54,746 nt of DNA from Chimaeribacter arupi. Lineage in GTDB: Bacteria; Pseudomonadota; Gammaproteobacteria; Enterobacterales; Enterobacteriaceae. The translations under genes were made by a program, and so were the position numbers. Location: contig NZ_PJZI01000036.1 in the NCBI RefSeq assembly GCF_002858805.1, positions 1-54,746 on the forward strand, in the 5' to 3' direction. This document shows positions 1 through 54,746 of the stretch, piece after piece (position 1 is the first letter of the stretch; each line of letters begins with the position of its first letter). The notes under the pieces were generated by a model. It made no database searches. It saw only the letters and a list, made by a program, of their open reading frames with translations, and had not been told where the DNA came from.

Positions 1-1094
1 ATGGAGAAATGGTCGAGCAGCAGGCCGCCCAGCGCACCGCCCAGCATAATGGCAAGCTGGATACAGGCGACCATCAGCCCGCCGCCGCTTTCCGGTTCGT
101 CACGCAGGGCGCGGGACAGCCAGGTAGACCAGCAGACCGGGATCGCGGCATTAATGCCGCCCCAGAGGATCATCATCACCGCCACGCCCGGCACAAAATG
201 CCCCATCAGCAACAGGCCCGCGGTGGCCAGCGCCAGCAGCACCGGCAAACCGCGCAGCAGTTGCAACAGGTGATCCCGCGCCAGTAACTGCCCGGCAATA
301 TAGGTGCCGGCGAATCCGGCAGCGCCCAGCCCCAGCAGCAGCAGGGAGAGCTGTTCCGGCGCGGCACCGGTTTCTGTTTCCAGGAAAGGCCGCAGGTAAG
401 TGAACGAGGCAAACGCCCCGGCGAAGGTCAGCATAATCGCCAGCATGCCAAACCCGACATGGCGGCGTTTCAGCAGGCTGAATACCCGTGACAGCGGAAT
501 GCCGGCGCGCGGCGGCATCGCCGGCAGGCTGACCCACTGCCACAGCAGGTTCGCCACCACCATCGGCACCAGCCCCCAGAATACTGCGCGCCAGCCGATC
601 ACCGCCCCCAGATAGGCCCCGGCCGGGGCGGCGAATGCCGTCGCCACCGCATTGCCCATATAGATCATGCCCAGTGCTTTCGGCACCAGCGGTTCAGGCA
701 CCAGTTGCAACACCGTGGCGGTCGAGAGCGCCCAGAAACCGCCTACCGCCATCCCGAGAAAGGCGCGTGCCGCCATCAGCACCCCAAAACTGGGGGCCAG
801 GGCGATCAGCACCAGCGAGGCCATCATCAGTAAGGTCATCAGCATCAGGATGTGGCGGCGATCAAACCGCCCGGCAAGCGGCGCGATCAGCAGGCTGGTC
901 AGCACGGCAAACAACCCGGATACCGAAATCGCCTGCCCGGCCATGCCCTGTGTGGCATGGAGATCCCGGGCAATCGGCGTCAGCAGGCTCACCGGCATAA
1001 ATTCAGAGGCAATAAGCATGGCAACACAGAGCGTCATCGCCCCGACGGCGCTCCACATCTGGCGCGGGCGCGTCGCCTCAGTTGTGACTGACAT
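1..1094 (-). CDS. NepI-like MFS efflux transporter, 3' end outside window
   Basis: Major facilitator superfamily protein of the DHA1 type. The frame stays open to the left edge (364 codons seen), so the C-terminus is missing. Segments such as SEFMPVSLLTPIARDL, FWALSTATVLQLVP and IGWRAVFW match the pattern of enterobacterial NepI, the inner-membrane purine ribonucleoside/proton antiporter, including the short charged loop GRFDRRH after TM2. Three in-frame ATGs lie close together (1103, 1100, 1094). The AGGAG just upstream best fits the one at 1094 or 1100. It is divergent from the exported cupin. Transport class is secure from hydrophobicity and motifs; the substrate is inferred from family resemblance only. 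Confidence 0.85.
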   Translation of the reverse strand, partial: MSVTTEATRPRQMWSAVGAMTLCVAMLIASEFMPVSLLTPIARDLHATQGMAGQAISVSGLFAVLTSLLIAPLAGRFDRRHILMLMTLLMMASLVLIALAPSFGVLMAARAFLGMAVGGFWALSTATVLQLVPEPLVPKALGMIYMGNAVATAFAAPAGAYLGAVIGWRAVFWGLVPMVVANLLWQWVSLPAMPPRAGIPLSRVFSLLKRRHVGFGMLAIMLTFAGAFASFTYLRPFLETETGAAPEQLSLLLLGLGAAGFAGTYIAGQLLARDHLLQLLRGLPVLLALATAGLLLMGHFVPGVAVMMILWGGINAAIPVCWSTWLSRALRDEPESGGGLMVACIQLAIMLGGALGGLLLDHFS

Positions 1095-1398
1095 CGTCAT
1101 CATTCTCCTGGAATAAACATCGCCGGACGCAGGCAAGCCGCGCCGGCCAACATAATGGATATAAGAGGCATAGTGTAGTCAGGGGTGACTCAGCAGAATA
1201 TAGCGATAATTTGCTGGCAGTTATGAAGTAAGCGCATGAATCGGGGCGTGTTATCGGTTTTATTCATAACAGTTATCACGATCCGCCCCTTCTCTGGCCC
1301 GTCGCTGCCCGATACCCTCCCTGTAAGGCTGCGCAGAACGTTCCCACGTTCAGCACCCGACTGCCCACCTTTTCCATGCTGAAACAGGAGATGCCTTG
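1095..1398. promoter_or_regulatory. Divergent intergenic region with an 8-bp inverted repeat
   Basis: About 300 bases separate the divergent MFS and cupin genes, so promoters for both should lie here. GTTATGAA at 1220-1227 and TTCATAAC at 1263-1270 form a perfect 8-bp inverted repeat 35 bases apart, in a locally AT-rich stretch. This could be an operator for the nearby LysR regulator, but nothing confirms it. No ORF with a credible ribosome binding site is seen. Confidence 0.35.
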
Positions 1399-1884
1399 AT
1401 GATGCGTTTTACCCCTGCCGCCGTGCCCCTGATGCTGGCCTTTGCCCTGCCTGCCCAGGCCGTGGAGACCGAAGCGACCCAGATGCGCCTGACAAAAAGT
1501 GAAGACCGCGCCTCTGTCCCAGGGCCAGCGGCGAATTTTACCGGCCGTGTCTGGGTTGATCCGCTGTTCACTTCGCCGGTGCCGCCGCAGCGCGCCACCG
1601 GCGCGTATGTCACCTTTGAGCCGGGCGCGCGTTCGGCGTGGCATACCCACCCGCTCGGGCAAACGCTGGTCGTCACTTCCGGCACCGGCTGGGTGCAGGC
1701 ATGGGGTGGTGAGAAAAAGACCCTTCGCGCGGGGGATGTGGTGCACTGCCCGCCGGGCGTGAAACACTGGCACGGCGCGACAGACAAAACAGGCATGGTG
1801 CATCTGGCGATCCAGGAGGCAACGCCGGAAGGAGAGGCCGTGGCCTGGCTGGAAAAGGTGAGTGACGCACAGTACACCCAGTAA
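1399..1884 (+). CDS. Exported cupin-domain protein
   Basis: A 161-residue single-domain cupin with a signal peptide: a hydrophobic stretch ends in PAQA before VETEA, predicting cleavage near residue 21 and a periplasmic protein. Metal-binding cupin motifs are visible: WHTHPLGQ (motif 1, with Gln where many cupins have Glu) and PPGVKHWHG (motif 2). ATG at 1399 has CAGGAG eight bases upstream; a TTG at 1396 is a worse choice. It is a paralogue of the cytosolic cupin at 2874-3275, sharing the [21 protein letters not shown] and AVEWLEKV-type blocks. Such cupins often sit beside carboxymuconolactone decarboxylase or quinone/aldehyde-stress genes; the exact reaction is unknown. Confidence 0.85.
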
Positions 1885-1938
1885 CCCAGCGTGTGCTGAG
1901 GCCGTTAACCGGCGCGATGCCGGTTAATGTACAAGGCG

Positions 1939-2832
1939 TTACTGGTAGAAGCGCAACGCATTCAGCAGCAGGCTGAAGGCTTTTGAGGGCTGGCGGCGGC
2001 TCGGGTAATAGAGGTAATAGCCGTCCCAATAGGGGCACCAGTCCTCCAGCACGCTGACCAGTTCCCCGCGGGCAATGTAGGGTTCGGCGATGTCACGCGG
2101 CACATGCGCCAGCCCGAACCCCTCCAGCGCGGCAGACAGGTTCTGGTAAATCCGGCTGAACACCAGTTGGCCTTCCACTTTCACATTGACGCTTTTGCCG
2201 TCTTTTTCAAACTCCCAGACATACAGATTGCCGTGGGTAGGAAAGCGCAGATTAATGCAGGTATGTTGCAGCAGATCGTTAGGGTGTTCAGGCACCGGGT
2301 GCTGCGTGAAATAGCCGGGCGCGCCGACCACCGCAAAGCGGACATCCGGCCCGATTTTCACCGACACCATGCCGTTGGTAATTTGCTCGCCCAGCCGCGT
2401 ACCGGCATCAAACCGGTTGGAGACAATATCGGTCAGCGCATAGTCATCAATCAGCTCCAGATGGATCTCCGGGTAGTCGCGCAATAACCCCCGCACTTTC
2501 GGCCAGATCACGGTATTGATGGCGTAATCAGAAGTGGAGATGCGGATGGTGCCGGACGGTGTGCCGTTGAGATCCTTAAGCGACTGCAAGGTGTCCTGGA
2601 TGCCGTCAATGTACGGCCCCAGATCGTTCAGCAGATGTTCACCGGCATCCGTCAGCGACACGCTGCGGGTAGTACGGGTCAGCAACCGGATGCCCAACCG
2701 CGTTTCCAGGGTACGCAGGCTGTGGCTTAACGCCGACTGCGAGACCCCCAGTTGCGCGGCGGCCCGGGTAAAACTCTTCTCACGGGCGAGGGTGACAAAG
2801 GCTGTCAGATCGTTAAGGTTTTCCCGCGCCAA
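1939..2832 (-). CDS. LysR-family transcriptional regulator
   Basis: A 297-residue LTTR. The N-terminal winged helix-turn-helix (about residues 5-65, with SFTRAAAQLGVSQSALSHSLRTLE) is followed by a substrate-binding effector domain (about 90-297). Length is normal for the family. The start is a TTG at 2832 with a perfect AGGAGG six bases upstream; no better ATG exists in frame. It follows the cupin at 2874-3275 by 41 bases on the same strand and ends 54 bases from the other cupin's stop. The simplest reading is that it controls one or both cupins, but no effector can be named. Confidence 0.9.
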   Translation of the reverse strand: MARENLNDLTAFVTLAREKSFTRAAAQLGVSQSALSHSLRTLETRLGIRLLTRTTRSVSLTDAGEHLLNDLGPYIDGIQDTLQSLKDLNGTPSGTIRISTSDYAINTVIWPKVRGLLRDYPEIHLELIDDYALTDIVSNRFDAGTRLGEQITNGMVSVKIGPDVRFAVVGAPGYFTQHPVPEHPNDLLQHTCINLRFPTHGNLYVWEFEKDGKSVNVKVEGQLVFSRIYQNLSAALEGFGLAHVPRDIAEPYIARGELVSVLEDWCPYWDGYYLYYPSRRQPSKAFSLLLNALRFYQ

Positions 2833-2873
2833 TCGCGTCCTCCTGGGTGATAAGGGTTACCGGGAAAAAAGGC

Positions 2874-3275
2874 TTATTGACCACCGTATTGTTCATCGGT
2901 GACTTTTTCCAGCCACTCCACTGCCTTGCCGTCCTGCGCTTCCTGTAGCGCGATGTGGGTCAGGGCCGTGGTGGCCGAGGCACCGTGCCAGTGCTTCTCA
3001 TGCGGCGGGATGCAGACCACATCCCCAGGGCGGATTTCGCGGGCCGGCTCGCCCCAGGTCTGCACATAGCCAAACCCGGCGGTGACAATCAGCGTCTGGC
3101 CCAGCGGGTGGGTGTGCCAGGCGGTACGCGCGCCGGGTTCAAAGGTGACGCTGCCGCCGCTGGTGCGCGCCGGTTCCTCAGCGGCAAACAGCGGGTCAAC
3201 CCGCACGGTGCCGGTAAACCACTCTTCCGGCCCGGCATACGAGGCCTGGGAACCCGCCTGATAAATTTTCGTCAT
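2874..3275 (-). CDS. Cytosolic cupin-domain protein, paralogue of the exported cupin
   Basis: A 133-residue single-domain cupin with no signal peptide. Motif 1 is [18 protein letters not shown] and motif 2 is PPHEKHWHG, giving the usual His cluster for a divalent metal. ATG at 3275 has AGGAG seven bases upstream; the longer upstream frame lacks a ribosome site. It precedes the LysR gene on the same strand and probably shares its transcript. Homologues with this [10 protein letters not shown]-type ending are common in enterobacteria next to LysR and oxidoreductase genes and have no firm biochemical role. The exported copy 1 kb away suggests the same chemistry in two compartments, which is an inference. 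Confidence 0.85.
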
Positions 3276-3330
3276 GATGAATCTCCTGTCAGCAGAATAA
3301 GCAGAGTGTTTAGCTGAACAAAAGCATAGG

Positions 3331-3358
3331 AAAAACACCGGCAAAGCGTAAGTGCCGG
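3331..3358 (-). terminator. Rho-independent terminator of the DeoR-family gene
   Basis: On the minus strand, CCGGCA (3358-3353) pairs with TGCCGG (3343-3338) around a nine-base loop and is followed by TGTTTTT. It lies 30 bases past the DeoR stop and before the cupin gene, so it should separate the two transcripts. Confidence 0.6.
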
Positions 3359-3387
3359 AAGAAGAATGGTGTCATGAGAAAATTTCA

Positions 3388-4149
3388 TTAATCGGCGTGG
3401 ATTACCGCTACCTGTTGCCGGGCCAGGGCGGCCTCCATCTCTGGTTCCAGCTCAGTATCCACCACTAACGTAGCGGCCAACGCGAGATCCCCGATGGCGA
3501 ACGGGGAGGCGGAATTGATTTTTTCCTGTGAGGCCATCACCACCGTTTCGGCGGCCCGCCCGGAAAGCGCCCGTTTGATGCCCGCCTCCTCGTAGTTCCC
3601 GGTGGTGAACCCGGCCGTTTTGTGCACGCCGGTGACACCCATAAAGAACAGATCGGCATTTATCCGGCGGGTAGCCTCCAGCACAGATGCCCCCATCGTC
3701 ACCACCGAATGTTTAAACAGCGTTCCGCCGATAAGGATCACCTCAACTGACGGGTGGCTGACCAGCCCGACGGCAATACTTGGGCTGTGGGTGACCACCG
3801 TAATGGCGAGATCCGGCGGCAGGAAAGTGATCATCTCTTCCGTGGTGGTACCGCCATCCATCAGCACCACCTGGCCCGGCTGAATCAGGCTGGCGGCCCT
3901 TTTCGCCACTGCACGTTTTGAGTTTATCTGCACGCTTTTTCTTACATCGAACGGTGCCAGGGCGGCAGACACCGGCAGCGCGCCGCCGTGCACCCGCTGC
4001 ACCAGCCCTTCGGCTGCCAATTCCCTGAGATCACGGCGGATAGAGTCCTCAGACAGCCCAAATCGTTGGCTAAGTTCTGAGGAGAGCACCTGTTTTTCTT
4101 CGGCGAGAATCTGCAAAATCTGTTGTTTCCGTTGGCTGGCGAGCATCAT
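3388..4149 (-). CDS. DeoR-family transcriptional repressor
   Basis: A 253-residue DeoR/GlpR-type regulator. It has an N-terminal HTH (about residues 6-58, with LSSELSQRFGLSEDSIRRDLRELAAEGLVQRVHGGA) and a C-terminal phosphosugar-sensing DeoRC domain (about 75-235) with the MDGGTTTEEMI loop. The family usually senses a phosphorylated sugar or nucleoside-derived metabolite. It is divergent from nudK and the DUF4406-like gene, and a TGCAC-N4-GTGCA palindrome lies between them. Control of the nudK pair is therefore likely though unproven. ATG codons at 4149 and 4146 are adjacent; either could be used. Confidence 0.9.
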   Translation of the reverse strand: MMLASQRKQQILQILAEEKQVLSSELSQRFGLSEDSIRRDLRELAAEGLVQRVHGGALPVSAALAPFDVRKSVQINSKRAVAKRAASLIQPGQVVLMDGGTTTEEMITFLPPDLAITVVTHSPSIAVGLVSHPSVEVILIGGTLFKHSVVTMGASVLEATRRINADLFFMGVTGVHKTAGFTTGNYEEAGIKRALSGRAAETVVMASQEKINSASPFAIGDLALAATLVVDTELEPEMEAALARQQVAVIHAD

Positions 4150-4175
4150 TTATCCTTCACGAATTTTCTTGATAT

Positions 4176-4189
4176 TGCACGATTGTGCA
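4176..4189. promoter_or_regulatory. Palindrome TGCAC-N4-GTGCA, candidate DeoR operator
   Basis: A perfect 5-bp inverted repeat with a four-base centre sits in the 80-base space between the divergent deoR-type gene and nudK-type gene. Its position and symmetry fit an operator for the neighbouring repressor. There is no independent support. Confidence 0.45.
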
Positions 4190-4229
4190 TGATAGCGTGT
4201 TTTTTGTCACCCCTTATGAGGCCTGCACT

Positions 4230-4814
4230 ATGGAAAAAGATTGTCAGCGCGTTCGTCACATCCGGGAAACCCTGTTATCTGACAACTGGTACACCCTGAA
4301 AACCTACACATTCGACTTTTTGCGCCGCGACGGCACCTGGCAGACGCAGAGCCGGGAAGCGTATGACCGCGGCAACGGCGCGGTGATCCTGTTATACAAC
4401 AAGGCCCAACGCACTGTGGTGCTGACCCGGCAGTTCCGTTTTCCGGTGTATATCAACGGCCATTCCGGCTTTTTGATTGAGGCGGCGGCTGGGCTGCTGG
4501 ATAACGCCTCGCCGGAAGCGCGGGTAATGGCGGAGGCGGAAGAGGAGACCGGTTTTCAAATCACAAAGGTCGAGAAAGTGTTCGAGGCCTATATGAGCCC
4601 CGGCTCCGTGACGGAAAAGCTCTACTTTTTCATCGGCGAATACACGGCGCGCCATCGCCGCGGGGAGGGCGGCGGCGTGATAGAGGAGGGCGAAGACATC
4701 GAGGTGCTGGAGTGGCCGTTTGAACGCGCCCTGAAGGCGATCGACACCGGCGACATCATGGATGCCAAAACCATCATGTTGCTTCACTACCTTGCAATTC
4801 ATGCGAAGCTCTAG
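4230..4814 (+). CDS. nudK: NudK-like Nudix hydrolase (GDP-mannose pyrophosphatase family)
   Basis: A 194-residue Nudix protein. The order of blocks ([88 protein letters not shown]) follows enterobacterial NudK, which hydrolyses GDP-mannose and other nucleotide sugars with Mg2+. The Nudix box is intact at EAEEETG, but the usual Arg before its first Glu is Ala, a variation also tolerated in NudK (Lys in E. coli). ATG at 4230 has TGAGG eight bases upstream; the longer frame from 4185 overlaps the putative operator. It is followed after nine bases by a DUF4406-like gene in the same operon. Confidence 0.85.
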
Positions 4815-4823
4815 GAGATGATA

Positions 4824-5195
4824 ATGAAAAGAATGATGATCCTGATTGCCGGCCCGGTCAGAAGCGGCACTGACGGTTCGCTCGCGCAGATTAACGAAAA
4901 CCTGGCGAAACTGGCGCAGGCGGCGCTGGCGGTTTACCAACGCGGGCATACGCCGGTGATTGGCGAATGGCTGGCGCTGCCGCTGGCGCAGACGGCCGGG
5001 TCAACCCGGATTGGGGATGAGATCAGCGAAGCGTTCCTCTACCCGGTGGCGCACCGGTTGATCGGCCATTGTGATGCGATCCTGCGCCTCCCCGGCGCAT
5101 CAGCGGGGGCAGATAAGGATGTGCGCCTCGGGCAATCACTGGGGCTGACCCTGTTTACCCGGATTGAGGAAATCCCGCAGTTCAGTGAGGGGTAA
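4824..5195 (+). CDS. DUF4406/nucleoside 2-deoxyribosyltransferase-like protein
   Basis: A 123-residue protein. The N-terminal MILIAGPVRSG matches the IYIAGPM(R/T)G signature of DUF4406 and related deoxyribosyltransferase-fold proteins. The block CDAILRLPGASAGADKDVRLGQSLG matches their second motif, where the usual catalytic Glu after GA(x)xE appears as Asp here. The family cleaves or senses N-glycosidic bonds of (deoxy)nucleotides, so pairing with a Nudix enzyme fits nucleotide housekeeping. Start: ATG at 4824 lies six bases after AGGAG, while ATG at 4818 abuts it. The Asp substitution leaves catalysis uncertain. Confidence 0.7.
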   Translation: MKRMMILIAGPVRSGTDGSLAQINENLAKLAQAALAVYQRGHTPVIGEWLALPLAQTAGSTRIGDEISEAFLYPVAHRLIGHCDAILRLPGASAGADKDVRLGQSLGLTLFTRIEEIPQFSEG

Positions 5196-5251
5196 GCGGT
5201 CAACACGGCCCGGCTGGCGCTGGATACTGCTGGCATCATGCCGGGCGGATT

Positions 5252-5674
5252 TTATGGCTCATCCTTAAACACCATCCCGGCATACGGCGACTGACGGCAG
5301 GCCGCCAGTCGTTGGGCCAGGCTGCCGACATGGATTTCCAGTTTATGACCATCGGGGTCGAGGAAATAAAAGGACTCCCCTTCACTGCGGTTTTCTTTCC
5401 AGATGACTACCCCGGCAGTGCGCAGACGTTCAGTGAAAGGCGTGAAATCCTGTTCCGCTATCGTAAACGCGTAGTGGGTATAATCGCTGTTTCCCGCAGC
5501 GACCGGACGGCGGGCCGCATCATAAGAGAGACACAACCATAACGGACCGCAACTCAGGTAAGCGCCGTTCTCCCAGTGCGCCTGAATCTCCAGGCCTAAC
5601 AGCCCGTGGTAAAAACGCATACTGGCAGCCAGATCTGAAACGGCCAGCGTAAGGTGGTTCAGCCCCTGAAGCAC
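5252..5674 (-). CDS. fosA: FosA fosfomycin-resistance glutathione transferase
   Basis: A 140-residue VOC-fold enzyme close to chromosomal FosA of Klebsiella and Serratia. It opens the fosfomycin epoxide with glutathione in a Mn2+/K+-dependent reaction in the cytosol. Metal ligands H7, H67 and E113 are present in their family contexts ([27 protein letters not shown]). The C-terminal [13 protein letters not shown] block is diagnostic of FosA rather than FosB or FosX. The gene overlaps the diguanylate cyclase upstream of it by 16 bases, so the two are probably translationally coupled. No mobile element flanks it, which fits an intrinsic rather than acquired gene. Confidence 0.93.
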
Positions 5675-7212
5675 GGTTCCTCCTCTGACGCCACCCCGGC
5701 ACCCATAATCCGGTTACGGCCGGCGCGTTTGGCCTGATAGAGCGCGGCATCGGCCGCCCGTTTCAGCTCATCGGCGCTGCCGCCGGGGTGGGCGGTGCTG
5801 ACGCCGCCGCTCAGGGTGACGATTTTTTCCGGCAACGGGCTGGCGCTGTGCGGCAGGGCCGCCCGGCGCAGGGCCGCCAGTGCGCGTTTCGCCACCTGTC
5901 TGGCTTCATCGGCGCCGGTGCCCGGCAGGATCAGCGCGAACTCTTCGCCGCCGTAGCGGGTTACCCGGTCGGCACCGCGGCGCGGCAGGTGGTCGAGGAT
6001 CTCCGCGACCTGCCTCAGGCATTCGTCACCGGCAACATGGCCAAAGGCATCGTTGTAGTTTTTGAAAAAGTCGATGTCCAGCATCACCAGCGACACCGGC
6101 AACCCGGACCCTTTCGCACGCAGCAGGCACTGCTCCAGATAAAAATCGAACTGGCGGCGGTTGCCGATGCCGGTCAGGCCGTCCACCAGCGCCAGATCCT
6201 GCAAGGTATGGTTGACCCGCGTCAGCTCGTCACGCACTTCCAGCAGCTCACGCTGTTTACGCAAGGTGGTGTTGAACTGCCTCAACCCCAGCAGGCCCAG
6301 CACGATCACCAGCAACAGCAGCAGGCCGTTCAGGATGATGATCACCGCATTATTGCTGAACCAGGTGCGCTGTAAGGCATTACGGTCATAACCGGCCACC
6401 GCCACCAGTGGGTAGCGCTCCAGCCGGGCATAGCCCGTCAGGCGCGTTACGCCGTCCACCCGGTTTTTCCAGGTGCGGGTGCCGGTGAGCGCACTTTTCA
6501 GCAGGCGGGTAAACAGCGGGCTGTGCGCCAGGCTGCGGTTAATCACGCTGTCCGGGAAGGGGCGCATATAAAGGATGGTGCCGTCAGCGTGCAGCAGCCC
6601 GAGCAGATCGTTCGGCCCCTGCTCATACCAGCCATAAAAGTGGCGGAAAAAATCGACCCTCACCGTGCCCAGCACCACGCCGCGGAACGCCCCCTGCGCA
6701 TCATTCAGACGCAGAGACACCGGGATGATCAGCTCCCCACTGGAGCGGCTGCGGATCACATGCCCGACGTGGATCAGCGCGTCGTTATGCTCACGGTGCC
6801 AGATAAAATATTCCCGGTCAGCATTATTGGCCCGCGGCGGCACGTGTTTCGCGGTCGTGGTGACCCAGCGCCCCTGCGCGTCATAGACGAACAGCCCATT
6901 CAGCTGCGGCAGTTTGCTCTTCTGCATGGCCAGCAGCCCGCCCGGCCCGGCAAAATGGGACGGCGCGGCAAACATCGCGTCTGCGTTGCGCGCCAGCTCC
7001 TCCAGGGTGAGTTCCACCTGTAAAAAGGTATCCTGCGCCTGCCGCGAGAGCGACAGCGACTGGTTTTTCGCGTCCTTCTCGGCATCCTGCACGGTGCCGT
7101 GCCAGGAGTGCCAGAGCGACCAGGTGCCGGTGAACAGCACCGCCGCGCTGATAATCATCAAACACGCGCGCATGATGCGTTCAGGGGACCGGTTACGGAA
7201 TAGGGCCAACAT
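5659..7212 (-). CDS. Membrane-anchored diguanylate cyclase (periplasmic Cache sensor plus GGDEF)
   Basis: A 517-residue protein making cyclic di-GMP from two GTP. One TM helix (about residues 14-35) and a second (about 288-312) bracket a periplasmic dCache-like sensor domain. A C-terminal GGDEF domain follows, with active-site GGEEF and an RGAD product-inhibition I-site (RxxD) exactly five residues before it. ATG at 7212 follows GGAGACA; the frame is open to 7275 but lacks a ribosome site there. It lies downstream of a chemoreceptor, separated by a strong terminator, and overlaps fosA. The effector sensed by the Cache domain is unknown. Confidence 0.9.
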
Positions 7213-7315
7213 TGTCTCCGGAAAGATAATTTGTGTTAAAGGAGGCGTATCCCCCAGCATAACGCGTTCCGGCAAAAACCGTTACGCAGGCATCACCGGC
7301 CCGGCGCACATGCAC

Positions 7316-7345
7316 AAAAAAGCGGCCACCTGACAGGGTGGCCGC
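7316..7345 (-). terminator. Rho-independent terminator of the chemoreceptor gene
   Basis: A perfect 9-bp stem, GCGGCCACC with GGTGGCCGC and a six-base loop, is followed on the minus strand by six T residues. It sits 37 bases beyond the chemoreceptor stop and separates it from the diguanylate cyclase. Confidence 0.85.
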
Positions 7346-7381
7346 GTTGTCACGCAGACAAGCTACCGATCCGGTTGCCGG

Positions 7382-9334
7382 TTACGCAGGCTGGGCCGAC
7401 AACCGGAACTGCTCTACTGTCTGGGCGAGCTGTTGCGCCTGCGCCTCCAGCGAGCTGGCTGCGGCAGACATCTCCTGCACCAGGGCGGCGTTTTGCTGGG
7501 TGGTGCCGTCCATCTCGTTGACCGCCAGCGTCACCTGGCTGATGCCCTTGGCCTGTTCGTCCGAGGCGGTGGCGATCTCGTTGATAATGCTCTGCATGGA
7601 CGTGACGGCCTGGGTCATCTCCTGCATGGTGTTGCCGGTATCGTGCACCAGTTGCACCCCGCTGCCGACGCGGCGGCCGGACTCTTCAATCAGCGCGGCG
7701 ATCTCGGTGGCGGCGGTGGCGCTGCGTTGCGCCAGGTTGCGTACTTCAGAGGCCACCACGGCGAAGCCGCGCCCCTGTTCACCGGCCCGTGCGGCCTCCA
7801 CCGCAGCGTTCAGCGCCAGGATATTGGTCTGGAACGCGATGCTGTTGATGATCGCCGTGATGTCGCCGATTTTCCGGGCGCTGTCATCAATCTGCGTCAT
7901 CGTCTCCACCACCTGGTTCACCAGCAGCTCGCCGCGCCCGGCGATGCGGGTGGCGTTCTCCGTCAATACCGTGGCCTGGTGCGTGTTCGCGGCGTTATGT
8001 TTCACGGTGGCAGTGATCTGCTCCATGCTGGCGGCGGTCTCCTCCAGCGCGGCGGCCTGCTGTTCCGTGCGGGAGGCGAGATCCAGGTTGCCGCCGGCAA
8101 TCTCGCCTGCGCCCTGGCGCACCGAGTCGCTGGCCTCTTTCAGCTGGCCGACAATACCGCGCAACTGCGCCTGCATGGTGTGCAGGGCAAAAAACAGGCT
8201 GCTGCGGTCACCGGCACTGACCGGGATGGCGTTATCCAGCTTGCCTTCCGCAACCGCCAGCGCAATGGTGGCAGCCTGCAACGGCTCGCCGCCGATCGGC
8301 CGCAGCACTTTGCGGCTGAAAATTACCCCAAGCAGCGCGCTCACCAGCAGGATGCTCACCACCATCAGGATCACGGCATTGGTTAACTGCCGGTTGGCGG
8401 CCGCCATCACCTGGCTGACCGGCACCACCACGCCGAGGTACCACGGCTGGTCGCTGTTGCCGATGGTGACCGGTTGCCAGGTCACCATCACCTCTTCGTC
8501 CAGCCGCGCGTCATGTTGTTGCACGATGTCCGCGGTGAAGTTATCGGCCCGGCCGGGCCAGACTTTACCCGCTAACGTTTTATCCGGGTGGGAGACCACT
8601 TTGCCGCCATGCGAAAGCAGCATGGCGTAGCCGCTGCCTTCCCAGGGTTTTATCTGATCGACTTTTTTCTGCAACGACGCCAGCGAGATGTCGGAGGCGA
8701 CCACCGCCCAGAGTTTGCCGTCACTGACGATCGGCGACGAAACGGAAGTCAGCAGCGTCGGCACACCGTTATAGGCGTAGGTGTAGGGTTCGGTGAGGGT
8801 ATCTTTGCGGCTCTTTTGCGGCACCAGATAGTAGTCGCCCTGGCCGGGCGTGGCATAGGAGAGCAGCGGGTGCATCGCGTACTGGCCCGCCTGGTTTTTG
8901 TCGACAAACCAGGCGTAGCGGCCGTTCGGTGCCTGGCCGGGCAGGGCGGCGAACTCGGCGTCGCGCCCGTCGAAGGCATCCTGTTCGAAAATCACGGACA
9001 TCGACAGGTAATCAGGGTTATCCCGCAGGGCGTATTCCGTCAGCTTATCGGCGGCGGCGCGCTCTTTTATCCCGGCGGCGGGCAGGGCGATCAGGCTCTG
9101 GCCCAGGTTGTGCGCCACATCCCTGGCATAGCTCAGCTCCTGCTGGATTTGCAGGGCGCTGGACTGGGCGATCTGTTGCAGGTACTGCCCGGCCAGCAAT
9201 TTTTGCTCGCGGCCTGACTGCCAGCTCAGCACACCAATGGTGACCACAAACCCAAGGGTGATGGTTAACGCGCCCGTGAGCAGCATCTGTGTGCGGGTAC
9301 TCATGGGGTGTTTCTGTCGTACTTTTCCGGCCAT
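7382..9334 (-). CDS. Methyl-accepting chemotaxis protein with dCache ligand domain
   Basis: A 650-residue transducer: TM1 (about residues 18-38), a long periplasmic dCache_1 region (about 40-315), TM2 (about 322-345), a HAMP segment, and a cytoplasmic signalling domain. The conserved hairpin tip is intact ([23 protein letters not shown] followed by [18 protein letters not shown]). Glutamine/glutamate-rich methylation helices ([19 protein letters not shown]) are present. The C-terminus ends in SAQPA with no NWETF-type pentapeptide, so CheR/CheB tethering is not expected. ATG at 9334 has GGGAG seven bases upstream. A sigma-28-like promoter lies about 70-90 bases upstream, tying it to the flagellar regulon. 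The ligand is unknown. Confidence 0.93.
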
Positions 9335-9400
9335 TATGGCACTCCCGGCGTTGCGCTATCACATAGGCGACATCCTGTACATAAACGTCCTGCTGGTAAG

Positions 9401-9428
9401 TTATCGGTGGGTTTTTGCCGAAACTTTA
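9401..9428 (-). promoter_or_regulatory. Sigma-28 (FliA) type promoter for the chemoreceptor
   Basis: On the minus strand TAAAGTTT (9428-9421), twelve bases, then ACCGATAA (9408-9401). The FliA consensus is TAAAGTTT-N11-GCCGATAA, so 15 of 16 consensus bases match with one extra base of spacing. It points at the chemoreceptor start 67 bases downstream. Confidence 0.7.
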
Positions 9429-9434
9429 GCCAGC

Positions 9435-9475
9435 GGGAAAAAGAAGCCGGCGGGCTGAAAAAAGCCCCCGCCAAA
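9435..9475 (-). terminator. Terminator downstream of the NCS1 permease
   Basis: On the minus strand an interrupted stem (GCGGG-G-GCT pairing with AGC-CCGC around a T-rich loop) is followed by CGGCTTCTTTTTCCC. It lies about 45 bases past the permease stop and just upstream of the chemoreceptor promoter, so it should insulate the two units. Confidence 0.55.
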
Positions 9476-9518
9476 GGGCAGAGGCATGGCCGGGGCGGAA
9501 AGCCGGGCGGGGCGGCTC

Positions 9519-10916
9519 TCAGGCTTTGCTCGCCCGGCCGCTGGGCACCCGCACATCATGGCGGCTGTGGAACAGCGGGTAGGCGATGCTGGTCACCACC
9601 AGGCTGATAATCCAGGAGATATCCACCCCTGGGATCAGGTTGGCATAGGGGCCGGTGAAAAAGGCGTTCTCCACAAACGGCACCTGCACCACAATCCCAC
9701 CGAAATAGACCAGCAAGGCGCGGGTGTTGACCCGCCCGTAACGCCCGCCGTCCGCGCTGAAAATCGAGGGGATGTCATAGCGCTGTTTATTGATCAGGTA
9801 GAAATCGATCAGGTTAATCACGCTCCACGGGATAAGCACGGCGATCAACGCCAGGATCAGGTTCAGGAAAAAGGTGACGAAGTGGGCGGAAGCCGCCAGG
9901 GCCGTCAGCACCGAGCCTGCCAGCACCAGCGTGGAGAACAGCACCCGGACACGCGCATCCGGCGTCCAGTGCGGGCGGAACGTCTGGACGGCGGTAATCA
10001 GCGAGAGCACCGCGCCATACAGGTTCATGGAGTTATGGCAGATGATGTTGACCAAAAACAGCCCCATCAGCACCGGCCCGAGCCAGCCGGTCGCCTGCCG
10101 GACGGAGGCCATTGCATCGCTGCCGGGCACCAGGTTAACCGCCACCAGCCCGAACACAAACGCCAGGATAGTGCCGCAGCACGCCCCCAGATAGGTGCAG
10201 AGGAACGGCCGCGCAATGCCGGCGCTGGCCGGCAGGTAGCGTGAATAGTCAGAGGTGTAGGGCGAAAAGCTGATTTGCCACACCGCGCCGATGCAGAAGG
10301 TGGCAAACCAGCCGCCGGGGGTGACGCTGCCGCGCTGCCAGAAATCGGCCGGCAGCGGCTGGGTCAGCATCAGCAAAAGCCCGCCCAGCAGCGCCGCGCC
10401 CATCACCCAGGCACCTACCTTGTTGATATGGTGGATAAAGTGGTACCCCACCACGCCAATCAGCGTCGCGACCACTGCCCCGGTGAGCGTGGCGGCCGGG
10501 AGCGGCAACGCCGGGATGACATTGTTAATCACCCGCCCGGACAGGGAAATATTGGAGATAAAGAAGCCGAGGTAAATCACGGTGGCGAAGATAATCACCA
10601 GCAGCGAACCGTAACGGCCGAACTGCGCCCGGCTCTGTACCATTTGCGGAATGCCCACCTGCGGCCCCTGTGCCGACGTCAGGGCCAGGAAAATCCCGCC
10701 GAACAGGTGCCCGGCGATAATCGCCGTCAGCGCCGAGGCAATACTGAGGTGGAACGTCTGGCTGGCCATCGCCCCGGTGACCACCGCCAGCGGTGCAATG
10801 TTGGTGCAGAACCAGAGCGTAAAGAGGCTGCGTGAGCGGCCGTGGCGCTCTGACGCCGGGACGTAATCAACAGACTTGTTTTCAATTAACCGTTTCTGGT
10901 CTGGCTGGGCACTCAT
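9519..10916 (-). CDS. NCS1-family nucleobase/hydantoin permease
   Basis: A 465-residue, about 12-TM inner-membrane symporter of the nucleobase:cation symporter-1 family (CodB/purine-cytosine permease branch). Recognisable blocks are the N-terminal LFTLWFCTNIAPLAVVTG, the GxxxG-rich TM2-3 region and FSPYTSDYSRYLP, the NCS1 SDYSRY-type signature. Family substrates are cytosine, purines, allantoin, hydantoins, uracil and thiamine-type heterocycles. It is the last gene of the minus-strand catabolic cluster, 193 bases after the aldehyde dehydrogenase. It probably imports the cluster's substrate, most likely a nitrogen heterocycle; the identity cannot be read from sequence. Confidence 0.88.
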   Translation of the reverse strand: MSAQPDQKRLIENKSVDYVPASERHGRSRSLFTLWFCTNIAPLAVVTGAMASQTFHLSIASALTAIIAGHLFGGIFLALTSAQGPQVGIPQMVQSRAQFGRYGSLLVIIFATVIYLGFFISNISLSGRVINNVIPALPLPAATLTGAVVATLIGVVGYHFIHHINKVGAWVMGAALLGGLLLMLTQPLPADFWQRGSVTPGGWFATFCIGAVWQISFSPYTSDYSRYLPASAGIARPFLCTYLGACCGTILAFVFGLVAVNLVPGSDAMASVRQATGWLGPVLMGLFLVNIICHNSMNLYGAVLSLITAVQTFRPHWTPDARVRVLFSTLVLAGSVLTALAASAHFVTFFLNLILALIAVLIPWSVINLIDFYLINKQRYDIPSIFSADGGRYGRVNTRALLVYFGGIVVQVPFVENAFFTGPYANLIPGVDISWIISLVVTSIAYPLFHSRHDVRVPSGRASKA

Positions 10917-11109
10917 TCTAACCTCCGGGAAATCAGGATTTCAGCGTGTAAACAGCGGGTGTAAGGCGGTATTCCCTGAAAAAAGCCCACAGCCATCCTG
11001 ACAACCGGCGAGGGTTGCCTTAACAGGTGATGACGTCAGAAACAGGCTGGCGGTGTCGTCCTGAAACGCATAACGCGGGCGGCGGGGGCGCGCCGCCCTG
11101 CGCACTGGG

Positions 11110-12576
11110 TCAGCGCATCACAAACGGGTCATCTATCGGCGCATCACTGGTGCGTAACCAGACGGTTTTGGTGGTGGTGTACTCCAGCGCCGCGTCCATG
11201 CCGCCTTCACGGCCAAAGCCCGATTTGCCGTAGCCGCCAAAGGGGGCCAGCGGGGAGACCGCCCGGTAGGTGTTGAGCCACACCACGCCGGTGCGCAGCC
11301 GGCGCGTCACGCGGTGGGCGCGGGTCAGGTTCTGGGTAAACACCCCGGCCGCCAGCCCATACCCGGTGTCATTCGCCAGGCGCACCGCTTCGGCCTCATC
11401 ACGGAAGGTCAGCACCGAGAGTACCGGGCCGAACAGTTCCTCCGTCACGCACACGGCCTGCGGCTGGGCCGAGCAGTCGAGGATGGTTGGCGGGTAGTAA
11501 TAACCGGGGCGATCCAGGTCGTAATGGCCGGTGACCAGCCGCGCGCCCTGTTCCAGTGACTGCGTGACCCGCTGGTGGATGCGCGTTTTTTGCTGGGGGG
11601 TGCAGAGCGGGCCGAACTGGGTCTCCGGCTGCTGCGGGCAGCCAATCACAATGTTGCGCACCTTCTGCGTCAGCGCCTCGAGAAACGCGTCTTTGATGCT
11701 TTCTGCCACCAGCAGCCGGGAGCCGGCCACGCAGCTCTGGCCCGAGGCGGAGAAGATCGCCGCGACCTGCGCATTGGCGGCGCTCTCCAGGTCAGCATCC
11801 TCAAACACGATAAACGGTGATTTGCCGCCCAGCTCCAGCGAGGTGCGCGCCAGGTTTTCCGCACTGTTGCGGATGATGCTTTTTGCCGTTTCCGGGCCGC
11901 CGGTAAAGGCGATGTGGTCCACCAGCGGGTGGGTGGTCAGCACCGTGCCGCACGTCGCGGCGAAGCCGGTAATGATGTTACAGACGCCGGGCGGGAACCC
12001 GGCTTCGTCGATCAGGCGCGCAAACGCCAGCAGCGGGGCCGGGGCGGTTTCCGCGGCCTTGACCACCAGCGTGCAGCCGGCGGCGATCGCCGGGCCGATT
12101 TTCACGGCCGATAAAAACAGCTGGCTGTTCCAGGGGATGATCGCCGCGACCACGCCCACGGGTTCACGCGTGACCCAGGTTTCCATGTCCGGTTTGTCGA
12201 TGCTGAGGGTGCGCCCCTCCATCTTGTCCGCCAGCCCGGCGTAATAGCGGTAATACTCCGCGACATACGCCACCTGGGCGCGGGTTTCCCGGATGATTTT
12301 GCCGGTGTCGAGCGTCTCCAGCCGCGCCAGTTCCCCGGCGTTCTGCTCCAGCAGATCCGCCAGCCGCAGCAGCAATTTGCCGCGCGCACCGGCGGTGAGG
12401 CCGCGCCAGCGTTCGTCATGGAAAGCGCGGTGCGCGGCGGCCACCGCCCGGTTGACGTCCTCTGCCTGCGCTTCGGCAATCTCCGCCCAGGGCTGCTCCG
12501 TGGCCGGGTTCAGCGAGGTGAAACAGGCGCTGCCCGCCTCAAAGCGGCCGTCGATATAGAGTTTGAACGATTCCAT
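11110..12576 (-). CDS. NAD(P)-dependent aldehyde dehydrogenase of the catabolic operon
   Basis: A 488-residue ALDH-superfamily enzyme of normal length. The nucleotide-binding IIPWNSQL block, Lys in LVVKAAETAP, general-base Glu in LELGGKSPF and catalytic Cys in SGQSCVAGSR are all present. It resembles the betaine-aldehyde/gamma-aminobutyraldehyde/semialdehyde branch. It starts nine bases after the monooxygenase stop in the same operon. A role oxidising a semialdehyde released after ring cleavage is consistent with context but inferred. Confidence 0.9.
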   Translation of the reverse strand: MESFKLYIDGRFEAGSACFTSLNPATEQPWAEIAEAQAEDVNRAVAAAHRAFHDERWRGLTAGARGKLLLRLADLLEQNAGELARLETLDTGKIIRETRAQVAYVAEYYRYYAGLADKMEGRTLSIDKPDMETWVTREPVGVVAAIIPWNSQLFLSAVKIGPAIAAGCTLVVKAAETAPAPLLAFARLIDEAGFPPGVCNIITGFAATCGTVLTTHPLVDHIAFTGGPETAKSIIRNSAENLARTSLELGGKSPFIVFEDADLESAANAQVAAIFSASGQSCVAGSRLLVAESIKDAFLEALTQKVRNIVIGCPQQPETQFGPLCTPQQKTRIHQRVTQSLEQGARLVTGHYDLDRPGYYYPPTILDCSAQPQAVCVTEELFGPVLSVLTFRDEAEAVRLANDTGYGLAAGVFTQNLTRAHRVTRRLRTGVVWLNTYRAVSPLAPFGGYGKSGFGREGGMDAALEYTTTKTVWLRTSDAPIDDPFVMR

Positions 12577-12585
12577 CAGGGTTCC

Positions 12586-13623
12586 TCAGTGAAATTCGGG
12601 CAGCACGCCGTGAATAAAACGCTCCAGTGACGCTTTTTTGCGGGCAAACGGCATCCCGCTGTCGATCCACAACGCGAACTCGTCATAGCCCAGCGCCTCA
12701 TAATGTTTCAGGCGGGCGATCAGGTCATTGGCGGTGCCGATGGCGAGGTTGGTGCGCATGGCCTCGGCGGAGTAGTAACGGTTGGCCGCAATCTCCTCGT
12801 CGGTCAGCGGCTGGATCAGCCCCTGCGTGACCGGGCGCTCATTCTTGAACCAGGCACCGAAATAGTTGTAGAAGCGGTTAAATTCGGTGGCGGCCTGCTG
12901 CGCGTCGGCCTCATCCTCCGCCACATAGCCATGTTGCAGCAGCATGATTTTCAGCGGGGCAGGCGGTGGGAATGCCCGGCAGGCCTCTTTGAAGCAGGTC
13001 ACCAGCCGGACAATCTCCTCCTCGCCCTGATGCAGCGGCGTCACCTGTACGTTGCAGTTATTTTTCACGGCAAACTCATGGCTGTTCGGGTCACGCGCTG
13101 CCACCCAGATCGGCGGTGCGGCGTCTTTGGCCGGTTGCGGCGCGGACGTGGTCGACGGGAATGACCAGAACTCCCCCTGGTGGGCGTAATCGCCCTGCCA
13201 CAGCTTCTGCACCGCCGGGATCAGCTCACGCATCCGCTGGCCCGCCTCCCAGGCCGTCAGCCCCGGCATCAGGCGTTCATATTCGAAGCTGTACGCACCG
13301 CGTGCGATGCCCAGCTCCAGCCGCCCGCCGGTGATAAGGTCAGTCATCGCCGCTTCCCCGGCCAGCCGGATCGGGTGGTTGAAGGGGGCGACCACGGTGC
13401 CGGTGCCCAGGCGAACCCGGGATGTCCGGTGGGCGATGTCCACCAGGTTGATAAACGGGTTGGGGGCGATGGTGAAATTCATGCCGTGGTGCTCACCCGT
13501 CCAGATAGCGTGCATACCGCCGCGATCCGCGATTTCACACAGCGTCATCATCTCGTTGTAGAGCGTTTCCTGCGGCTCATCGGGGGAAATTCTTTCCATA
13601 TGAACGAATAAAGAGAGTTTCAT
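12586..13623 (-). CDS. Luciferase-like (LLM) flavin-dependent monooxygenase
   Basis: A 345-residue bacterial-luciferase-family oxygenase. It begins MKLSLFVHMERIS and contains the LLM TIM-barrel landmarks: AIWTGEHHG, FINLVDIAHRTSRVRLGTGTVV, FNHPIRLAGEAAMTD, GGRLELGIARG and PIWVAARDPNS. The class uses reduced FMN from a separate reductase to oxygenate substrates, including amide and heterocycle cleavage in the RutA-like logic. It is not close to RutA in sequence. The adjacent flavin reductase gene (19-base gap) supplies the partner. ATG at 13623 was chosen over the upstream extension, which overlaps the reductase and lacks motif similarity. Confidence 0.9.
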   Translation of the reverse strand: MKLSLFVHMERISPDEPQETLYNEMMTLCEIADRGGMHAIWTGEHHGMNFTIAPNPFINLVDIAHRTSRVRLGTGTVVAPFNHPIRLAGEAAMTDLITGGRLELGIARGAYSFEYERLMPGLTAWEAGQRMRELIPAVQKLWQGDYAHQGEFWSFPSTTSAPQPAKDAAPPIWVAARDPNSHEFAVKNNCNVQVTPLHQGEEEIVRLVTCFKEACRAFPPPAPLKIMLLQHGYVAEDEADAQQAATEFNRFYNYFGAWFKNERPVTQGLIQPLTDEEIAANRYYSAEAMRTNLAIGTANDLIARLKHYEALGYDEFALWIDSGMPFARKKASLERFIHGVLPEFH

Positions 13624-13642
13624 GGTTGCGTCCTCACGGCGT

Positions 13643-14572
13643 TCAGCCGGCGAAATGTTTAAGGCTGCCGCGTTGTTCATCGCCGTAATAGATGGCGTAA
13701 TTACCCACCGCATGTTCCCTGACAAAACGGTTCATCAGCGATTTCAGGGCGGAGTCGGCAATCGGCAAACCGGCCAGATTGCTCAGGGGATACCACTCGG
13801 CCTGGTGCAGCGGCGGCTGTGCCTCTGCGGCATCGGTCGGCAGGGCGCACAGGAACACGATGTGCTGGCGGTTTTTGGGGCGCTCGTCGTAAATCGAATA
13901 GACAAAGCCGGGGCTGGCGTTCAGAGACAGATCGCGGGTCAGTGCGGCCAGGGTGTCACTGACGCCCTGGCCGCCGACGGTGCGGGCGGGCAGGGCGTAG
14001 CCGCCATCCTGCTGTCTGACCATCACCGCCCGGCCGTTGGATTCAATCAGCGCGCTGACCACCACTTCCGGGTTGGTGATCAGGGATTCGGCATTATGGA
14101 ACGGGGTGAAATAGGCACCGCGGTAGTAACCCAGCCCGGCGGTGCCGCTGGAGCCGAACGCCCCGACTTCCCCGATCAAAATGGCGTGGTCACCGGCATC
14201 CACCACCTGATGCAGGCGGCAGTCAAACCAGGCGGAGCTGCCGTCAATCAGCGGCGCACCGGAGGCAGCCGGGTGCCAGTCGATCAGCGCGAAGCGATCC
14301 TCAATTTTCTGCGCAAAAATGTTTGAGGTCTCTTTCTGCTGCTCGGCGAGCACATTGATGGCGAAGTGGCCGCAGCCGGTAAACTGGGCAAAATTGGCCG
14401 AACGCTTGTCAATGCTGACCAGCAGCAACGGCGGCTCCAGCGACACCGAGGAGAAGGAATTGGCGGTAAAGCCAAGCGGTTGGCCGTGATCACCCGTGGT
14501 GGTCACGACGGTGACGCCGGTCATAAAAGCGCCGAAAGCGTCACGTAATTGTCTGCGTTTATCTGCGTCCAT
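13643..14572 (-). CDS. Flavin reductase fused to a degenerate Nudix-like domain
   Basis: A 309-residue two-domain protein. Residues 1-165 form a RutF/HpaC-type FMN reductase (FMTGVTVVTTTGDHGQPLGFT, ANSFSSVSLEPPLLLVSID, HFAINVLAEQQ), which should feed reduced flavin to the neighbouring monooxygenase. Residues about 170-309 look like a Nudix fold: an initial strand VSALIESNGRAVMVRQ, then YALPARTVGG, and a late EWYPLSNL. The Nudix box itself is lost (TRDLSLNAS where REL-EE-G is expected), so this half is probably a sensor or structural domain. ATG at 14572 has GAAGGAG six bases upstream, inside the end of the hydrolase gene (14-base overlap). Confidence 0.85.
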   Translation of the reverse strand: MDADKRRQLRDAFGAFMTGVTVVTTTGDHGQPLGFTANSFSSVSLEPPLLLVSIDKRSANFAQFTGCGHFAINVLAEQQKETSNIFAQKIEDRFALIDWHPAASGAPLIDGSSAWFDCRLHQVVDAGDHAILIGEVGAFGSSGTAGLGYYRGAYFTPFHNAESLITNPEVVVSALIESNGRAVMVRQQDGGYALPARTVGGQGVSDTLAALTRDLSLNASPGFVYSIYDERPKNRQHIVFLCALPTDAAEAQPPLHQAEWYPLSNLAGLPIADSALKSLMNRFVREHAVGNYAIYYGDEQRGSLKHFAG

Positions 14573-15404
14573 CTGTCACTCCTTCTCGTGTGGTCTGCCG
14601 GGCAACCGGTGCAGGGGCAGGGCGGAGAAACGCCAGAAGTTCCGCGTTGACCCGCTCTGCGTCTGTCAGGGTGACCATGTGCCGGGCGTTTTCAATAATC
14701 ACCGCCTGCCCGTGGGGGGCGGCCTGGGCCATCTGCCGGGCCATTGCCGGGCTGGAGTTGGCATCCTGTTCGCCGGTCAGCACCAGTACCGGGCACTGGA
14801 TCGCCTGCCAGCGGTCGGCGTAGAGCTGGTCGCCCCCGGCAAACGCCTGATAGGCGCAGGCGTAGCCTTGCCGGTCAACCCGGTGCAGCCAGTCGCCCAC
14901 CTGGCGGCGCAGTGGCTGTTCGCCGGGCGCGTCACTGAACCAGCGCGCCAGCGGCGAGTCGATCTCTCCCTGCCCGGCGGCGAGTTCAGCGGCGCGCTGC
15001 ACGACGGCGGCGCGGGCCGCGTCACTGCGGCGGAACACCCCGCTCATCACTACCGCGTGGCTCACCAGCGCCGGGCAGTCGATCGCCAGCCCGGCAGTGA
15101 TCAGCGCGCCCATCGAGTGACCCGCCACGGCAAAACGCGCCTCCGGCTGGGTACGCAGGAACGCGGCCAGCCACGCGACGTACTCGTTCAGGGCGGCGGG
15201 GTGGCGGAAGCCCTCGCTTTCACCGTGCCCCGGCATGTCCACCGCCAGCACCCGGAAGTGGCGGCTCAGCGCCGCCATCTGCGGATACCAGGATTCCGCG
15301 TTCATCCCGACCCCGTGGATCAGCACCAGCGGCGCGCCCTGGCCCGCTTCCAGATAGCTGACCCGGAGGTTTATCTCAGACAGCTGCTGGGTTTTTCGGA
15401 TCAT
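14559..15404 (-). CDS. Alpha/beta hydrolase of the catabolic operon
   Basis: A 281-residue alpha/beta-hydrolase. It has the oxyanion-hole HGVGMN, nucleophile elbow GHSMGA (Ser about residue 96), acid-bearing LVLTGEQDANSS and catalytic His in ENARHMVTL. It is in the size range of RutD and carbon-carbon or ester hydrolases. The gene overlaps the upstream AA_synth gene by 29 bases and the downstream reductase by 14 bases, so the three are tightly coupled. In RutD-like pathways such an enzyme handles a carbamate or enamine product after ring opening. That role here is an analogy only. Confidence 0.88.
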   Translation of the reverse strand: MIRKTQQLSEINLRVSYLEAGQGAPLVLIHGVGMNAESWYPQMAALSRHFRVLAVDMPGHGESEGFRHPAALNEYVAWLAAFLRTQPEARFAVAGHSMGALITAGLAIDCPALVSHAVVMSGVFRRSDAARAAVVQRAAELAAGQGEIDSPLARWFSDAPGEQPLRRQVGDWLHRVDRQGYACAYQAFAGGDQLYADRWQAIQCPVLVLTGEQDANSSPAMARQMAQAAPHGQAVIIENARHMVTLTDAERVNAELLAFLRPAPAPVARQTTREGVTDGRR

Positions 15405-15978
15405 GGCCTAACTCTTTCAGGTCAAGGTAACGGTTGCCGATACGGTGGTGTGGCCTGCCGCCCAGCGCAGCGCCCAACGCAATGACGATTTCGTCACTGA
15501 AAGGGGCATCATTGATGTTGAACTGGAACGTCAGGTAGTGTTCGCGGCTGCCCTCGTCGTTTTTGCCCATCATCGGGATCAGGATCGGGGAGTTGGCCGG
15601 GCCGCGGGTGTTGTTGAACGCCAGGTAACTTTTCCCCTCGACTGCCGAGCGGTAATGGTTGCCGAAGTGCAGGGTGTGGATAAGCGCGGAGGCGTGTTCC
15701 AGTTCGCCGTCCAGCCCCACCACGGCACTTTTGCCGAACGCCTGAACCTGCTCGCCCGACCCGGCCTCTTTGATGATCAACGCCGTCAGCAGCTCGCCAA
15801 GCACCGGGGCCATCTCGCGGATTTTTGGCGCCAGATCTTCAACGAAGCCTTGCCCGGCCCACGGGTTTTTCACCACGGCTGCGGCCGCGATCATTACCAG
15901 CGGCTGGCCGGCTGCCTTGCCGCCGTCGGAATAGATCGTCTCAGTGGAAACCAGTGTCTTACGGATATCCGGATGCAT
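15376..15978 (-). CDS. AA_synth (DUF1185) family protein, first gene of the catabolic operon
   Basis: A 200-residue protein matching the family labelled 'amino acid synthesis' (PF06684, formerly DUF1185), whose biochemical role is not established. Typical blocks seen are KTLVSTETIYSDGG near the N-terminus, VVKNPWAGQ, IKEAGSGEQVQAFGKSAVVG, GKSYLAFNNTRGPAN and GALGGRPHHRIGNRY. It has no signal peptide or TM helix. It is the promoter-proximal gene of the operon, overlapping the hydrolase by 29 bases. An enzymatic role on the substrate or first product is likely from position alone. Confidence 0.85.
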   Translation of the reverse strand: MHPDIRKTLVSTETIYSDGGKAAGQPLVMIAAAAVVKNPWAGQGFVEDLAPKIREMAPVLGELLTALIIKEAGSGEQVQAFGKSAVVGLDGELEHASALIHTLHFGNHYRSAVEGKSYLAFNNTRGPANSPILIPMMGKNDEGSREHYLTFQFNINDAPFSDEIVIALGAALGGRPHHRIGNRYLDLKELGHDPKNPAAV

Positions 15979-16527
15979 GGAACAACCTCCAAAAGTAAAT
16001 GAAATGTTAACTCTCTGTGGCGTGAGACGAGGTATAGCACCGGGTTTCGTTGTATGTCAAAAGTTGGTATACCATCATACGGAATACTTAAAATTTTCTG
16101 AAAAGGGCGGCGTCTACAGCTGGCAAACCCCGGCAGCAGGCGGGTTTAACCCGCCAACGCTGTTTCAGAAATACCGGTTTACCGGGCTGACGGGTGCAGG
16201 AGGGGAAAGGTGAAAAAATAGGCAGAGTGTAAAATAATTGTCGATATTTATCAGATGTATATCTTACATGGCCGGGCTGGCTGGGTGGTGATAATTTGCG
16301 CATTCCGGCGAAATAACAGATTTGTGAACTGGCGCGGATTTCCGGCAGTTTCCCGTCAGGTGCCGGTAAAGACGCCATGCAGTTAATCGGATGGCATATG
16401 GCATACCAGGATTGCCAAAGCAGGCGAAACAGTGCTAATAGTTAACCGGCAGGCGGTCAGGACGAGGCGGACGCCCGCCCTTATTGTTACGCATACGTTA
16501 AAAATTCCGCTCATCAAAGAGAAGCCC
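15979..16527. promoter_or_regulatory. Control region between the catabolic operon and its GntR regulator
   Basis: About 550 bases with no credible gene between divergent units. A perfect palindrome TGGTATACCA lies at 16065-16074, on the operon side. A one-mismatch copy, TGGCATACCA, lies at 16399-16408, on the regulator side. VanR/FadR-type (FCD) GntR proteins bind short palindromes of this kind with a TAnnTA-like core, so these are good operator candidates. The stretch from 16210 to 16260 is AT-rich and could hold a promoter. Confidence 0.55.
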
Positions 16528-17205
16528 ATGCTGCCAAACCATTCATTAAAAATAGAGAATACCCCGCAAACCCTGCGTGAACTGGCGCTGACCAAAGTGC
16601 GCCAGGCGATTATCGCCGGGTATTTTGAAGCGGGTGACCGGCTGGTGGAGCGGACACTCAGTGAAGAGCTGGGCGTCAGCCGCAGCGTGGTGCGGGAGGT
16701 GATCCGCTACCTGGAAGCCGAAGGGCTGATTGAGAACCTGCCGAAAAAGGGGCCGATAGTGGCGGTGCTGACCTGGCAGGTGGCGGAGCAGATTTACGCC
16801 ATCCGGATGCTGTTGGAGCAGGAGGCGGCGCACGACTGCGCCCGGCTGGCGCAACCGCATGACAAACAGGTGCTGCACCAGAAACTGATGCAGATCGCCG
16901 AGGCCTCCAACGAGCATGATGACATCCGGCGGGTTGAGGCCTCCCAGGCGTTTTACGAAACCATTTTCCAGGTTGCCAACCACACCATCGCCTGGGAAAT
17001 TGTGCAGCGGCTTAACAGCCGCATCAGCCGCCTGCGCGCCCTGACGCTGAAAAGCCATGAGCGCCGTGTCGCGGGCTTTGAGCGCATGTCACGCATCTAT
17101 GATGCGATTGATAAAAATGACGCCGATCTGGCGCGCAACGAGGTGCTGGCCCACCTCACGGAAGCCGCTGAACTGGCGAAACGCATTTTAACTGAGCAGG
17201 AGTAA
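16528..17205 (+). CDS. GntR-family regulator (FCD subfamily)
   Basis: A 225-residue GntR/FadR-type regulator. The N-terminal winged HTH spans about residues 10-75 (VRQAIIAGYFEAGDRLVERTL, then LGVSRSVVREVIRYLEAEGL). The all-helical FCD effector domain spans about 85-215, with His/Asp residues suited to a bound metal. ATG at 16528 was chosen: the extension to 16432 crosses the putative operator region and matches nothing. It is divergent from the monooxygenase operon and five bases upstream of the DUF1330 gene. It is probably the local repressor, with an acidic pathway intermediate as the effector. Confidence 0.88.
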   Translation: MLPNHSLKIENTPQTLRELALTKVRQAIIAGYFEAGDRLVERTLSEELGVSRSVVREVIRYLEAEGLIENLPKKGPIVAVLTWQVAEQIYAIRMLLEQEAAHDCARLAQPHDKQVLHQKLMQIAEASNEHDDIRRVEASQAFYETIFQVANHTIAWEIVQRLNSRISRLRALTLKSHERRVAGFERMSRIYDAIDKNDADLARNEVLAHLTEAAELAKRILTEQE

Positions 17206-17209
17206 CCCG

Positions 17210-17494
17210 ATGCCCGCCTACTGGATTGCCCATGTCACTGTTCATGATCCCGCACAGTATCAGCACTATATGGCGCTGGCCCCCGACGCATTCCGCCAGT
17301 TTAACGCCCGCTTCCTGGCGCGGGGCGGCCAGGCTGAAACGCTGGAAGGGGCAGCCTTCATCAAACATGTGGTGATTGAATTTGACGATTACCCCACGGC
17401 GCTGGCCTGTTACCACTCAGAGGCGTACCAGCAGGCACGGGCCAGGCGCGCCGGCGTCGCTGACGCGATGATCACCATTGTGGATGGCCTCTGA
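17210..17494 (+). CDS. DUF1330 family protein
   Basis: A 94-residue dimeric alpha/beta-barrel-type protein of DUF1330. It has the family's opening AYWIAHVTVHDPAQYQHYM, the GGQAETLEG core and the FDDYPTALACYHSEAYQQARARR motif. The reaction is unknown; relatives are often found in catabolic clusters. CAGGAG sits just before its ATG, four bases after the GntR stop, so it is co-transcribed with the regulator. Context suggests a small accessory enzyme or chaperone of the same pathway. Confidence 0.85.
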   Translation: MPAYWIAHVTVHDPAQYQHYMALAPDAFRQFNARFLARGGQAETLEGAAFIKHVVIEFDDYPTALACYHSEAYQQARARRAGVADAMITIVDGL

Positions 17495-17530
17495 CCGCGC
17501 GCCCTGCGCGGAAACCGCCCTTTTCCGCGC
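17495..17530 (+). terminator. Overlapping alternative hairpins after the DUF1330 gene
   Basis: Two mutually exclusive stems share a segment: CCGCGC/GCGCGG (17495-17511) and GCGCGGAAA/TTTCCGCGC (17506-17530, nine perfect pairs). The following sequence is T/C-rich rather than a clean T run. It is probably the terminator of the gntR-DUF1330 unit; the alternation resembles an attenuator. Confidence 0.4.
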
Positions 17531-17626
17531 CCACCTTTCGTGTTTCCCCCCCTCGCCCTGCCTTTTTTCCTGCCCTTTGCACAGGGGATCACTCTGATTT
17601 TTCTTATAGATACGCTATCGATTGCG

Positions 17627-17638
17627 GTAATCGTTTAC
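17627..17638. promoter_or_regulatory. LacI-type half-palindrome GTAA-N4-TTAC upstream of the RHH gene
   Basis: GTAATCGTTTAC, with GTAA/TTAC arms around a central CG, resembles LacI-family operators. It lies about 75 bases before the ribbon-helix-helix gene in an otherwise simple promoter region. A related GTAAA-N4-TTTAC lies at 20860-20873 before the dehydrogenase operon. Confidence 0.25.
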
Positions 17639-17711
17639 ACTGTTAGCGGCACGTTGCCGGTTTGTTTTCATCATTGTTGCTGTCATTTAATTTAATGTTA
17701 CGGAGTTGTAC

Positions 17712-18005
17712 ATGAGTGAAATCACCAGTCTGACCGTTAAGATACCGATTGAGTTAAAAGAGAAGCTCAAAACAGAGGCAGAAGAGAAAAGCCTCAGCCT
17801 GAGCCAGTTAACGGCCGCCCTGCTGGACGAGGCGCTCAGCGGCACCGCACCGAGCGCTGATGAGGTGGACGGCACCGAATATCAGGACAACGTGGAAGAG
17901 ACCATTGAGGCGGGCAGCGCCCCGGCGGAGAACACCTCTGCTGAGCCACCACTCTCTGCCAAAGAACTGCGGGGGCTGAGAAAGTTGCTCAGGAAGAAAA
18001 AATGA
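17712..18005 (+). CDS. Ribbon-helix-helix domain protein
   Basis: A 97-residue protein. Residues 6-45 (SLTVKIPIELKEKLKTEAEE, then SLSLSQLTAALLDEAL) fit a ribbon-helix-helix DNA-binding fold. A long acidic, disordered middle (about 46-80) and a basic tail (ELRGLRKLLRKKK) follow. ATG at 17712 lies six bases after CGGAG. The stop overlaps the next gene's ATG (ATGA). RHH proteins of this size are usually repressors or antitoxins, but the partner is not a recognisable toxin and I cannot assign a function. Confidence 0.65.
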   Translation: MSEITSLTVKIPIELKEKLKTEAEEKSLSLSQLTAALLDEALSGTAPSADEVDGTEYQDNVEETIEAGSAPAENTSAEPPLSAKELRGLRKLLRKKK

Positions 18006-18214
18006 CAGAACTGAAGACTTCAGGGAATGGCGCATCGGCCGAGGGTGTCAATGAAGCACTTGAGATGCTGCATTCCGGGCAACACCGCTATATCCGGCTC
18101 GACTGGAATATTGGCAGTGATGAATTTTTCCGGCTCGCCTCTGCCTGTGCAGATGCCGGCGCGGAAGTGAAGAAAGAAACCGGGGCATTCGTGATCGTGA
18201 CGGAAGAGGCGTAA
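18002..18214 (+). CDS. Small hypothetical protein coupled to the RHH gene
   Basis: A 70-residue soluble acidic protein not recognised. The first 20 residues are Gly/Ser/Asn-rich. The rest (YIRLDWNIGSDEFFRLASAC, then AGAEVKKETGAFVIVTEE) suggests a compact beta-alpha-beta unit. It overlaps the RHH stop by four bases (ATGA) and ends before a strong terminator, so the two genes form a closed bicistron. The small size and coupling would suit a toxin-antitoxin or regulator/co-regulator pair, but no toxin motif is visible. Confidence 0.6.
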   Translation: MTELKTSGNGASAEGVNEALEMLHSGQHRYIRLDWNIGSDEFFRLASACADAGAEVKKETGAFVIVTEEA

Positions 18215-18253
18215 GCCGTGGCCTGCCGGGCCATGACGACCTTTTCTGTCGAT

Positions 18254-18296
18254 GGGGCAGCCGCGCCGGTGTTGGCGCTTCTGCCCCTGTTTTTTT
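18254..18296 (+). terminator. Strong rho-independent terminator of the RHH bicistron
   Basis: GGGGCAG (18254-18260) pairs with CTGCCCC (18281-18287), with an inner GCGCC/GGCGC stem, followed by TGTTTTTTT. It lies 40 bases after the small gene. Confidence 0.85.
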
Positions 18297-18330
18297 GCAG
18301 GGTACGCGTTCAGCGCGCTGAGCAGGCCGG

Positions 18331-19350
18331 TCAGTGCTGGTTTTCGGGCGTCACCAGCCGAAAGTCAACATTGCCGGTGACATAGGTGTCCGGGGCGTCA
18401 CCGGTTTCCAGGTAACGCAACAGGATATCCGTCGCCAGTTGGGCATGTTGGCGCGCATTCTGGTCAATGGTCAGCGTTAATACGTCCTGCGCCAGCAGCG
18501 TGCGGGTCAGGCTATACAGCTCATGGGTGATGTAGAGGCAGTGGCCCGCCAGCCGGTGCCGCACCAGCGCCCGGCTGACCTCGGTGTTGCCCATCCCGGT
18601 GTTATACAGCCCGACCACGTTATCCGCCCCGGCCAGATGGCGCTCCAGCAGGTCGCTGATGATCGCCCGCTCATCCTGCCCAGCCAGTGCCTCGCGCAGG
18701 TGCAGGTGCGGGAAGCGCTGCTGCATCACCTGGCGGAACCCCTCAATGCGCTGCCGGTGCGCCCGGTAATCCCTCCGCCCGCTGACCATGATCACTTCCC
18801 CCGGCGTCGCCAGCATTTTCCCCATCATCAGCCCCGCCGTGCGCCCGGCCTGAAGCTGGTTGATGCCGACATGGCAGAGCCGCGGCGCGTCCGGCAAGTC
18901 GGTGACCAGGGTGATCACCGGCACGCCGCGCGCCCGGCAGTGCGCCAGCGCCTCATGGATCGCCGGGTCATCGTGCGCGAACACCATGATGCCGTCACGG
19001 GTGCGGCTGCACGCCTCAAGGTGGCGCGCCAGCGTCTCCGGCTGGGATTCGGGGATAAAGGTGCGGTGCAACGTCAGGCGGCGGTAGCCCAGCCGGTCGG
19101 CGATGTGGCTGAAGTCCGCCGCCAGTTGACGGAAGAAGAAAGAGCCGTTGGCGCTGAGAATCACCTCAATCTGCCACGGGTGGTTATAGGCCTCCGGCAA
19201 TACCCGTTTCAGCCCGCTTTCGCGCGCTGCCTGCAACACCTTTCTGGCCGTTGCCGGTGAAACGCCGCCCCGTTCATTGAGCACCCGGTCAACAGTGGCG
19301 ACGCCGACATCCGCCATTTTGGCGAGCATCTCAAGGGTAAGCTTTTTCAT
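18331..19350 (-). CDS. LacI-family transcriptional regulator
   Basis: A 339-residue LacI/GalR-type regulator. The N-terminal HTH reads LTLEMLAKMADVGVATVDRVLNERG with a VSPATARKVLQAA hinge helix, and a periplasmic-binding-protein-like effector domain fills the rest (about 62-339). The RVLNERGGVSPAT form belongs to the branch regulating sugar, polyol or sugar-acid catabolism. It follows a Gfo/Idh/MocA oxidoreductase on the same strand, with a terminator hairpin between them whose T run ends about nine bases before its ATG region. It likely controls that oxidoreductase and perhaps the sugar-acid dehydrogenase operon at 20967-24819. Confidence 0.9.
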   Translation of the reverse strand: MKKLTLEMLAKMADVGVATVDRVLNERGGVSPATARKVLQAARESGLKRVLPEAYNHPWQIEVILSANGSFFFRQLAADFSHIADRLGYRRLTLHRTFIPESQPETLARHLEACSRTRDGIMVFAHDDPAIHEALAHCRARGVPVITLVTDLPDAPRLCHVGINQLQAGRTAGLMMGKMLATPGEVIMVSGRRDYRAHRQRIEGFRQVMQQRFPHLHLREALAGQDERAIISDLLERHLAGADNVVGLYNTGMGNTEVSRALVRHRLAGHCLYITHELYSLTRTLLAQDVLTLTIDQNARQHAQLATDILLRYLETGDAPDTYVTGNVDFRLVTPENQH

Positions 19351-19351
19351 G

Positions 19352-19383
19352 CCCCATCCATAAAAAACCGGCCCTGATCCCGG
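19352..19383 (-). terminator. Hairpin with T run between the oxidoreductase and lacI-type genes
   Basis: On the minus strand a GGCCGG/CCGGCC stem (CCGGCC at 19358-19363 on the plus strand) is followed by six T residues at 19357-19352. It directly precedes the LacI-family ATG at 19350, so read-through would feed the regulator; it may act as an attenuator as well as a terminator. Confidence 0.65.
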
Positions 19384-19448
19384 CCGGCATGTAAAAAATA
19401 TGATTTATTATGCGGGTGAAAATGTTAACTGAATGGAACTAATTGTTG

Positions 19449-20504
19449 CTAAACGATTCGCGGTTCACGCTCCTCGTTGAACACGATGCCTAACTGGCGG
19501 CGTACCTCATCCATCACCCCTAACGTCATGAGGGAGGTCGCCAGCGGGCGGATCGGCGATTCGGTCAACCCTTGCCCTACGCACCAGGCGACATGCTCCG
19601 CCTCATAGCGAAGCTGGGCGTAATGGTGGCCCTCGTCCTGCCAGTGCAGCGTGTTATTGCCCTGGTTGGCCGTCAGGCTGAAGTTGCCGGGCGCATAGAA
19701 ATGCCCCTCCAGCACCAGCCGCGCCTTGCGCCCGGCAATCACTGCCGTGCCCGGCGTGCTGCTGAACAGCGTGGTGTTCAGTACCGAATGCAGCCCATTG
19801 GCATGGGTAAACAGCATCGACGCCTGCCCGTTGACGCCGCCGGGCGCGGCCTGGCCGCGGGCATAAAGGGTGTCGGGCGCGCCGTTCCCCACCTTCACGC
19901 TGAACGCCACCAGATAACTGCCGAGATCCAGCATCGGCCCGCCCGCCAGGTCGGGGTTAAAGATACGGTGATCGGGGGTGAAAAACTCCCCGTGATCGGC
20001 AATCAGGGTATGCAGCTCGCCCAGCTCGCCCTGTTCCAGCAACTGGCTCAGCACATCATATTTGGGCGTAAAGTCGCACCACATCGCCTCCATGCAGAAG
20101 CGCTGTTGCGCCTGCGCCTCCGCCTGCAACGCCCGGCCCTCTTGCGCATTCAGCGCCAGCGGCTTTTCAATCAGCACATGTTTGCCCGCCCGCAGGGCGT
20201 GTATCGCATCCGGGAAATGGTGGTTATGTGGGGTGGCAATATAGACCGCGTCCACCTGTTCCAGCGCCAGCAGCGCGGTGATGTCATCACACACCTGCGG
20301 GATCGCCCATTTTTGCGCAAACTTCGCGGCTTTTTCGCGGGTGCGCCCCGCCACGGCCACCACCTGCTGCTGGGTATGGCGGCACAATGCCTCGGTAAAG
20401 CGCTCGGCTATCCAGCCGGGGCCGATGATCCCCCAGCGCAGAACCGGCAACGGGCCGGGGGCAACCGGGCGGGGGCGGGGCAGAGAGGTTGGAAACATCG
20501 TCAC
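19449..20504 (-). CDS. Gfo/Idh/MocA family oxidoreductase
   Basis: A 351-residue NAD(P)-dependent dehydrogenase. The Rossmann motif is RWGIIGPGWIAERFTEAL (about residues 24-40), and VAVAGRTREKAAKFAQKW follows. The family signature EKP in HVLIEKPLALNA carries the conserved Lys. The C-terminal substrate domain includes GGPMLDLGSYL, the dihydrodiol-dehydrogenase/NAD-oxidoreductase-like branch. It probably oxidises a sugar, inositol or sugar acid. It is followed by a terminator and the LacI-type regulator, and has a 10-bp perfect inverted repeat in its upstream region. Substrate unknown. Confidence 0.87.
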   Translation of the reverse strand: MTMFPTSLPRPRPVAPGPLPVLRWGIIGPGWIAERFTEALCRHTQQQVVAVAGRTREKAAKFAQKWAIPQVCDDITALLALEQVDAVYIATPHNHHFPDAIHALRAGKHVLIEKPLALNAQEGRALQAEAQAQQRFCMEAMWCDFTPKYDVLSQLLEQGELGELHTLIADHGEFFTPDHRIFNPDLAGGPMLDLGSYLVAFSVKVGNGAPDTLYARGQAAPGGVNGQASMLFTHANGLHSVLNTTLFSSTPGTAVIAGRKARLVLEGHFYAPGNFSLTANQGNNTLHWQDEGHHYAQLRYEAEHVAWCVGQGLTESPIRPLATSLMTLGVMDEVRRQLGIVFNEEREPRIV

Positions 20505-20966
20505 TCCTTGTGGGGGCGGAAATCGGGTCGCGCTTTCGCGATGGGTTAACCCCGCGGCATCAGCCGGTTACGCAGGGGCAGGGTTCACTATAGAAAGGGC
20601 AGGCAGGAAAGAGATACCCCACCGTTGATGGAAAACCATCAACGGAAAAGTACCCAGGATCGGCGTAAAAATTTAAGATAACTGTAATGTTATATTTTTA
20701 TTAACAAAATGACTTAGATGTAAAAACAAACACCTGTTCCCACGTCCCGCGCGGTTTTCTCCCCCTGAGAACAGTGGGTGTCGTGCTGAAAACAGCGTGT
20801 CCGGCAGTGGAGGCCTTGCCCTCCCGCTTCTCCGGCCACGCTTTTTTAATGATGAAAAAGTAAACCGATTTACCTGCGGCGGCTGACGGCTGCCCGTTAT
20901 ATAAGAGCGCGCCATCACAGGCGCCGTGAACATGTTGAGCAATCTATTCAGTAGCAGGGAAATTGT
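20505..20966. promoter_or_regulatory. Divergent control region before the sugar-acid dehydrogenase operon
   Basis: About 460 bases without a credible gene. It holds a perfect 10-bp inverted repeat with an AAAA loop (CCGTTGATGG at 20622-20631, CCATCAACGG at 20636-20645), a very AT-rich stretch at 20665-20715 that should contain promoter elements, and GTAAA-N4-TTTAC at 20860-20873, a LacI-type operator candidate about 95 bases before the gamma-subunit ATG. Confidence 0.5.
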
Positions 20967-21683
20967 ATGAAACGCAGAGAGTTCCTCACCTCGCTGGCCG
21001 CCGTCGGGCTGGCCACCACGCTGCCCGGCGCGAAGGCCGAAGAGATAAGCGGCGGGCAACCCTGGGAGACCGGGAAGATCAATACCCCGCCCCCACCGCC
21101 ACGCACCGGCGGGTTGCAGTACCTGACCGCCCACGAATTCGACACCGTGGGCGCGATTGCCGAGCGCTTTATCCCGGCGGATGAAATGAGCCTGAGCGGC
21201 AAAGAGGCGGGCTGTGCGGTGTTTATTGACCGCCAGCTCGCCGGGGATTACGGCAACGCGGCAGCGATATACCGCCTCGGGCGTTTTGTAAAAGGCACGC
21301 CGGAGCAGGGCAACCAGTCCCCGCTGACCCCCGCCCAGCGCTACCGCCAGGGGCTGGCGGCGCTGGATGCCTTCACCCAAAAGCGGTTCGGCAAGCCGTT
21401 CGTCCAGCTCAGCGGTGACCAGCAGGATCAGCTGCTGCACGCAATGGAAGCGGACACGCTGGATCTGGGCGCTGACGTGGAAACCAAGGTCTTCTTTGAA
21501 CTGCTGCTGCAAAACGTCCGGGAAGGGTTCCTGGCCGACCCGATTTACGGCGGCAACAAAGACATGACCAGCTGGAAGATGATCGGCTTCCCCGGCGCAC
21601 GCTATGACTTCCGCGATCTGCTGGCCAAAAAAGGCCAGAAGCTGAACATCATCCCGACCAGCCTGATTGATAACACCCTGTGA
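20967..21683 (+). CDS. Gluconate/2-ketogluconate dehydrogenase gamma subunit (Tat signal)
   Basis: A 238-residue small subunit of the membrane-bound flavoprotein-cytochrome c dehydrogenases. The N-terminus KRREFLTSLAAVGLATTLPG is a twin-arginine signal. It is expected to carry the folded FAD subunit across the membrane as a hitch-hiker. The body has family blocks LTAHEFDTVGAIAERFIPAD, GCAVFIDRQLAGDYG and FLADPIYGGNKDMTSWKMIGFPGARYDF (the last split over residues about 195-222). It starts a three-gene plus-strand operon: gamma, FAD subunit, cytochrome. D-gluconate and 2-keto-D-gluconate enzymes cannot be separated from sequence by eye. Confidence 0.9.
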   Translation: MKRREFLTSLAAVGLATTLPGAKAEEISGGQPWETGKINTPPPPPRTGGLQYLTAHEFDTVGAIAERFIPADEMSLSGKEAGCAVFIDRQLAGDYGNAAAIYRLGRFVKGTPEQGNQSPLTPAQRYRQGLAALDAFTQKRFGKPFVQLSGDQQDQLLHAMEADTLDLGADVETKVFFELLLQNVREGFLADPIYGGNKDMTSWKMIGFPGARYDFRDLLAKKGQKLNIIPTSLIDNTL

Positions 21684-21719
21684 GCAGGCTCTTTTTTACG
21701 TCGTACGGTATTTAAAACA

Positions 21720-23492
21720 ATGAAAAATGTTCGTCCAAACGCTGATGTAGTGATTGTCGGCCTGGGGTGGTGCGGCTCCCTGATTGCCGAGGAGCTGACC
21801 CGTGCCGGGTTGAATGTGGTGGCTATTGAGCGCGGCCCCTGGTTTGAGACCGCCACCGATTTCCCACCCTCGATTGACACCGATGAGCTGCGCTGGGACA
21901 CGCGCCGCAGCATGTTGCTGCCGCCCGCCGTGGAGACCACCACTTTCCGCAACACGATCCAGCAGAAAGCGCTGCCTTCCCGTGATTGGAACCTGAACGA
22001 GCTGGGCTACAACGTCGGCGGCTCCGGCACCCACTGGGCCGGGATGGCGTGGCGCTTTACGCCGTTTGACTTCGAACCCTACAGCCAGACCGTGGCGCGC
22101 TACGGCAAAAAACAGATCGCCGACGGCTTGATCCTCCAGGACTGGGGCGTGACCTATGACGAGCTGGAGCCATTCTACGACCGGTTCGAGAAGATCGCCG
22201 GGGTCTCCGGCAAGGCCGGTAAACTCAACGGCAAAACCATCGAAGACGGCAACCCGTTTGAGGGCAACCGCAGCAGCGAATACCCCCTGCCGCCGCTGGA
22301 GGGGATGCGCCTGACCGATCTCTTCCGCGACGCCGCCAAATCCCTGGGCCAGCACCCGTTTATGGTGCCCGCCGGGCAGGCTTCCCGCGCTTACGTCAAC
22401 CCACTCGGCGTGCGCATGGGGCCGTGCACCTATTGCGGCTACTGCCTTTACTACGGCTGCGGCAACTTCTCCAAGTCCAGCCCGAACGCCTGTGTGATCC
22501 CGGCGCTGATGCAGCGCGGCAACTTCACGGTGCTGACCGACTCCGCCGTGGTGCGGGTCAACAAAGCGGCGGACGGCAAAACCGCCACCGGCGTGACCTA
22601 CATCGACCGCAACAAGCAGGAATGGGAACAACCGGCAAAGATCGTGATCCTCTCGGCGTTCCAGATGCAGAACGTGCGCTTGCTGCTGCTGTCGAAAATC
22701 GGCCGCCCGTACGATCCGGTCACCAAAAAAGGGGTGGTGGGCCGCGCCTACAGCTTCCAGACTGTCTCCGGCGCCAGCCTGTTCTTCGAGGATGAGAACC
22801 TTAACCAGTTCATCGGCGCGGGGGCGCTCTCCCAGCAGGTGGATGACTTCAACGGCGACAATTTCGACCACACCGGCATGGGCTTTATCGGTGGCGCAGG
22901 CATTCTGGTGGTAGCGCGCGGCGCGCGGCCTATCGGCAACGCCGATGCCCTGCCGCCCGGCTCACCGCGCTGGGGCAAAGGCTGGAAAGCGGCCTACACC
23001 CACGCCTTCCAGAACGCGACCTTTATCTTTGGGCAGGGCACCAGCTTCTCCCACGAAGACTACTACCTGGATCTCGACCCGGAATACGTGGACGACAACG
23101 GCAACCCGCTGCTGCGGGTCACCTTCGACTACAACGAGAATGACCGCCGCTCGGCCAAATTCATTGAAGAGAAGAGCGTGGAACTGGGCAAGGCGATGGG
23201 CGCAAAAACCGTGATCGGCACCAACTCCGCCTCGGGCCACTACTCGCCCTATAACTTCGCCAGTGACCACACCATCGGCGGCGCGGTAATGGGCACCGAC
23301 CCGGAAACCAGCGTGCTGAACCGCTACCAGCAGAGCTGGGACATGCACAACCTGTTTGTGCTGGGCGCGTCCTCGTTCCCGAATAACGCCGGGTACAACC
23401 CGACCGGCACCATCGGCGCGCTGAGCCTGTGGACGGCGAAAGCGATTATCGAACAGTACCTCAACAACCCCGGCCCGCTGGTGAAGGTGTAA
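21720..23492 (+). CDS. Gluconate/2-ketogluconate dehydrogenase FAD (GMC) subunit
   Basis: A 590-residue glucose-methanol-choline oxidoreductase. The FAD-binding motif VIVGLGWCGSLIAEEL lies near residue 10 and GGSGTHWAGM near residue 98. A Cys-rich GPCTYCGYCLYYGCG region (about residue 235) could bind an iron-sulfur cluster, as in related fructose dehydrogenase-type enzymes. The C-terminal active-site region has NSASGHYSPYNF and NPTGTIGALSLWTAKAI. It has no signal peptide of its own, matching export with the Tat-tagged gamma subunit. It starts 36 bases after gamma and ends one base before the cytochrome ATG. Electrons pass to the cytochrome subunit and ubiquinone. Confidence 0.93.
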   Translation: MKNVRPNADVVIVGLGWCGSLIAEELTRAGLNVVAIERGPWFETATDFPPSIDTDELRWDTRRSMLLPPAVETTTFRNTIQQKALPSRDWNLNELGYNVGGSGTHWAGMAWRFTPFDFEPYSQTVARYGKKQIADGLILQDWGVTYDELEPFYDRFEKIAGVSGKAGKLNGKTIEDGNPFEGNRSSEYPLPPLEGMRLTDLFRDAAKSLGQHPFMVPAGQASRAYVNPLGVRMGPCTYCGYCLYYGCGNFSKSSPNACVIPALMQRGNFTVLTDSAVVRVNKAADGKTATGVTYIDRNKQEWEQPAKIVILSAFQMQNVRLLLLSKIGRPYDPVTKKGVVGRAYSFQTVSGASLFFEDENLNQFIGAGALSQQVDDFNGDNFDHTGMGFIGGAGILVVARGARPIGNADALPPGSPRWGKGWKAAYTHAFQNATFIFGQGTSFSHEDYYLDLDPEYVDDNGNPLLRVTFDYNENDRRSAKFIEEKSVELGKAMGAKTVIGTNSASGHYSPYNFASDHTIGGAVMGTDPETSVLNRYQQSWDMHNLFVLGASSFPNNAGYNPTGTIGALSLWTAKAIIEQYLNNPGPLVKV

Positions 23493-23493
23493 C

Positions 23494-24819
23494 ATGAAAA
23501 AATTCAGATTAGCCGGCGGCATCGTGGTCGCCGTCGCCGTGGCAGCGGGCGTGATGCTCTGGATGAACAGCTCCACTGCCGCGGATGACGTGGCTGATGG
23601 CCAGACGCGCATGGACGCGCCACTGACCGACGCCGATGCAGCGGCGGTGGCGCGCGGCCACTATGTGGCGCTGGCGGGGGACTGCGTCGCCTGCCATACC
23701 GCGCCGGAGAGCAAACAGGCGTACTCCGGCGGGTACGCCATCAGTACGCCGTTCGGCGGTATTTTCGCCAGCAACATCACCCCGGATGCAGAGACCGGTA
23801 TCGGCGCCTGGACAGAGCGTGACTTCTTCCGCGCCGTGCGCCACGGCAAAGGCAAAGAGGGGGAAAACCTCTACCCGGCGATGCCGTACAACGCTTACGT
23901 GAAAGTCAGCGATCAGGACATGCACGACCTGTGGATGTACATGCGCTCCGTGAAGCCGGTGCATAACGCGGTGCCGGAGACCAACCTGCCGTTCCCGTAC
24001 AATCTCCGTCTGGCGATGATGGGCTGGAACCTGTTGTTCTTCAAAAACGCGCCGTTCAAACCGGATCTCACCCAGAACGCCGAGTGGAACCGCGGTGCGT
24101 ATCTGGTGGAGGGGCTGGAGCACTGCGCCGCCTGCCACACGGCGAAAAACCTGATTGGCGGCGACACCAGCGCCTATTTGCAGGGGAGTAACCTCAGCGA
24201 ATGGTATGCGCCGGAAATCACCAGCAACAAGGTGACCGGCATCGGCAGCTGGACGCCGGAGCAGATAGTGCAGTACCTGAAGCTGGGCAGTAACCATGTG
24301 GCGGTGGCGTCGGGGCCGATGGCCGAAGCGGTGACCAACTCCACCCAATACCTGACCGATGCCGATCTCCATGCGATTGCCGTCTACCTGAAATCACAGC
24401 CGGGCTCGGATCGCCGCAAACCGCTGGCGCTGCCGGCTGATGACCCGCAGATGAAGATGGGCGCTAACCTGTATGAGGTGAACTGTACCGCCTGCCACAG
24501 CAGCGACGGCACCGGCATTCCGCATCTGGCGGCCAGCCTGGCCAATAACCCGGCGATCATCGGGCCGGACGCCTCCTCCCTGATCTCCACGGTGTTGCAG
24601 GGCGGGCGCGGTGCCGTGACCCACGGCAATCCCACCAGCGGGGCGATGCCGAGCTTTGCCTGGAAATTCACCGATGAGCAGGTCGCGGCCGTTACCACTT
24701 ACATCCGCAATGCCTGGGGCAACGCGGCATCTCCGGTGAAAGCGAGCGAAGTGGCCGGTAAACGCGACGTCCTGAAACTGCCGCCGCAAATGCCTGCACA
24801 GAGCGGCGACTCCCGGTAA
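23494..24819 (+). CDS. Dehydrogenase triheme cytochrome c subunit
   Basis: A 441-residue membrane-bound cytochrome c. An N-terminal hydrophobic signal/anchor (about residues 7-25, GGIVVAVAVAAGVMLWM) is followed by three class I heme sites, CVACH (64), CAACH (211) and CTACH (331). Axial Met residues are likely in MPYN and MAEA/MPSF-type contexts. It anchors the dehydrogenase on the periplasmic face and passes electrons to ubiquinone. Length and three-heme layout are normal for the family. It is the last gene of the operon, followed by a terminator, so sugar-acid oxidation would feed respiration without uptake. Confidence 0.93.
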   Translation: MKKFRLAGGIVVAVAVAAGVMLWMNSSTAADDVADGQTRMDAPLTDADAAAVARGHYVALAGDCVACHTAPESKQAYSGGYAISTPFGGIFASNITPDAETGIGAWTERDFFRAVRHGKGKEGENLYPAMPYNAYVKVSDQDMHDLWMYMRSVKPVHNAVPETNLPFPYNLRLAMMGWNLLFFKNAPFKPDLTQNAEWNRGAYLVEGLEHCAACHTAKNLIGGDTSAYLQGSNLSEWYAPEITSNKVTGIGSWTPEQIVQYLKLGSNHVAVASGPMAEAVTNSTQYLTDADLHAIAVYLKSQPGSDRRKPLALPADDPQMKMGANLYEVNCTACHSSDGTGIPHLAASLANNPAIIGPDASSLISTVLQGGRGAVTHGNPTSGAMPSFAWKFTDEQVAAVTTYIRNAWGNAASPVKASEVAGKRDVLKLPPQMPAQSGDSR

Positions 24820-24826
24820 CGCCTGA

Positions 24827-24854
24827 CCCGGCCACCCCCTGTGGCCGGGCTTTT
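24827..24854 (+). terminator. Terminator of the sugar-acid dehydrogenase operon
   Basis: CCCGGCCAC and GTGGCCGGG form a perfect 9-bp stem around CCCCT, followed by CTTTT. The convergent GNAT gene ends inside the T run (its stop is 24853-24855), so the two units share this end. Confidence 0.75.
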
Positions 24855-25380
24855 ACGCGTCCCGCACCCGCTGATAAACCCAGTCATCATAGGTCTGCCC
24901 CCGCAGGGTGTAGCTGGCTTTCAGCACCGCCACACGCCGGAACCCATTTTTCTCCAGTACCCTGGCCGAGGCCGCGTTTTCCGCCACGATCACCGCTTTC
25001 AGGGTACGGATGCCCACCTGCCGGAAGGCAAAGTCACACACTGCCTGCAATGCCTCACCGGCAATGCCGCGCCCCTGGGCAGCCACTGCGACCGTATACC
25101 CGACTTCCGCGACGTGCGGCCCCTCATCACCGTGACGTAGCCCAATATTCCCCAGCGGCGTGTCACTGCCGTGCGCCCGGATAATAAAATCCAGCGGGTG
25201 CGGCGCGCCCGGTGCCCAGGGCTGCAAACGTTGTTCAAATAACGCTCGTGTTTCCGCCTCCGGAATAATCTCTGCCATATAACGCATGATCGCGCTGTCC
25301 TGCCGCAGTTGCAGGAAAAAAGGCCAGTCATGTTCAGCCAGCCGGGTCAGGGTAAAACGGGGTGTCAGCAACGTGTCCAT
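24853..25380 (-). CDS. GNAT-family N-acetyltransferase
   Basis: A 175-residue RimJ/RimL-like acetyltransferase. It opens LLTPRFTLTRLAEHDWPFF. The acetyl-CoA site is VAEVGYTVAVAAQGRGIAGEALQAV (Q-x-x-G-x-G/A loop), followed by VIVAENAASARVLEKNGFRR, typical of the family. The ATG at 25380 (MDTLLTPRF) was chosen over the longer frame to 25527, whose extra 49 residues match nothing. Acceptor unknown (protein N-terminus, amine or antibiotic). It is divergent from the EamA exporter and convergent with the dehydrogenase operon. Confidence 0.85.
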   Translation of the reverse strand: MDTLLTPRFTLTRLAEHDWPFFLQLRQDSAIMRYMAEIIPEAETRALFEQRLQPWAPGAPHPLDFIIRAHGSDTPLGNIGLRHGDEGPHVAEVGYTVAVAAQGRGIAGEALQAVCDFAFRQVGIRTLKAVIVAENAASARVLEKNGFRRVAVLKASYTLRGQTYDDWVYQRVRDA

Positions 25381-25559
25381 GTGCAGCGTTCCATGGTCTG
25401 AAGGGGTTCCCACCCTAACCGGTTTGCCCGCCCGGCTCAATCTCCCACGGCAAAGTGGCCCACTGAAATCCCTGCAAAGTGGCTCTGACGCTGTGCCGTC
25501 AGGCGCGCCAGAATGGCAGCGAGGCACAGGACATTTTCATTGACGGCGTGGGGAACGGT

Positions 25560-26435
25560 ATGGCGGATAACGCAGCACGGGTGGCGCAGGGGTGGCTGTA
25601 TGGTTTCATCGGGATGCTGATCTTCAGCGGGTCGCTGCCGGCCACGCGGCTGGCGGTGCTGGCGTTTGACCCGCTGTTCCTGACGGCCGCCAGGGCGGTG
25701 ATTGCCGCACTGCTGGCCGGCCCGGCGCTGCTGCTGTTGCGCCAGCGCGCGCCGCAGCGGGCGCAATGGCTGCCGCTGGCCACGGTCGCCGCCGGGGTGG
25801 TGGTGGGGTTTCCGCTGCTGACGGCATTGGCACTGCAACACACCACCTCGGCCCATTCACTGGTCTACATCGGCCTGCTGCCGCTGGCCACTGCCCTGTT
25901 TGGCGTGCTGCGCGGCGGTGAGCGGCCGCGCCCGGCGTTCTGGCTCTTCTCCGCGCTGGGGGCGGCGCTGGTGACGGGCTTTGCGCTGCGTCAGGGTGTG
26001 GGCGGGCTGTCATCAGGGGATCTGCTGATGGTGGCGGCGATAGTGCTGTGCGGCCTGGGCTACGCCGAAGGGGCGGTGTTGTCGCGCACGCTCGGCGGCT
26101 GGCAGGTGATCTCCTGGGCGCTGGTGTTCGCCCTGCCGTTTGCCTTATTGCTGATGCTGGTGACCGCGCCCGCCGGCTGGCCCCCGGCGGGGGGTGAAGC
26201 CTGGGCAGCGCTGGGTTATGTGTCGCTGTTCAGCATGTGGATAGGCTTTATTTTCTGGTATCGCGGGCTGGCGCAGGGCGGGATTGCCGCCGTCGGCCAG
26301 TTGCAGTTGCTGCAACCCTTCTTCGGGCTGGTGCTGGCCGGGTGGTTGCTGCACGAGGCGGTTGAACCGGCGATGATCGCGGTAATGGCCGGGGTGATGG
26401 CCTGCGTGCTCACCGCCAGACGCTGCTCAGGCTGA
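25560..26435 (+). CDS. EamA/DMT-family inner-membrane exporter
   Basis: A 291-residue protein with ten predicted TM helices in two EamA repeats (about residues 12-140 and 150-285). Signature regions are GFIGMLIFSGSLPATRLAV at the start, and GLLPLATALFG and LLQPFFGLVLAGWLLHE at the repeat ends. DMT exporters remove amino acids, metabolites or drugs; the substrate is unknown. ATG at 25560 follows GGGGAACGGT. The longer frame to 25479 is hydrophilic and probably untranslated. Its end overlaps the convergent MocR-type regulator by nine bases, a common arrangement for MocR/exporter pairs, and control by that regulator is possible. Confidence 0.87.
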   Translation: MADNAARVAQGWLYGFIGMLIFSGSLPATRLAVLAFDPLFLTAARAVIAALLAGPALLLLRQRAPQRAQWLPLATVAAGVVVGFPLLTALALQHTTSAHSLVYIGLLPLATALFGVLRGGERPRPAFWLFSALGAALVTGFALRQGVGGLSSGDLLMVAAIVLCGLGYAEGAVLSRTLGGWQVISWALVFALPFALLLMLVTAPAGWPPAGGEAWAALGYVSLFSMWIGFIFWYRGLAQGGIAAVGQLQLLQPFFGLVLAGWLLHEAVEPAMIAVMAGVMACVLTARRCSG

Positions 26436-27911
26436 CGGTTTGTTCCGTGTCGCGAGCAATATGCGGTTCAGCGTGCGGGCGGCGGCGTCCACCTGCTCAC
26501 GCGAATACCCGCCCAGCCCGAGCAGCAGCCCACTGCGGCCGCGGCCGTCAGCGTACATCGGCGAGATGGCGCGCACCGCCACCCCGGCCGCCAGCGCCCG
26601 CGGCAGCACCTCGCGGTCATCGCTTTCCCGCAGCCACAGCACCCGGTGCATGCCCTGATCGCAGGGCTGGAGCCAGGCCAGCGCCGGGTCAATCTGTTCC
26701 GCCACCGCGCGGTTCAGGTCATGATGCTTCTCCGCATACAGCGTGCGTAAACGGCGGATATGGCGCGCCAGATGCCCCTCTGCCATAAACGCCGCCAGCA
26801 GCGTCTGGTCTGCCCCCGGCGGGTGCCGGTCCATCAGCAGCCGTGCGCCGCAAAAGGCATCAATCAGCGCATCCGGCACCACGGCATACCCAAGGCGCAG
26901 CGATGGGAACAGGATTTTGCTGAAGGTGCCGAGGTAAATCACCTGTGACGGCGCAAGCCCCTGCAACGCGGGGAACGGGTGGCCGGTGTAGCGGAATTCG
27001 CTGTCGTAATCATCTTCCACAATCCACGCCTGTTGCGCCCTGGCCCAGCTAATCAGGGCGTTGCGGCGCGACATGCTCATCGGCATACCCAGCGGGTACT
27101 GGTGTGACGGTGTCACGAAGGCTGCCCGTGCATGTGGGGCGAGCGCCTGACCGGCCTGCACATCCAGCCCTTCGGCATCCACCGGCACGCGGACCATCCG
27201 GCGGTCACGGCAGGCGCTCTCAAACAGGGCGGTGATGCCTGGGTAACCCGGATCCTCCACCCAGGCCGCGTCACCGGCGTCCAGCAGGATCTGGGCAGAC
27301 AGCGCCAGCCCTTGCTGGATCCCGGCGGTGATGATCACCTGTTCCGGCGAGCACTGAACCGACCGGGAGGTGCGCACGTACTCCGCCACCGCCTGACGCA
27401 ACGGCCACGCGCCATGTGGGGCAGCGTAACCGGCGGGCGCGCCCGCGCCCCGGCTGCGCAGGCGGTTGCCCAGTGTGCGCCAGACCTCATCCGGCGCGGC
27501 GGCCCCGACCGGCTCAGAGACGGCAAACGGCGCAGCGGGCAGGGTGACGATGCGTCCGGCGGCCTGGGCAAAGGCGTGCGCCTGGGCAGACAGGGGCGGG
27601 GCGGCGCAAGGCGGAACACAGGCGGGCGGCGGCGCGGCCTGCTGAAGCGGGGTGACGCAGGTGCCTGAGCCACGGCGCGACACCAGAAACCCCTCCGCCA
27701 CCAGTTGCTCATACGCCTCGGTGACGGTGCCGCGCGCCAGTTGCAGCGCCTGCGCCAGCCTGCGTGTGGAGGGCAGCATCTCGCCGGGTTGCAGGCTGCC
27801 GTTGTGGATGGCCTGCCGCAGGGCTTGCGTTAACTGGCGGCTGAGTTGCCCGGCCTGCCGATCCAGCGCGCCCAGCGCCGGCACCTCGCTCCGTGTTGCT
27901 TTTCTGGTCAC
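26427..27911 (-). CDS. MocR-family PLP-dependent regulator
   Basis: A 494-residue fusion. An N-terminal GntR winged HTH (about residues 15-90; GSLQPGEMLPSTRRLAQALQ and ARGTVTEAYEQLVAEGFL) is joined to a class I aminotransferase-like domain (about 120-490). The PLP Lys lies in YLGTFSKILFPSLRLGY (around residue 330) and EDDYDSEFRY carries the cofactor-contacting Asp/Tyr. MocR proteins sense PLP or amino compounds and usually regulate neighbours. It overlaps the EamA gene end and diverges from the nitroreductase, so either may be its target. Confidence 0.92.
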   Translation of the reverse strand: MTRKATRSEVPALGALDRQAGQLSRQLTQALRQAIHNGSLQPGEMLPSTRRLAQALQLARGTVTEAYEQLVAEGFLVSRRGSGTCVTPLQQAAPPPACVPPCAAPPLSAQAHAFAQAAGRIVTLPAAPFAVSEPVGAAAPDEVWRTLGNRLRSRGAGAPAGYAAPHGAWPLRQAVAEYVRTSRSVQCSPEQVIITAGIQQGLALSAQILLDAGDAAWVEDPGYPGITALFESACRDRRMVRVPVDAEGLDVQAGQALAPHARAAFVTPSHQYPLGMPMSMSRRNALISWARAQQAWIVEDDYDSEFRYTGHPFPALQGLAPSQVIYLGTFSKILFPSLRLGYAVVPDALIDAFCGARLLMDRHPPGADQTLLAAFMAEGHLARHIRRLRTLYAEKHHDLNRAVAEQIDPALAWLQPCDQGMHRVLWLRESDDREVLPRALAAGVAVRAISPMYADGRGRSGLLLGLGGYSREQVDAAARTLNRILLATRNKPSA

Positions 27912-28116
27912 CCGCCGTGCTCCCTCCGTGATCTGGTCAGGTATCGTAGCCGATCCGGCGGCTGTTACCGAGAGTTAACCTGCTGATAACCTGCTTATTG
28001 GGCGAAACCGCCGGGCGGTGATGTGGCTTTTCCATCTGGTTTTCCATCGCACAACGAAACAATTATCAGGCTAGGAATAATAGTAGGGTGACGGGCAAGA
28101 CACCGTGGAGAGTACT

Positions 28117-28857
28117 ATGAATTCCGTTATTGACACCCTGACCCGCCATCGCAGTGAAAGAAGTTTCCTCGACACTGCCATTTCTGACGAGATCCTGGAT
28201 GCGATTATTGCGTCCGCATACCGTGCACCGACCTCGGTGAACTCCCAGCAGGTGTCGGTGATTGTGACGCGTGACAGCGCCCGCCGCCGCCAGATTGCCG
28301 GGATCGCCGGTGGCCAGCCGTGGATTGCCCAGGCGCCGGTGTTTCTCACCTTTGTGCTGGATATGCATAAAAGTGAACAGGCGATTGCCATGAACGGCGA
28401 GACGCAGATCGCCCACCAGAGCATCGAGAGCCTGGTGTCCGGTTGCACCGACATCGGTATTGCGCTGGCCTCCGCGATGACGGCCGCCCGCTCAGCGGGG
28501 CTGGGCGTGGTGCCGATTGGCGGTATCCGCCGCAGCCCGGACGAGATGATTGACCTGCTGGCGCTGCCGTCCCTGACCTTCCCGGTGGTCGGCCTGGCGC
28601 TGGGCTACGTCGATGAACCGGCGCACCAGAAGCCACGCCTGCCGATGGAGACCTTCCGCCATGAAGAGACCTATCAGAAAGAGGGTATGCCGGCATTGAT
28701 CGCCCGTTATAACCAGGAAATCCAGCAGCATTGGGCAACCATTGGCCGCACAGACGGCGACAGCTGGAGTGAGAGCGTGGGTGGGTATTATAAACATATC
28801 TATTTCCCGAACGTGCTGCCGGCTGTGATCAAACAGGGCTTCGGCACCGAGAAATAA
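28117..28857 (+). CDS. NfsA/NfrA-type flavin nitroreductase (NADPH oxidoreductase)
   Basis: A 246-residue FMN oxidoreductase of the oxygen-insensitive nitroreductase family. It has the FMN-binding HRSERSF near the N-terminus, APTSVNSQQVSVIV, GLGVVPIGGIRRSPDEMIDLLALP, and the C-terminal PRLP(x)E and HEETYQ segment typical of the NfsA/NfrA branch. It reduces nitro-compounds, quinones or flavin with NAD(P)H in the cytosol. ATG at 28117 has GGAG six bases upstream; a GTG at 28105 is less likely. It stands alone between the divergent MocR gene and azlCD, with its own terminator. Confidence 0.9.
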   Translation: MNSVIDTLTRHRSERSFLDTAISDEILDAIIASAYRAPTSVNSQQVSVIVTRDSARRRQIAGIAGGQPWIAQAPVFLTFVLDMHKSEQAIAMNGETQIAHQSIESLVSGCTDIGIALASAMTAARSAGLGVVPIGGIRRSPDEMIDLLALPSLTFPVVGLALGYVDEPAHQKPRLPMETFRHEETYQKEGMPALIARYNQEIQQHWATIGRTDGDSWSESVGGYYKHIYFPNVLPAVIKQGFGTEK

Positions 28858-28863
28858 GCGTAG

Positions 28864-28898
28864 CGCGGCAGAAGGGCGACCTTTTGCCGCGATTTCTT
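28864..28898 (+). terminator. Terminator of the nitroreductase gene
   Basis: CGCGGCAGAAGG pairs with CCTTTTGCCGCG (12 bp, one G-T) around GCGA, followed by ATTTCTTT. It lies six bases after the stop. Confidence 0.75.
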
Positions 28899-28997
28899 TC
28901 CCCTTTACCTTCCCCCCTTCACCTTTCCCTCGTCCTTTTCCTGCGGTGCTTCCCCCCGCGTCTACCCCCTCTTGAGTGTTAAAAAAATGTTGCGCCT

Positions 28998-29012
28998 GCG
29001 CTATACTGCGTC
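28998..29012 (+). promoter_or_regulatory. Likely promoter -10 of azlCD
   Basis: A TATACT hexamer at 29002-29007 lies about 60 bases before the azlC start with no gene in between. The -35 region (around 28979-28984) is a poor match, so the promoter may need an activator. Confidence 0.4.
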
Positions 29013-29069
29013 GCCGTCAGGGCATCCGCCCGCACGGGGTTCACACGGGATTATTAACAGGAGGGAGCC

Positions 29070-29801
29070 ATGTCAGGCATCAGGGTATCACCCGCGACCC
29101 GCGTTTCCGATGAGGTCTTCCGGGGCGTGGTGGCCGCGCTGCCGGTGATGATCGGCATCTTGCCGTTCGGGCTGCTGCTCGGCGCGCAGGCCGCGCAAAA
29201 AGGGTTCACGGCGGCCGGGCTGTCGCTGTTGACCGGGCTGAACTTCGCCGGTGGCTCGGAGTTTGCCGCCATTGCGCTCTGGGCGTCACCGCCGCCGCTG
29301 TTGACGATTGTGCTGGTGAGCCTGTTGGTCAACAGCCGCCACTTGCTGATGGGGGCGTCGCTCGCGCCCTACCTGCACCATCTTCCCGCCCGGAAGGCTC
29401 TGCCTGCGCTGTTTTTCATGTGTGATGAGTGCTGGGCGATGGGTATGGCGGACGCCCTGGATCGCCGCGCCCGCGGGCTGGCCCCGGCGCTGAGCATGGG
29501 CTTTTACGCCGGGGTGGCGGGTGCGCTCTGGCTGCTCTGGGTTTTCTCTACCGGGGCGGGGGTGCTGGTCGGCCCGCTGCTGGGGGACATCACCCGCTTC
29601 GGGTTTGATATGGCGTTCCCGGCGGTGTTTCTGGTGCTGCTCAAAGGCATGTGGCGCGGCACCCGTGCGGCGCTGCCGTGGCTGGTCAGCCTGGTGAGCG
29701 CCGGGATCACCTGGCACCTCTTTCCCGGTACGGCCTACTATGTGCCGGCCGGGGCGCTCAGCGGCATCGCCGCCATTCTGCTGGTGGGGAAAAAAGCATG
29801 A
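29070..29801 (+). CDS. azlC: AzlC-family branched-chain amino acid exporter, large subunit
   Basis: A 243-residue inner-membrane protein with about seven TM segments. Family blocks are ALPVMIGILPFGLLLGAQAA, LTGLNFAGGSEFAAIALW, LLVNSRHLLMGASLAPYL, FFMCDECWAMGMAD and GDITRFGFDMAFPAVFLVLL. AzlC with AzlD (as YgaZ/YgaH) exports valine and other branched-chain amino acids or their analogues. A strong AGGAGG precedes the ATG at 29070. The stop overlaps the azlD start (ATGA), so the two subunits are coupled. The specific substrate is inferred from the family. Confidence 0.92.
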   Translation: MSGIRVSPATRVSDEVFRGVVAALPVMIGILPFGLLLGAQAAQKGFTAAGLSLLTGLNFAGGSEFAAIALWASPPPLLTIVLVSLLVNSRHLLMGASLAPYLHHLPARKALPALFFMCDECWAMGMADALDRRARGLAPALSMGFYAGVAGALWLLWVFSTGAGVLVGPLLGDITRFGFDMAFPAVFLVLLKGMWRGTRAALPWLVSLVSAGITWHLFPGTAYYVPAGALSGIAAILLVGKKA

Positions 29802-30091
29802 GCACCACGACGATTCTGACCATCCTGCTGATGGCTGTCAGCACCTACCTGACGCGGATTGGCGGCTACCTGCTGCTGCGTGACCGTACGCTTGGCCCGC
29901 GCACCCGCGCCGTGATGGAAGCCGCGCCGGGCTGCGTGCTGATCACGGTGATCGCCCCGCATTTCGTCACCCGCGAGCCTGCTGAGATCCTGGCGCTGGC
30001 GATCACCCTGCTGGCCGCAATGCGCTTTTCGCTGCTGCCGGTGGTGGTCATCAGCGTGGTGGCCACCGGGCTGCTGCGCCACCTGATGTAG
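29798..30091 (+). CDS. azlD: AzlD-family branched-chain amino acid exporter, small subunit
   Basis: A 97-residue protein with three to four TM helices (LTILLMAVSTYLTRIGGYLL, VLITVIAPHFV, ILALAITLLAAMRFSLLPVVV). It is the obligate small partner of AzlC in YgaZH-type export. It starts at 29798 inside the azlC stop. It is convergent with the VOC gene, ending five bases from that gene's stop, so there is little room for a separate terminator. Confidence 0.9.
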   Translation: MSTTTILTILLMAVSTYLTRIGGYLLLRDRTLGPRTRAVMEAAPGCVLITVIAPHFVTREPAEILALAITLLAAMRFSLLPVVVISVVATGLLRHLM

Positions 30092-30096
30092 GGGCG

Positions 30097-30492
30097 TCAG
30101 GCGTTCTGGTAGAGATCCCAGCGGTTGCCGTAGAGATCTTCAAACACCACCACCAGGCCATACGCCTCCTCGCGCGGTTCCTCGCAGAAGTGTACGCCGT
30201 TCGCCTTCATGGCATGGTAGTCGCGCCAGAAGTCATCGGTCTGAAGGAACAGGAACACCCGCCCGCCGCACTGATCGCCGATAAAGCCCGCCTGGCGTTC
30301 ATTTGAGGCGCGCGCCAGCAGCAGATGACAGTCGCTGTCCGGGTTGGGCGTCACCACCACCCAGCGCTTGCCCGGCTGGGGCGTGTCTTCCACCAGTGTA
30401 AAGCCCAGTTTTTCGGTGTAGTAGGCGATGGCGCGGTCGTAATCATCCACCACGATCGCCACATAGCCCATGCATCGCTTTTGGGTTCTCAA
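30097..30492 (-). CDS. VOC (glyoxalase/bleomycin-resistance) family protein with TTG start
   Basis: A 131-residue VOC-fold protein. Visible are CMGYVAIVVDDYDRAIAYYTEK at the first beta-alpha-beta unit, WVVVTPNPDSDCHLLLARA, GGRVFLFLQTDDFWRDYHAM and GLVVVFEDLYGNRWDLYQ at the C-terminal metal-ligand position. It resembles glyoxalase-superfamily proteins without a known substrate. The best start is a TTG at 30492, one base after the upstream gene's stop, with AAGGAG seven bases before it; an internal ATG at 30471 has no ribosome site. Translation is therefore probably coupled to the isonitrile hydratase-like gene. Confidence 0.85.
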   Translation of the reverse strand: MRTQKRCMGYVAIVVDDYDRAIAYYTEKLGFTLVEDTPQPGKRWVVVTPNPDSDCHLLLARASNERQAGFIGDQCGGRVFLFLQTDDFWRDYHAMKANGVHFCEEPREEAYGLVVVFEDLYGNRWDLYQNA

Positions 30493-30493
30493 C

Positions 30494-31198
30494 TTATGAC
30501 TCCTTGTCTGGACGGTGCAGGGCGGCCGCGGCGCGTTCCGTGACGGCGCGGCGTTTTGCCACAAAGGCCGCGCTCTGTGCACGGGCGGCGTCCAGCAGGG
30601 CCGGGGAGGCGCTGCGCGGGGAACCGGCGGAGAAGGGCGGGGCCGGGTCATACTCCATATGCAGCTGGATCAGCTGGGCCACTTCCGCGCCATAGATTTC
30701 CGCCACCACATGCAGCGCAAAATCGATGCCGGAAGTCACGCCTGCGCCGGTGATGCGGTTGCGGTCATGCACCACGCGTTCCGCCACCGGCTCGGCCCCC
30801 AGCAGCGCGAGCTGGTCCAGCGACGCCCAGTGGCTGGTGGCGCGGTAGCCCTGCAACAGTCCGGCCGCGCCCAGCACCAGCGAGCCGGTACAGACCGAGG
30901 TAATCAGCCGCACCTGTTGCGCTTTCCGGCGCAGGAAGGCGAGCGTCTCCTCATCCTCCATCAGGTCAATCTGCCCCGGCCCGCCGGGCACGCAGAGCAC
31001 GTCCAGATCCGGGCAGTCCGCAAAGGTGGTGGTCGGCAGCAGGCCCAGGCCGCGGTCTGCCGTGACCGGGTCACGGGTTTTCCAGATCAGGTGCACGCGG
31101 GTATGCGGCGCACGCACAAACACCTCATACGGCCCGGTCAGGTCAAGCTGGGTAAGGCGGGGGAACAGCAAAAAGCCAATCGAAAGCGGGGCAGACAT
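30494..31198 (-). CDS. inhA: DJ-1/PfpI-family isonitrile hydratase-like protein
   Basis: A 234-residue DJ-1/PfpI protein closely patterned on Pseudomonas isonitrile hydratase InhA, which turns isonitriles into N-substituted formamides. Cys103-Thr104 in TSVCTGSLVLGAAGLLQG, Asp19 in QLDLTGPYEV and the acidic LMEDEETL around residue 81 correspond to its reported active site. The C-terminal LEYDPAPPFSAGSP also matches the family. No AraC-type HTH is present, so it is an enzyme rather than a regulator. The VOC gene follows at once. The activity is a family inference; other DJ-1 functions are possible. Confidence 0.82.
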   Translation of the reverse strand: MSAPLSIGFLLFPRLTQLDLTGPYEVFVRAPHTRVHLIWKTRDPVTADRGLGLLPTTTFADCPDLDVLCVPGGPGQIDLMEDEETLAFLRRKAQQVRLITSVCTGSLVLGAAGLLQGYRATSHWASLDQLALLGAEPVAERVVHDRNRITGAGVTSGIDFALHVVAEIYGAEVAQLIQLHMEYDPAPPFSAGSPRSASPALLDAARAQSAAFVAKRRAVTERAAAALHRPDKES

Positions 31199-31289
31199 GG
31201 GCGTCTCCTTGCAAAAACGGGGGCTTTATCTTTCGCTGGTTTTTGGGCAGGTTGCAAGCTGGTTGGCGCATAAGCAGGCCTTTTCAGAC

Positions 31290-32201
31290 TCAGCCCGCTT
31301 TGTCACTCAGCGCCCCGGCCGGGAACCCCCCGGCGAGGCAGTCGATAAACGCCCGCACTGCCGGGGGCAGCCCGCGGCGGGTGGTAAACACCAGATGCAC
31401 CCGCCCGGCCTGGCTGTGCCAGTCGGGCCAGAGGCGGATCAGCCCGCCCTGCGCCAGTGCCTCACGGCAGCTGTGATCCGGCAGAAACGCCACGCCCAGC
31501 CCCTGAATGGCCGCCGCACGCACTGCCGCGAAATCACTGCAGGTCATGCGCGGGGCATGGCGCAGGGTGTGCGTATCGCCTGCCGTGGATTCCAGTTCCC
31601 ACACCACCTCGCCCGGCTCATCCTGGGTGGCGAGGGTCGGCAGGCCGGTGAGGGCGCTGATCGGCTTGCCGGCGTGGTTCGCCCACTGTCGCCCGGCCAC
31701 CAGAATACGGCGTGATTCCCCGAGCGACCGCATGATCAGCTCGGCATCGCTGGTCAGCGCGATGCGGATGCGCAGCGCCACATCCACCCGCTCCTCAATC
31801 AAATCCACGGCACGATCCAGCGCGAGCAGTTGCAGCCTGACTTTGGGGTAACGGTGCAGAAAGGCCGTGATAAGCGGTGACACCACCTCCACCATGCCGG
31901 TCGGGCAACTGAACCGCACCACGCCGTGCGGCTCGGCCTGGGTTTCGGCAATCACCGCGTCGGCCTGTTCCGCCTCCAGCAACATCGCCCGGCAGCGCAG
32001 GTAAAACGCCTGCCCCACCTCGGTTACCCGGAAACGGCGGCTGGTACGTTCAATCAGCCGTATTCCGAGGCGCGTCTCCAGGTTGGCGATGCGGCGGCTG
32101 AGTTTGGATTTCGGCTCCTGCAACGCCCGCCCGGCGGCGGCGAACCCGCCGTGCGCCACCACCTCCGCAAAGTAGCGGTAGTCATTCAGATCATTGCGCA
32201 C
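31290..32201 (-). CDS. LysR-family regulator divergent from an SDR
   Basis: A 303-residue LTTR of the CrgA-like branch. Its HTH is NDYRYFAEVVAHGGFAAAGRAL with SKLSRRIANLETRLGIRLIERTSRRF, and the effector domain carries GVVRFSCPTGMVEVVSPLI. The start used is GTG at 32201 (VRNDLNDYRYF) with GGGAGG just upstream; the longer frame to 32330 runs into the divergent SDR gene. It faces the SDR gene at 32318, the classic LysR layout, so it probably regulates that gene in response to an unknown aldehyde or quinone-type effector. Confidence 0.88.
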   Translation of the reverse strand: MRNDLNDYRYFAEVVAHGGFAAAGRALQEPKSKLSRRIANLETRLGIRLIERTSRRFRVTEVGQAFYLRCRAMLLEAEQADAVIAETQAEPHGVVRFSCPTGMVEVVSPLITAFLHRYPKVRLQLLALDRAVDLIEERVDVALRIRIALTSDAELIMRSLGESRRILVAGRQWANHAGKPISALTGLPTLATQDEPGEVVWELESTAGDTHTLRHAPRMTCSDFAAVRAAAIQGLGVAFLPDHSCREALAQGGLIRLWPDWHSQAGRVHLVFTTRRGLPPAVRAFIDCLAGGFPAGALSDKAG

Positions 32202-32213
32202 CCACCCTCCCAG

Positions 32214-32231
32214 TGTTCCATAAACAGAACG
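32214..32231. promoter_or_regulatory. GTTC-N8-GAAC dyad in the LysR/SDR divergent region
   Basis: TGTTC and GAACG arms flank CATAAACA in the 116-base divergent space, in the position and spacing expected for a LysR recognition site. Support is positional only. Confidence 0.35.
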
Positions 32232-32317
32232 ATACAACCCATTTTTGCCGACTTTTTGCCCTGTCGTGGCGGTGATAGTCTCATTTTCAACAACCCAACG
32301 GATAGCGGAGAAATACG

Positions 32318-33070
32318 ATGAAAACGACATTTGCTCAAAAAGTGGTCGTGGTGACCGGTGCCACCAGCGGTATCGGCCTGGCCACCGCGAAAGCCTTTGC
32401 TGACCAGGGCGCAGCGGTGTTTATCACCGGCCGCCGTGAGGAAACGCTGGCCGCCGCGGTGAAAACCATCGGCGGTAATGTGACCGGGGTGCAAGGGGAT
32501 GTCAGCCAGCTCGCCGACCTTGACCGGTTATATGACGCAGTGCAGCAGAAACATCACTCTATCGATGTGCTGGTGGCGAACGCCGGGGGCGGGGAATTTG
32601 CGCCGCTGGGGGCGATTACCGAAGCGCACTATCAGCAGACATTCGATACCAATGTGAAAGGGGTACTGTTTACGGTGCAAAAGGCGCTGCCGCTGTTGCG
32701 TGACGGCGGGGCAGTGGTGCTGACCTCGTCAACCACCAGCATCGCCGGCACCCCGGCCTTCAGCGTCTACTCGGCCACCAAGGCGGCAGTGCGCAACTTC
32801 GCCCGCAGCTGGATCCTCGACCTCAAGGCACGCCGCATCCGGGTCAACGTGATAAGCCCCGGCGTGACGGACACCAGCGGGCTGGACACCTTGTTCGGCA
32901 GCGGTGGGGAGGCTGCAGAGATCAAAGCGCAGATGGTGGAGGCGATCCCGGCCGGGCGCGTCGGCCAGCCGGCTGAGATCGCCAACGCGGTGCTGTTTTT
33001 GGCCTCTGATGACGCCAGCTACATTAACGGGGCTGAACTGTTTGTGGATGGCGGCCTGGTACAGATTTAA
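32318..33070 (+). CDS. Short-chain dehydrogenase/reductase
   Basis: A 250-residue classical SDR. The cofactor motif TGATSGIG lies at residues 14-21, ANAGGG follows at about 89, catalytic Ser is in LTSSTTS, and YSATK gives the Tyr-Lys pair. The C-terminal INGAELFVDGG is typical. Arg residues in ITGRREETL suggest NADPH preference. Many CrgA-like LysR/SDR pairs respond to toxic carbonyls; the substrate here is unknown. A GC-rich hairpin follows the gene. Confidence 0.92.
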   Translation: MKTTFAQKVVVVTGATSGIGLATAKAFADQGAAVFITGRREETLAAAVKTIGGNVTGVQGDVSQLADLDRLYDAVQQKHHSIDVLVANAGGGEFAPLGAITEAHYQQTFDTNVKGVLFTVQKALPLLRDGGAVVLTSSTTSIAGTPAFSVYSATKAAVRNFARSWILDLKARRIRVNVISPGVTDTSGLDTLFGSGGEAAEIKAQMVEAIPAGRVGQPAEIANAVLFLASDDASYINGAELFVDGGLVQI

Positions 33071-33097
33071 GGTTTTTTGAGGTTTCCAACCTGCTGA

Positions 33098-33135
33098 CAG
33101 GCCGGCACTCCGCCGGCCTGACGTTAGCCGTTTTT
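33098..33135 (+). terminator. Hairpin after the SDR gene
   Basis: CAGGCCGGC and GCCGGCCTG form a perfect 9-bp stem around ACTCC. A TTTTT run comes ten bases later rather than at once, so termination efficiency is uncertain. Confidence 0.55.
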
Positions 33136-33390
33136 ATGCGTGATCCCTGTCACACTCCCTTCCTCATTCTTTTCTCCTGCATGATCGCTGTCACCTTTTT
33201 TTGTTAAAAAAAGTTTGCACGAAAAAACATTGCTACGCTGCAAAGAGGTTAACTCAATATAAACAAGGGGTTAACCGTAAACCAATGCCGATAAAATGAC
33301 CGATCACAAGGTTATTTACAAACATTTTCATAACATCGCGGCTGCGCCCCGTTTCGTTGCCCATTTCGCCACTGATAAGAGGAACTGATT
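33136..33390. promoter_or_regulatory. AT-rich leader region of the CitMHS transporter
   Basis: No gene is seen here. The stretch 33190-33340 is markedly AT-richer than its surroundings (runs such as TTGTTAAAAAAAG and TTATTTACAAACATTTTC), as expected for promoter and upstream activator sequence of the transporter. I could not pick a single convincing -35/-10 pair. Confidence 0.35.
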
Positions 33391-34707
33391 TTGCTGACGA
33401 TACTTGGTTTTTCGATGGTGACCTGCTTTATGTATCTCATCATGACAAAACGGATGTCAGCGCTGATTGCGCTGATTATTGTGCCGACCCTGTTTGCACT
33501 GGCGGGTGGGTTCTATAGCGGGCTGGGCGAGATGATGCTGAACGGCGTCAAGGCGCTGGCGCCGACCGGCGTGATGCTGACGTTCTCCATTCTCTATTTT
33601 GGTTTGATGATTGATGCCGGGTTATTTGACCCGCTGGTACGTGCCATTTTGCGGGTAGTGCGCGGTGACCCGCTGAAAGTGCTGATGGGCACCGCCATTT
33701 TAACCCTGCTGGTCTCCCTCGACGGCGACAGCTCCACCACCTATATGATCGCCGTGGCGGCGTTTTTACCGCTTTACCGCAAACTCGGCATGAATGTGCT
33801 GGCGATGACCTGTTTGATTAACCTGGCCAGCGGCATCATGAACCTCTCGCCGTGGGGCGGGCCGACGGCCCGCGCGGCGGCAGCGCTGAACATTGACGCG
33901 CTGGATATTTTCATCCCGATGCTGCCGGCGATCCTCCTGGGCTGCGTCACGCTGGTGGGGCTGGCGATGCTGTTCGGCGTAAGTGAGCGCAAACGGCTGG
34001 GGGTGATGCGCCTCGACAGCCAGCATTTGGAAAATATCGATCTGGGCTTTGGGGATGCCGAAGAGAACGAGGCCAACCGCCGCCCGCGGATGTTCTGGCC
34101 GAACTTCGTCCTGACCACGGTGCTGCTGGTGCTGCTGGTGGTCGGGCTGCTGCCGATCCAGATCCTGTTTATGCTGGCGTTCGCGATTGCGGTGATGCTG
34201 AACTACCCCTCCCTGGCGCAGCAAAAAGCGCGGATCAGTGCCCATGCCGGGAATGTGCTGGCCGTCACCTCACTGATTTTCGCCGCCGGGGTGTTTACCG
34301 GTATCCTCTCCGGCACCGGCATGGTGGACGCGATGGCCAAAAGCCTGCTGGCGATCATCCCCCACAGTTTCGGCCCCTATCTGGCGGTGTTTACCGCGCT
34401 GGTCAGCCTGCCGTTCACTTTCTTTATGTCGAATGACGCCTTCTATTTCGGCATCCTGCCGGTGATCGCGCAGACGGCCGCCAGCTACGGCATTACCCCG
34501 GAACAGATCGCCCGCGCCTCGATTATCGGCCAGCCGTTCCACTTGCTCAGCCCGCTGGTGCCGTCGGTTTACCTGCTGGTGGGGCTGGCGAAAGTGGACA
34601 TCGGTGACCACCAGCGGTTCGCCATCAAGTGGGGGATCCTGGTCAGCCTGGCGCTGATGGCCGGTGGCCTGCTGTTCGGCGCGTTCCCGCTTTACCAGGC
34701 GGGGTAA
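33391..34707 (+). CDS. CitMHS-family citrate/metal:proton symporter
   Basis: A 438-residue inner-membrane protein with about 12 TM segments of the CitMHS family (CitM/CitH/CitN), which takes up citrate complexed with divalent metals. Landmarks are LIALIIVPTLFALAGGF, LVSLDGDSSTTYMI, SGIMNLSPWGGPTARAAAAL, LSGTGMVDAMAKSLL, FTFFMSNDAFYFGILPVI and IIGQPFHLLSPLVPSVYLLVGL. The start appears to be TTG at 33391, preceded by AGAGGAA; an internal ATG at about residue 9 would cut into TM1. It is monocistronic, and no citrate-sensing two-component system is nearby. The metal preference cannot be told. Confidence 0.9.
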   Translation: MLTILGFSMVTCFMYLIMTKRMSALIALIIVPTLFALAGGFYSGLGEMMLNGVKALAPTGVMLTFSILYFGLMIDAGLFDPLVRAILRVVRGDPLKVLMGTAILTLLVSLDGDSSTTYMIAVAAFLPLYRKLGMNVLAMTCLINLASGIMNLSPWGGPTARAAAALNIDALDIFIPMLPAILLGCVTLVGLAMLFGVSERKRLGVMRLDSQHLENIDLGFGDAEENEANRRPRMFWPNFVLTTVLLVLLVVGLLPIQILFMLAFAIAVMLNYPSLAQQKARISAHAGNVLAVTSLIFAAGVFTGILSGTGMVDAMAKSLLAIIPHSFGPYLAVFTALVSLPFTFFMSNDAFYFGILPVIAQTAASYGITPEQIARASIIGQPFHLLSPLVPSVYLLVGLAKVDIGDHQRFAIKWGILVSLALMAGGLLFGAFPLYQAG

Positions 34708-34822
34708 GGGCAGGCCCTGGGTCAGATTCCTCCGGAAAACGGCGCGGGTTTGCCGCACCAACCGGCTGAAGGGGTAAATCTTTGCTACGTTTAACACTCT
34801 TCGTCATAACCAGGAGTAAGGC

Positions 34823-35263
34823 ATGGGACTTTTTGATTTTGTGAAAGATGCGGGTGAAAAACTGTGGGATGCGGTAAAAGGCAACGAATCGCAGGCCAGT
34901 GATGCCCTGAAAAAACACATCAACGAACTGAATCTGCCGGGCAGTGACAAAGTGGATGTGAAAGTGGACGGCAATAAAGCGGTAGTGACCGGCGACGGCC
35001 TGACCCAGGAGCAGAAAGAGAAGATCCTGGTGGCAGCCGGTAACGTGCACGGCATCAGCGAGGTAGAAGACCAGGTGACCAGCGCCGCGGCTGAACCGGC
35101 GTCGCAATTTTATAATGTGGTGTCCGGCGATACGCTGAGCAAAATCTCGCAGAAAATGTACGGTGATGCCAACCAGTACAACAAGATTTTCGAAGCCAAC
35201 AAGCCGATGCTTTCCAGCCCCGATAAAATCTATCCAGGCCAGAAACTGCGTATCCCGGCGTAA
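34823..35263 (+). CDS. kbp: Kbp (YgaU) potassium-binding BON-LysM protein
   Basis: A 146-residue cytoplasmic K+-binding protein nearly colinear with E. coli Kbp. The N-terminal [20 protein letters not shown] is followed by a BON domain (about residues 25-90, with [21 protein letters not shown]) and a C-terminal LysM domain (about 95-145, [20 protein letters not shown] then [20 protein letters not shown]). It is monomeric and changes shape on K+ binding, and is tied to growth in high K+ and osmotic stress. An AGGAG precedes the ATG. There is no signal peptide, as in E. coli. Confidence 0.95.
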
Positions 35264-35499
35264 GGGACGGTGCCCCGGTGTTGCCGGGGCAATATCCCCG
35301 TTTACGTGTTGCTCCATAGTTACAACATACTTTTAACATTAACCTCAGGCATCCTGCCTTTAACACTGGCGTTTAACAAATTTGCCGGGCAGAAAAAAAG
35401 GCGATGGCACCTTTTGCCGCCATGGGCAAAAGCGGGGGCAGGGATAACGCGCCGCGCAGTTATTTTCAGGCAGTATAAAAAGTCTTTAATAAATAGCGC
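35264..35499. other. Intergenic stretch after kbp with two hairpins
   Basis: TGCCCCGG/CCGGGGCA (35271-35291) lies directly after kbp without a T run. TTTTGCC/GGCAAAA (35412-35431) is a perfect 7-bp hairpin, preceded on the plus strand by an A run, so it would act as a terminator only in the minus direction. No gene is seen. Confidence 0.45.
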
Positions 35500-35714
35500 T
35501 TGCTAATGCCTGTTAATTATGTGTAAATAGCGTTCTCGGTTTGTAGTACAGATTTTTGAAAGCAATTTGAGTCAAGCGATTCTCCGTCTTAGCGATATCT
35601 TCAGATACCCCTTCTTCAGCGAAATTTCTTCTTTTAGCGCCCCATAATTTCTCACTAAAAAAACAGACCTCTTTCGCCATTATGGCGGCCTAAAAAAACA
35701 GAAAGGAAATTTCT
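35500..35714 (+). promoter_or_regulatory. Cold-shock promoter and long structured 5' leader
   Basis: A promoter with TTGCTA (35500-35505), 18-base spacing and TAAATA (35524-35529) leads to a leader of about 175 bases. The leader begins CGGTTTGTAGTACAGA, a near copy of the enterobacterial cspA cold box start CGGTTTGACGTACAGA. A CGCCATTATGGCG hairpin and AAGGAAA ribosome site precede the ATG. Such leaders refold at low temperature to expose the start, so this is probably a thermosensing mRNA. Confidence 0.75.
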
Positions 35715-35927
35715 ATGTCTACTAAAATGACAGGTTCAGTAAAATGGTTCGACGCGGGTAAAGGTTTTGGTTTTATTTCTCCGGCTGACGGCAGCAAAGA
35801 CGTGTTCGTGCACTTCTCTGCCATCCAGAGCAATGATTTCAAAACCCTGGAAGAAAACCAGCAGGTTGAATTCAGCATCGAACAAGGGATGAAAGGCCCA
35901 TCAGCCGCGAACGTCGTCGCGCTGTAA
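35715..35927 (+). CDS. CspA-family cold-shock protein (CspB/CspG-like)
   Basis: A 70-residue single cold-shock domain with RNP1 KGFGFIS and RNP2 VFVHF motifs. The start [12 protein letters not shown] and the core [22 protein letters not shown] are closest to cold-inducible CspG/CspB rather than constitutive CspC/CspE. A Val-Lys-Trp-Phe-Asp start replaces the common WFN. It acts as an RNA chaperone. The long cold-box leader supports cold induction. Confidence 0.93.
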
Positions 35928-36008
35928 GCTAAAATACCGGGCAGGGTAACGTGCAACAGCGATGATGGGTTTCCCGGAGCAGATACGTTTTCCCGCCTGG
36001 TGTTGATG

Positions 36009-36044
36009 ACCCCGGCCCGTTATTTAATTAACAGCGGCCGGGGT
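36009..36044 (+). repeat. 9-bp GC-rich inverted repeat between the csp gene and the tRNA-like sequence
   Basis: ACCCCGGCC (36009-36017) and GGCCGGGGT (36036-36044) pair perfectly around an 18-base AT-rich loop. No T run follows, so it is not a standard terminator. It may be a terminator remnant of the cold-shock gene or a 5' part of the structured RNA that follows nine bases later. Confidence 0.6.
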
Positions 36045-36053
36045 AAAGAAAAT

Positions 36054-36133
36054 ACGTCATTAGCTCAGTTGGAAGAACGGCAATTTCAGCAAGAAGTTGG
36101 CAGTCCGGGGTTCGATCCCTCGATGGCGTTCCA
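36054..36133 (+). tRNA. Atypical tRNA-like sequence, possibly a pseudo-tRNA
   Basis: Eighty bases fold mostly like a tRNA. The acceptor is 7 bp (ACGTCAT with ATGGCGT, one T-G). U8-A9, a D-arm with AGTTGG, a T-arm CGGGG-TTCGATC-CCTCG, discriminator T and an encoded CCA are all present. Faults: a C-A mismatch in the D stem, three rather than one base before the anticodon stem, a 7-base variable segment, and anticodon loop CAGCAAG on an AATTT/AAGTT stem. The middle of the loop would read GCA (Cys) and T73 fits Cys or Gly, but U33 is missing. Function as a translating tRNA is doubtful. Confidence 0.5.
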
Positions 36134-36163
36134 AATTTTATTCTCTCCATTATTATTTATTGG

Positions 36164-36217
36164 CCCACAGCAAAGCCTGTTCAGATGTAATGATCCGGGC
36201 GCAGATTTTGCTGTGGG
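36164..36217 (+). ncRNA. Perfect 11-bp stem-loop downstream of the tRNA-like sequence
   Basis: CCCACAGCAAA (36164-36174) and TTTGCTGTGGG (36207-36217) are perfectly complementary around a 32-base loop. With the terminator at 36234-36269 this could be the 3' part of a small transcribed RNA. No known RNA family is recognised. Confidence 0.4.
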
Positions 36218-36233
36218 AAATACGCCCATAAAT

Positions 36234-36275
36234 AAAAACCCTCGTGTGCTTTTGGCCGTGGGGGTTTTTATTTTT
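36234..36275 (+). terminator. Rho-independent terminator after the structured RNA region
   Basis: AAAAACCC (36234-36241) pairs with GGGTTTTT (36262-36269) around a 20-base loop, and the T run continues as ATTTTT. It implies that something upstream, the cold-shock gene or the tRNA-like/structured RNA, is transcribed to here. Confidence 0.7.
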
Positions 36276-36414
36276 CCGCCAATCAAAAATAAAAAAGCGC
36301 TGTGTGCGGCTACATCCAGCCTATCTTCACAAGTGCACTTTTGTAAACCCTCCTCTTTTTGATCACACCCTATACCTAAAACCTGACCTTGATCAGGGCG
36401 AGGTCACATACATC

Positions 36415-36457
36415 GGTATATAAACTACAGGTTATATAATATATACTATGGTTTATA
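36415..36457 (+). promoter_or_regulatory. Promoter/operator of the HigBA-type module
   Basis: TATAAAC (36419-36425) and GTTTATA (36451-36457) form an inverted repeat around a TATAAT -10 element (36435-36440) and a second TATACT (36443-36448). This is the usual autorepression layout of a toxin-antitoxin operon; the GTTTATA arm ends just before the toxin's AGGAG. Confidence 0.6.
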
Positions 36458-36473
36458 GGAGCAGGCGGGTAAG

Positions 36474-36866
36474 ATGGGAAGATGGATTGTTGATACCACA
36501 GCACACTTTGATGAATGGTTGGAAGAGCAAGATACTGACATGATCGAAGATGTGTTGGCAGGCTTAAAGGTGCTTGAGCATTTTGGACCGATGCTGGGCA
36601 GGCCGGAGGTTGACCACATCAGGGGGTCAACAATTTCCAACATGAAAGAGCTGAGGGTGCAAAGTAACGGTCGGCCTGTCAGAGCGTTCTTTGTATTTGA
36701 CCCAAAAAGACAGGCTATTGTGTTATGCGCGGGTGACAAAACTGGCCTTAAAGAAAAACGATTTTACGCAGATATGATAAAAACCGCGGAAGAAGAGTAT
36801 AGAAAACATCTTGAGGCAATGAAAATCGCCGACGTAAAAAGACACTATCCGGAGTCAGTAAAATGA
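36474..36866 (+). CDS. higB: RelE/HigB-family toxin (Gp49-like)
   Basis: A 130-residue toxin of the RelE/ParE superfamily, phage Gp49/HigB branch. The core MKELRVQSNGRPVRAFFVFD, then QAIVLCAGDKTG and KRFYADMIKTAEEEYRKHL, is the diagnostic central sheet plus C-terminal helix. It should be a ribosome-dependent mRNA endonuclease. The gene is more AT-rich than its neighbours, suggesting transfer. Its stop overlaps the antitoxin start (ATGA), and the toxin-first order is typical of HigBA. An AT-rich palindromic promoter lies upstream. Confidence 0.88.
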   Translation: MGRWIVDTTAHFDEWLEEQDTDMIEDVLAGLKVLEHFGPMLGRPEVDHIRGSTISNMKELRVQSNGRPVRAFFVFDPKRQAIVLCAGDKTGLKEKRFYADMIKTAEEEYRKHLEAMKIADVKRHYPESVK

Positions 36867-37162
36867 GTAAACTCAATGAATTAATCGCTAAGCGCTCCCC
36901 GGAATCACAGGCGCGCATCCAGCAGAAAGCTGATGCGAAAATCCTTGAGATCCGGCTTCGCCAGCTACGCGAAGAGTTGGAGATGTCCCAAACAGAGTTG
37001 GCGAAAAAGATGGGGATTAGCCAGCCTGCGATAGCGGCTATTGAAGCGCGCGGGGAAGAGATTAAACTCGCCAGCCTGAAACGATATATTGAGGCGTTAG
37101 GCGGAACCCTGAGCCTCAGTGTTGAAATGCCGACCGGCACAGGCCGTATTTACCGCCTCTGA
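36863..37162 (+). CDS. higA: XRE-family antitoxin
   Basis: A 99-residue antitoxin. An N-terminal helical segment (SPESQARIQQKADAKILEIR) precedes a Cro/C1-type HTH (about residues 36-90, LEMSQTELAKKMGISQPAIAAIE). It should neutralise the toxin and repress the operon through the inverted repeat at 36419-36457. It starts inside the toxin stop. It is convergent with norR, 61 bases away. Confidence 0.9.
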   Translation: MSKLNELIAKRSPESQARIQQKADAKILEIRLRQLREELEMSQTELAKKMGISQPAIAAIEARGEEIKLASLKRYIEALGGTLSLSVEMPTGTGRIYRL

Positions 37163-37223
37163 AGTAACCTGTCTAGGGGCTGAGTCAGCTGGCTCCGCCC
37201 CGCCGTAAAACGCTTATCTGCCG

Positions 37224-38744
37224 CTATTTCAACCCCAGTTTCTTCGCCAGCCGGTGCAGGTTGCCGGGGTCCATCTCCAGGCAACGGGCGCAGGCGGCCC
37301 AGTTGTTATGGCTGGCCTCCAGGGCGCGGCGGATGTAACGGCGCTGAAAATCCCGCGTGGCGGCCTGTAAATTTTGCAGCGGCAGCGGGTCTTCCGGTAT
37401 TTCCTCCTGCGGGGCGTCGCTGTGCGGCGTCAGCGCAATATGGTGGGGCAGCAGCAGCAGGTCAGCCGCGCTGGTTTCCGCCTGCGCGACCACCGTGGCG
37501 CGGTAGATGGCGTGTTCCAGCTCGCGGATATTGCCCGGCCAGGCATAGGCGCGCAGCCGGGCGCGGGCGGCGGCGCTGAGGGCCAGATGCCGCAGCCCGA
37601 ATTTTACCCGGCATTTTTCACAGAAATACCCGGCCAGCAGCACGATGTCATCACCGCGCTCCCGCAACGGCGGCACCTGGAGCGGAAACACGCTCAGCCG
37701 GTGGTAGAGGTCAGCACGGAACGCGCCCTGCGCCACTGCCTGCCGCAGATCTTTATTGGTGGCGGCCAGGATGCGCACATCCACCCGCAGCGGCCGGTCT
37801 TCCCCGACGCGTTGCAGATCGCCGTACTGCAACACCCGCAGCAGTTTCGCCTGCAACGGCAGCGACAGCTCACCAATCTCATCCAGAAACAGCGTACCGC
37901 CGTCGGCCATCTCGAATTTGCCGGTGCGATCGTGGATCGCGCCGGTAAACGCCCCTTTGACGTGGCCGAACAGCTCGCTTTCGGCCACCGACTCCGGCAA
38001 CGCCGCGCAGTTCAGGTAGATAAGCGGGTTCGCCGCCCGGGCCGAGTGCCGGTGCAGCGCCTGCGCCACCAGCTCTTTGCCGACCCCGGTCTCGCCGGTG
38101 ATCAGCACCGTCAGATCCGTGGGCGCCACCACCGCCATCTCCCGTTGCAACTGTTGCAGGGCGGCAGAATCGCCCACCATTTCGGTGTCATCCACCTCAT
38201 GCGGCGCGTCATCCGCGACCGTCAGGCGGCGGCCCGGCTTCTCCAGTTGCGCCATCAGCAGGGCATTGTTGAGCGCCCCGGCCACCAGCGAGGCCACCAC
38301 GCGCAGCTCCTCATCGCGGTAGGCATCAAATTGCCGCGCGTCCATGCCGTCCAGCGTCAGCGCCCCAATCAGGTTCTGGCCGGAAAACAGCGGCAACCCG
38401 ACGCAGGCATGAACGTGCAGATCCTGCTGTTCCGGGATCAGCCCGTCATAGGGATCGGGGAGGTCGCTGTCCGCCGGAAAGCGCACCACGTCCCCGGCGC
38501 GGGCAATCGCTTCCAGCCGGGGATGGGCCGCCAGCTGAAACCGCCGACCCATCACATCCGGTGCCAGCCCGGCGGTGGCCAGCGGGCGGAAATGTTGCCC
38601 CTCAAAGCGCAGCAGCGCGGTGGCATCACACTGCAACAGCTGATGCAGGCTGCCGATCATCCGGTCAAACCGGTCGGGCCGGGACAGCCCGTTCTGCATG
38701 TCAACCGCCAGCGCGGCCAGCCCGTTAACGGACATTTTCATCAT
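37224..38744 (-). CDS. norR: NorR, nitric-oxide-responsive sigma-54 activator
   Basis: A 506-residue three-domain enhancer-binding protein. The N-terminal GAF domain (about 1-170) binds a non-haem iron that senses NO. The AAA+ domain (about 188-420) has Walker A GETGVGKE, the sigma-54-contacting GAFTGA loop and Walker [12 protein letters not shown]. The C-terminal Fis-type HTH carries [30 protein letters not shown]. Length matches E. coli NorR. It is divergent from norV, with GT-N7-AC enhancer sites and a -24/-12 promoter between them. The start [11 protein letters not shown] is two codons into the frame if the first Met is not used. Confidence 0.96.
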
Positions 38745-38764
38745 GTCTTTTCCACAATAACCGT

Positions 38765-38800
38765 GTCAAAAATACACTATTCCTCCTGTGTCATTTTTAC
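38765..38800. promoter_or_regulatory. Two NorR enhancer sites (GT-N7-AC)
   Basis: GTCAAAAATAC (38765-38775) and GTCATTTTTAC (38790-38800) both fit the NorR GT-N7-AC recognition pattern, 25 bases apart, upstream of the sigma-54 promoter. E. coli has three such sites; I could not find a clear third. Confidence 0.7.
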
Positions 38801-38842
38801 AATGACTTATTTTTATTGATTATATTTCAATAAGATAAAAAT

Positions 38843-38857
38843 TGGCACGCGCTGTGC
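38843..38857 (+). promoter_or_regulatory. Sigma-54 promoter of norVW-tehB
   Basis: TGGCACG-N4-GTGC, with the invariant GG (-24) and GC (-12) correctly spaced, lies about 40 bases before norV and downstream of the NorR sites. Confidence 0.85.
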
Positions 38858-38895
38858 AATCTCAGGGTAACTGATTACTCTGTAGAGGACATTCC

Positions 38896-40356
38896 ATGAG
38901 CATCCACGTCAAAAACAATATCACCTGGGTCGGCCAACGGGATTGGGAAGTGCGTGACTTCCACGGCACCGAATACAAGACGTTGAAAGGCAGCAGCTAT
39001 AACAGCTACCTGATCCGCGAGGAGAAGAACGTCCTGATCGATACCGTCGACCATAAATTCAGCCGGGATTTTGTGCTGAACCTGATGCAGGAGATTGATC
39101 TGGCCACGATCGATTACATCGTGATTAACCATGCGGAAGAGGATCACGCCGGCGCGCTGACGGCGCTGATGGCACACATCCCGGACACGCCCATCTATTG
39201 CACTGAAAACGCCATCGATTCAATTAACGGCCACCATCATCACCCGGAGTGGAATTTCCATGTGGTGAAAACCGGCGACACACTGGCGATCGGTAACGGC
39301 AAGCAGCTCATCTTTGTCGAGACGCCGATGCTGCACTGGCCGGACAGCATGATGACCTACCTGACCGGCGACGCAGTGCTGTTCAGTAATGACGCCTTCG
39401 GCCAGCACTATTGTGATGAGCACCTGTTTAACGATGAAGTCGACCAGAACGAGCTGTTCGAGCAGTGCCTGCGCTACTACGCCAACATCCTGACGCCGTT
39501 CAGCCGGCTGGTGACGCCGAAAATTAATGAGATCCTCGGCTTTAACCTGCCGGTCAGCATGATTGCCACCTCGCACGGCGTGGTCTGGCGCGATAACCCC
39601 ACGCAGATTGTGCAGCACTACCTCAACTGGTCAGCGGATTATCAGGAAGACCGCATCACGCTGCTGTATGACACCATGTCCAACAATACCCGCATGATGG
39701 CGGACGCGATCGCCCAGGGCATCATTGAGACTGACCCGCGCGTGGCGGTGAAAATCTATAATGTGTCGCGGCATGACAAAAACGAGATCCTGACGCAGGT
39801 GTTCCTCTCAAAAGGGATCCTGGTCGGCTCTTCTACCATGAATAATGTGATGATGCCGAAAGTGGCGGGGATGCTGGAAGAGATGGCGGGCCTGCGTTTC
39901 CGCAACAAAAAAGCCTCCGCCTTCGGCAGTTATGGCTGGAACGGCGGGGCGGTTGACCGCATCCAGACCCGGTTGATGGATGCCGGGTTCGACACCACCC
40001 TGGCGCTGAAAGCCAAATGGCGGCCGGATGGCGATATGCTGGAAATCTGCCGTGAGCATGGCCGCACCATCGCCCGCCAGTGGGCGCTGTCACCGCTGCC
40101 GGTGAAAGCCCCGCCGGTTCAGGCCGCGCAAGCGGTGACGCCCGCCGATCTGGCGGTCAATGCCGCGCCGGAGAGCGAAGGCACGGCCGGCGGCCAGTGT
40201 ATGCAGTGCAGCGTCTGCCAGTGGGTGTACGACCCGGCGCTCGGTGAACCGCTGCAAAATGTGGCGCCGGGCACGGTGTGGTCTGATGTCCCGGACGATT
40301 TTCTCTGCCCGGAGTGTGGGCTGGGCAAATCGGTGTTTGACCCGCTGGAGGGCTGA
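38896..40356 (+). CDS. norV: NorV, anaerobic nitric oxide reductase flavorubredoxin
   Basis: A 486-residue flavodiiron NO reductase. The metallo-beta-lactamase-like domain (about 1-250) has the diiron ligand motif [10 protein letters not shown] flavodoxin domain (about 254-400, [19 protein letters not shown]) binds FMN. A C-terminal rubredoxin (about 432-486) has [10 protein letters not shown] and CPECG iron ligands. It reduces NO to N2O in the cytosol with electrons from NorW. An Ala/Pro-rich linker before the rubredoxin is normal. It starts the sigma-54-driven operon and is followed by norW after three bases. Confidence 0.97.
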
Positions 40357-40359
40357 GCG

Positions 40360-41517
40360 ATGACCGACGACATCATTATCATCGGCGCAGGCTTTGCCGC
40401 GCGCCAGCTGGTCAAACACCTGCGGCGGCTGGACAGCCGCCTGAGCCTGCGGTTAATCGCCGCCGACAGCGCGGACGAATACCATAAACCGGAGCTGAGC
40501 CAGGTGTTCAGCCAGCGCCAGCGGGCAGAGGACCTTACCCGCCTGCCTGCCCAGGCGTTTGCCGAAAGCCATAACCTGATGCTGCACCCGCATACGCCGG
40601 TGACGCGCATCGACCGGGCGACGCAGCGCGTGGTCACCGACGCCGGGACGTTCACCTACCGTCATCTGGTGCTGGCCCTGGGCGCGGAGGCGCGGATACC
40701 GCCGATCCCCGGCCGGGAACTGATGCACACCCTAAACAGCCAGCAGGAATACCGCCGGGCAGAGGCAGAGTTGCAGGGCGCGCAGCGGGTGCTGCTGCTG
40801 GGGGGCGGGCTGATTGGCACCGAGCTGGCGATGGACCTCAACCGGGCGGGCAAACAGGTGATGCTGGTGGACCGCGCCGCCGCCCTGCTCGCCACGCTGA
40901 TGCCGCCGGAGGTGAGCGCCCGGCTGCAACACCGGCTGATCGGCAGCGGCGTGCAGATGTATTTCAATGCGGAAGCCGCCGCGCTGGCACGCCAGGATGA
41001 TCAGATTACCGCGACGCTGGCTGATGGCCGCACGCTGCACGCGGACGTCGTGGTCTGCGCCATCGGCCTGATGCCGAATATCGCGCTGGCGCAGGGTGCC
41101 GGGTTGCAGACCCGCCACGGCATCGTGGTGGACGCGCATCTCGCGACCTCCGACCCGGCCATTTTTGCGCTGGGTGACTGTGCCGAAATCCAGGGCAGGC
41201 TGTGGCCCTATCTGCAACCGGCACAACTGGCGGCCATGACGCTGGCGAAAAACCTCACCGGCGCACGGGACAGCCTGCGCCTGCCGCCGATGCTGATCAA
41301 GGTGAAAACCCCGGACCTGCCGCTGCACCTGGCCGGGGAGGCCACCGCCCCGGATCTGCACTGGGTGGTGGAAGCGGGGCGCGACGGGCTTATCGCCTGC
41401 GGCAGGGATGACCAGCAGCAGCTCCAGGCATTTGTGGTCAGCGAAGGCCGGATGAAAGAGGCTTTCCTGTTATTGAAACAGTTACCCGATCCCATGAGGC
41501 ATGTATGCACGATGTAA
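40360..41517 (+). CDS. norW: NorW, NADH:flavorubredoxin reductase
   Basis: A 385-residue FAD/NADH-dependent rubredoxin reductase. The FAD motif is IIIGAGFAARQLVKHLR near residue 5, the NADH motif is VLLLGGGLIGTELAMDL near residue 145, and IFALGDCAEI precedes the C-terminal domain. It passes electrons from NADH to the NorV rubredoxin. It is three bases after norV and overlaps tehB by 13 bases, so all three should be made together when NO is sensed. Confidence 0.95.
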   Translation: MTDDIIIIGAGFAARQLVKHLRRLDSRLSLRLIAADSADEYHKPELSQVFSQRQRAEDLTRLPAQAFAESHNLMLHPHTPVTRIDRATQRVVTDAGTFTYRHLVLALGAEARIPPIPGRELMHTLNSQQEYRRAEAELQGAQRVLLLGGGLIGTELAMDLNRAGKQVMLVDRAAALLATLMPPEVSARLQHRLIGSGVQMYFNAEAAALARQDDQITATLADGRTLHADVVVCAIGLMPNIALAQGAGLQTRHGIVVDAHLATSDPAIFALGDCAEIQGRLWPYLQPAQLAAMTLAKNLTGARDSLRLPPMLIKVKTPDLPLHLAGEATAPDLHWVVEAGRDGLIACGRDDQQQLQAFVVSEGRMKEAFLLLKQLPDPMRHVCTM

Positions 41518-42407
41518 TTTGCGACACCACCCCGACTTCTGACGACACGCTGGTCTGCTACAAAACCCTGCCGGTGTGGCACCACGATACGCTGCCCACG
41601 GCTTTCCAGCAGCCGCACAATACCCAGCCGGGCACCTGGGCGCAGCTGACGATCCTCAACGGCACGCTGGAGTTTGCCCTGCTGACTGAACAGGGCGACG
41701 TGACGCAGCGCTTTACCTTTGACCGGGATCACCAGCCGCCGCGCATCGCGCCGCAGCAGTGGCACCGCATTGTGGCGTTCAGCCCGGACATCGCCTGCCG
41801 TCTGGCGTTCTACTGCGAACCGGCGGCCTACTACCATAAAAAATATCAGCTGACGCTGCCCCATTCCGAGGTGATCGAGGCCGCCGGGATCATCCCGCCG
41901 GGCCGGGCGCTGGATGTGGGCTGCGGCAACGGCCGCAATGTGCTCTATTTGCAGCAACAGGGCTTTACGGTAGAAGGGTGGGACAAACACGCCGAAAGCC
42001 TGGCCAGCCTGAACACGATTGTCAGCGTCGAGGGGTTATCCGGCATCACCACCGCGCAGCACGACCTGAACGGCGCGGTGATAACAGGGCACTATGCGTT
42101 TATTTTGTCGACGGTAGTGATGATGTTCCTGCAACCGGAAAGCATCGCGCCGCTGTTACAGCAGATGCAACAGGCCACCGTGCCGGGCGGCTATAACCTG
42201 ATCGTGGCGGCGATGGACAGCGAAGACTACCCCTGTGTGATGCCGTTCCCGTTCACCTTCCGCACCGGGGAATTGCGGGACGCCTACGCAGGCTGGGAGA
42301 TCCTGAAATATAACGAGAACCCCGGCGCGCTGCATAAAACCAACGCCCAGGGCGAGCGGATTAAAATGCGTTTCGCCACCCTGCTGGCGCGCAAAGGGCG
42401 GGGGTAA
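41505..42407 (+). CDS. tehB: TehB-like SAM-dependent methyltransferase (tellurite resistance)
   Basis: A 300-residue two-domain protein of the longer TehB type. Residues 1-110 form a cupin-like TehB N-terminal domain (CYKTLPVWHHDTLPTAF, WAQLTILNGTLEFALL, HRIVAFSPDIACRLAFYCEP). Residues about 115-300 form a Rossmann methyltransferase with ALDVGCGNGRNVLYL as the SAM loop. TehB methylates tellurite or selenite. The ATG lies inside norW, 13 bases before its stop, with GAGG upstream, so it is translationally coupled. In E. coli tehB is elsewhere with tehA; a tie to the NO operon suggests a wider nitrosative/oxyanion stress response. Confidence 0.88.
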   Translation: MHDVICDTTPTSDDTLVCYKTLPVWHHDTLPTAFQQPHNTQPGTWAQLTILNGTLEFALLTEQGDVTQRFTFDRDHQPPRIAPQQWHRIVAFSPDIACRLAFYCEPAAYYHKKYQLTLPHSEVIEAAGIIPPGRALDVGCGNGRNVLYLQQQGFTVEGWDKHAESLASLNTIVSVEGLSGITTAQHDLNGAVITGHYAFILSTVVMMFLQPESIAPLLQQMQQATVPGGYNLIVAAMDSEDYPCVMPFPFTFRTGELRDAYAGWEILKYNENPGALHKTNAQGERIKMRFATLLARKGRG

Positions 42408-42429
42408 GGCAGGCAACAGCGAAAGAGGC

Positions 42430-42465
42430 AAAAGCGCTGGGCCGGCATCAGAACGCTGCCGGCCC
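42430..42465 (-). terminator. Terminator of the agl operon
   Basis: GGGCCGGC and GCCGGCCC form an 8-bp stem around an 11-base loop; on the minus strand it is followed by AGCGCTTTTGCC. It lies just after the aglB stop and also faces tehB, so it may serve both convergent units. Confidence 0.6.
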
Positions 42466-42471
42466 GCAGGA

Positions 42472-45419
<2,948 letters not shown>

Positions 45420-45640
45420 TTTTACATCCTCATAAAACAACAAATGTAGGGTGAATGGTTTTTGTAGTAATCCTGACTGACCTGAAGAATAGAGAGCCGC
45501 GGTTCCGGCGACATGGCGCGCCGCTGTGATCCGTGATCGCATTCATGGTTTTATTTCCCGCGCTCAGGTCTACTTTTCTGCAATAAACTGGACATGTTCA
45601 ACAGCACTATCCCTGTTAACTGGCACAGAGAGATCTACAG
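45420..45640. promoter_or_regulatory. Divergent agl/regulator control region
   Basis: About 220 bases between the divergent PTS operon and its GntR/UTRA regulator. A GGACATGTTC near-palindrome (45589-45598) with an ACATGT core is the best operator candidate I see; promoters for both sides should be here. No gene is seen. Confidence 0.3.
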
Positions 45641-46411
45641 ATGATCTATAAATCCATTGCAGAACGGTTACGCCTGCGGCTGAATTCGTCGGATTACAAT
45701 ATTGGCAGCCCGCTGCCCGGCGAGAAAACCCTGGCGCAGGAGTTTGGCGTGGCGCGGATGACCATCCGTAAGGCGATTGATTTGCTGGTGGGCGGGGGAT
45801 TAGTGGTACGCCGTCACGGCAGCGGCACCTTTGTGGCGCGTAAGGATGTCCATCACGAAACCACCAACCTCACCGGTTTTGTGGAGGTGATGCGCCAGCA
45901 AGGGAAAAACGTGTCCAGCAAGGTGCTGGCGTTTGAACTGATGCCCGCGCCGCCCGCCATCGCCAGCCAGCTGCGCATCCAGGTTCACGAGCGGATCTAC
46001 TTTTCGCGCCGTGTACGTTCAGTGGAGGGAAAACCGCTGATGCTGGAGGACAGTTACATGCCGGTGAAGCTGTTCCGGAACCTGTCGCTGGTGCATCTGG
46101 AGGGGTCAAAATTCGATTATATTGAGAAGGAGTGCGGCATTACGATCAGCGGCAACTATGAAAGCCTGACGCCGATCCTGGCGGATAAACAGCTCGCCGG
46201 CTTTCTCAATGTGCCTGAGCACACACCGCTGCTGCGGATCACGTCACTTTCTTATAGCGACAGCGGCGTGTTTCTTAATTATTCCGTGATGTTCCGTAAT
46301 ACCCGCGATTATCAGGTGGATTACCACCTGCACCGCATCCGCCCGGAGACATTGTTAACCCACTCCCCGGACTCGTTTTCCCCGCAGCGGCGCGGGGAGT
46401 ATCAAGGGTAA
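45641..46411 (+). CDS. GntR/HutC-family (UTRA) regulator of the agl operon
   Basis: A 256-residue HutC-type regulator. The winged HTH (about residues 3-70) reads IYKSIAERLRLRL, GSPLPGEKTLAQEFGVARMT and IRKAIDLLVGGGLVVRRHGS. A UTRA effector domain (about 90-235, SSKVLAFELMPAPPAIASQL, VEGKPLMLEDSYMP) usually binds a phosphorylated sugar. It faces the PTS/6-phospho-glucosidase operon, the standard layout for UTRA repressors of PTS sugars. It is most likely relieved by a phosphorylated alpha-glucoside. Confidence 0.9.
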   Translation: MIYKSIAERLRLRLNSSDYNIGSPLPGEKTLAQEFGVARMTIRKAIDLLVGGGLVVRRHGSGTFVARKDVHHETTNLTGFVEVMRQQGKNVSSKVLAFELMPAPPAIASQLRIQVHERIYFSRRVRSVEGKPLMLEDSYMPVKLFRNLSLVHLEGSKFDYIEKECGITISGNYESLTPILADKQLAGFLNVPEHTPLLRITSLSYSDSGVFLNYSVMFRNTRDYQVDYHLHRIRPETLLTHSPDSFSPQRRGEYQG

Positions 46412-46436
46412 AAGGAAAAAGCGGCTTAGTGCCGCT
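46412..46436 (-). terminator. Terminator overlapping the end of the small hypothetical gene
   Basis: AGCGGC (46420-46425) and GCCGCT (46431-46436) flank the stop codon of the minus-strand gene. On the minus strand the stem is followed by TTTTCCTTTT. The convergent GntR/UTRA gene stops immediately to its left. Confidence 0.7.
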
Positions 46437-46752
46437 CATTCTCCCCCGGGTGCTGGCTCTCCTGCCAGTGCTCCTCACAGCGGGTGATGGCGTCACTGAC
46501 CAGATCGCGCAGCGCGGCGGCGCTGTCACTGTAGCCATAATCCATCACGGAACTCGCTTCCTGTTTTTCCTGTTCAACCGCCAGGCTGATGCGCTCTTCA
46601 CTCTCCACCCAGCCGCCGCTGCCGGTAGCCTGCCGCTCAAACAACAGCGCGTATTCCGGGGTCTGGCTGTCGGACCCGTAAATCTCATATTTATGGGTCG
46701 GGTGTTCATCTTCCCCGATCAGCAGGGTTTCAATCAGACGTACAGATTTCAT
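46426..46752 (-). CDS. Small hypothetical protein
   Basis: A 108-residue acidic soluble protein not recognised. It opens MKSVRLIETLLIGEDEHPTH, contains EYALLFERQATGSGGWVE, and has a helical C-terminal half with repeated acidic residues ending in QESQHPGENERH. ATG at 46752 has a perfect AAGGAG six bases upstream; the longer frame to 46926 lacks one. It has no signal peptide or TM helix. It is monocistronic with its own terminator and is divergent from the exported cassette. No function is proposed. Confidence 0.75.
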   Translation of the reverse strand: MKSVRLIETLLIGEDEHPTHKYEIYGSDSQTPEYALLFERQATGSGGWVESEERISLAVEQEKQEASSVMDYGYSDSAAALRDLVSDAITRCEEHWQESQHPGENERH

Positions 46753-46997
46753 TCGCGGCTCCTTGGTTAAAGGGTTAAGTGTAGCAACCCTGGAGAAAAA
46801 GCCGGTTTCAATAAGGTGACAGCCCCGGCCCGGCATGATCCGCCACCATTTCATATGTGCCATGAATTCCTGTTTTTTATTCATACGAATTTCAATATAA
46901 GCCGCGGCAGTGATGATCGGGATCAATTTGTAAGCCGGGTAACAAAGGCATGATGCGCGCCGGAAACGAAGCTGAAATCTTTCATTTAAGAGTGCGT

Positions 46998-47606
46998 ATG
47001 AAAAATACCTTTATCGCCATTGCTATGCTTGTAACGAATACTGCCTGCGCTGCGCTGGACTCCCGCCATGCTGAGATAAACACGACGGCCGCGCAGGCGG
47101 CCTATAATCACGCAGCTTTCCAGCTTGGCAGTGGCGTGAACGGCAGCGAGGCAGAACAACGCCTGAATGCCGCTGCGGCAGCGCGTGCACAGGCTTATGC
47201 CGATGAGCGCGCTGCTGCGCAGTTAACCGCACGGGCAATGAATGCCGTGGGTAAGGGTGCCGTCATCAACGCGACCAGCATGAAACTTGCCGCTGCTATG
47301 CAGCAACAGCGCGTCATGGGCGTTATCAATGTGGCGGCTGGCAGCCTGCCGGGGACCACCCCCGTGAGTGCCGCTGTAAATGGGGTTCAGGTGCAGACGA
47401 CGGCCGCCGCGCTGCCGCCGGGGACGCAAGTCGCTGTGCCGCATATCCCGGCAATTACCATGCCCGTTAACACCGCCCATAACGGCGGGCAGCATCACCA
47501 ACCGGGCCATGAAACGGCGTCCAGCACCCGGAACAATGGCGCGGCCAATGCGCACGCCGGTGCGATGGGCGGGGGCATGAATGCTGATGGTCACGGACAT
47601 CATTAA
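46998..47606 (+). CDS. Exported Ala-rich protein with His-rich C-terminus, unrecognised
   Basis: A 202-residue protein not recognised. It has an N-terminal signal peptide (KNTFIAIAMLVTNTACAALD, likely cleaved after ACA or a nearby small-residue site). A long alanine-rich helical region follows (about residues 30-130) with Gln and Glu spaced as in a coiled coil (AEQRLNAAAAARAQAYADER, then AAAQLTARAMNAVGKGAVIN). The tail is low-complexity, rich in His/Gly/Asn, ends DGHGHH and could bind metal. ATG at 46998 is preceded by AAGAG. It leads three closely spaced genes, all predicted membrane or exported. Confidence 0.65.
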   Translation: MKNTFIAIAMLVTNTACAALDSRHAEINTTAAQAAYNHAAFQLGSGVNGSEAEQRLNAAAAARAQAYADERAAAQLTARAMNAVGKGAVINATSMKLAAAMQQQRVMGVINVAAGSLPGTTPVSAAVNGVQVQTTAAALPPGTQVAVPHIPAITMPVNTAHNGGQHHQPGHETASSTRNNGAANAHAGAMGGGMNADGHGHH

Positions 47607-47623
47607 TTGCCGGGATTTTTGAC

Positions 47624-47761
47624 ATGTTTATCGCTTATTTCCTGCGCGGTTTTGGCTGGACACTTGGCCGCCTCTTTGCCTTTGTCTTCGCCCATCTGTC
47701 AGGGGTCGTGATCATGATCGTGATGTTCGGCATCCTCGCGCTATTACGTGGTCGCCGCTGA
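47624..47761 (+). CDS. Small single-pass membrane protein
   Basis: A 45-residue protein: MFIAYFLRGFGWTLGRLFAF, a hydrophobic span (about residues 18-40, with HLSGVVIMIVMFGILALL) and a RGRR end. It lies 17 bases after the exported protein and 25 bases before the lipoprotein-like gene. The start lacks a strong ribosome site (GGATTTTTGAC upstream), but spacing, orientation and a clean TM segment support it. The basic C-terminus suggests N-out/C-in topology. Confidence 0.5.
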   Translation: MFIAYFLRGFGWTLGRLFAFVFAHLSGVVIMIVMFGILALLRGRR

Positions 47762-47786
47762 ATAACCTGTAAATAACAACGAGAAA

Positions 47787-48101
47787 ATGACCATGCGTAA
47801 AATGATGATGGCTGCCGTTCTGCTGGTGGGATGCGCGCAACAGCATGTGGCAATGGCAAAAGAAGATCCGCAGGCCACACACCACGCCGCAAAGGCGGTT
47901 AAAACCTATAAAGGGTTTGGCCGGGTAGTGGTGGTAAAAGATGGCGGTAATTGGGTAACGCTGGATGGGGTGGTGATGGCGATCGATGAGAAGACGCCGC
48001 AGGCTACGGTTTACTTTGGCGGGCTAAACCAGGTGATTATTTACCGTTCCGGCAAAGTCGCGTTGATGAAGGAGGGCCAATTGGTCGGATGGATGAAATA
48101 G
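47787..48101 (+). CDS. Small exported or lipoprotein-like protein
   Basis: A 104-residue protein (102 if the second ATG is used). The N-terminus RKMMMAAVLLVGCAQQ has a lipobox-like LVGC, and AMAKED offers an alternative signal-peptidase I site. The mature part contains a short beta-rich domain (KGFGRVVVVKDGGNWVTLDG, then ATVYFGGLNQVIIYRSGKVA, ending GQLVGWMK) resembling nothing I can name. It is the last gene of the three-gene cassette and is followed by a hairpin. Confidence 0.6.
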   Translation: MTMRKMMMAAVLLVGCAQQHVAMAKEDPQATHHAAKAVKTYKGFGRVVVVKDGGNWVTLDGVVMAIDEKTPQATVYFGGLNQVIIYRSGKVALMKEGQLVGWMK

Positions 48102-48121
48102 AGCGAGAGCGGGAAAACGAA

Positions 48122-48152
48122 GCGAAAGAACGCTGCGCCCCTGGGCGCAGCG
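48122..48152 (-). terminator. Terminator of the alcohol dehydrogenase gene
   Basis: CGCTGCGCCC and GGGCGCAGCG form a perfect 10-bp stem with a two-base centre; on the minus strand TTCTTTCG follows. The stem could also stop transcription from the three-gene cassette on the other strand. Confidence 0.65.
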
Positions 48153-48176
48153 TGGGACATCAGGCAGGGTGACGCA

Positions 48177-49223
48177 TCAGGCGGAGAGGGACGCCATGTC
48201 GATCACGAAACGGTAACGCACGTCAGAACGCTCCATGCGCTCGAACGCTTCGTTGATCTGATCGATGTTGATGATTTCACACTCCGGCAGGATGTTTTTA
48301 CGGCCGCAGAAATCCAGCATTTCCTGGGTTTCTTTGATGCCGCCAATCAGGGAGCCGGCCAGGCGACGGCGGCCAAACACCATCGGCATGGTGTTCTGCT
48401 CGTCGATTGGGCCAATCTGGCCAACCATCACCAGCGTCCCGTCCACATCCAGCAGCGGCATGTATACCGACACGTCGTGGCGCACCGGGATGCTGTCGAT
48501 GATCACGTCAAAGCTGTTGTACGCTTCCTGCATCGCCTGCTCATCGGTAGAGATCAGGTAGTGGTCAGCACCCAGCGCGCGGGCATCGTCGGCTTTCGCC
48601 GCGCTGCGGCCAACAACGGTCACGGTCGCGCCCATACCGGCTGCCAGTTTGACGGCCATATGGCCGAGGCCGCCCAGGCCAACCACCGCGACGCGGCTGC
48701 CGGGGCCAACGCCCCAGGTGCGCAGCGGGGAGTAAGTGGTGATCCCGGCGCACAGCAGCGGGGCAACTTTAGAGAGTTCCAGCGTCTCCGGCACGGAGAG
48801 CACGAACTCTTCACGCACCACCAGGTGCTTGGAGTAGCCGCCCTGGGTGGTTTCCTGGGTGATGCGATCCTGACCGGCGTAGGTCGGGGTCATGCCTTCG
48901 CGGCAGAACTGCTCTTCGCCCTGACGGCACTGGTCACAGGTCTGGCAGGAATCGACCATACAGCCTACGGCCACCAGGTCACCGGCTTTGTAGCGGGTGA
49001 CGCCCGCGCCGATGTCAGTCACGCGGCCGACGATCTCATGGCCCGGTACCATCGGGTAGCTGCCCATACCCCAGTCATTGCGGGCCTGGTGCAGGTCAGA
49101 GTGGCAGACGCCACAGAACAGGATTTCCATGGCGACATCGTTGTCACGCAGTGCACGACGCTCGAAGGAGAAAGGAACCAGCGGTGCGCCCGCTTTCAGT
49201 GCTGCATAGCCCTGGGTTTTCAT
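48177..49223 (-). CDS. Zinc-dependent alcohol dehydrogenase (YahK/CAD-like)
   Basis: A 348-residue medium-chain dehydrogenase of the cinnamyl-alcohol/YahK group. Catalytic zinc residues lie in FCGVCHSDLHQ and PGHEIVGRV, structural zinc cysteines in CMVDSCQTCDQCRQGEEQFC, and the NADP(H) motif is VVGLGGLGHMAVKL. It should reduce short aliphatic or aromatic aldehydes. It follows a tautomerase gene by 111 bases on the same strand and is near sad, consistent with local aldehyde metabolism, but no single pathway is implied. Confidence 0.92.
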   Translation of the reverse strand: MKTQGYAALKAGAPLVPFSFERRALRDNDVAMEILFCGVCHSDLHQARNDWGMGSYPMVPGHEIVGRVTDIGAGVTRYKAGDLVAVGCMVDSCQTCDQCRQGEEQFCREGMTPTYAGQDRITQETTQGGYSKHLVVREEFVLSVPETLELSKVAPLLCAGITTYSPLRTWGVGPGSRVAVVGLGGLGHMAVKLAAGMGATVTVVGRSAAKADDARALGADHYLISTDEQAMQEAYNSFDVIIDSIPVRHDVSVYMPLLDVDGTLVMVGQIGPIDEQNTMPMVFGRRRLAGSLIGGIKETQEMLDFCGRKNILPECEIINIDQINEAFERMERSDVRYRFVIDMASLSA

Positions 49224-49334
49224 TGTTTACCACCTCTTGATGTAAAAAAGAAAACGGACACCCTCGCGGCGCCCGTATACAGCGTAATGTAAGAATCAGG
49301 TTTGTGCGTGCCTGCCCGGTCAGGCAGGCCACGA

Positions 49335-49562
49335 TCACAGCGTATAACCGGGCTTTTTATAGAGTTTATCCGCTGCGCCGACGATTTCAGGGCGATAGAC
49401 CGTCTCAGCCCATTGATCCATCGGCACCTCTTCAAACGCCACGGAGACTTCATCCTCGGTGGAGCCGAGATGTTGTTGTACGCTCTGGGAGATGGCGTCG
49501 GTCAACGCGCGTTTTTGCTCCTCGGTTTTACCGGGTACCAGTTTTACAAGCACATGGGGCAT
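49335..49562 (-). CDS. 4-oxalocrotonate tautomerase family protein
   Basis: A 75-residue tautomerase: after Met removal the N-terminal Pro of PHVLVKLVPGKTEEQKRAL serves as catalytic base. The remainder (ALTDAISQSVQQHLGSTEDE, then SVAFEEVPMDQWAETVY) fits the beta-alpha-beta monomer. Length is near that of 4-OT and the YdcE/PptA type. Substrate is unknown; many act on enols or aromatic pyruvates. GGAGAG precedes the ATG. A perfect 8-bp inverted repeat lies about 50 bases upstream. Confidence 0.88.
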   Translation of the reverse strand: MPHVLVKLVPGKTEEQKRALTDAISQSVQQHLGSTEDEVSVAFEEVPMDQWAETVYRPEIVGAADKLYKKPGYTL

Positions 49563-49611
49563 TTTCTCTCTCCTTTAACACAGACTTTGCCAAGTATAGG
49601 CAATCGCAGGC

Positions 49612-49636
49612 TTATCGCTTAGCAGCCTAGCGATAA
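49612..49636. promoter_or_regulatory. 8-bp inverted repeat upstream of the tautomerase gene
   Basis: TTATCGCT (49612-49619) and AGCGATAA (49629-49636) are perfectly complementary around nine bases, about 50 bases before the tautomerase ATG. It has no T run and looks like an operator for an unlinked regulator rather than a terminator. Confidence 0.45.
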
Positions 49637-49695
49637 TGCTGTTATGAGGATTATTCATTTATGCGATCCGGGGGCGCGGCACCCCCGGCAACCGG

Positions 49696-51084
49696 TCAAC
49701 GGCGGTTTTTCCATACGGTCTGGATGTTGCAGAACTCATGCAGGCCAAAATGGGAAAGCTCCCGGCCAAAGCCGCTTTTCTTCACGCCGCCGAACGCCAC
49801 GCGCGGGTCACTGGCGCTGTAGCCGTTGATGAACACGCCGCCGCACTCCAGCGCGGCCGCCATCTGTTCTGCGCGCTGCGCATCGGCGGTGTAAATCGTC
49901 GCCATCAGGCCGAACTCGCTGTCATTCGCCAGCGCCAGCGCGTGGCCGGCATCCTGCGCCACGCTGATGGCGGCCACCGGGCCGAACAGCTCCTGACGGA
50001 ATGCGGTCATATCTGGGGTCACGTTGCCCAGCACCGTCGGCAGGTAATAGTTGCCTGCGCCGGCCAGCTTGTCACCGCCGAGCAGCAACGTCGCGCCCTG
50101 TGCCAGGGAGTCCTGAACCTGTTGATGCAGCTCGTCACGCAGGTCATAACGCGCCATCGGCCCGACATAGTGCTCAGCCTCGCGCGGGTCGCCCATTTTG
50201 ATGGCACGTACTGCCGCAACAAATTTCTCCGTGAAGCGCGCGGCGATCCCGGCTTCCACGATAAAGCGCTTGGCCGCCGCACACACCTGACCGCTGTTCT
50301 GGTAACGCCCGGCGACGGCGGCTTTCACGGCCTCATCCAGATCGGCATCGTTCAGGACGATAAACGGATCGGAACCGCCCAGCTCCAGCACGCATTTTTT
50401 CAGCGCGGCGCCCGCCTGGGCGGCGATGGCGCTGCCGGCCCGGCCGCTGCCGGTCACCATCACCGCCGCAATGCGTGGATGGTTGATGATTTGGCTCACG
50501 CCTTCATTGGTGGCGTTCAGTTGGGTAAACAGATGGGCCGGGAACCCGGCATGCAGGAAAATGTTCTCAATCAGTTGCGCGCTGCCGAGCACATTCGGCG
50601 CATGTTTCAGCACATAGCTGTTGCCTGCCAGCAGGCTCGGCACCGCGCCGCGCAGCACCTGCCAGAGCGGGAAGTTCCACGGCATCACCGCCAGCAGCGG
50701 GCCAAGCGGGCGGTATTCAATCACCGCGTTCTGGTTTTCCACCAGGGTCGGTTCCGTTGCCAGCATCGCCGGGCCATGCTCGGCATACCAGTCACACAGT
50801 GCGGCGGATTTCTCCACCTCGGCGCGCGCCTGGTTCACCGGCTTGCCCATCTCCAGCGTTATCATCAGCGCCAGCGGTTCCGCATGGGCGCGCAGTGAGA
50901 CGGCCAGATCGCGCAGCTTTTGCGCCCGCGCCGCCAGCGGCAGGGCGCGCCATTGCTGGTAAGCGCGGTAGTTATTCTCAACGGCCTGATCGATCTGGTC
51001 AGCCGTCACAAACGGATAGGTGGCAATCTTTTCACCGTTGGCGGGGTTAACAGAAAATGCGTGGGTATCGGAGGACATTTGCAT
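49696..51084 (-). CDS. sad: Sad, NAD-dependent succinate-semialdehyde dehydrogenase
   Basis: A 462-residue ALDH, the same length as E. coli Sad (YneI). Present are AVMPWNFPLWQ, LKHAPNVLGSAQ, general-base Glu in LELGGSDPF and catalytic Cys in NSGQVCAAAKRF. The short N-terminus FSVNPANGEKIATYPF and the C-terminal ASDPRVAFGGVKKSGFGREL are typical of this group. It oxidises succinate semialdehyde to succinate in GABA or putrescine breakdown. It has no obvious operon partner, and an AT-rich promoter region lies upstream. Confidence 0.9.
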   Translation of the reverse strand: MQMSSDTHAFSVNPANGEKIATYPFVTADQIDQAVENNYRAYQQWRALPLAARAQKLRDLAVSLRAHAEPLALMITLEMGKPVNQARAEVEKSAALCDWYAEHGPAMLATEPTLVENQNAVIEYRPLGPLLAVMPWNFPLWQVLRGAVPSLLAGNSYVLKHAPNVLGSAQLIENIFLHAGFPAHLFTQLNATNEGVSQIINHPRIAAVMVTGSGRAGSAIAAQAGAALKKCVLELGGSDPFIVLNDADLDEAVKAAVAGRYQNSGQVCAAAKRFIVEAGIAARFTEKFVAAVRAIKMGDPREAEHYVGPMARYDLRDELHQQVQDSLAQGATLLLGGDKLAGAGNYYLPTVLGNVTPDMTAFRQELFGPVAAISVAQDAGHALALANDSEFGLMATIYTADAQRAEQMAAALECGGVFINGYSASDPRVAFGGVKKSGFGRELSHFGLHEFCNIQTVWKNRR

Positions 51085-51217
51085 GATTCGGCTCGCTGTT
51101 TTAAGAATGTGAGCCTACTGTAAAACTGATTATTGTTCTTTTGTAGTGAATAATAATGAATGGGTTGTTCTGTGATGGGGAATGATTGGGGATCAGAAAT
51201 TCACGCGATGAATTAAT

Positions 51218-51239
51218 AAGCCCGCATAACCGCGGGCTT
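51218..51239 (-). terminator. Terminator after the second higA gene
   Basis: AAGCCCGC and GCGGGCTT form a perfect 8-bp stem around six bases, followed on the minus strand by ATTAATTC. It lies six bases past the antitoxin stop. Confidence 0.6.
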
Positions 51240-51244
51240 CTTGC

Positions 51245-51547
51245 TTAATGCGTCAGTGCATTGTGCGTGTGGGGCGAGGGCACAACCCGCGACAGGTCGA
51301 GCACGGCGCGGGCGCGGCTGAGGTCATAGGCGGCCTGCATTGCCAGCCACAAGCGAGCGGCAATGCCTAACCCTGCCTCAAGGCGGAGGGCCATATCGGG
51401 ACTGATCGCCGTTTTACCTGTCGCGACCTTGCTCAAGGCCGAGGGAGAGACATCCAGGTCACGCGCCAGGGCCCGGAGGCTGACGCCATAGTCTTCCAGG
51501 TATTCCGCGATCAAGCCGCCCGGATGGGGGGGGTTAATCATGGTCAT
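51245..51547 (-). CDS. higA: HigA-family antitoxin
   Basis: A 100-residue XRE antitoxin of the HigA type. It opens with INPPHPGGLIAEYLEDYGVS (the HPGE(I/L)L-like signature) and an HTH (LRALARDLDVSPSALSKVATG), then IAARLWLAMQAAYDLSRA, which packs against the toxin. Its ATG at 51547 lies within the higB stop codon overlap; a second ATG at 51541 is possible. The antitoxin frame is intact even though its toxin carries an in-frame stop. Confidence 0.9.
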   Translation of the reverse strand: MTMINPPHPGGLIAEYLEDYGVSLRALARDLDVSPSALSKVATGKTAISPDMALRLEAGLGIAARLWLAMQAAYDLSRARAVLDLSRVVPSPHTHNALTH

Positions 51548-51828
51548 CAGTGGTAGTCCCCAAGATTAAGTATATAGGCATCACCCTCTTTGAATTCGAA
51601 GGTGATCCGCCAATTGGCGCGGACGGTAATCGCAAAAAGGTTTTGTCTGTCCCCCTTCAGCGAATGAAATTTAAAGCCGGGATAATGCTTAAATTCATCA
51701 ATGGTTGCCGCCTCATCAAGTACCAGCAAACGGAGTTTAATGCGCTCCACATCTTTTGCCTGGACTCCGCTTGTATCGCCTTTTTCAAAGCGTTTTTGTA
51801 AGCCCTTATGTTTCTAACTTTTTATCAT
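51547..51828 (-). pseudogene. higB: HigB-family toxin with in-frame amber codon at position 5
   Basis: Read from ATG at 51828 the product is MIKS-stop-KHKGLQKRFEKG, where intact HigB toxins have MIKSFKHKGL at the same place. A TAG at 51814-51816 replaces the fifth codon. The rest of the 93-codon frame is perfect HigB (GDTSGVQAKDVERIKLRLLV, GFKFHSLKGDR, ANWRITFEFKEGDAYILNLG). A GTG at 51750 could start a 67-residue product lacking the first 26 residues, without a clear ribosome site. The simplest reading is a recently inactivated toxin, or a sequencing error or a stop read through at low level. Confidence 0.8.
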
Positions 51829-51917
51829 GTTGAGAAACAGTCCGGCTATGAAAAACCATAAAATGTTTGTGTGTTATAGCAGAGGTGCCATTGCGAGTGA
51901 TGCGAAGAGAATGACAA

Positions 51918-51935
51918 CCCCCGCCGCAGCGGGGG
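51918..51935 (-). terminator. Hairpin after the transketolase operon
   Basis: CCCCCGC and GCGGGGG flank a four-base loop. On the minus strand TTGTCATTCTCTTC follows, a weak T-rich tail. It lies 18 bases past the C-terminal transketolase subunit stop. Confidence 0.5.
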
Positions 51936-51952
51936 AAAAAGAATCGGGGAGA

Positions 51953-52954
51953 TTACCCCAGCCGCTGTTTGATTTTCTCCACCATGCGGGCAGTGGAGAT
52001 GCCGTATCGGTCGTGCAGGGTCGGCAGGGCGCCGGCATCGAGGAACGCGTCGGGCAGGCCGATGGCATCGAAATCCGCCCAGACTTTATTGCGCATCAGC
52101 AGGGCAGCCACCGCCTCGCCCAGCCCGCCTGGCTGGGTGTGGTTTTCGGCCGTCAACACCAGCCGCCCCGGTCTGGCGGCCTGTTCAAGAAGGGTTTTCT
52201 CATCGAGCGGCTTGATGGTCGGCACGTGCAGCACCGCCACGCTGACGTTGTCTTTGCGCAGTTTCTCCGCTGCCTCCAGCGCACGCATGGTCATGATGCC
52301 GGAGGAGATGATCAGCACATCATTTCCCTCTTCCAGCAGCCGCGCTTTGCCGATTTCAAACCGGTAGTCGTATTTGTCCAGCACCACCGGCACTTTGCCG
52401 CGCAGCAAACGCATATAGACCGGCCCGGCATGGGCGGCCATCGCCGGGACGGCCTGCTCAATCTCCAGGGCATCGCACGGGTCGATGATTGTCATGCCCG
52501 GGATGCCGCGCATTATCGCCAGATCCTCCGTCGCCTGGTGGCTCGGGCCGTAACCGGTGGTCAGCCCCGGCAGTGCCGCGCAGATTTTGACATTCAGGTG
52601 CTCTTCCGCGATCACCTGGTGGATAAAGTCATAAGCGCGGCGGGTGGCAAACACCGCATAAGTGGTGACAAACGGGATAAACCCCTCTTTCGCCATGCCG
52701 CCCGCGGCCCCCATCAGCAACTGTTCCGCCATGCCCATCTGGAAAAAACGTTCCGGGTAAGCCTGGGCGAAAATGTGCAGGTCAGTATATTTCGACAGGT
52801 CGGCCGTCATGCCGACAATCTCCGGGTGCTGCTTCGCCAGTTGCACCAGCGCATGGCCGAACGGTGCCGCGCGCGTGGCCTGCCCCTCTTCAGCAATCGA
52901 GGCAATCATCGCGGAGGTGGTCAGGCGGGGTTTGGTCTGGGTGGTCTGGCTCAT
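51953..52954 (-). CDS. Transketolase-like C-terminal subunit
   Basis: A 333-residue protein with the pyrimidine-binding and C-terminal transketolase domains as a separate subunit. It shows the acidic cofactor-activating FQMGMAEQLLMGAAGGMA, TTYAVFATRRAYDFIHQ, GPSHQATEDLAIMRGIPGMT and the late LVLTAENHTQPGGLGEAV. The MSQTTQTKP start at 52954 overlaps the upstream subunit's stop (ATGA). Split transketolases act in specialised pentose or branched-sugar pathways such as apulose-4-phosphate cleavage. The actual substrate here is open. Confidence 0.9.
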   Translation of the reverse strand: MSQTTQTKPRLTTSAMIASIAEEGQATRAAPFGHALVQLAKQHPEIVGMTADLSKYTDLHIFAQAYPERFFQMGMAEQLLMGAAGGMAKEGFIPFVTTYAVFATRRAYDFIHQVIAEEHLNVKICAALPGLTTGYGPSHQATEDLAIMRGIPGMTIIDPCDALEIEQAVPAMAAHAGPVYMRLLRGKVPVVLDKYDYRFEIGKARLLEEGNDVLIISSGIMTMRALEAAEKLRKDNVSVAVLHVPTIKPLDEKTLLEQAARPGRLVLTAENHTQPGGLGEAVAALLMRNKVWADFDAIGLPDAFLDAGALPTLHDRYGISTARMVEKIKQRLG

Positions 52955-53820
52955 AAGTGCGCTCCTGTGGGGGTGTTGGCATCCAGCACCGCGAGGGCTT
53001 TTTGCCATTCATCGGCATCAACACGGATAAAGTGGTTCTTGTCGCGGGTTTCGAGGAACGGCACCCCCTTGCCCATCAGGGTGTCGCACAGGATCACCCG
53101 CGGCTGGTTTTCCGGGCACTGTTTCGCGTTATCAAACGCCCGGATCACCGCCGGCAGGTCGTTGCCGTTGACGCGCTGCACATACCAGCCAAACGCGGCC
53201 CACTTCTCCTCCAGCGGCTCGAAGCCCAGAATTTTGCGTGAGTCGCCGTCCGCCTGCTGGCGGTTGATGTCCACCAGGTTGATAAGGTTATCCAGCCCGT
53301 AGTGCGCCGCTGAGAGCGCGGCTTCCCAGACCGCGCCCTCGTCCAGCTCGCCGTCTGACATGGAGTTGATCACCCAGGAGGCACTGCGCTTCTGCTTCAG
53401 CCCCAGCGCCATGCCGACCGCGATGGTCAGCCCCTGGCCCAGCGAGCCGCCGGAGATCTCCATGCCGGGGGTGTAGGTCGCCATGCCGGACATCGGCAGG
53501 CGGCTGTCATCAAAGCCGTAGGTCTCCAGCTCCGCTTCCGGGATGATGCCCGCCTCAATCAGCGCGGCATAACAGGCGATGGCGTAATGGCCGTGGGAAA
53601 GCAGGAAACGGTCGCGCCCCTCCCACGCCGGCTCCTCCGGGCGGTAGGTCATGGCGTGGCTGAAGGCTGCCGCCAGCACATCCGCGTAACCCAGCGCCTG
53701 GCCGATATAGCCCTGGCCCTGGACTTCGCCCATCCGCAGGGCGTAACGGCGGATGCGCCACGCGGCGGCGGCCACCGCCTCAATGCCGGTCACGGTGTTT
53801 TCGGTATCAATCTGGGACAT
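52951..53820 (-). CDS. Transketolase-like N-terminal (TPP-binding) subunit
   Basis: A 289-residue subunit binding thiamine diphosphate. RDRFLLSHGHYAIACYAALI marks the start of the domain, and MSGMATYTPGMEISGGSLGQ, GLTIAVGMALGLKQ and SDGELDEGAVWEAALSAAHYGL follow, the latter being the GDG-type Mg/TPP motif with SDG. ATG at 53820 is 13 bases after the SDR stop. It pairs with the C-terminal subunit to make one active site. Together with the SDR and MFS genes it forms a sugar or sugar-acid catabolic operon that continues beyond the window. Confidence 0.91.
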   Translation of the reverse strand: MSQIDTENTVTGIEAVAAAAWRIRRYALRMGEVQGQGYIGQALGYADVLAAAFSHAMTYRPEEPAWEGRDRFLLSHGHYAIACYAALIEAGIIPEAELETYGFDDSRLPMSGMATYTPGMEISGGSLGQGLTIAVGMALGLKQKRSASWVINSMSDGELDEGAVWEAALSAAHYGLDNLINLVDINRQQADGDSRKILGFEPLEEKWAAFGWYVQRVNGNDLPAVIRAFDNAKQCPENQPRVILCDTLMGKGVPFLETRDKNHFIRVDADEWQKALAVLDANTPTGAHL

Positions 53821-53833
53821 GGTGCAGCCTCGC

Positions 53834-54583
53834 TTAGTGGATTAACATGCCGCCGTTCACGTCCAGCGTGATCCCGGTGGAGTAAGAAGAGAGATCGCTG
53901 CCGAGGAACAGCGCGGCGCGCGCCACATCCTGTGCATCGCCCAGGCGGTTGAGCGGGATGCCGCTCAGGATGGTCTGTTTCATCTCATCGGAGAGTTTGC
54001 CGGCAGTGATGTCGGTCTGAATCAGCCCCGGCGCGATGCAGTTGACCCGGATGTTGTCAGGGCCGAACTCCCGCGCCATGGCGCGCGCCAGCCCCAGCAC
54101 CCCGGCTTTGGCCGCGCTGTAGTGCGGGCCGCCGAAGATCCCGCCGCCGCGCTGGGCGGACACCGAGGAGATGCAGACGATGCTGCCGCCCTGTTGCGTG
54201 CGCATCGCCGGCAGCACCGCCTGGGACATCAGCAGCGTGCCGCGCAGGCTGACATCCAGCACGGCGTCGTAGTTGTCGCGTTTGATGTCCAGGGTTTTGA
54301 TCGGCTGGGTGATCCCGGCATTGTTCACCAGAATATCGATGCGGCCGTAGCGGCCCAGCACCTGCTCGACGGCCGCGCTCACCTGCGCCTCATCCGCCAC
54401 GTTGGCCATCAGCCCCAGGTGCGCGTCGCCAAGCGTCGCGGCGGCCTGCCGGCTGGCCGCGGCATCCAGGTCGATAATCACCACGTTGGCACCCTGTTCC
54501 GCAAAGAGTCTGGCGGTGGCAAAACCCAGGCCGCGTGGGGAGGCCGCGCCGGTAATAACGGCGACTTTATCTTTTAACAACAT
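53834..54583 (-). CDS. Short-chain dehydrogenase/reductase of the transketolase operon
   Basis: A 249-residue FabG-like SDR. The cofactor loop is TGAASPRGLGFATARLF, a variant of TGxxxGIG with SPRG inserted, seen in sugar/polyol SDRs. NNAGITQP follows, with catalytic ISSVSAQ, YSAAK, and C-terminal YSTGITLDVNGGML. NAD preference is suggested by Asp in VVIIDLDAA. It probably interconverts a polyol or sugar acid with its keto form before transketolase action. Start at 54583 (MLLKDKVAVITG). It lies between the MFS gene (46 bases upstream) and the transketolase pair. Confidence 0.9.
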   Translation of the reverse strand: MLLKDKVAVITGAASPRGLGFATARLFAEQGANVVIIDLDAAASRQAAATLGDAHLGLMANVADEAQVSAAVEQVLGRYGRIDILVNNAGITQPIKTLDIKRDNYDAVLDVSLRGTLLMSQAVLPAMRTQQGGSIVCISSVSAQRGGGIFGGPHYSAAKAGVLGLARAMAREFGPDNIRVNCIAPGLIQTDITAGKLSDEMKQTILSGIPLNRLGDAQDVARAALFLGSDLSSYSTGITLDVNGGMLIH

Positions 54584-54629
54584 AAGTAAGCTCCGGATAA
54601 AGAAAGTAAGAACGGGTTATCAGTGACGG

Positions 54630-54746
54630 TTATTTCGGTTCGTCGAGTGTGCAAATAATCAGCAGGCCGAGGGCGGCGCAGATGCCGAAGTAAATAAAGA
54701 CCGCGTTGAAGCCGCCGGTGTAGTCCAGCAGGAAACCGGCCGCCAT
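54630..54746 (-). CDS. MFS transporter, C-terminal fragment (5' part outside window)
   Basis: The last 38 codons of a gene entering from the right edge: AAGFLLDYTGGFNAVFIYFG, then ICAALGLLIICTLDEPK and a stop. One TM helix ending in a short polar tail, with the GFLLDYTGGF block, is typical of the last loop and TM12 of MFS sugar-acid transporters. It is the likely first gene of the operon with the SDR and split transketolase, and so the probable importer. Too little is visible to name a substrate. Confidence 0.7.
   Translation of the reverse strand: MAAGFLLDYTGGFNAVFIYFGICAALGLLIICTLDEPK

Follow-up and report, generated by a model that had tools for sequence, protein, structure and literature searches.

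Trigonelline is a common plant compound, a plant alkaloid, and its catabolic (tgn) pathway was worked out in Acinetobacter baylyi, the original paper reportedly being that of Perchat et al. 2018. The Rut pathway for uracil combines a flavin reductase and an LLM oxygenase with an alpha/beta hydrolase, a semialdehyde product and a transporter. For trigonelline, a passage of PMC8269262 assigns ring opening to TgnA/TgnB, and an excerpt of PMC4207669 describes no growth on trigonelline by Sinorhizobium meliloti without pSymA. According to an excerpt of PMC4179279, trigonelline is not used by Siccibacter and Franconibacter, and the excerpted text of PMC10587679 makes no mention of the compound.

The locus described here lies in a stretch of 54,746 nucleotides of Chimaeribacter arupi DNA (the window). 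Sequence comparison indicates that its operon is very probably a trigonelline (N-methylnicotinate) catabolic cluster, tgnFDABC, with an NCS1 permease and divergent GntR/FCD control, and that it is probably plasmid-borne. In support of this identity, the eight genes match the order in A. baylyi and Acinetobacter sp. PK01, the PK01 record names tgnA, tgnB and tgnC, and the monooxygenases share a clade.

Gene order and orthology

The features are listed below; TgnD is the name that we take to belong to the alpha/beta hydrolase gene.

9519-10916, minus strand: NCS1 permease, probable trigonelline importer judged from its position; PF02133, 2.4e-40; 61% identical to the syntenic A. baylyi permease
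11110-12576, minus strand: aldehyde dehydrogenase, TgnC orthologue; Aldedh; 69% to the gene at the TgnC position in A. baylyi; annotated tgnC in PK01
12586-13623, minus strand: LLM-class flavin monooxygenase, TgnB orthologue; Bac_luciferase; 68% to A. baylyi; placed by tree; syntenic PK01 gene annotated tgnB
13643-14572, minus strand: flavin reductase, TgnA orthologue; Flavin_Reduct; 49% to A. baylyi; syntenic PK01 gene annotated tgnA
14559-15404, minus strand: alpha/beta hydrolase, TgnD orthologue; Abhydrolase; a GHSMG stretch is shared in the alignment; 48% to A. baylyi
15376-15978, minus strand: AA_synth protein, TgnF orthologue; PF06684; 74% to A. baylyi
16065-16074, no strand: TGGTATACCA palindrome before the AA_synth gene (tgnF), probable operator of the GntR/FCD protein
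16399-16408, no strand: copy of the palindrome with one mismatch, ahead of the regulator gene; weak alone
16528-17205, plus strand: GntR/FCD regulator (TgnR-like), divergent from the operon; GntR and FCD domains; 56% to its A. baylyi counterpart
17210-17494, plus strand: DUF1330 gene; PF07045, 5.7e-33; 60% to the same-position A. baylyi gene

The eight reading frames lie at the positions that the sequence-only reading had given, a profile search of the proteins agrees with the families it named, and the overlaps it described are exact: 29 bases between the AA_synth and hydrolase genes (15376-15404) and 14 between the hydrolase and flavin reductase genes (14559-14572). Spacers of 19 bases separate reductase and monooxygenase, 9 monooxygenase and dehydrogenase, and 193 dehydrogenase and permease. 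The starts of the GntR/FCD regulator and the monooxygenase were adopted from a near-identical C. arupi record. In the C. arupi and Pantoea records the cluster is carried by a large plasmid, and its genes bear only labels such as "LLM class flavin-dependent oxidoreductase" and "amino acid synthesis family protein".

All eight genes occur in the A. baylyi type strain DSM 14961 in identical order and orientation, at 48-74% identity, TgnD and TgnA being the least similar. The A. baylyi cluster differs in what lies downstream, namely a porin-like gene, tgnE and a carboxymuconolactone-decarboxylase-type gene; all three, including any tgnE-like gene, are absent from the window's initial 22 kb. Acinetobacter sp. 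PK01 likewise has the eight genes in the window's order and orientation (LLM protein 68% identical), with a succinate-semialdehyde dehydrogenase downstream. On pSymA of S. meliloti ABS7 the five enzyme genes are ordered as in the window (LLM protein 66%), followed by an ABC transporter and a NIPSNAP-family gene, and the compared stretch has no match to the NCS1 or DUF1330 gene. The growth loss without pSymA speaks for the trigonelline reading but does not tie the trait to the tgn cluster, which is known from the ABS7 record.

Of 80 named relatives retrieved through the monooxygenase, 74 encode all four partner enzymes in one orientation with it and no more than 4 kb away. These relatives are the best 80 of at least 575 confirmed matches and are hence close kin; among them the retention of all four partners in 74 argues that the arrangement is beyond chance. 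The full core is also present in 14 of 25 further, more distant loci.

In the monooxygenase tree the window falls in a clade of 99 rows (support 100/100) together with the A. baylyi, PK01 and S. meliloti pSymA copies. Within it the Enterobacterales branch, of six rows, stands beside rather than inside the branches that hold these references, in a branching order that is not settled, so that this lineage could apply the same chemistry to a related pyridine or pyridinium compound, such as homarine, N-methylpyridinium or nicotinate, in place of trigonelline. More distant homologues (LLM protein 43-58%), two of which (L095 and L096) belong to clusters that stand in tandem with one of tgn type, do suggest substrate divergence in the wider family. 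Such a shift is nevertheless unlikely here: the window's monooxygenase shares 66-68% identity with the three references as against 56-58% with the next clades (L056, L057, L095 and L096), and the permease, regulator, DUF1330 gene and five others are all kept as in Acinetobacter, as is the palindrome. For homarine in particular, the authors of PMC8269262 argue that steric reasons make it an improbable substrate of TgnAB.

Proposed reactions and the roles of TgnC and TgnF

With trigonelline as the preferred substrate, orthology and synteny are direct observations, while every reaction given here is carried over from A. baylyi, and the chemistry would presumably run as follows. Trigonelline would enter through the NCS1 permease; an importing role for this protein, for a nitrogen ring, had been proposed from the sequence and is plausible. 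Reduced flavin from TgnA would allow TgnB to open the pyridinium ring with O2, and the aldehyde/hydroxybutyrolactone product would be oxidised by TgnC. Hydrolysis of N-methylformamido-methylene succinate by TgnD would yield succinate semialdehyde, methylamine, formate and CO2. The semialdehyde would be converted to succinate by a dehydrogenase probably encoded outside the cluster, and TgnF would assist the pathway.

The clustered aldehyde dehydrogenase had been read from the sequence as the enzyme that oxidises the final semialdehyde. We reject this assignment, since the protein matches the TgnC-position gene of A. baylyi far better than the TgnE-position gene (69% versus 34%); being a TgnC orthologue, it would be expected to oxidise the product of ring cleavage. 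A genome-wide TgnE search at E 1e-100 matched contig C47 alone, with two hits. These are homologues of succinate-semialdehyde dehydrogenase, one at 53% over almost the full length and the other at 54% over residues 28-339, and by similarity they are the best candidates for the final step. As to the nitrogen, PK01 carries sarcosine-oxidase-like genes beside tgn. PK01-style methylamine assimilation was rejected for C. arupi because the methylamine-related SoxD family has no match in its genome, the same search being positive on the PK01 plasmid as a control.

A clustered tgnE is not a strict requirement: of 60 named loci with complete flanks, 29 have none within 10 kb. The other 31 have a tgnE-like gene within that distance (a more distant tgnE being possible elsewhere), whereas tgnF is present in all 60. 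Together with the 29-base overlap with tgnD and a cluster that has no tgnE, this leads us to suggest, tentatively, that TgnF might act within the core reactions; in a RutC-like role it could, for instance, hydrolyse or isomerise an unstable enamine/imine or carbamate that TgnD leaves behind. An excerpt of PMC7913881 describes TgnF as a homologue of an AA_synth-family protein that stimulates TgnE, and the AA_synth structure paper, as excerpted, proposes a function in amino-acid metabolism (PMC2954203). In a Foldseek search with the AA_synth model, the 50 of 608 matches listed contain only the family's own two solved members (three chains) at E <0.001 and no RidA/RutC-like fold, so a catalytic role for TgnF is a conjecture. 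The question raised is whether the AA_synth protein acts before the last enzyme, TgnE, which it reportedly stimulates.

Candidate operator and neighbouring chemoreceptor

The GntR/FCD regulator would bind TGGTATACCA within the divergent promoter region. Upstream of tgnF this palindrome is perfect in 63 of 78 loci and has one mismatch in the remaining 15, among them A. baylyi; it is common to loci of Enterobacterales, Acinetobacter, Burkholderiaceae and Rhodobacterales. Its perfect form occurs three times in the whole genome, the same count as for a reversed-pattern control, and the evidence for it is thus its conserved place and not genome-wide rarity. The other perfect sites (contigs C46 and C83), surrounded by LacI-, LysR- and transporter-like frames as read by eye, were taken as chance. 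For the one-mismatch copy, 14 of 100 shuffled versions of the window held at least two such matches. TGGTATACCA is a testable candidate operator for the tgn regulator.

A chemoreceptor at 7382-9334 has a dCache_1 sensor domain and may be a trigonelline sensor, a role for which the analysis gives no support. We rejected it as a member of the system because, among these loci (flanks up to about 10 kb), a full-length homologue occurs only in the C. arupi record; the other matches are two Caballeronia hits (residues 308-645 and 312-645) and one hit at 27% over residues 128-644. Table footnotes in PMC10104139 record no trigonelline binding for several amine-sensing dCache domains.

Comparison with the Rut and tgn systems

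The sequence-only reading likened the operon to Rut with different parts. That parallel stands: the flavin reductase scores 103 bits against the RutF model (curated cut-off 254.75), the hydrolase 66.9 bits against RutD (238.5), and RutA, RutB and RutC are absent from the best 25 models listed for each of the nine proteins scanned. The sequence-only reading in its narrow form, a Rut-like operon acting on a nucleobase-type ring such as a pyrimidine, hydantoin or lactam that the NCS1 permease imports, has in its favour this general likeness of LLM protein, reductase and hydrolase, but with scores so far under the cut-offs and orthologues that are tgn genes it is highly improbable, and a Rut-type pyrimidine pathway is rejected on the same grounds.

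The class of chemistry, a two-component flavin monooxygenase opening an N-heterocycle, had been recognised correctly in kind, as orthology to tgn indicates; the view of the pathway as uncharacterised and its substrate as unassigned was wrong, since the orthologues are the tgn genes. A known plant-alkaloid pathway is now seen in the Chimaeribacter/Pantoea group. The window shares the logic of Rut with a different orthology, and its eight-gene set is a new example of the known tgn system, not a new pathway.

Identity and genomic setting of the operon

The operon is well supported as a new occurrence of the known trigonelline pathway. The annotations tgnA, tgnB and tgnC of trigonelline degradation are found in the plasmid record of Acinetobacter sp. 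PK01, in the order DUF1330, GntR (divergent), AA_synth, alpha/beta hydrolase, tgnA, tgnB, tgnC and cytosine permease, followed by a hypothetical gene, a succinate-semialdehyde dehydrogenase and a carboxymuconolactone-decarboxylase-type gene. The first eight genes are the window's eight in identical arrangement. The frames, families, strands and overlaps that the sequence-only reading had claimed for the operon proved correct in a reading-frame check and domain scan. A LacI-type gene at 18331-19350, among the nine window frames scanned, was left outside the trigonelline system.

The window corresponds to contig C52 in a genome of 4.88 Mb. A gene on plasmid p251 of Chimaeribacter arupi DSM 115072 is 99.7% identical to the window's monooxygenase and has the same neighbours, including the two genes below, and we therefore infer that the contig is a plasmid.

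7382-9334, minus strand: methyl-accepting chemotaxis protein whose sensor domain is of the dCache_1 family; it follows the permease on the same strand after 184 bases
5659-7275, minus strand: GGDEF diguanylate cyclase with a dCache_1-like sensor domain, adjoining the chemoreceptor

Trigonelline could be a ligand of this chemoreceptor, but no homologue of it was found in the compared flanks of the nearest relatives (L041, L042, L043 and L065).

Gene conservation was assessed in the best 80 of at least 575 confirmed monooxygenase matches, which are therefore close kin; ten of these loci are flanked by less than 6 kb on one side. In 74 of the best 80 the four partner enzymes are all on the same strand within 4 kb, and within 10 kb of the monooxygenase are GntR (74), DUF1330 (67), a TgnE-like gene (40), NCS1 (38) and an ABC substrate-binding protein (29). 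The full core is also present in 14 of a further 25 loci.

A candidate operator

An alignment of the window and four relatives revealed an invariant block around the palindrome TGGTATACCA in the divergent region, a type that fits FadR-type GntR operators. The window scan gave two sites:

16065-16074: perfect TGGTATACCA site
16399-16408: one-mismatch TGGTATACCA site, before the regulator gene

The second site is weak by itself, since 14 of 100 shuffles of the window also contain at least two such matches; the whole genome holds three perfect sites, the same number as the reversed-pattern control. The 300 bases before AA_synth were scanned in 78 loci (the window and 77 relatives), a further one being left out for its short upstream sequence, and 63 carry a perfect TGGTATACCA; since close kin are common among these loci, the 63 sites are not independent. 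The remaining 15 all have a one-mismatch form no more than 200 bases from the AA_synth start, lying 41-61 bases upstream in 13 loci and at 136 and 139 bases in the last two. Outside this region the same loci hold nine sites in 1.56 Mb. Five of them belong to Acinetobacter and stand about 7.85-7.89 kb downstream of the start of tgnF, a position that in L070 (A. baylyi DSM 14961) precedes the TgnE-position gene by about 100 bases; the other four, in other genera, are 1.4-5.2 kb upstream of tgnF. The second perfect TGGTATACCA in L068, L069, L070, L071 and L088 suggests that tgnE shares the regulator of the tgn operon there. The letters of TGGTATACCA were absent from the papers listed by a limited text search, and the site may already be published.

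Distribution and distant relatives

The distribution of the trait is patchy. The monooxygenase was found in two of the four genus genomes searched, our own and one other (82%), with best matches of about 30% identity in the remaining two. At E 1e-60 or better, 4 of 394 genomes of the order match, and a phylum sample gave 23 of 398, own genome counted in both; blastn of the gene found no match in 5,426 E. coli genomes. A passage of PMC2656620 reports that a Klebsiella pneumoniae strain panel never used trigonelline. Among plasmid records, 357 match (tblastn, E 1e-30 or better), 255 of them from Rhizobium or Sinorhizobium and the remainder from Leisingera, Acinetobacter and others. Plasmids of Pantoea sp. 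PSNIH1 and Pantoea eucrina and the Acinetobacter venetianus-labelled CP060162 share the same monooxygenase identity (81.2%) and score, reflecting either recent transfer or a mislabelled record.

A midpoint-rooted tree was built from 112 of 114 monooxygenase rows, two fragments of 3 and 7 residues being left out. The window, a C. arupi record and four other rows form an Enterobacterales branch (support 100/99), and all six fall inside a clade of 99 rows (100/100) that also holds A. baylyi, PK01 and S. meliloti and in which the lowest identity to the window is about 61%; the tree does not settle the branching order among this branch and the two reference-bearing branches. Outside the clade lie rows at 56-58% (L056, L057 and one copy each in L095 and L096), 43-51% (L036, L037, L044, L058, L059 and L060) and 36-42% (L038, L039 and L040). 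The Caballeronia loci L095 and L096 carry tandem homologous clusters, one trigonelline-type (monooxygenase 70-71%) and one more distant (56-57%), which may serve another pyridinium compound. The 43-51% loci hold rearranged homologous clusters or lone genes, with an NCS1 gene nearby in four of the six (L036, L037, L059 and L060), and are possibly a sister pathway with a different substrate.

Proposed pathway and comparison with known tgn clusters

The trigonelline pathway is reportedly the subject of Perchat et al. (2018, PNAS), and our experimental anchors are second-hand, all taken from other papers. The NCS1 protein would take up the substrate, TgnAB would open the ring and TgnC would perform the subsequent oxidation, its substrate being assigned from its name in the PK01 record. 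In the later steps hydrolysis by TgnD would yield succinate semialdehyde, methylamine, formate and CO2, and a dehydrogenase whose gene lies outside the cluster would convert succinate semialdehyde to succinate. The PK01 succinate-semialdehyde dehydrogenase has two matches in the whole genome (E 1e-100), which share contig C47; one is 53% identical across residues 6-480 and the other 54% across residues 28-339, of a total of 482. In PK01 a methylamine-type gene set that includes the SoxD family adjoins tgn; SoxD gave zero matches in our own genome, and the positive control on the PK01 plasmid worked. Passages of PMC8269262 attribute ring opening to TgnA/TgnB and describe better growth of Ruegeria pomeroyi on trigonelline than on homarine.

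According to passages of PMC7913881, TgnE is stimulated by TgnF in A. baylyi ADP1, whereas for HcdD, a BCM-like (DUF1185) homologue of TgnF, every attempt to detect such stimulation failed. Among the 60 loci with full 10 kb flanks (from the best 80 of at least 575), every one has AA_synth and 31 have a TgnE-like gene, and we therefore conjecture that TgnF acts in the core reaction sequence; no second TgnC-query match indicating a hidden TgnE-like gene was found in any of the other 29. With an AlphaFold model of the AA_synth protein (mean pLDDT 91.7, 35 aligned sequences), Foldseek recovered two solved family members, 3byq and 2qtp, and no match outside these at E below 0.001.

The arrangement in the A. 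baylyi type strain, taken from a genome scan, matches that of the window, with identities of 74% for AA_synth, 69% for ALDH, 68% for the monooxygenase, 61% for NCS1, 60% for DUF1330, 56% for GntR, 49% for the reductase and 48% for the hydrolase; the window ALDH is 34% identical to the TgnE-position gene. Wild-type S. meliloti grows on trigonelline and a derivative lacking pSymA does not, according to a passage of PMC4207669, which places the trait on pSymA with the genes not named. In S. meliloti ABS7, the five enzyme genes are flanked on pSymA by nod/noe genes and, at the opposite end, by a nif gene; downstream, where an NCS1 permease would be expected, there are an ABC transporter and a NIPSNAP-family gene.
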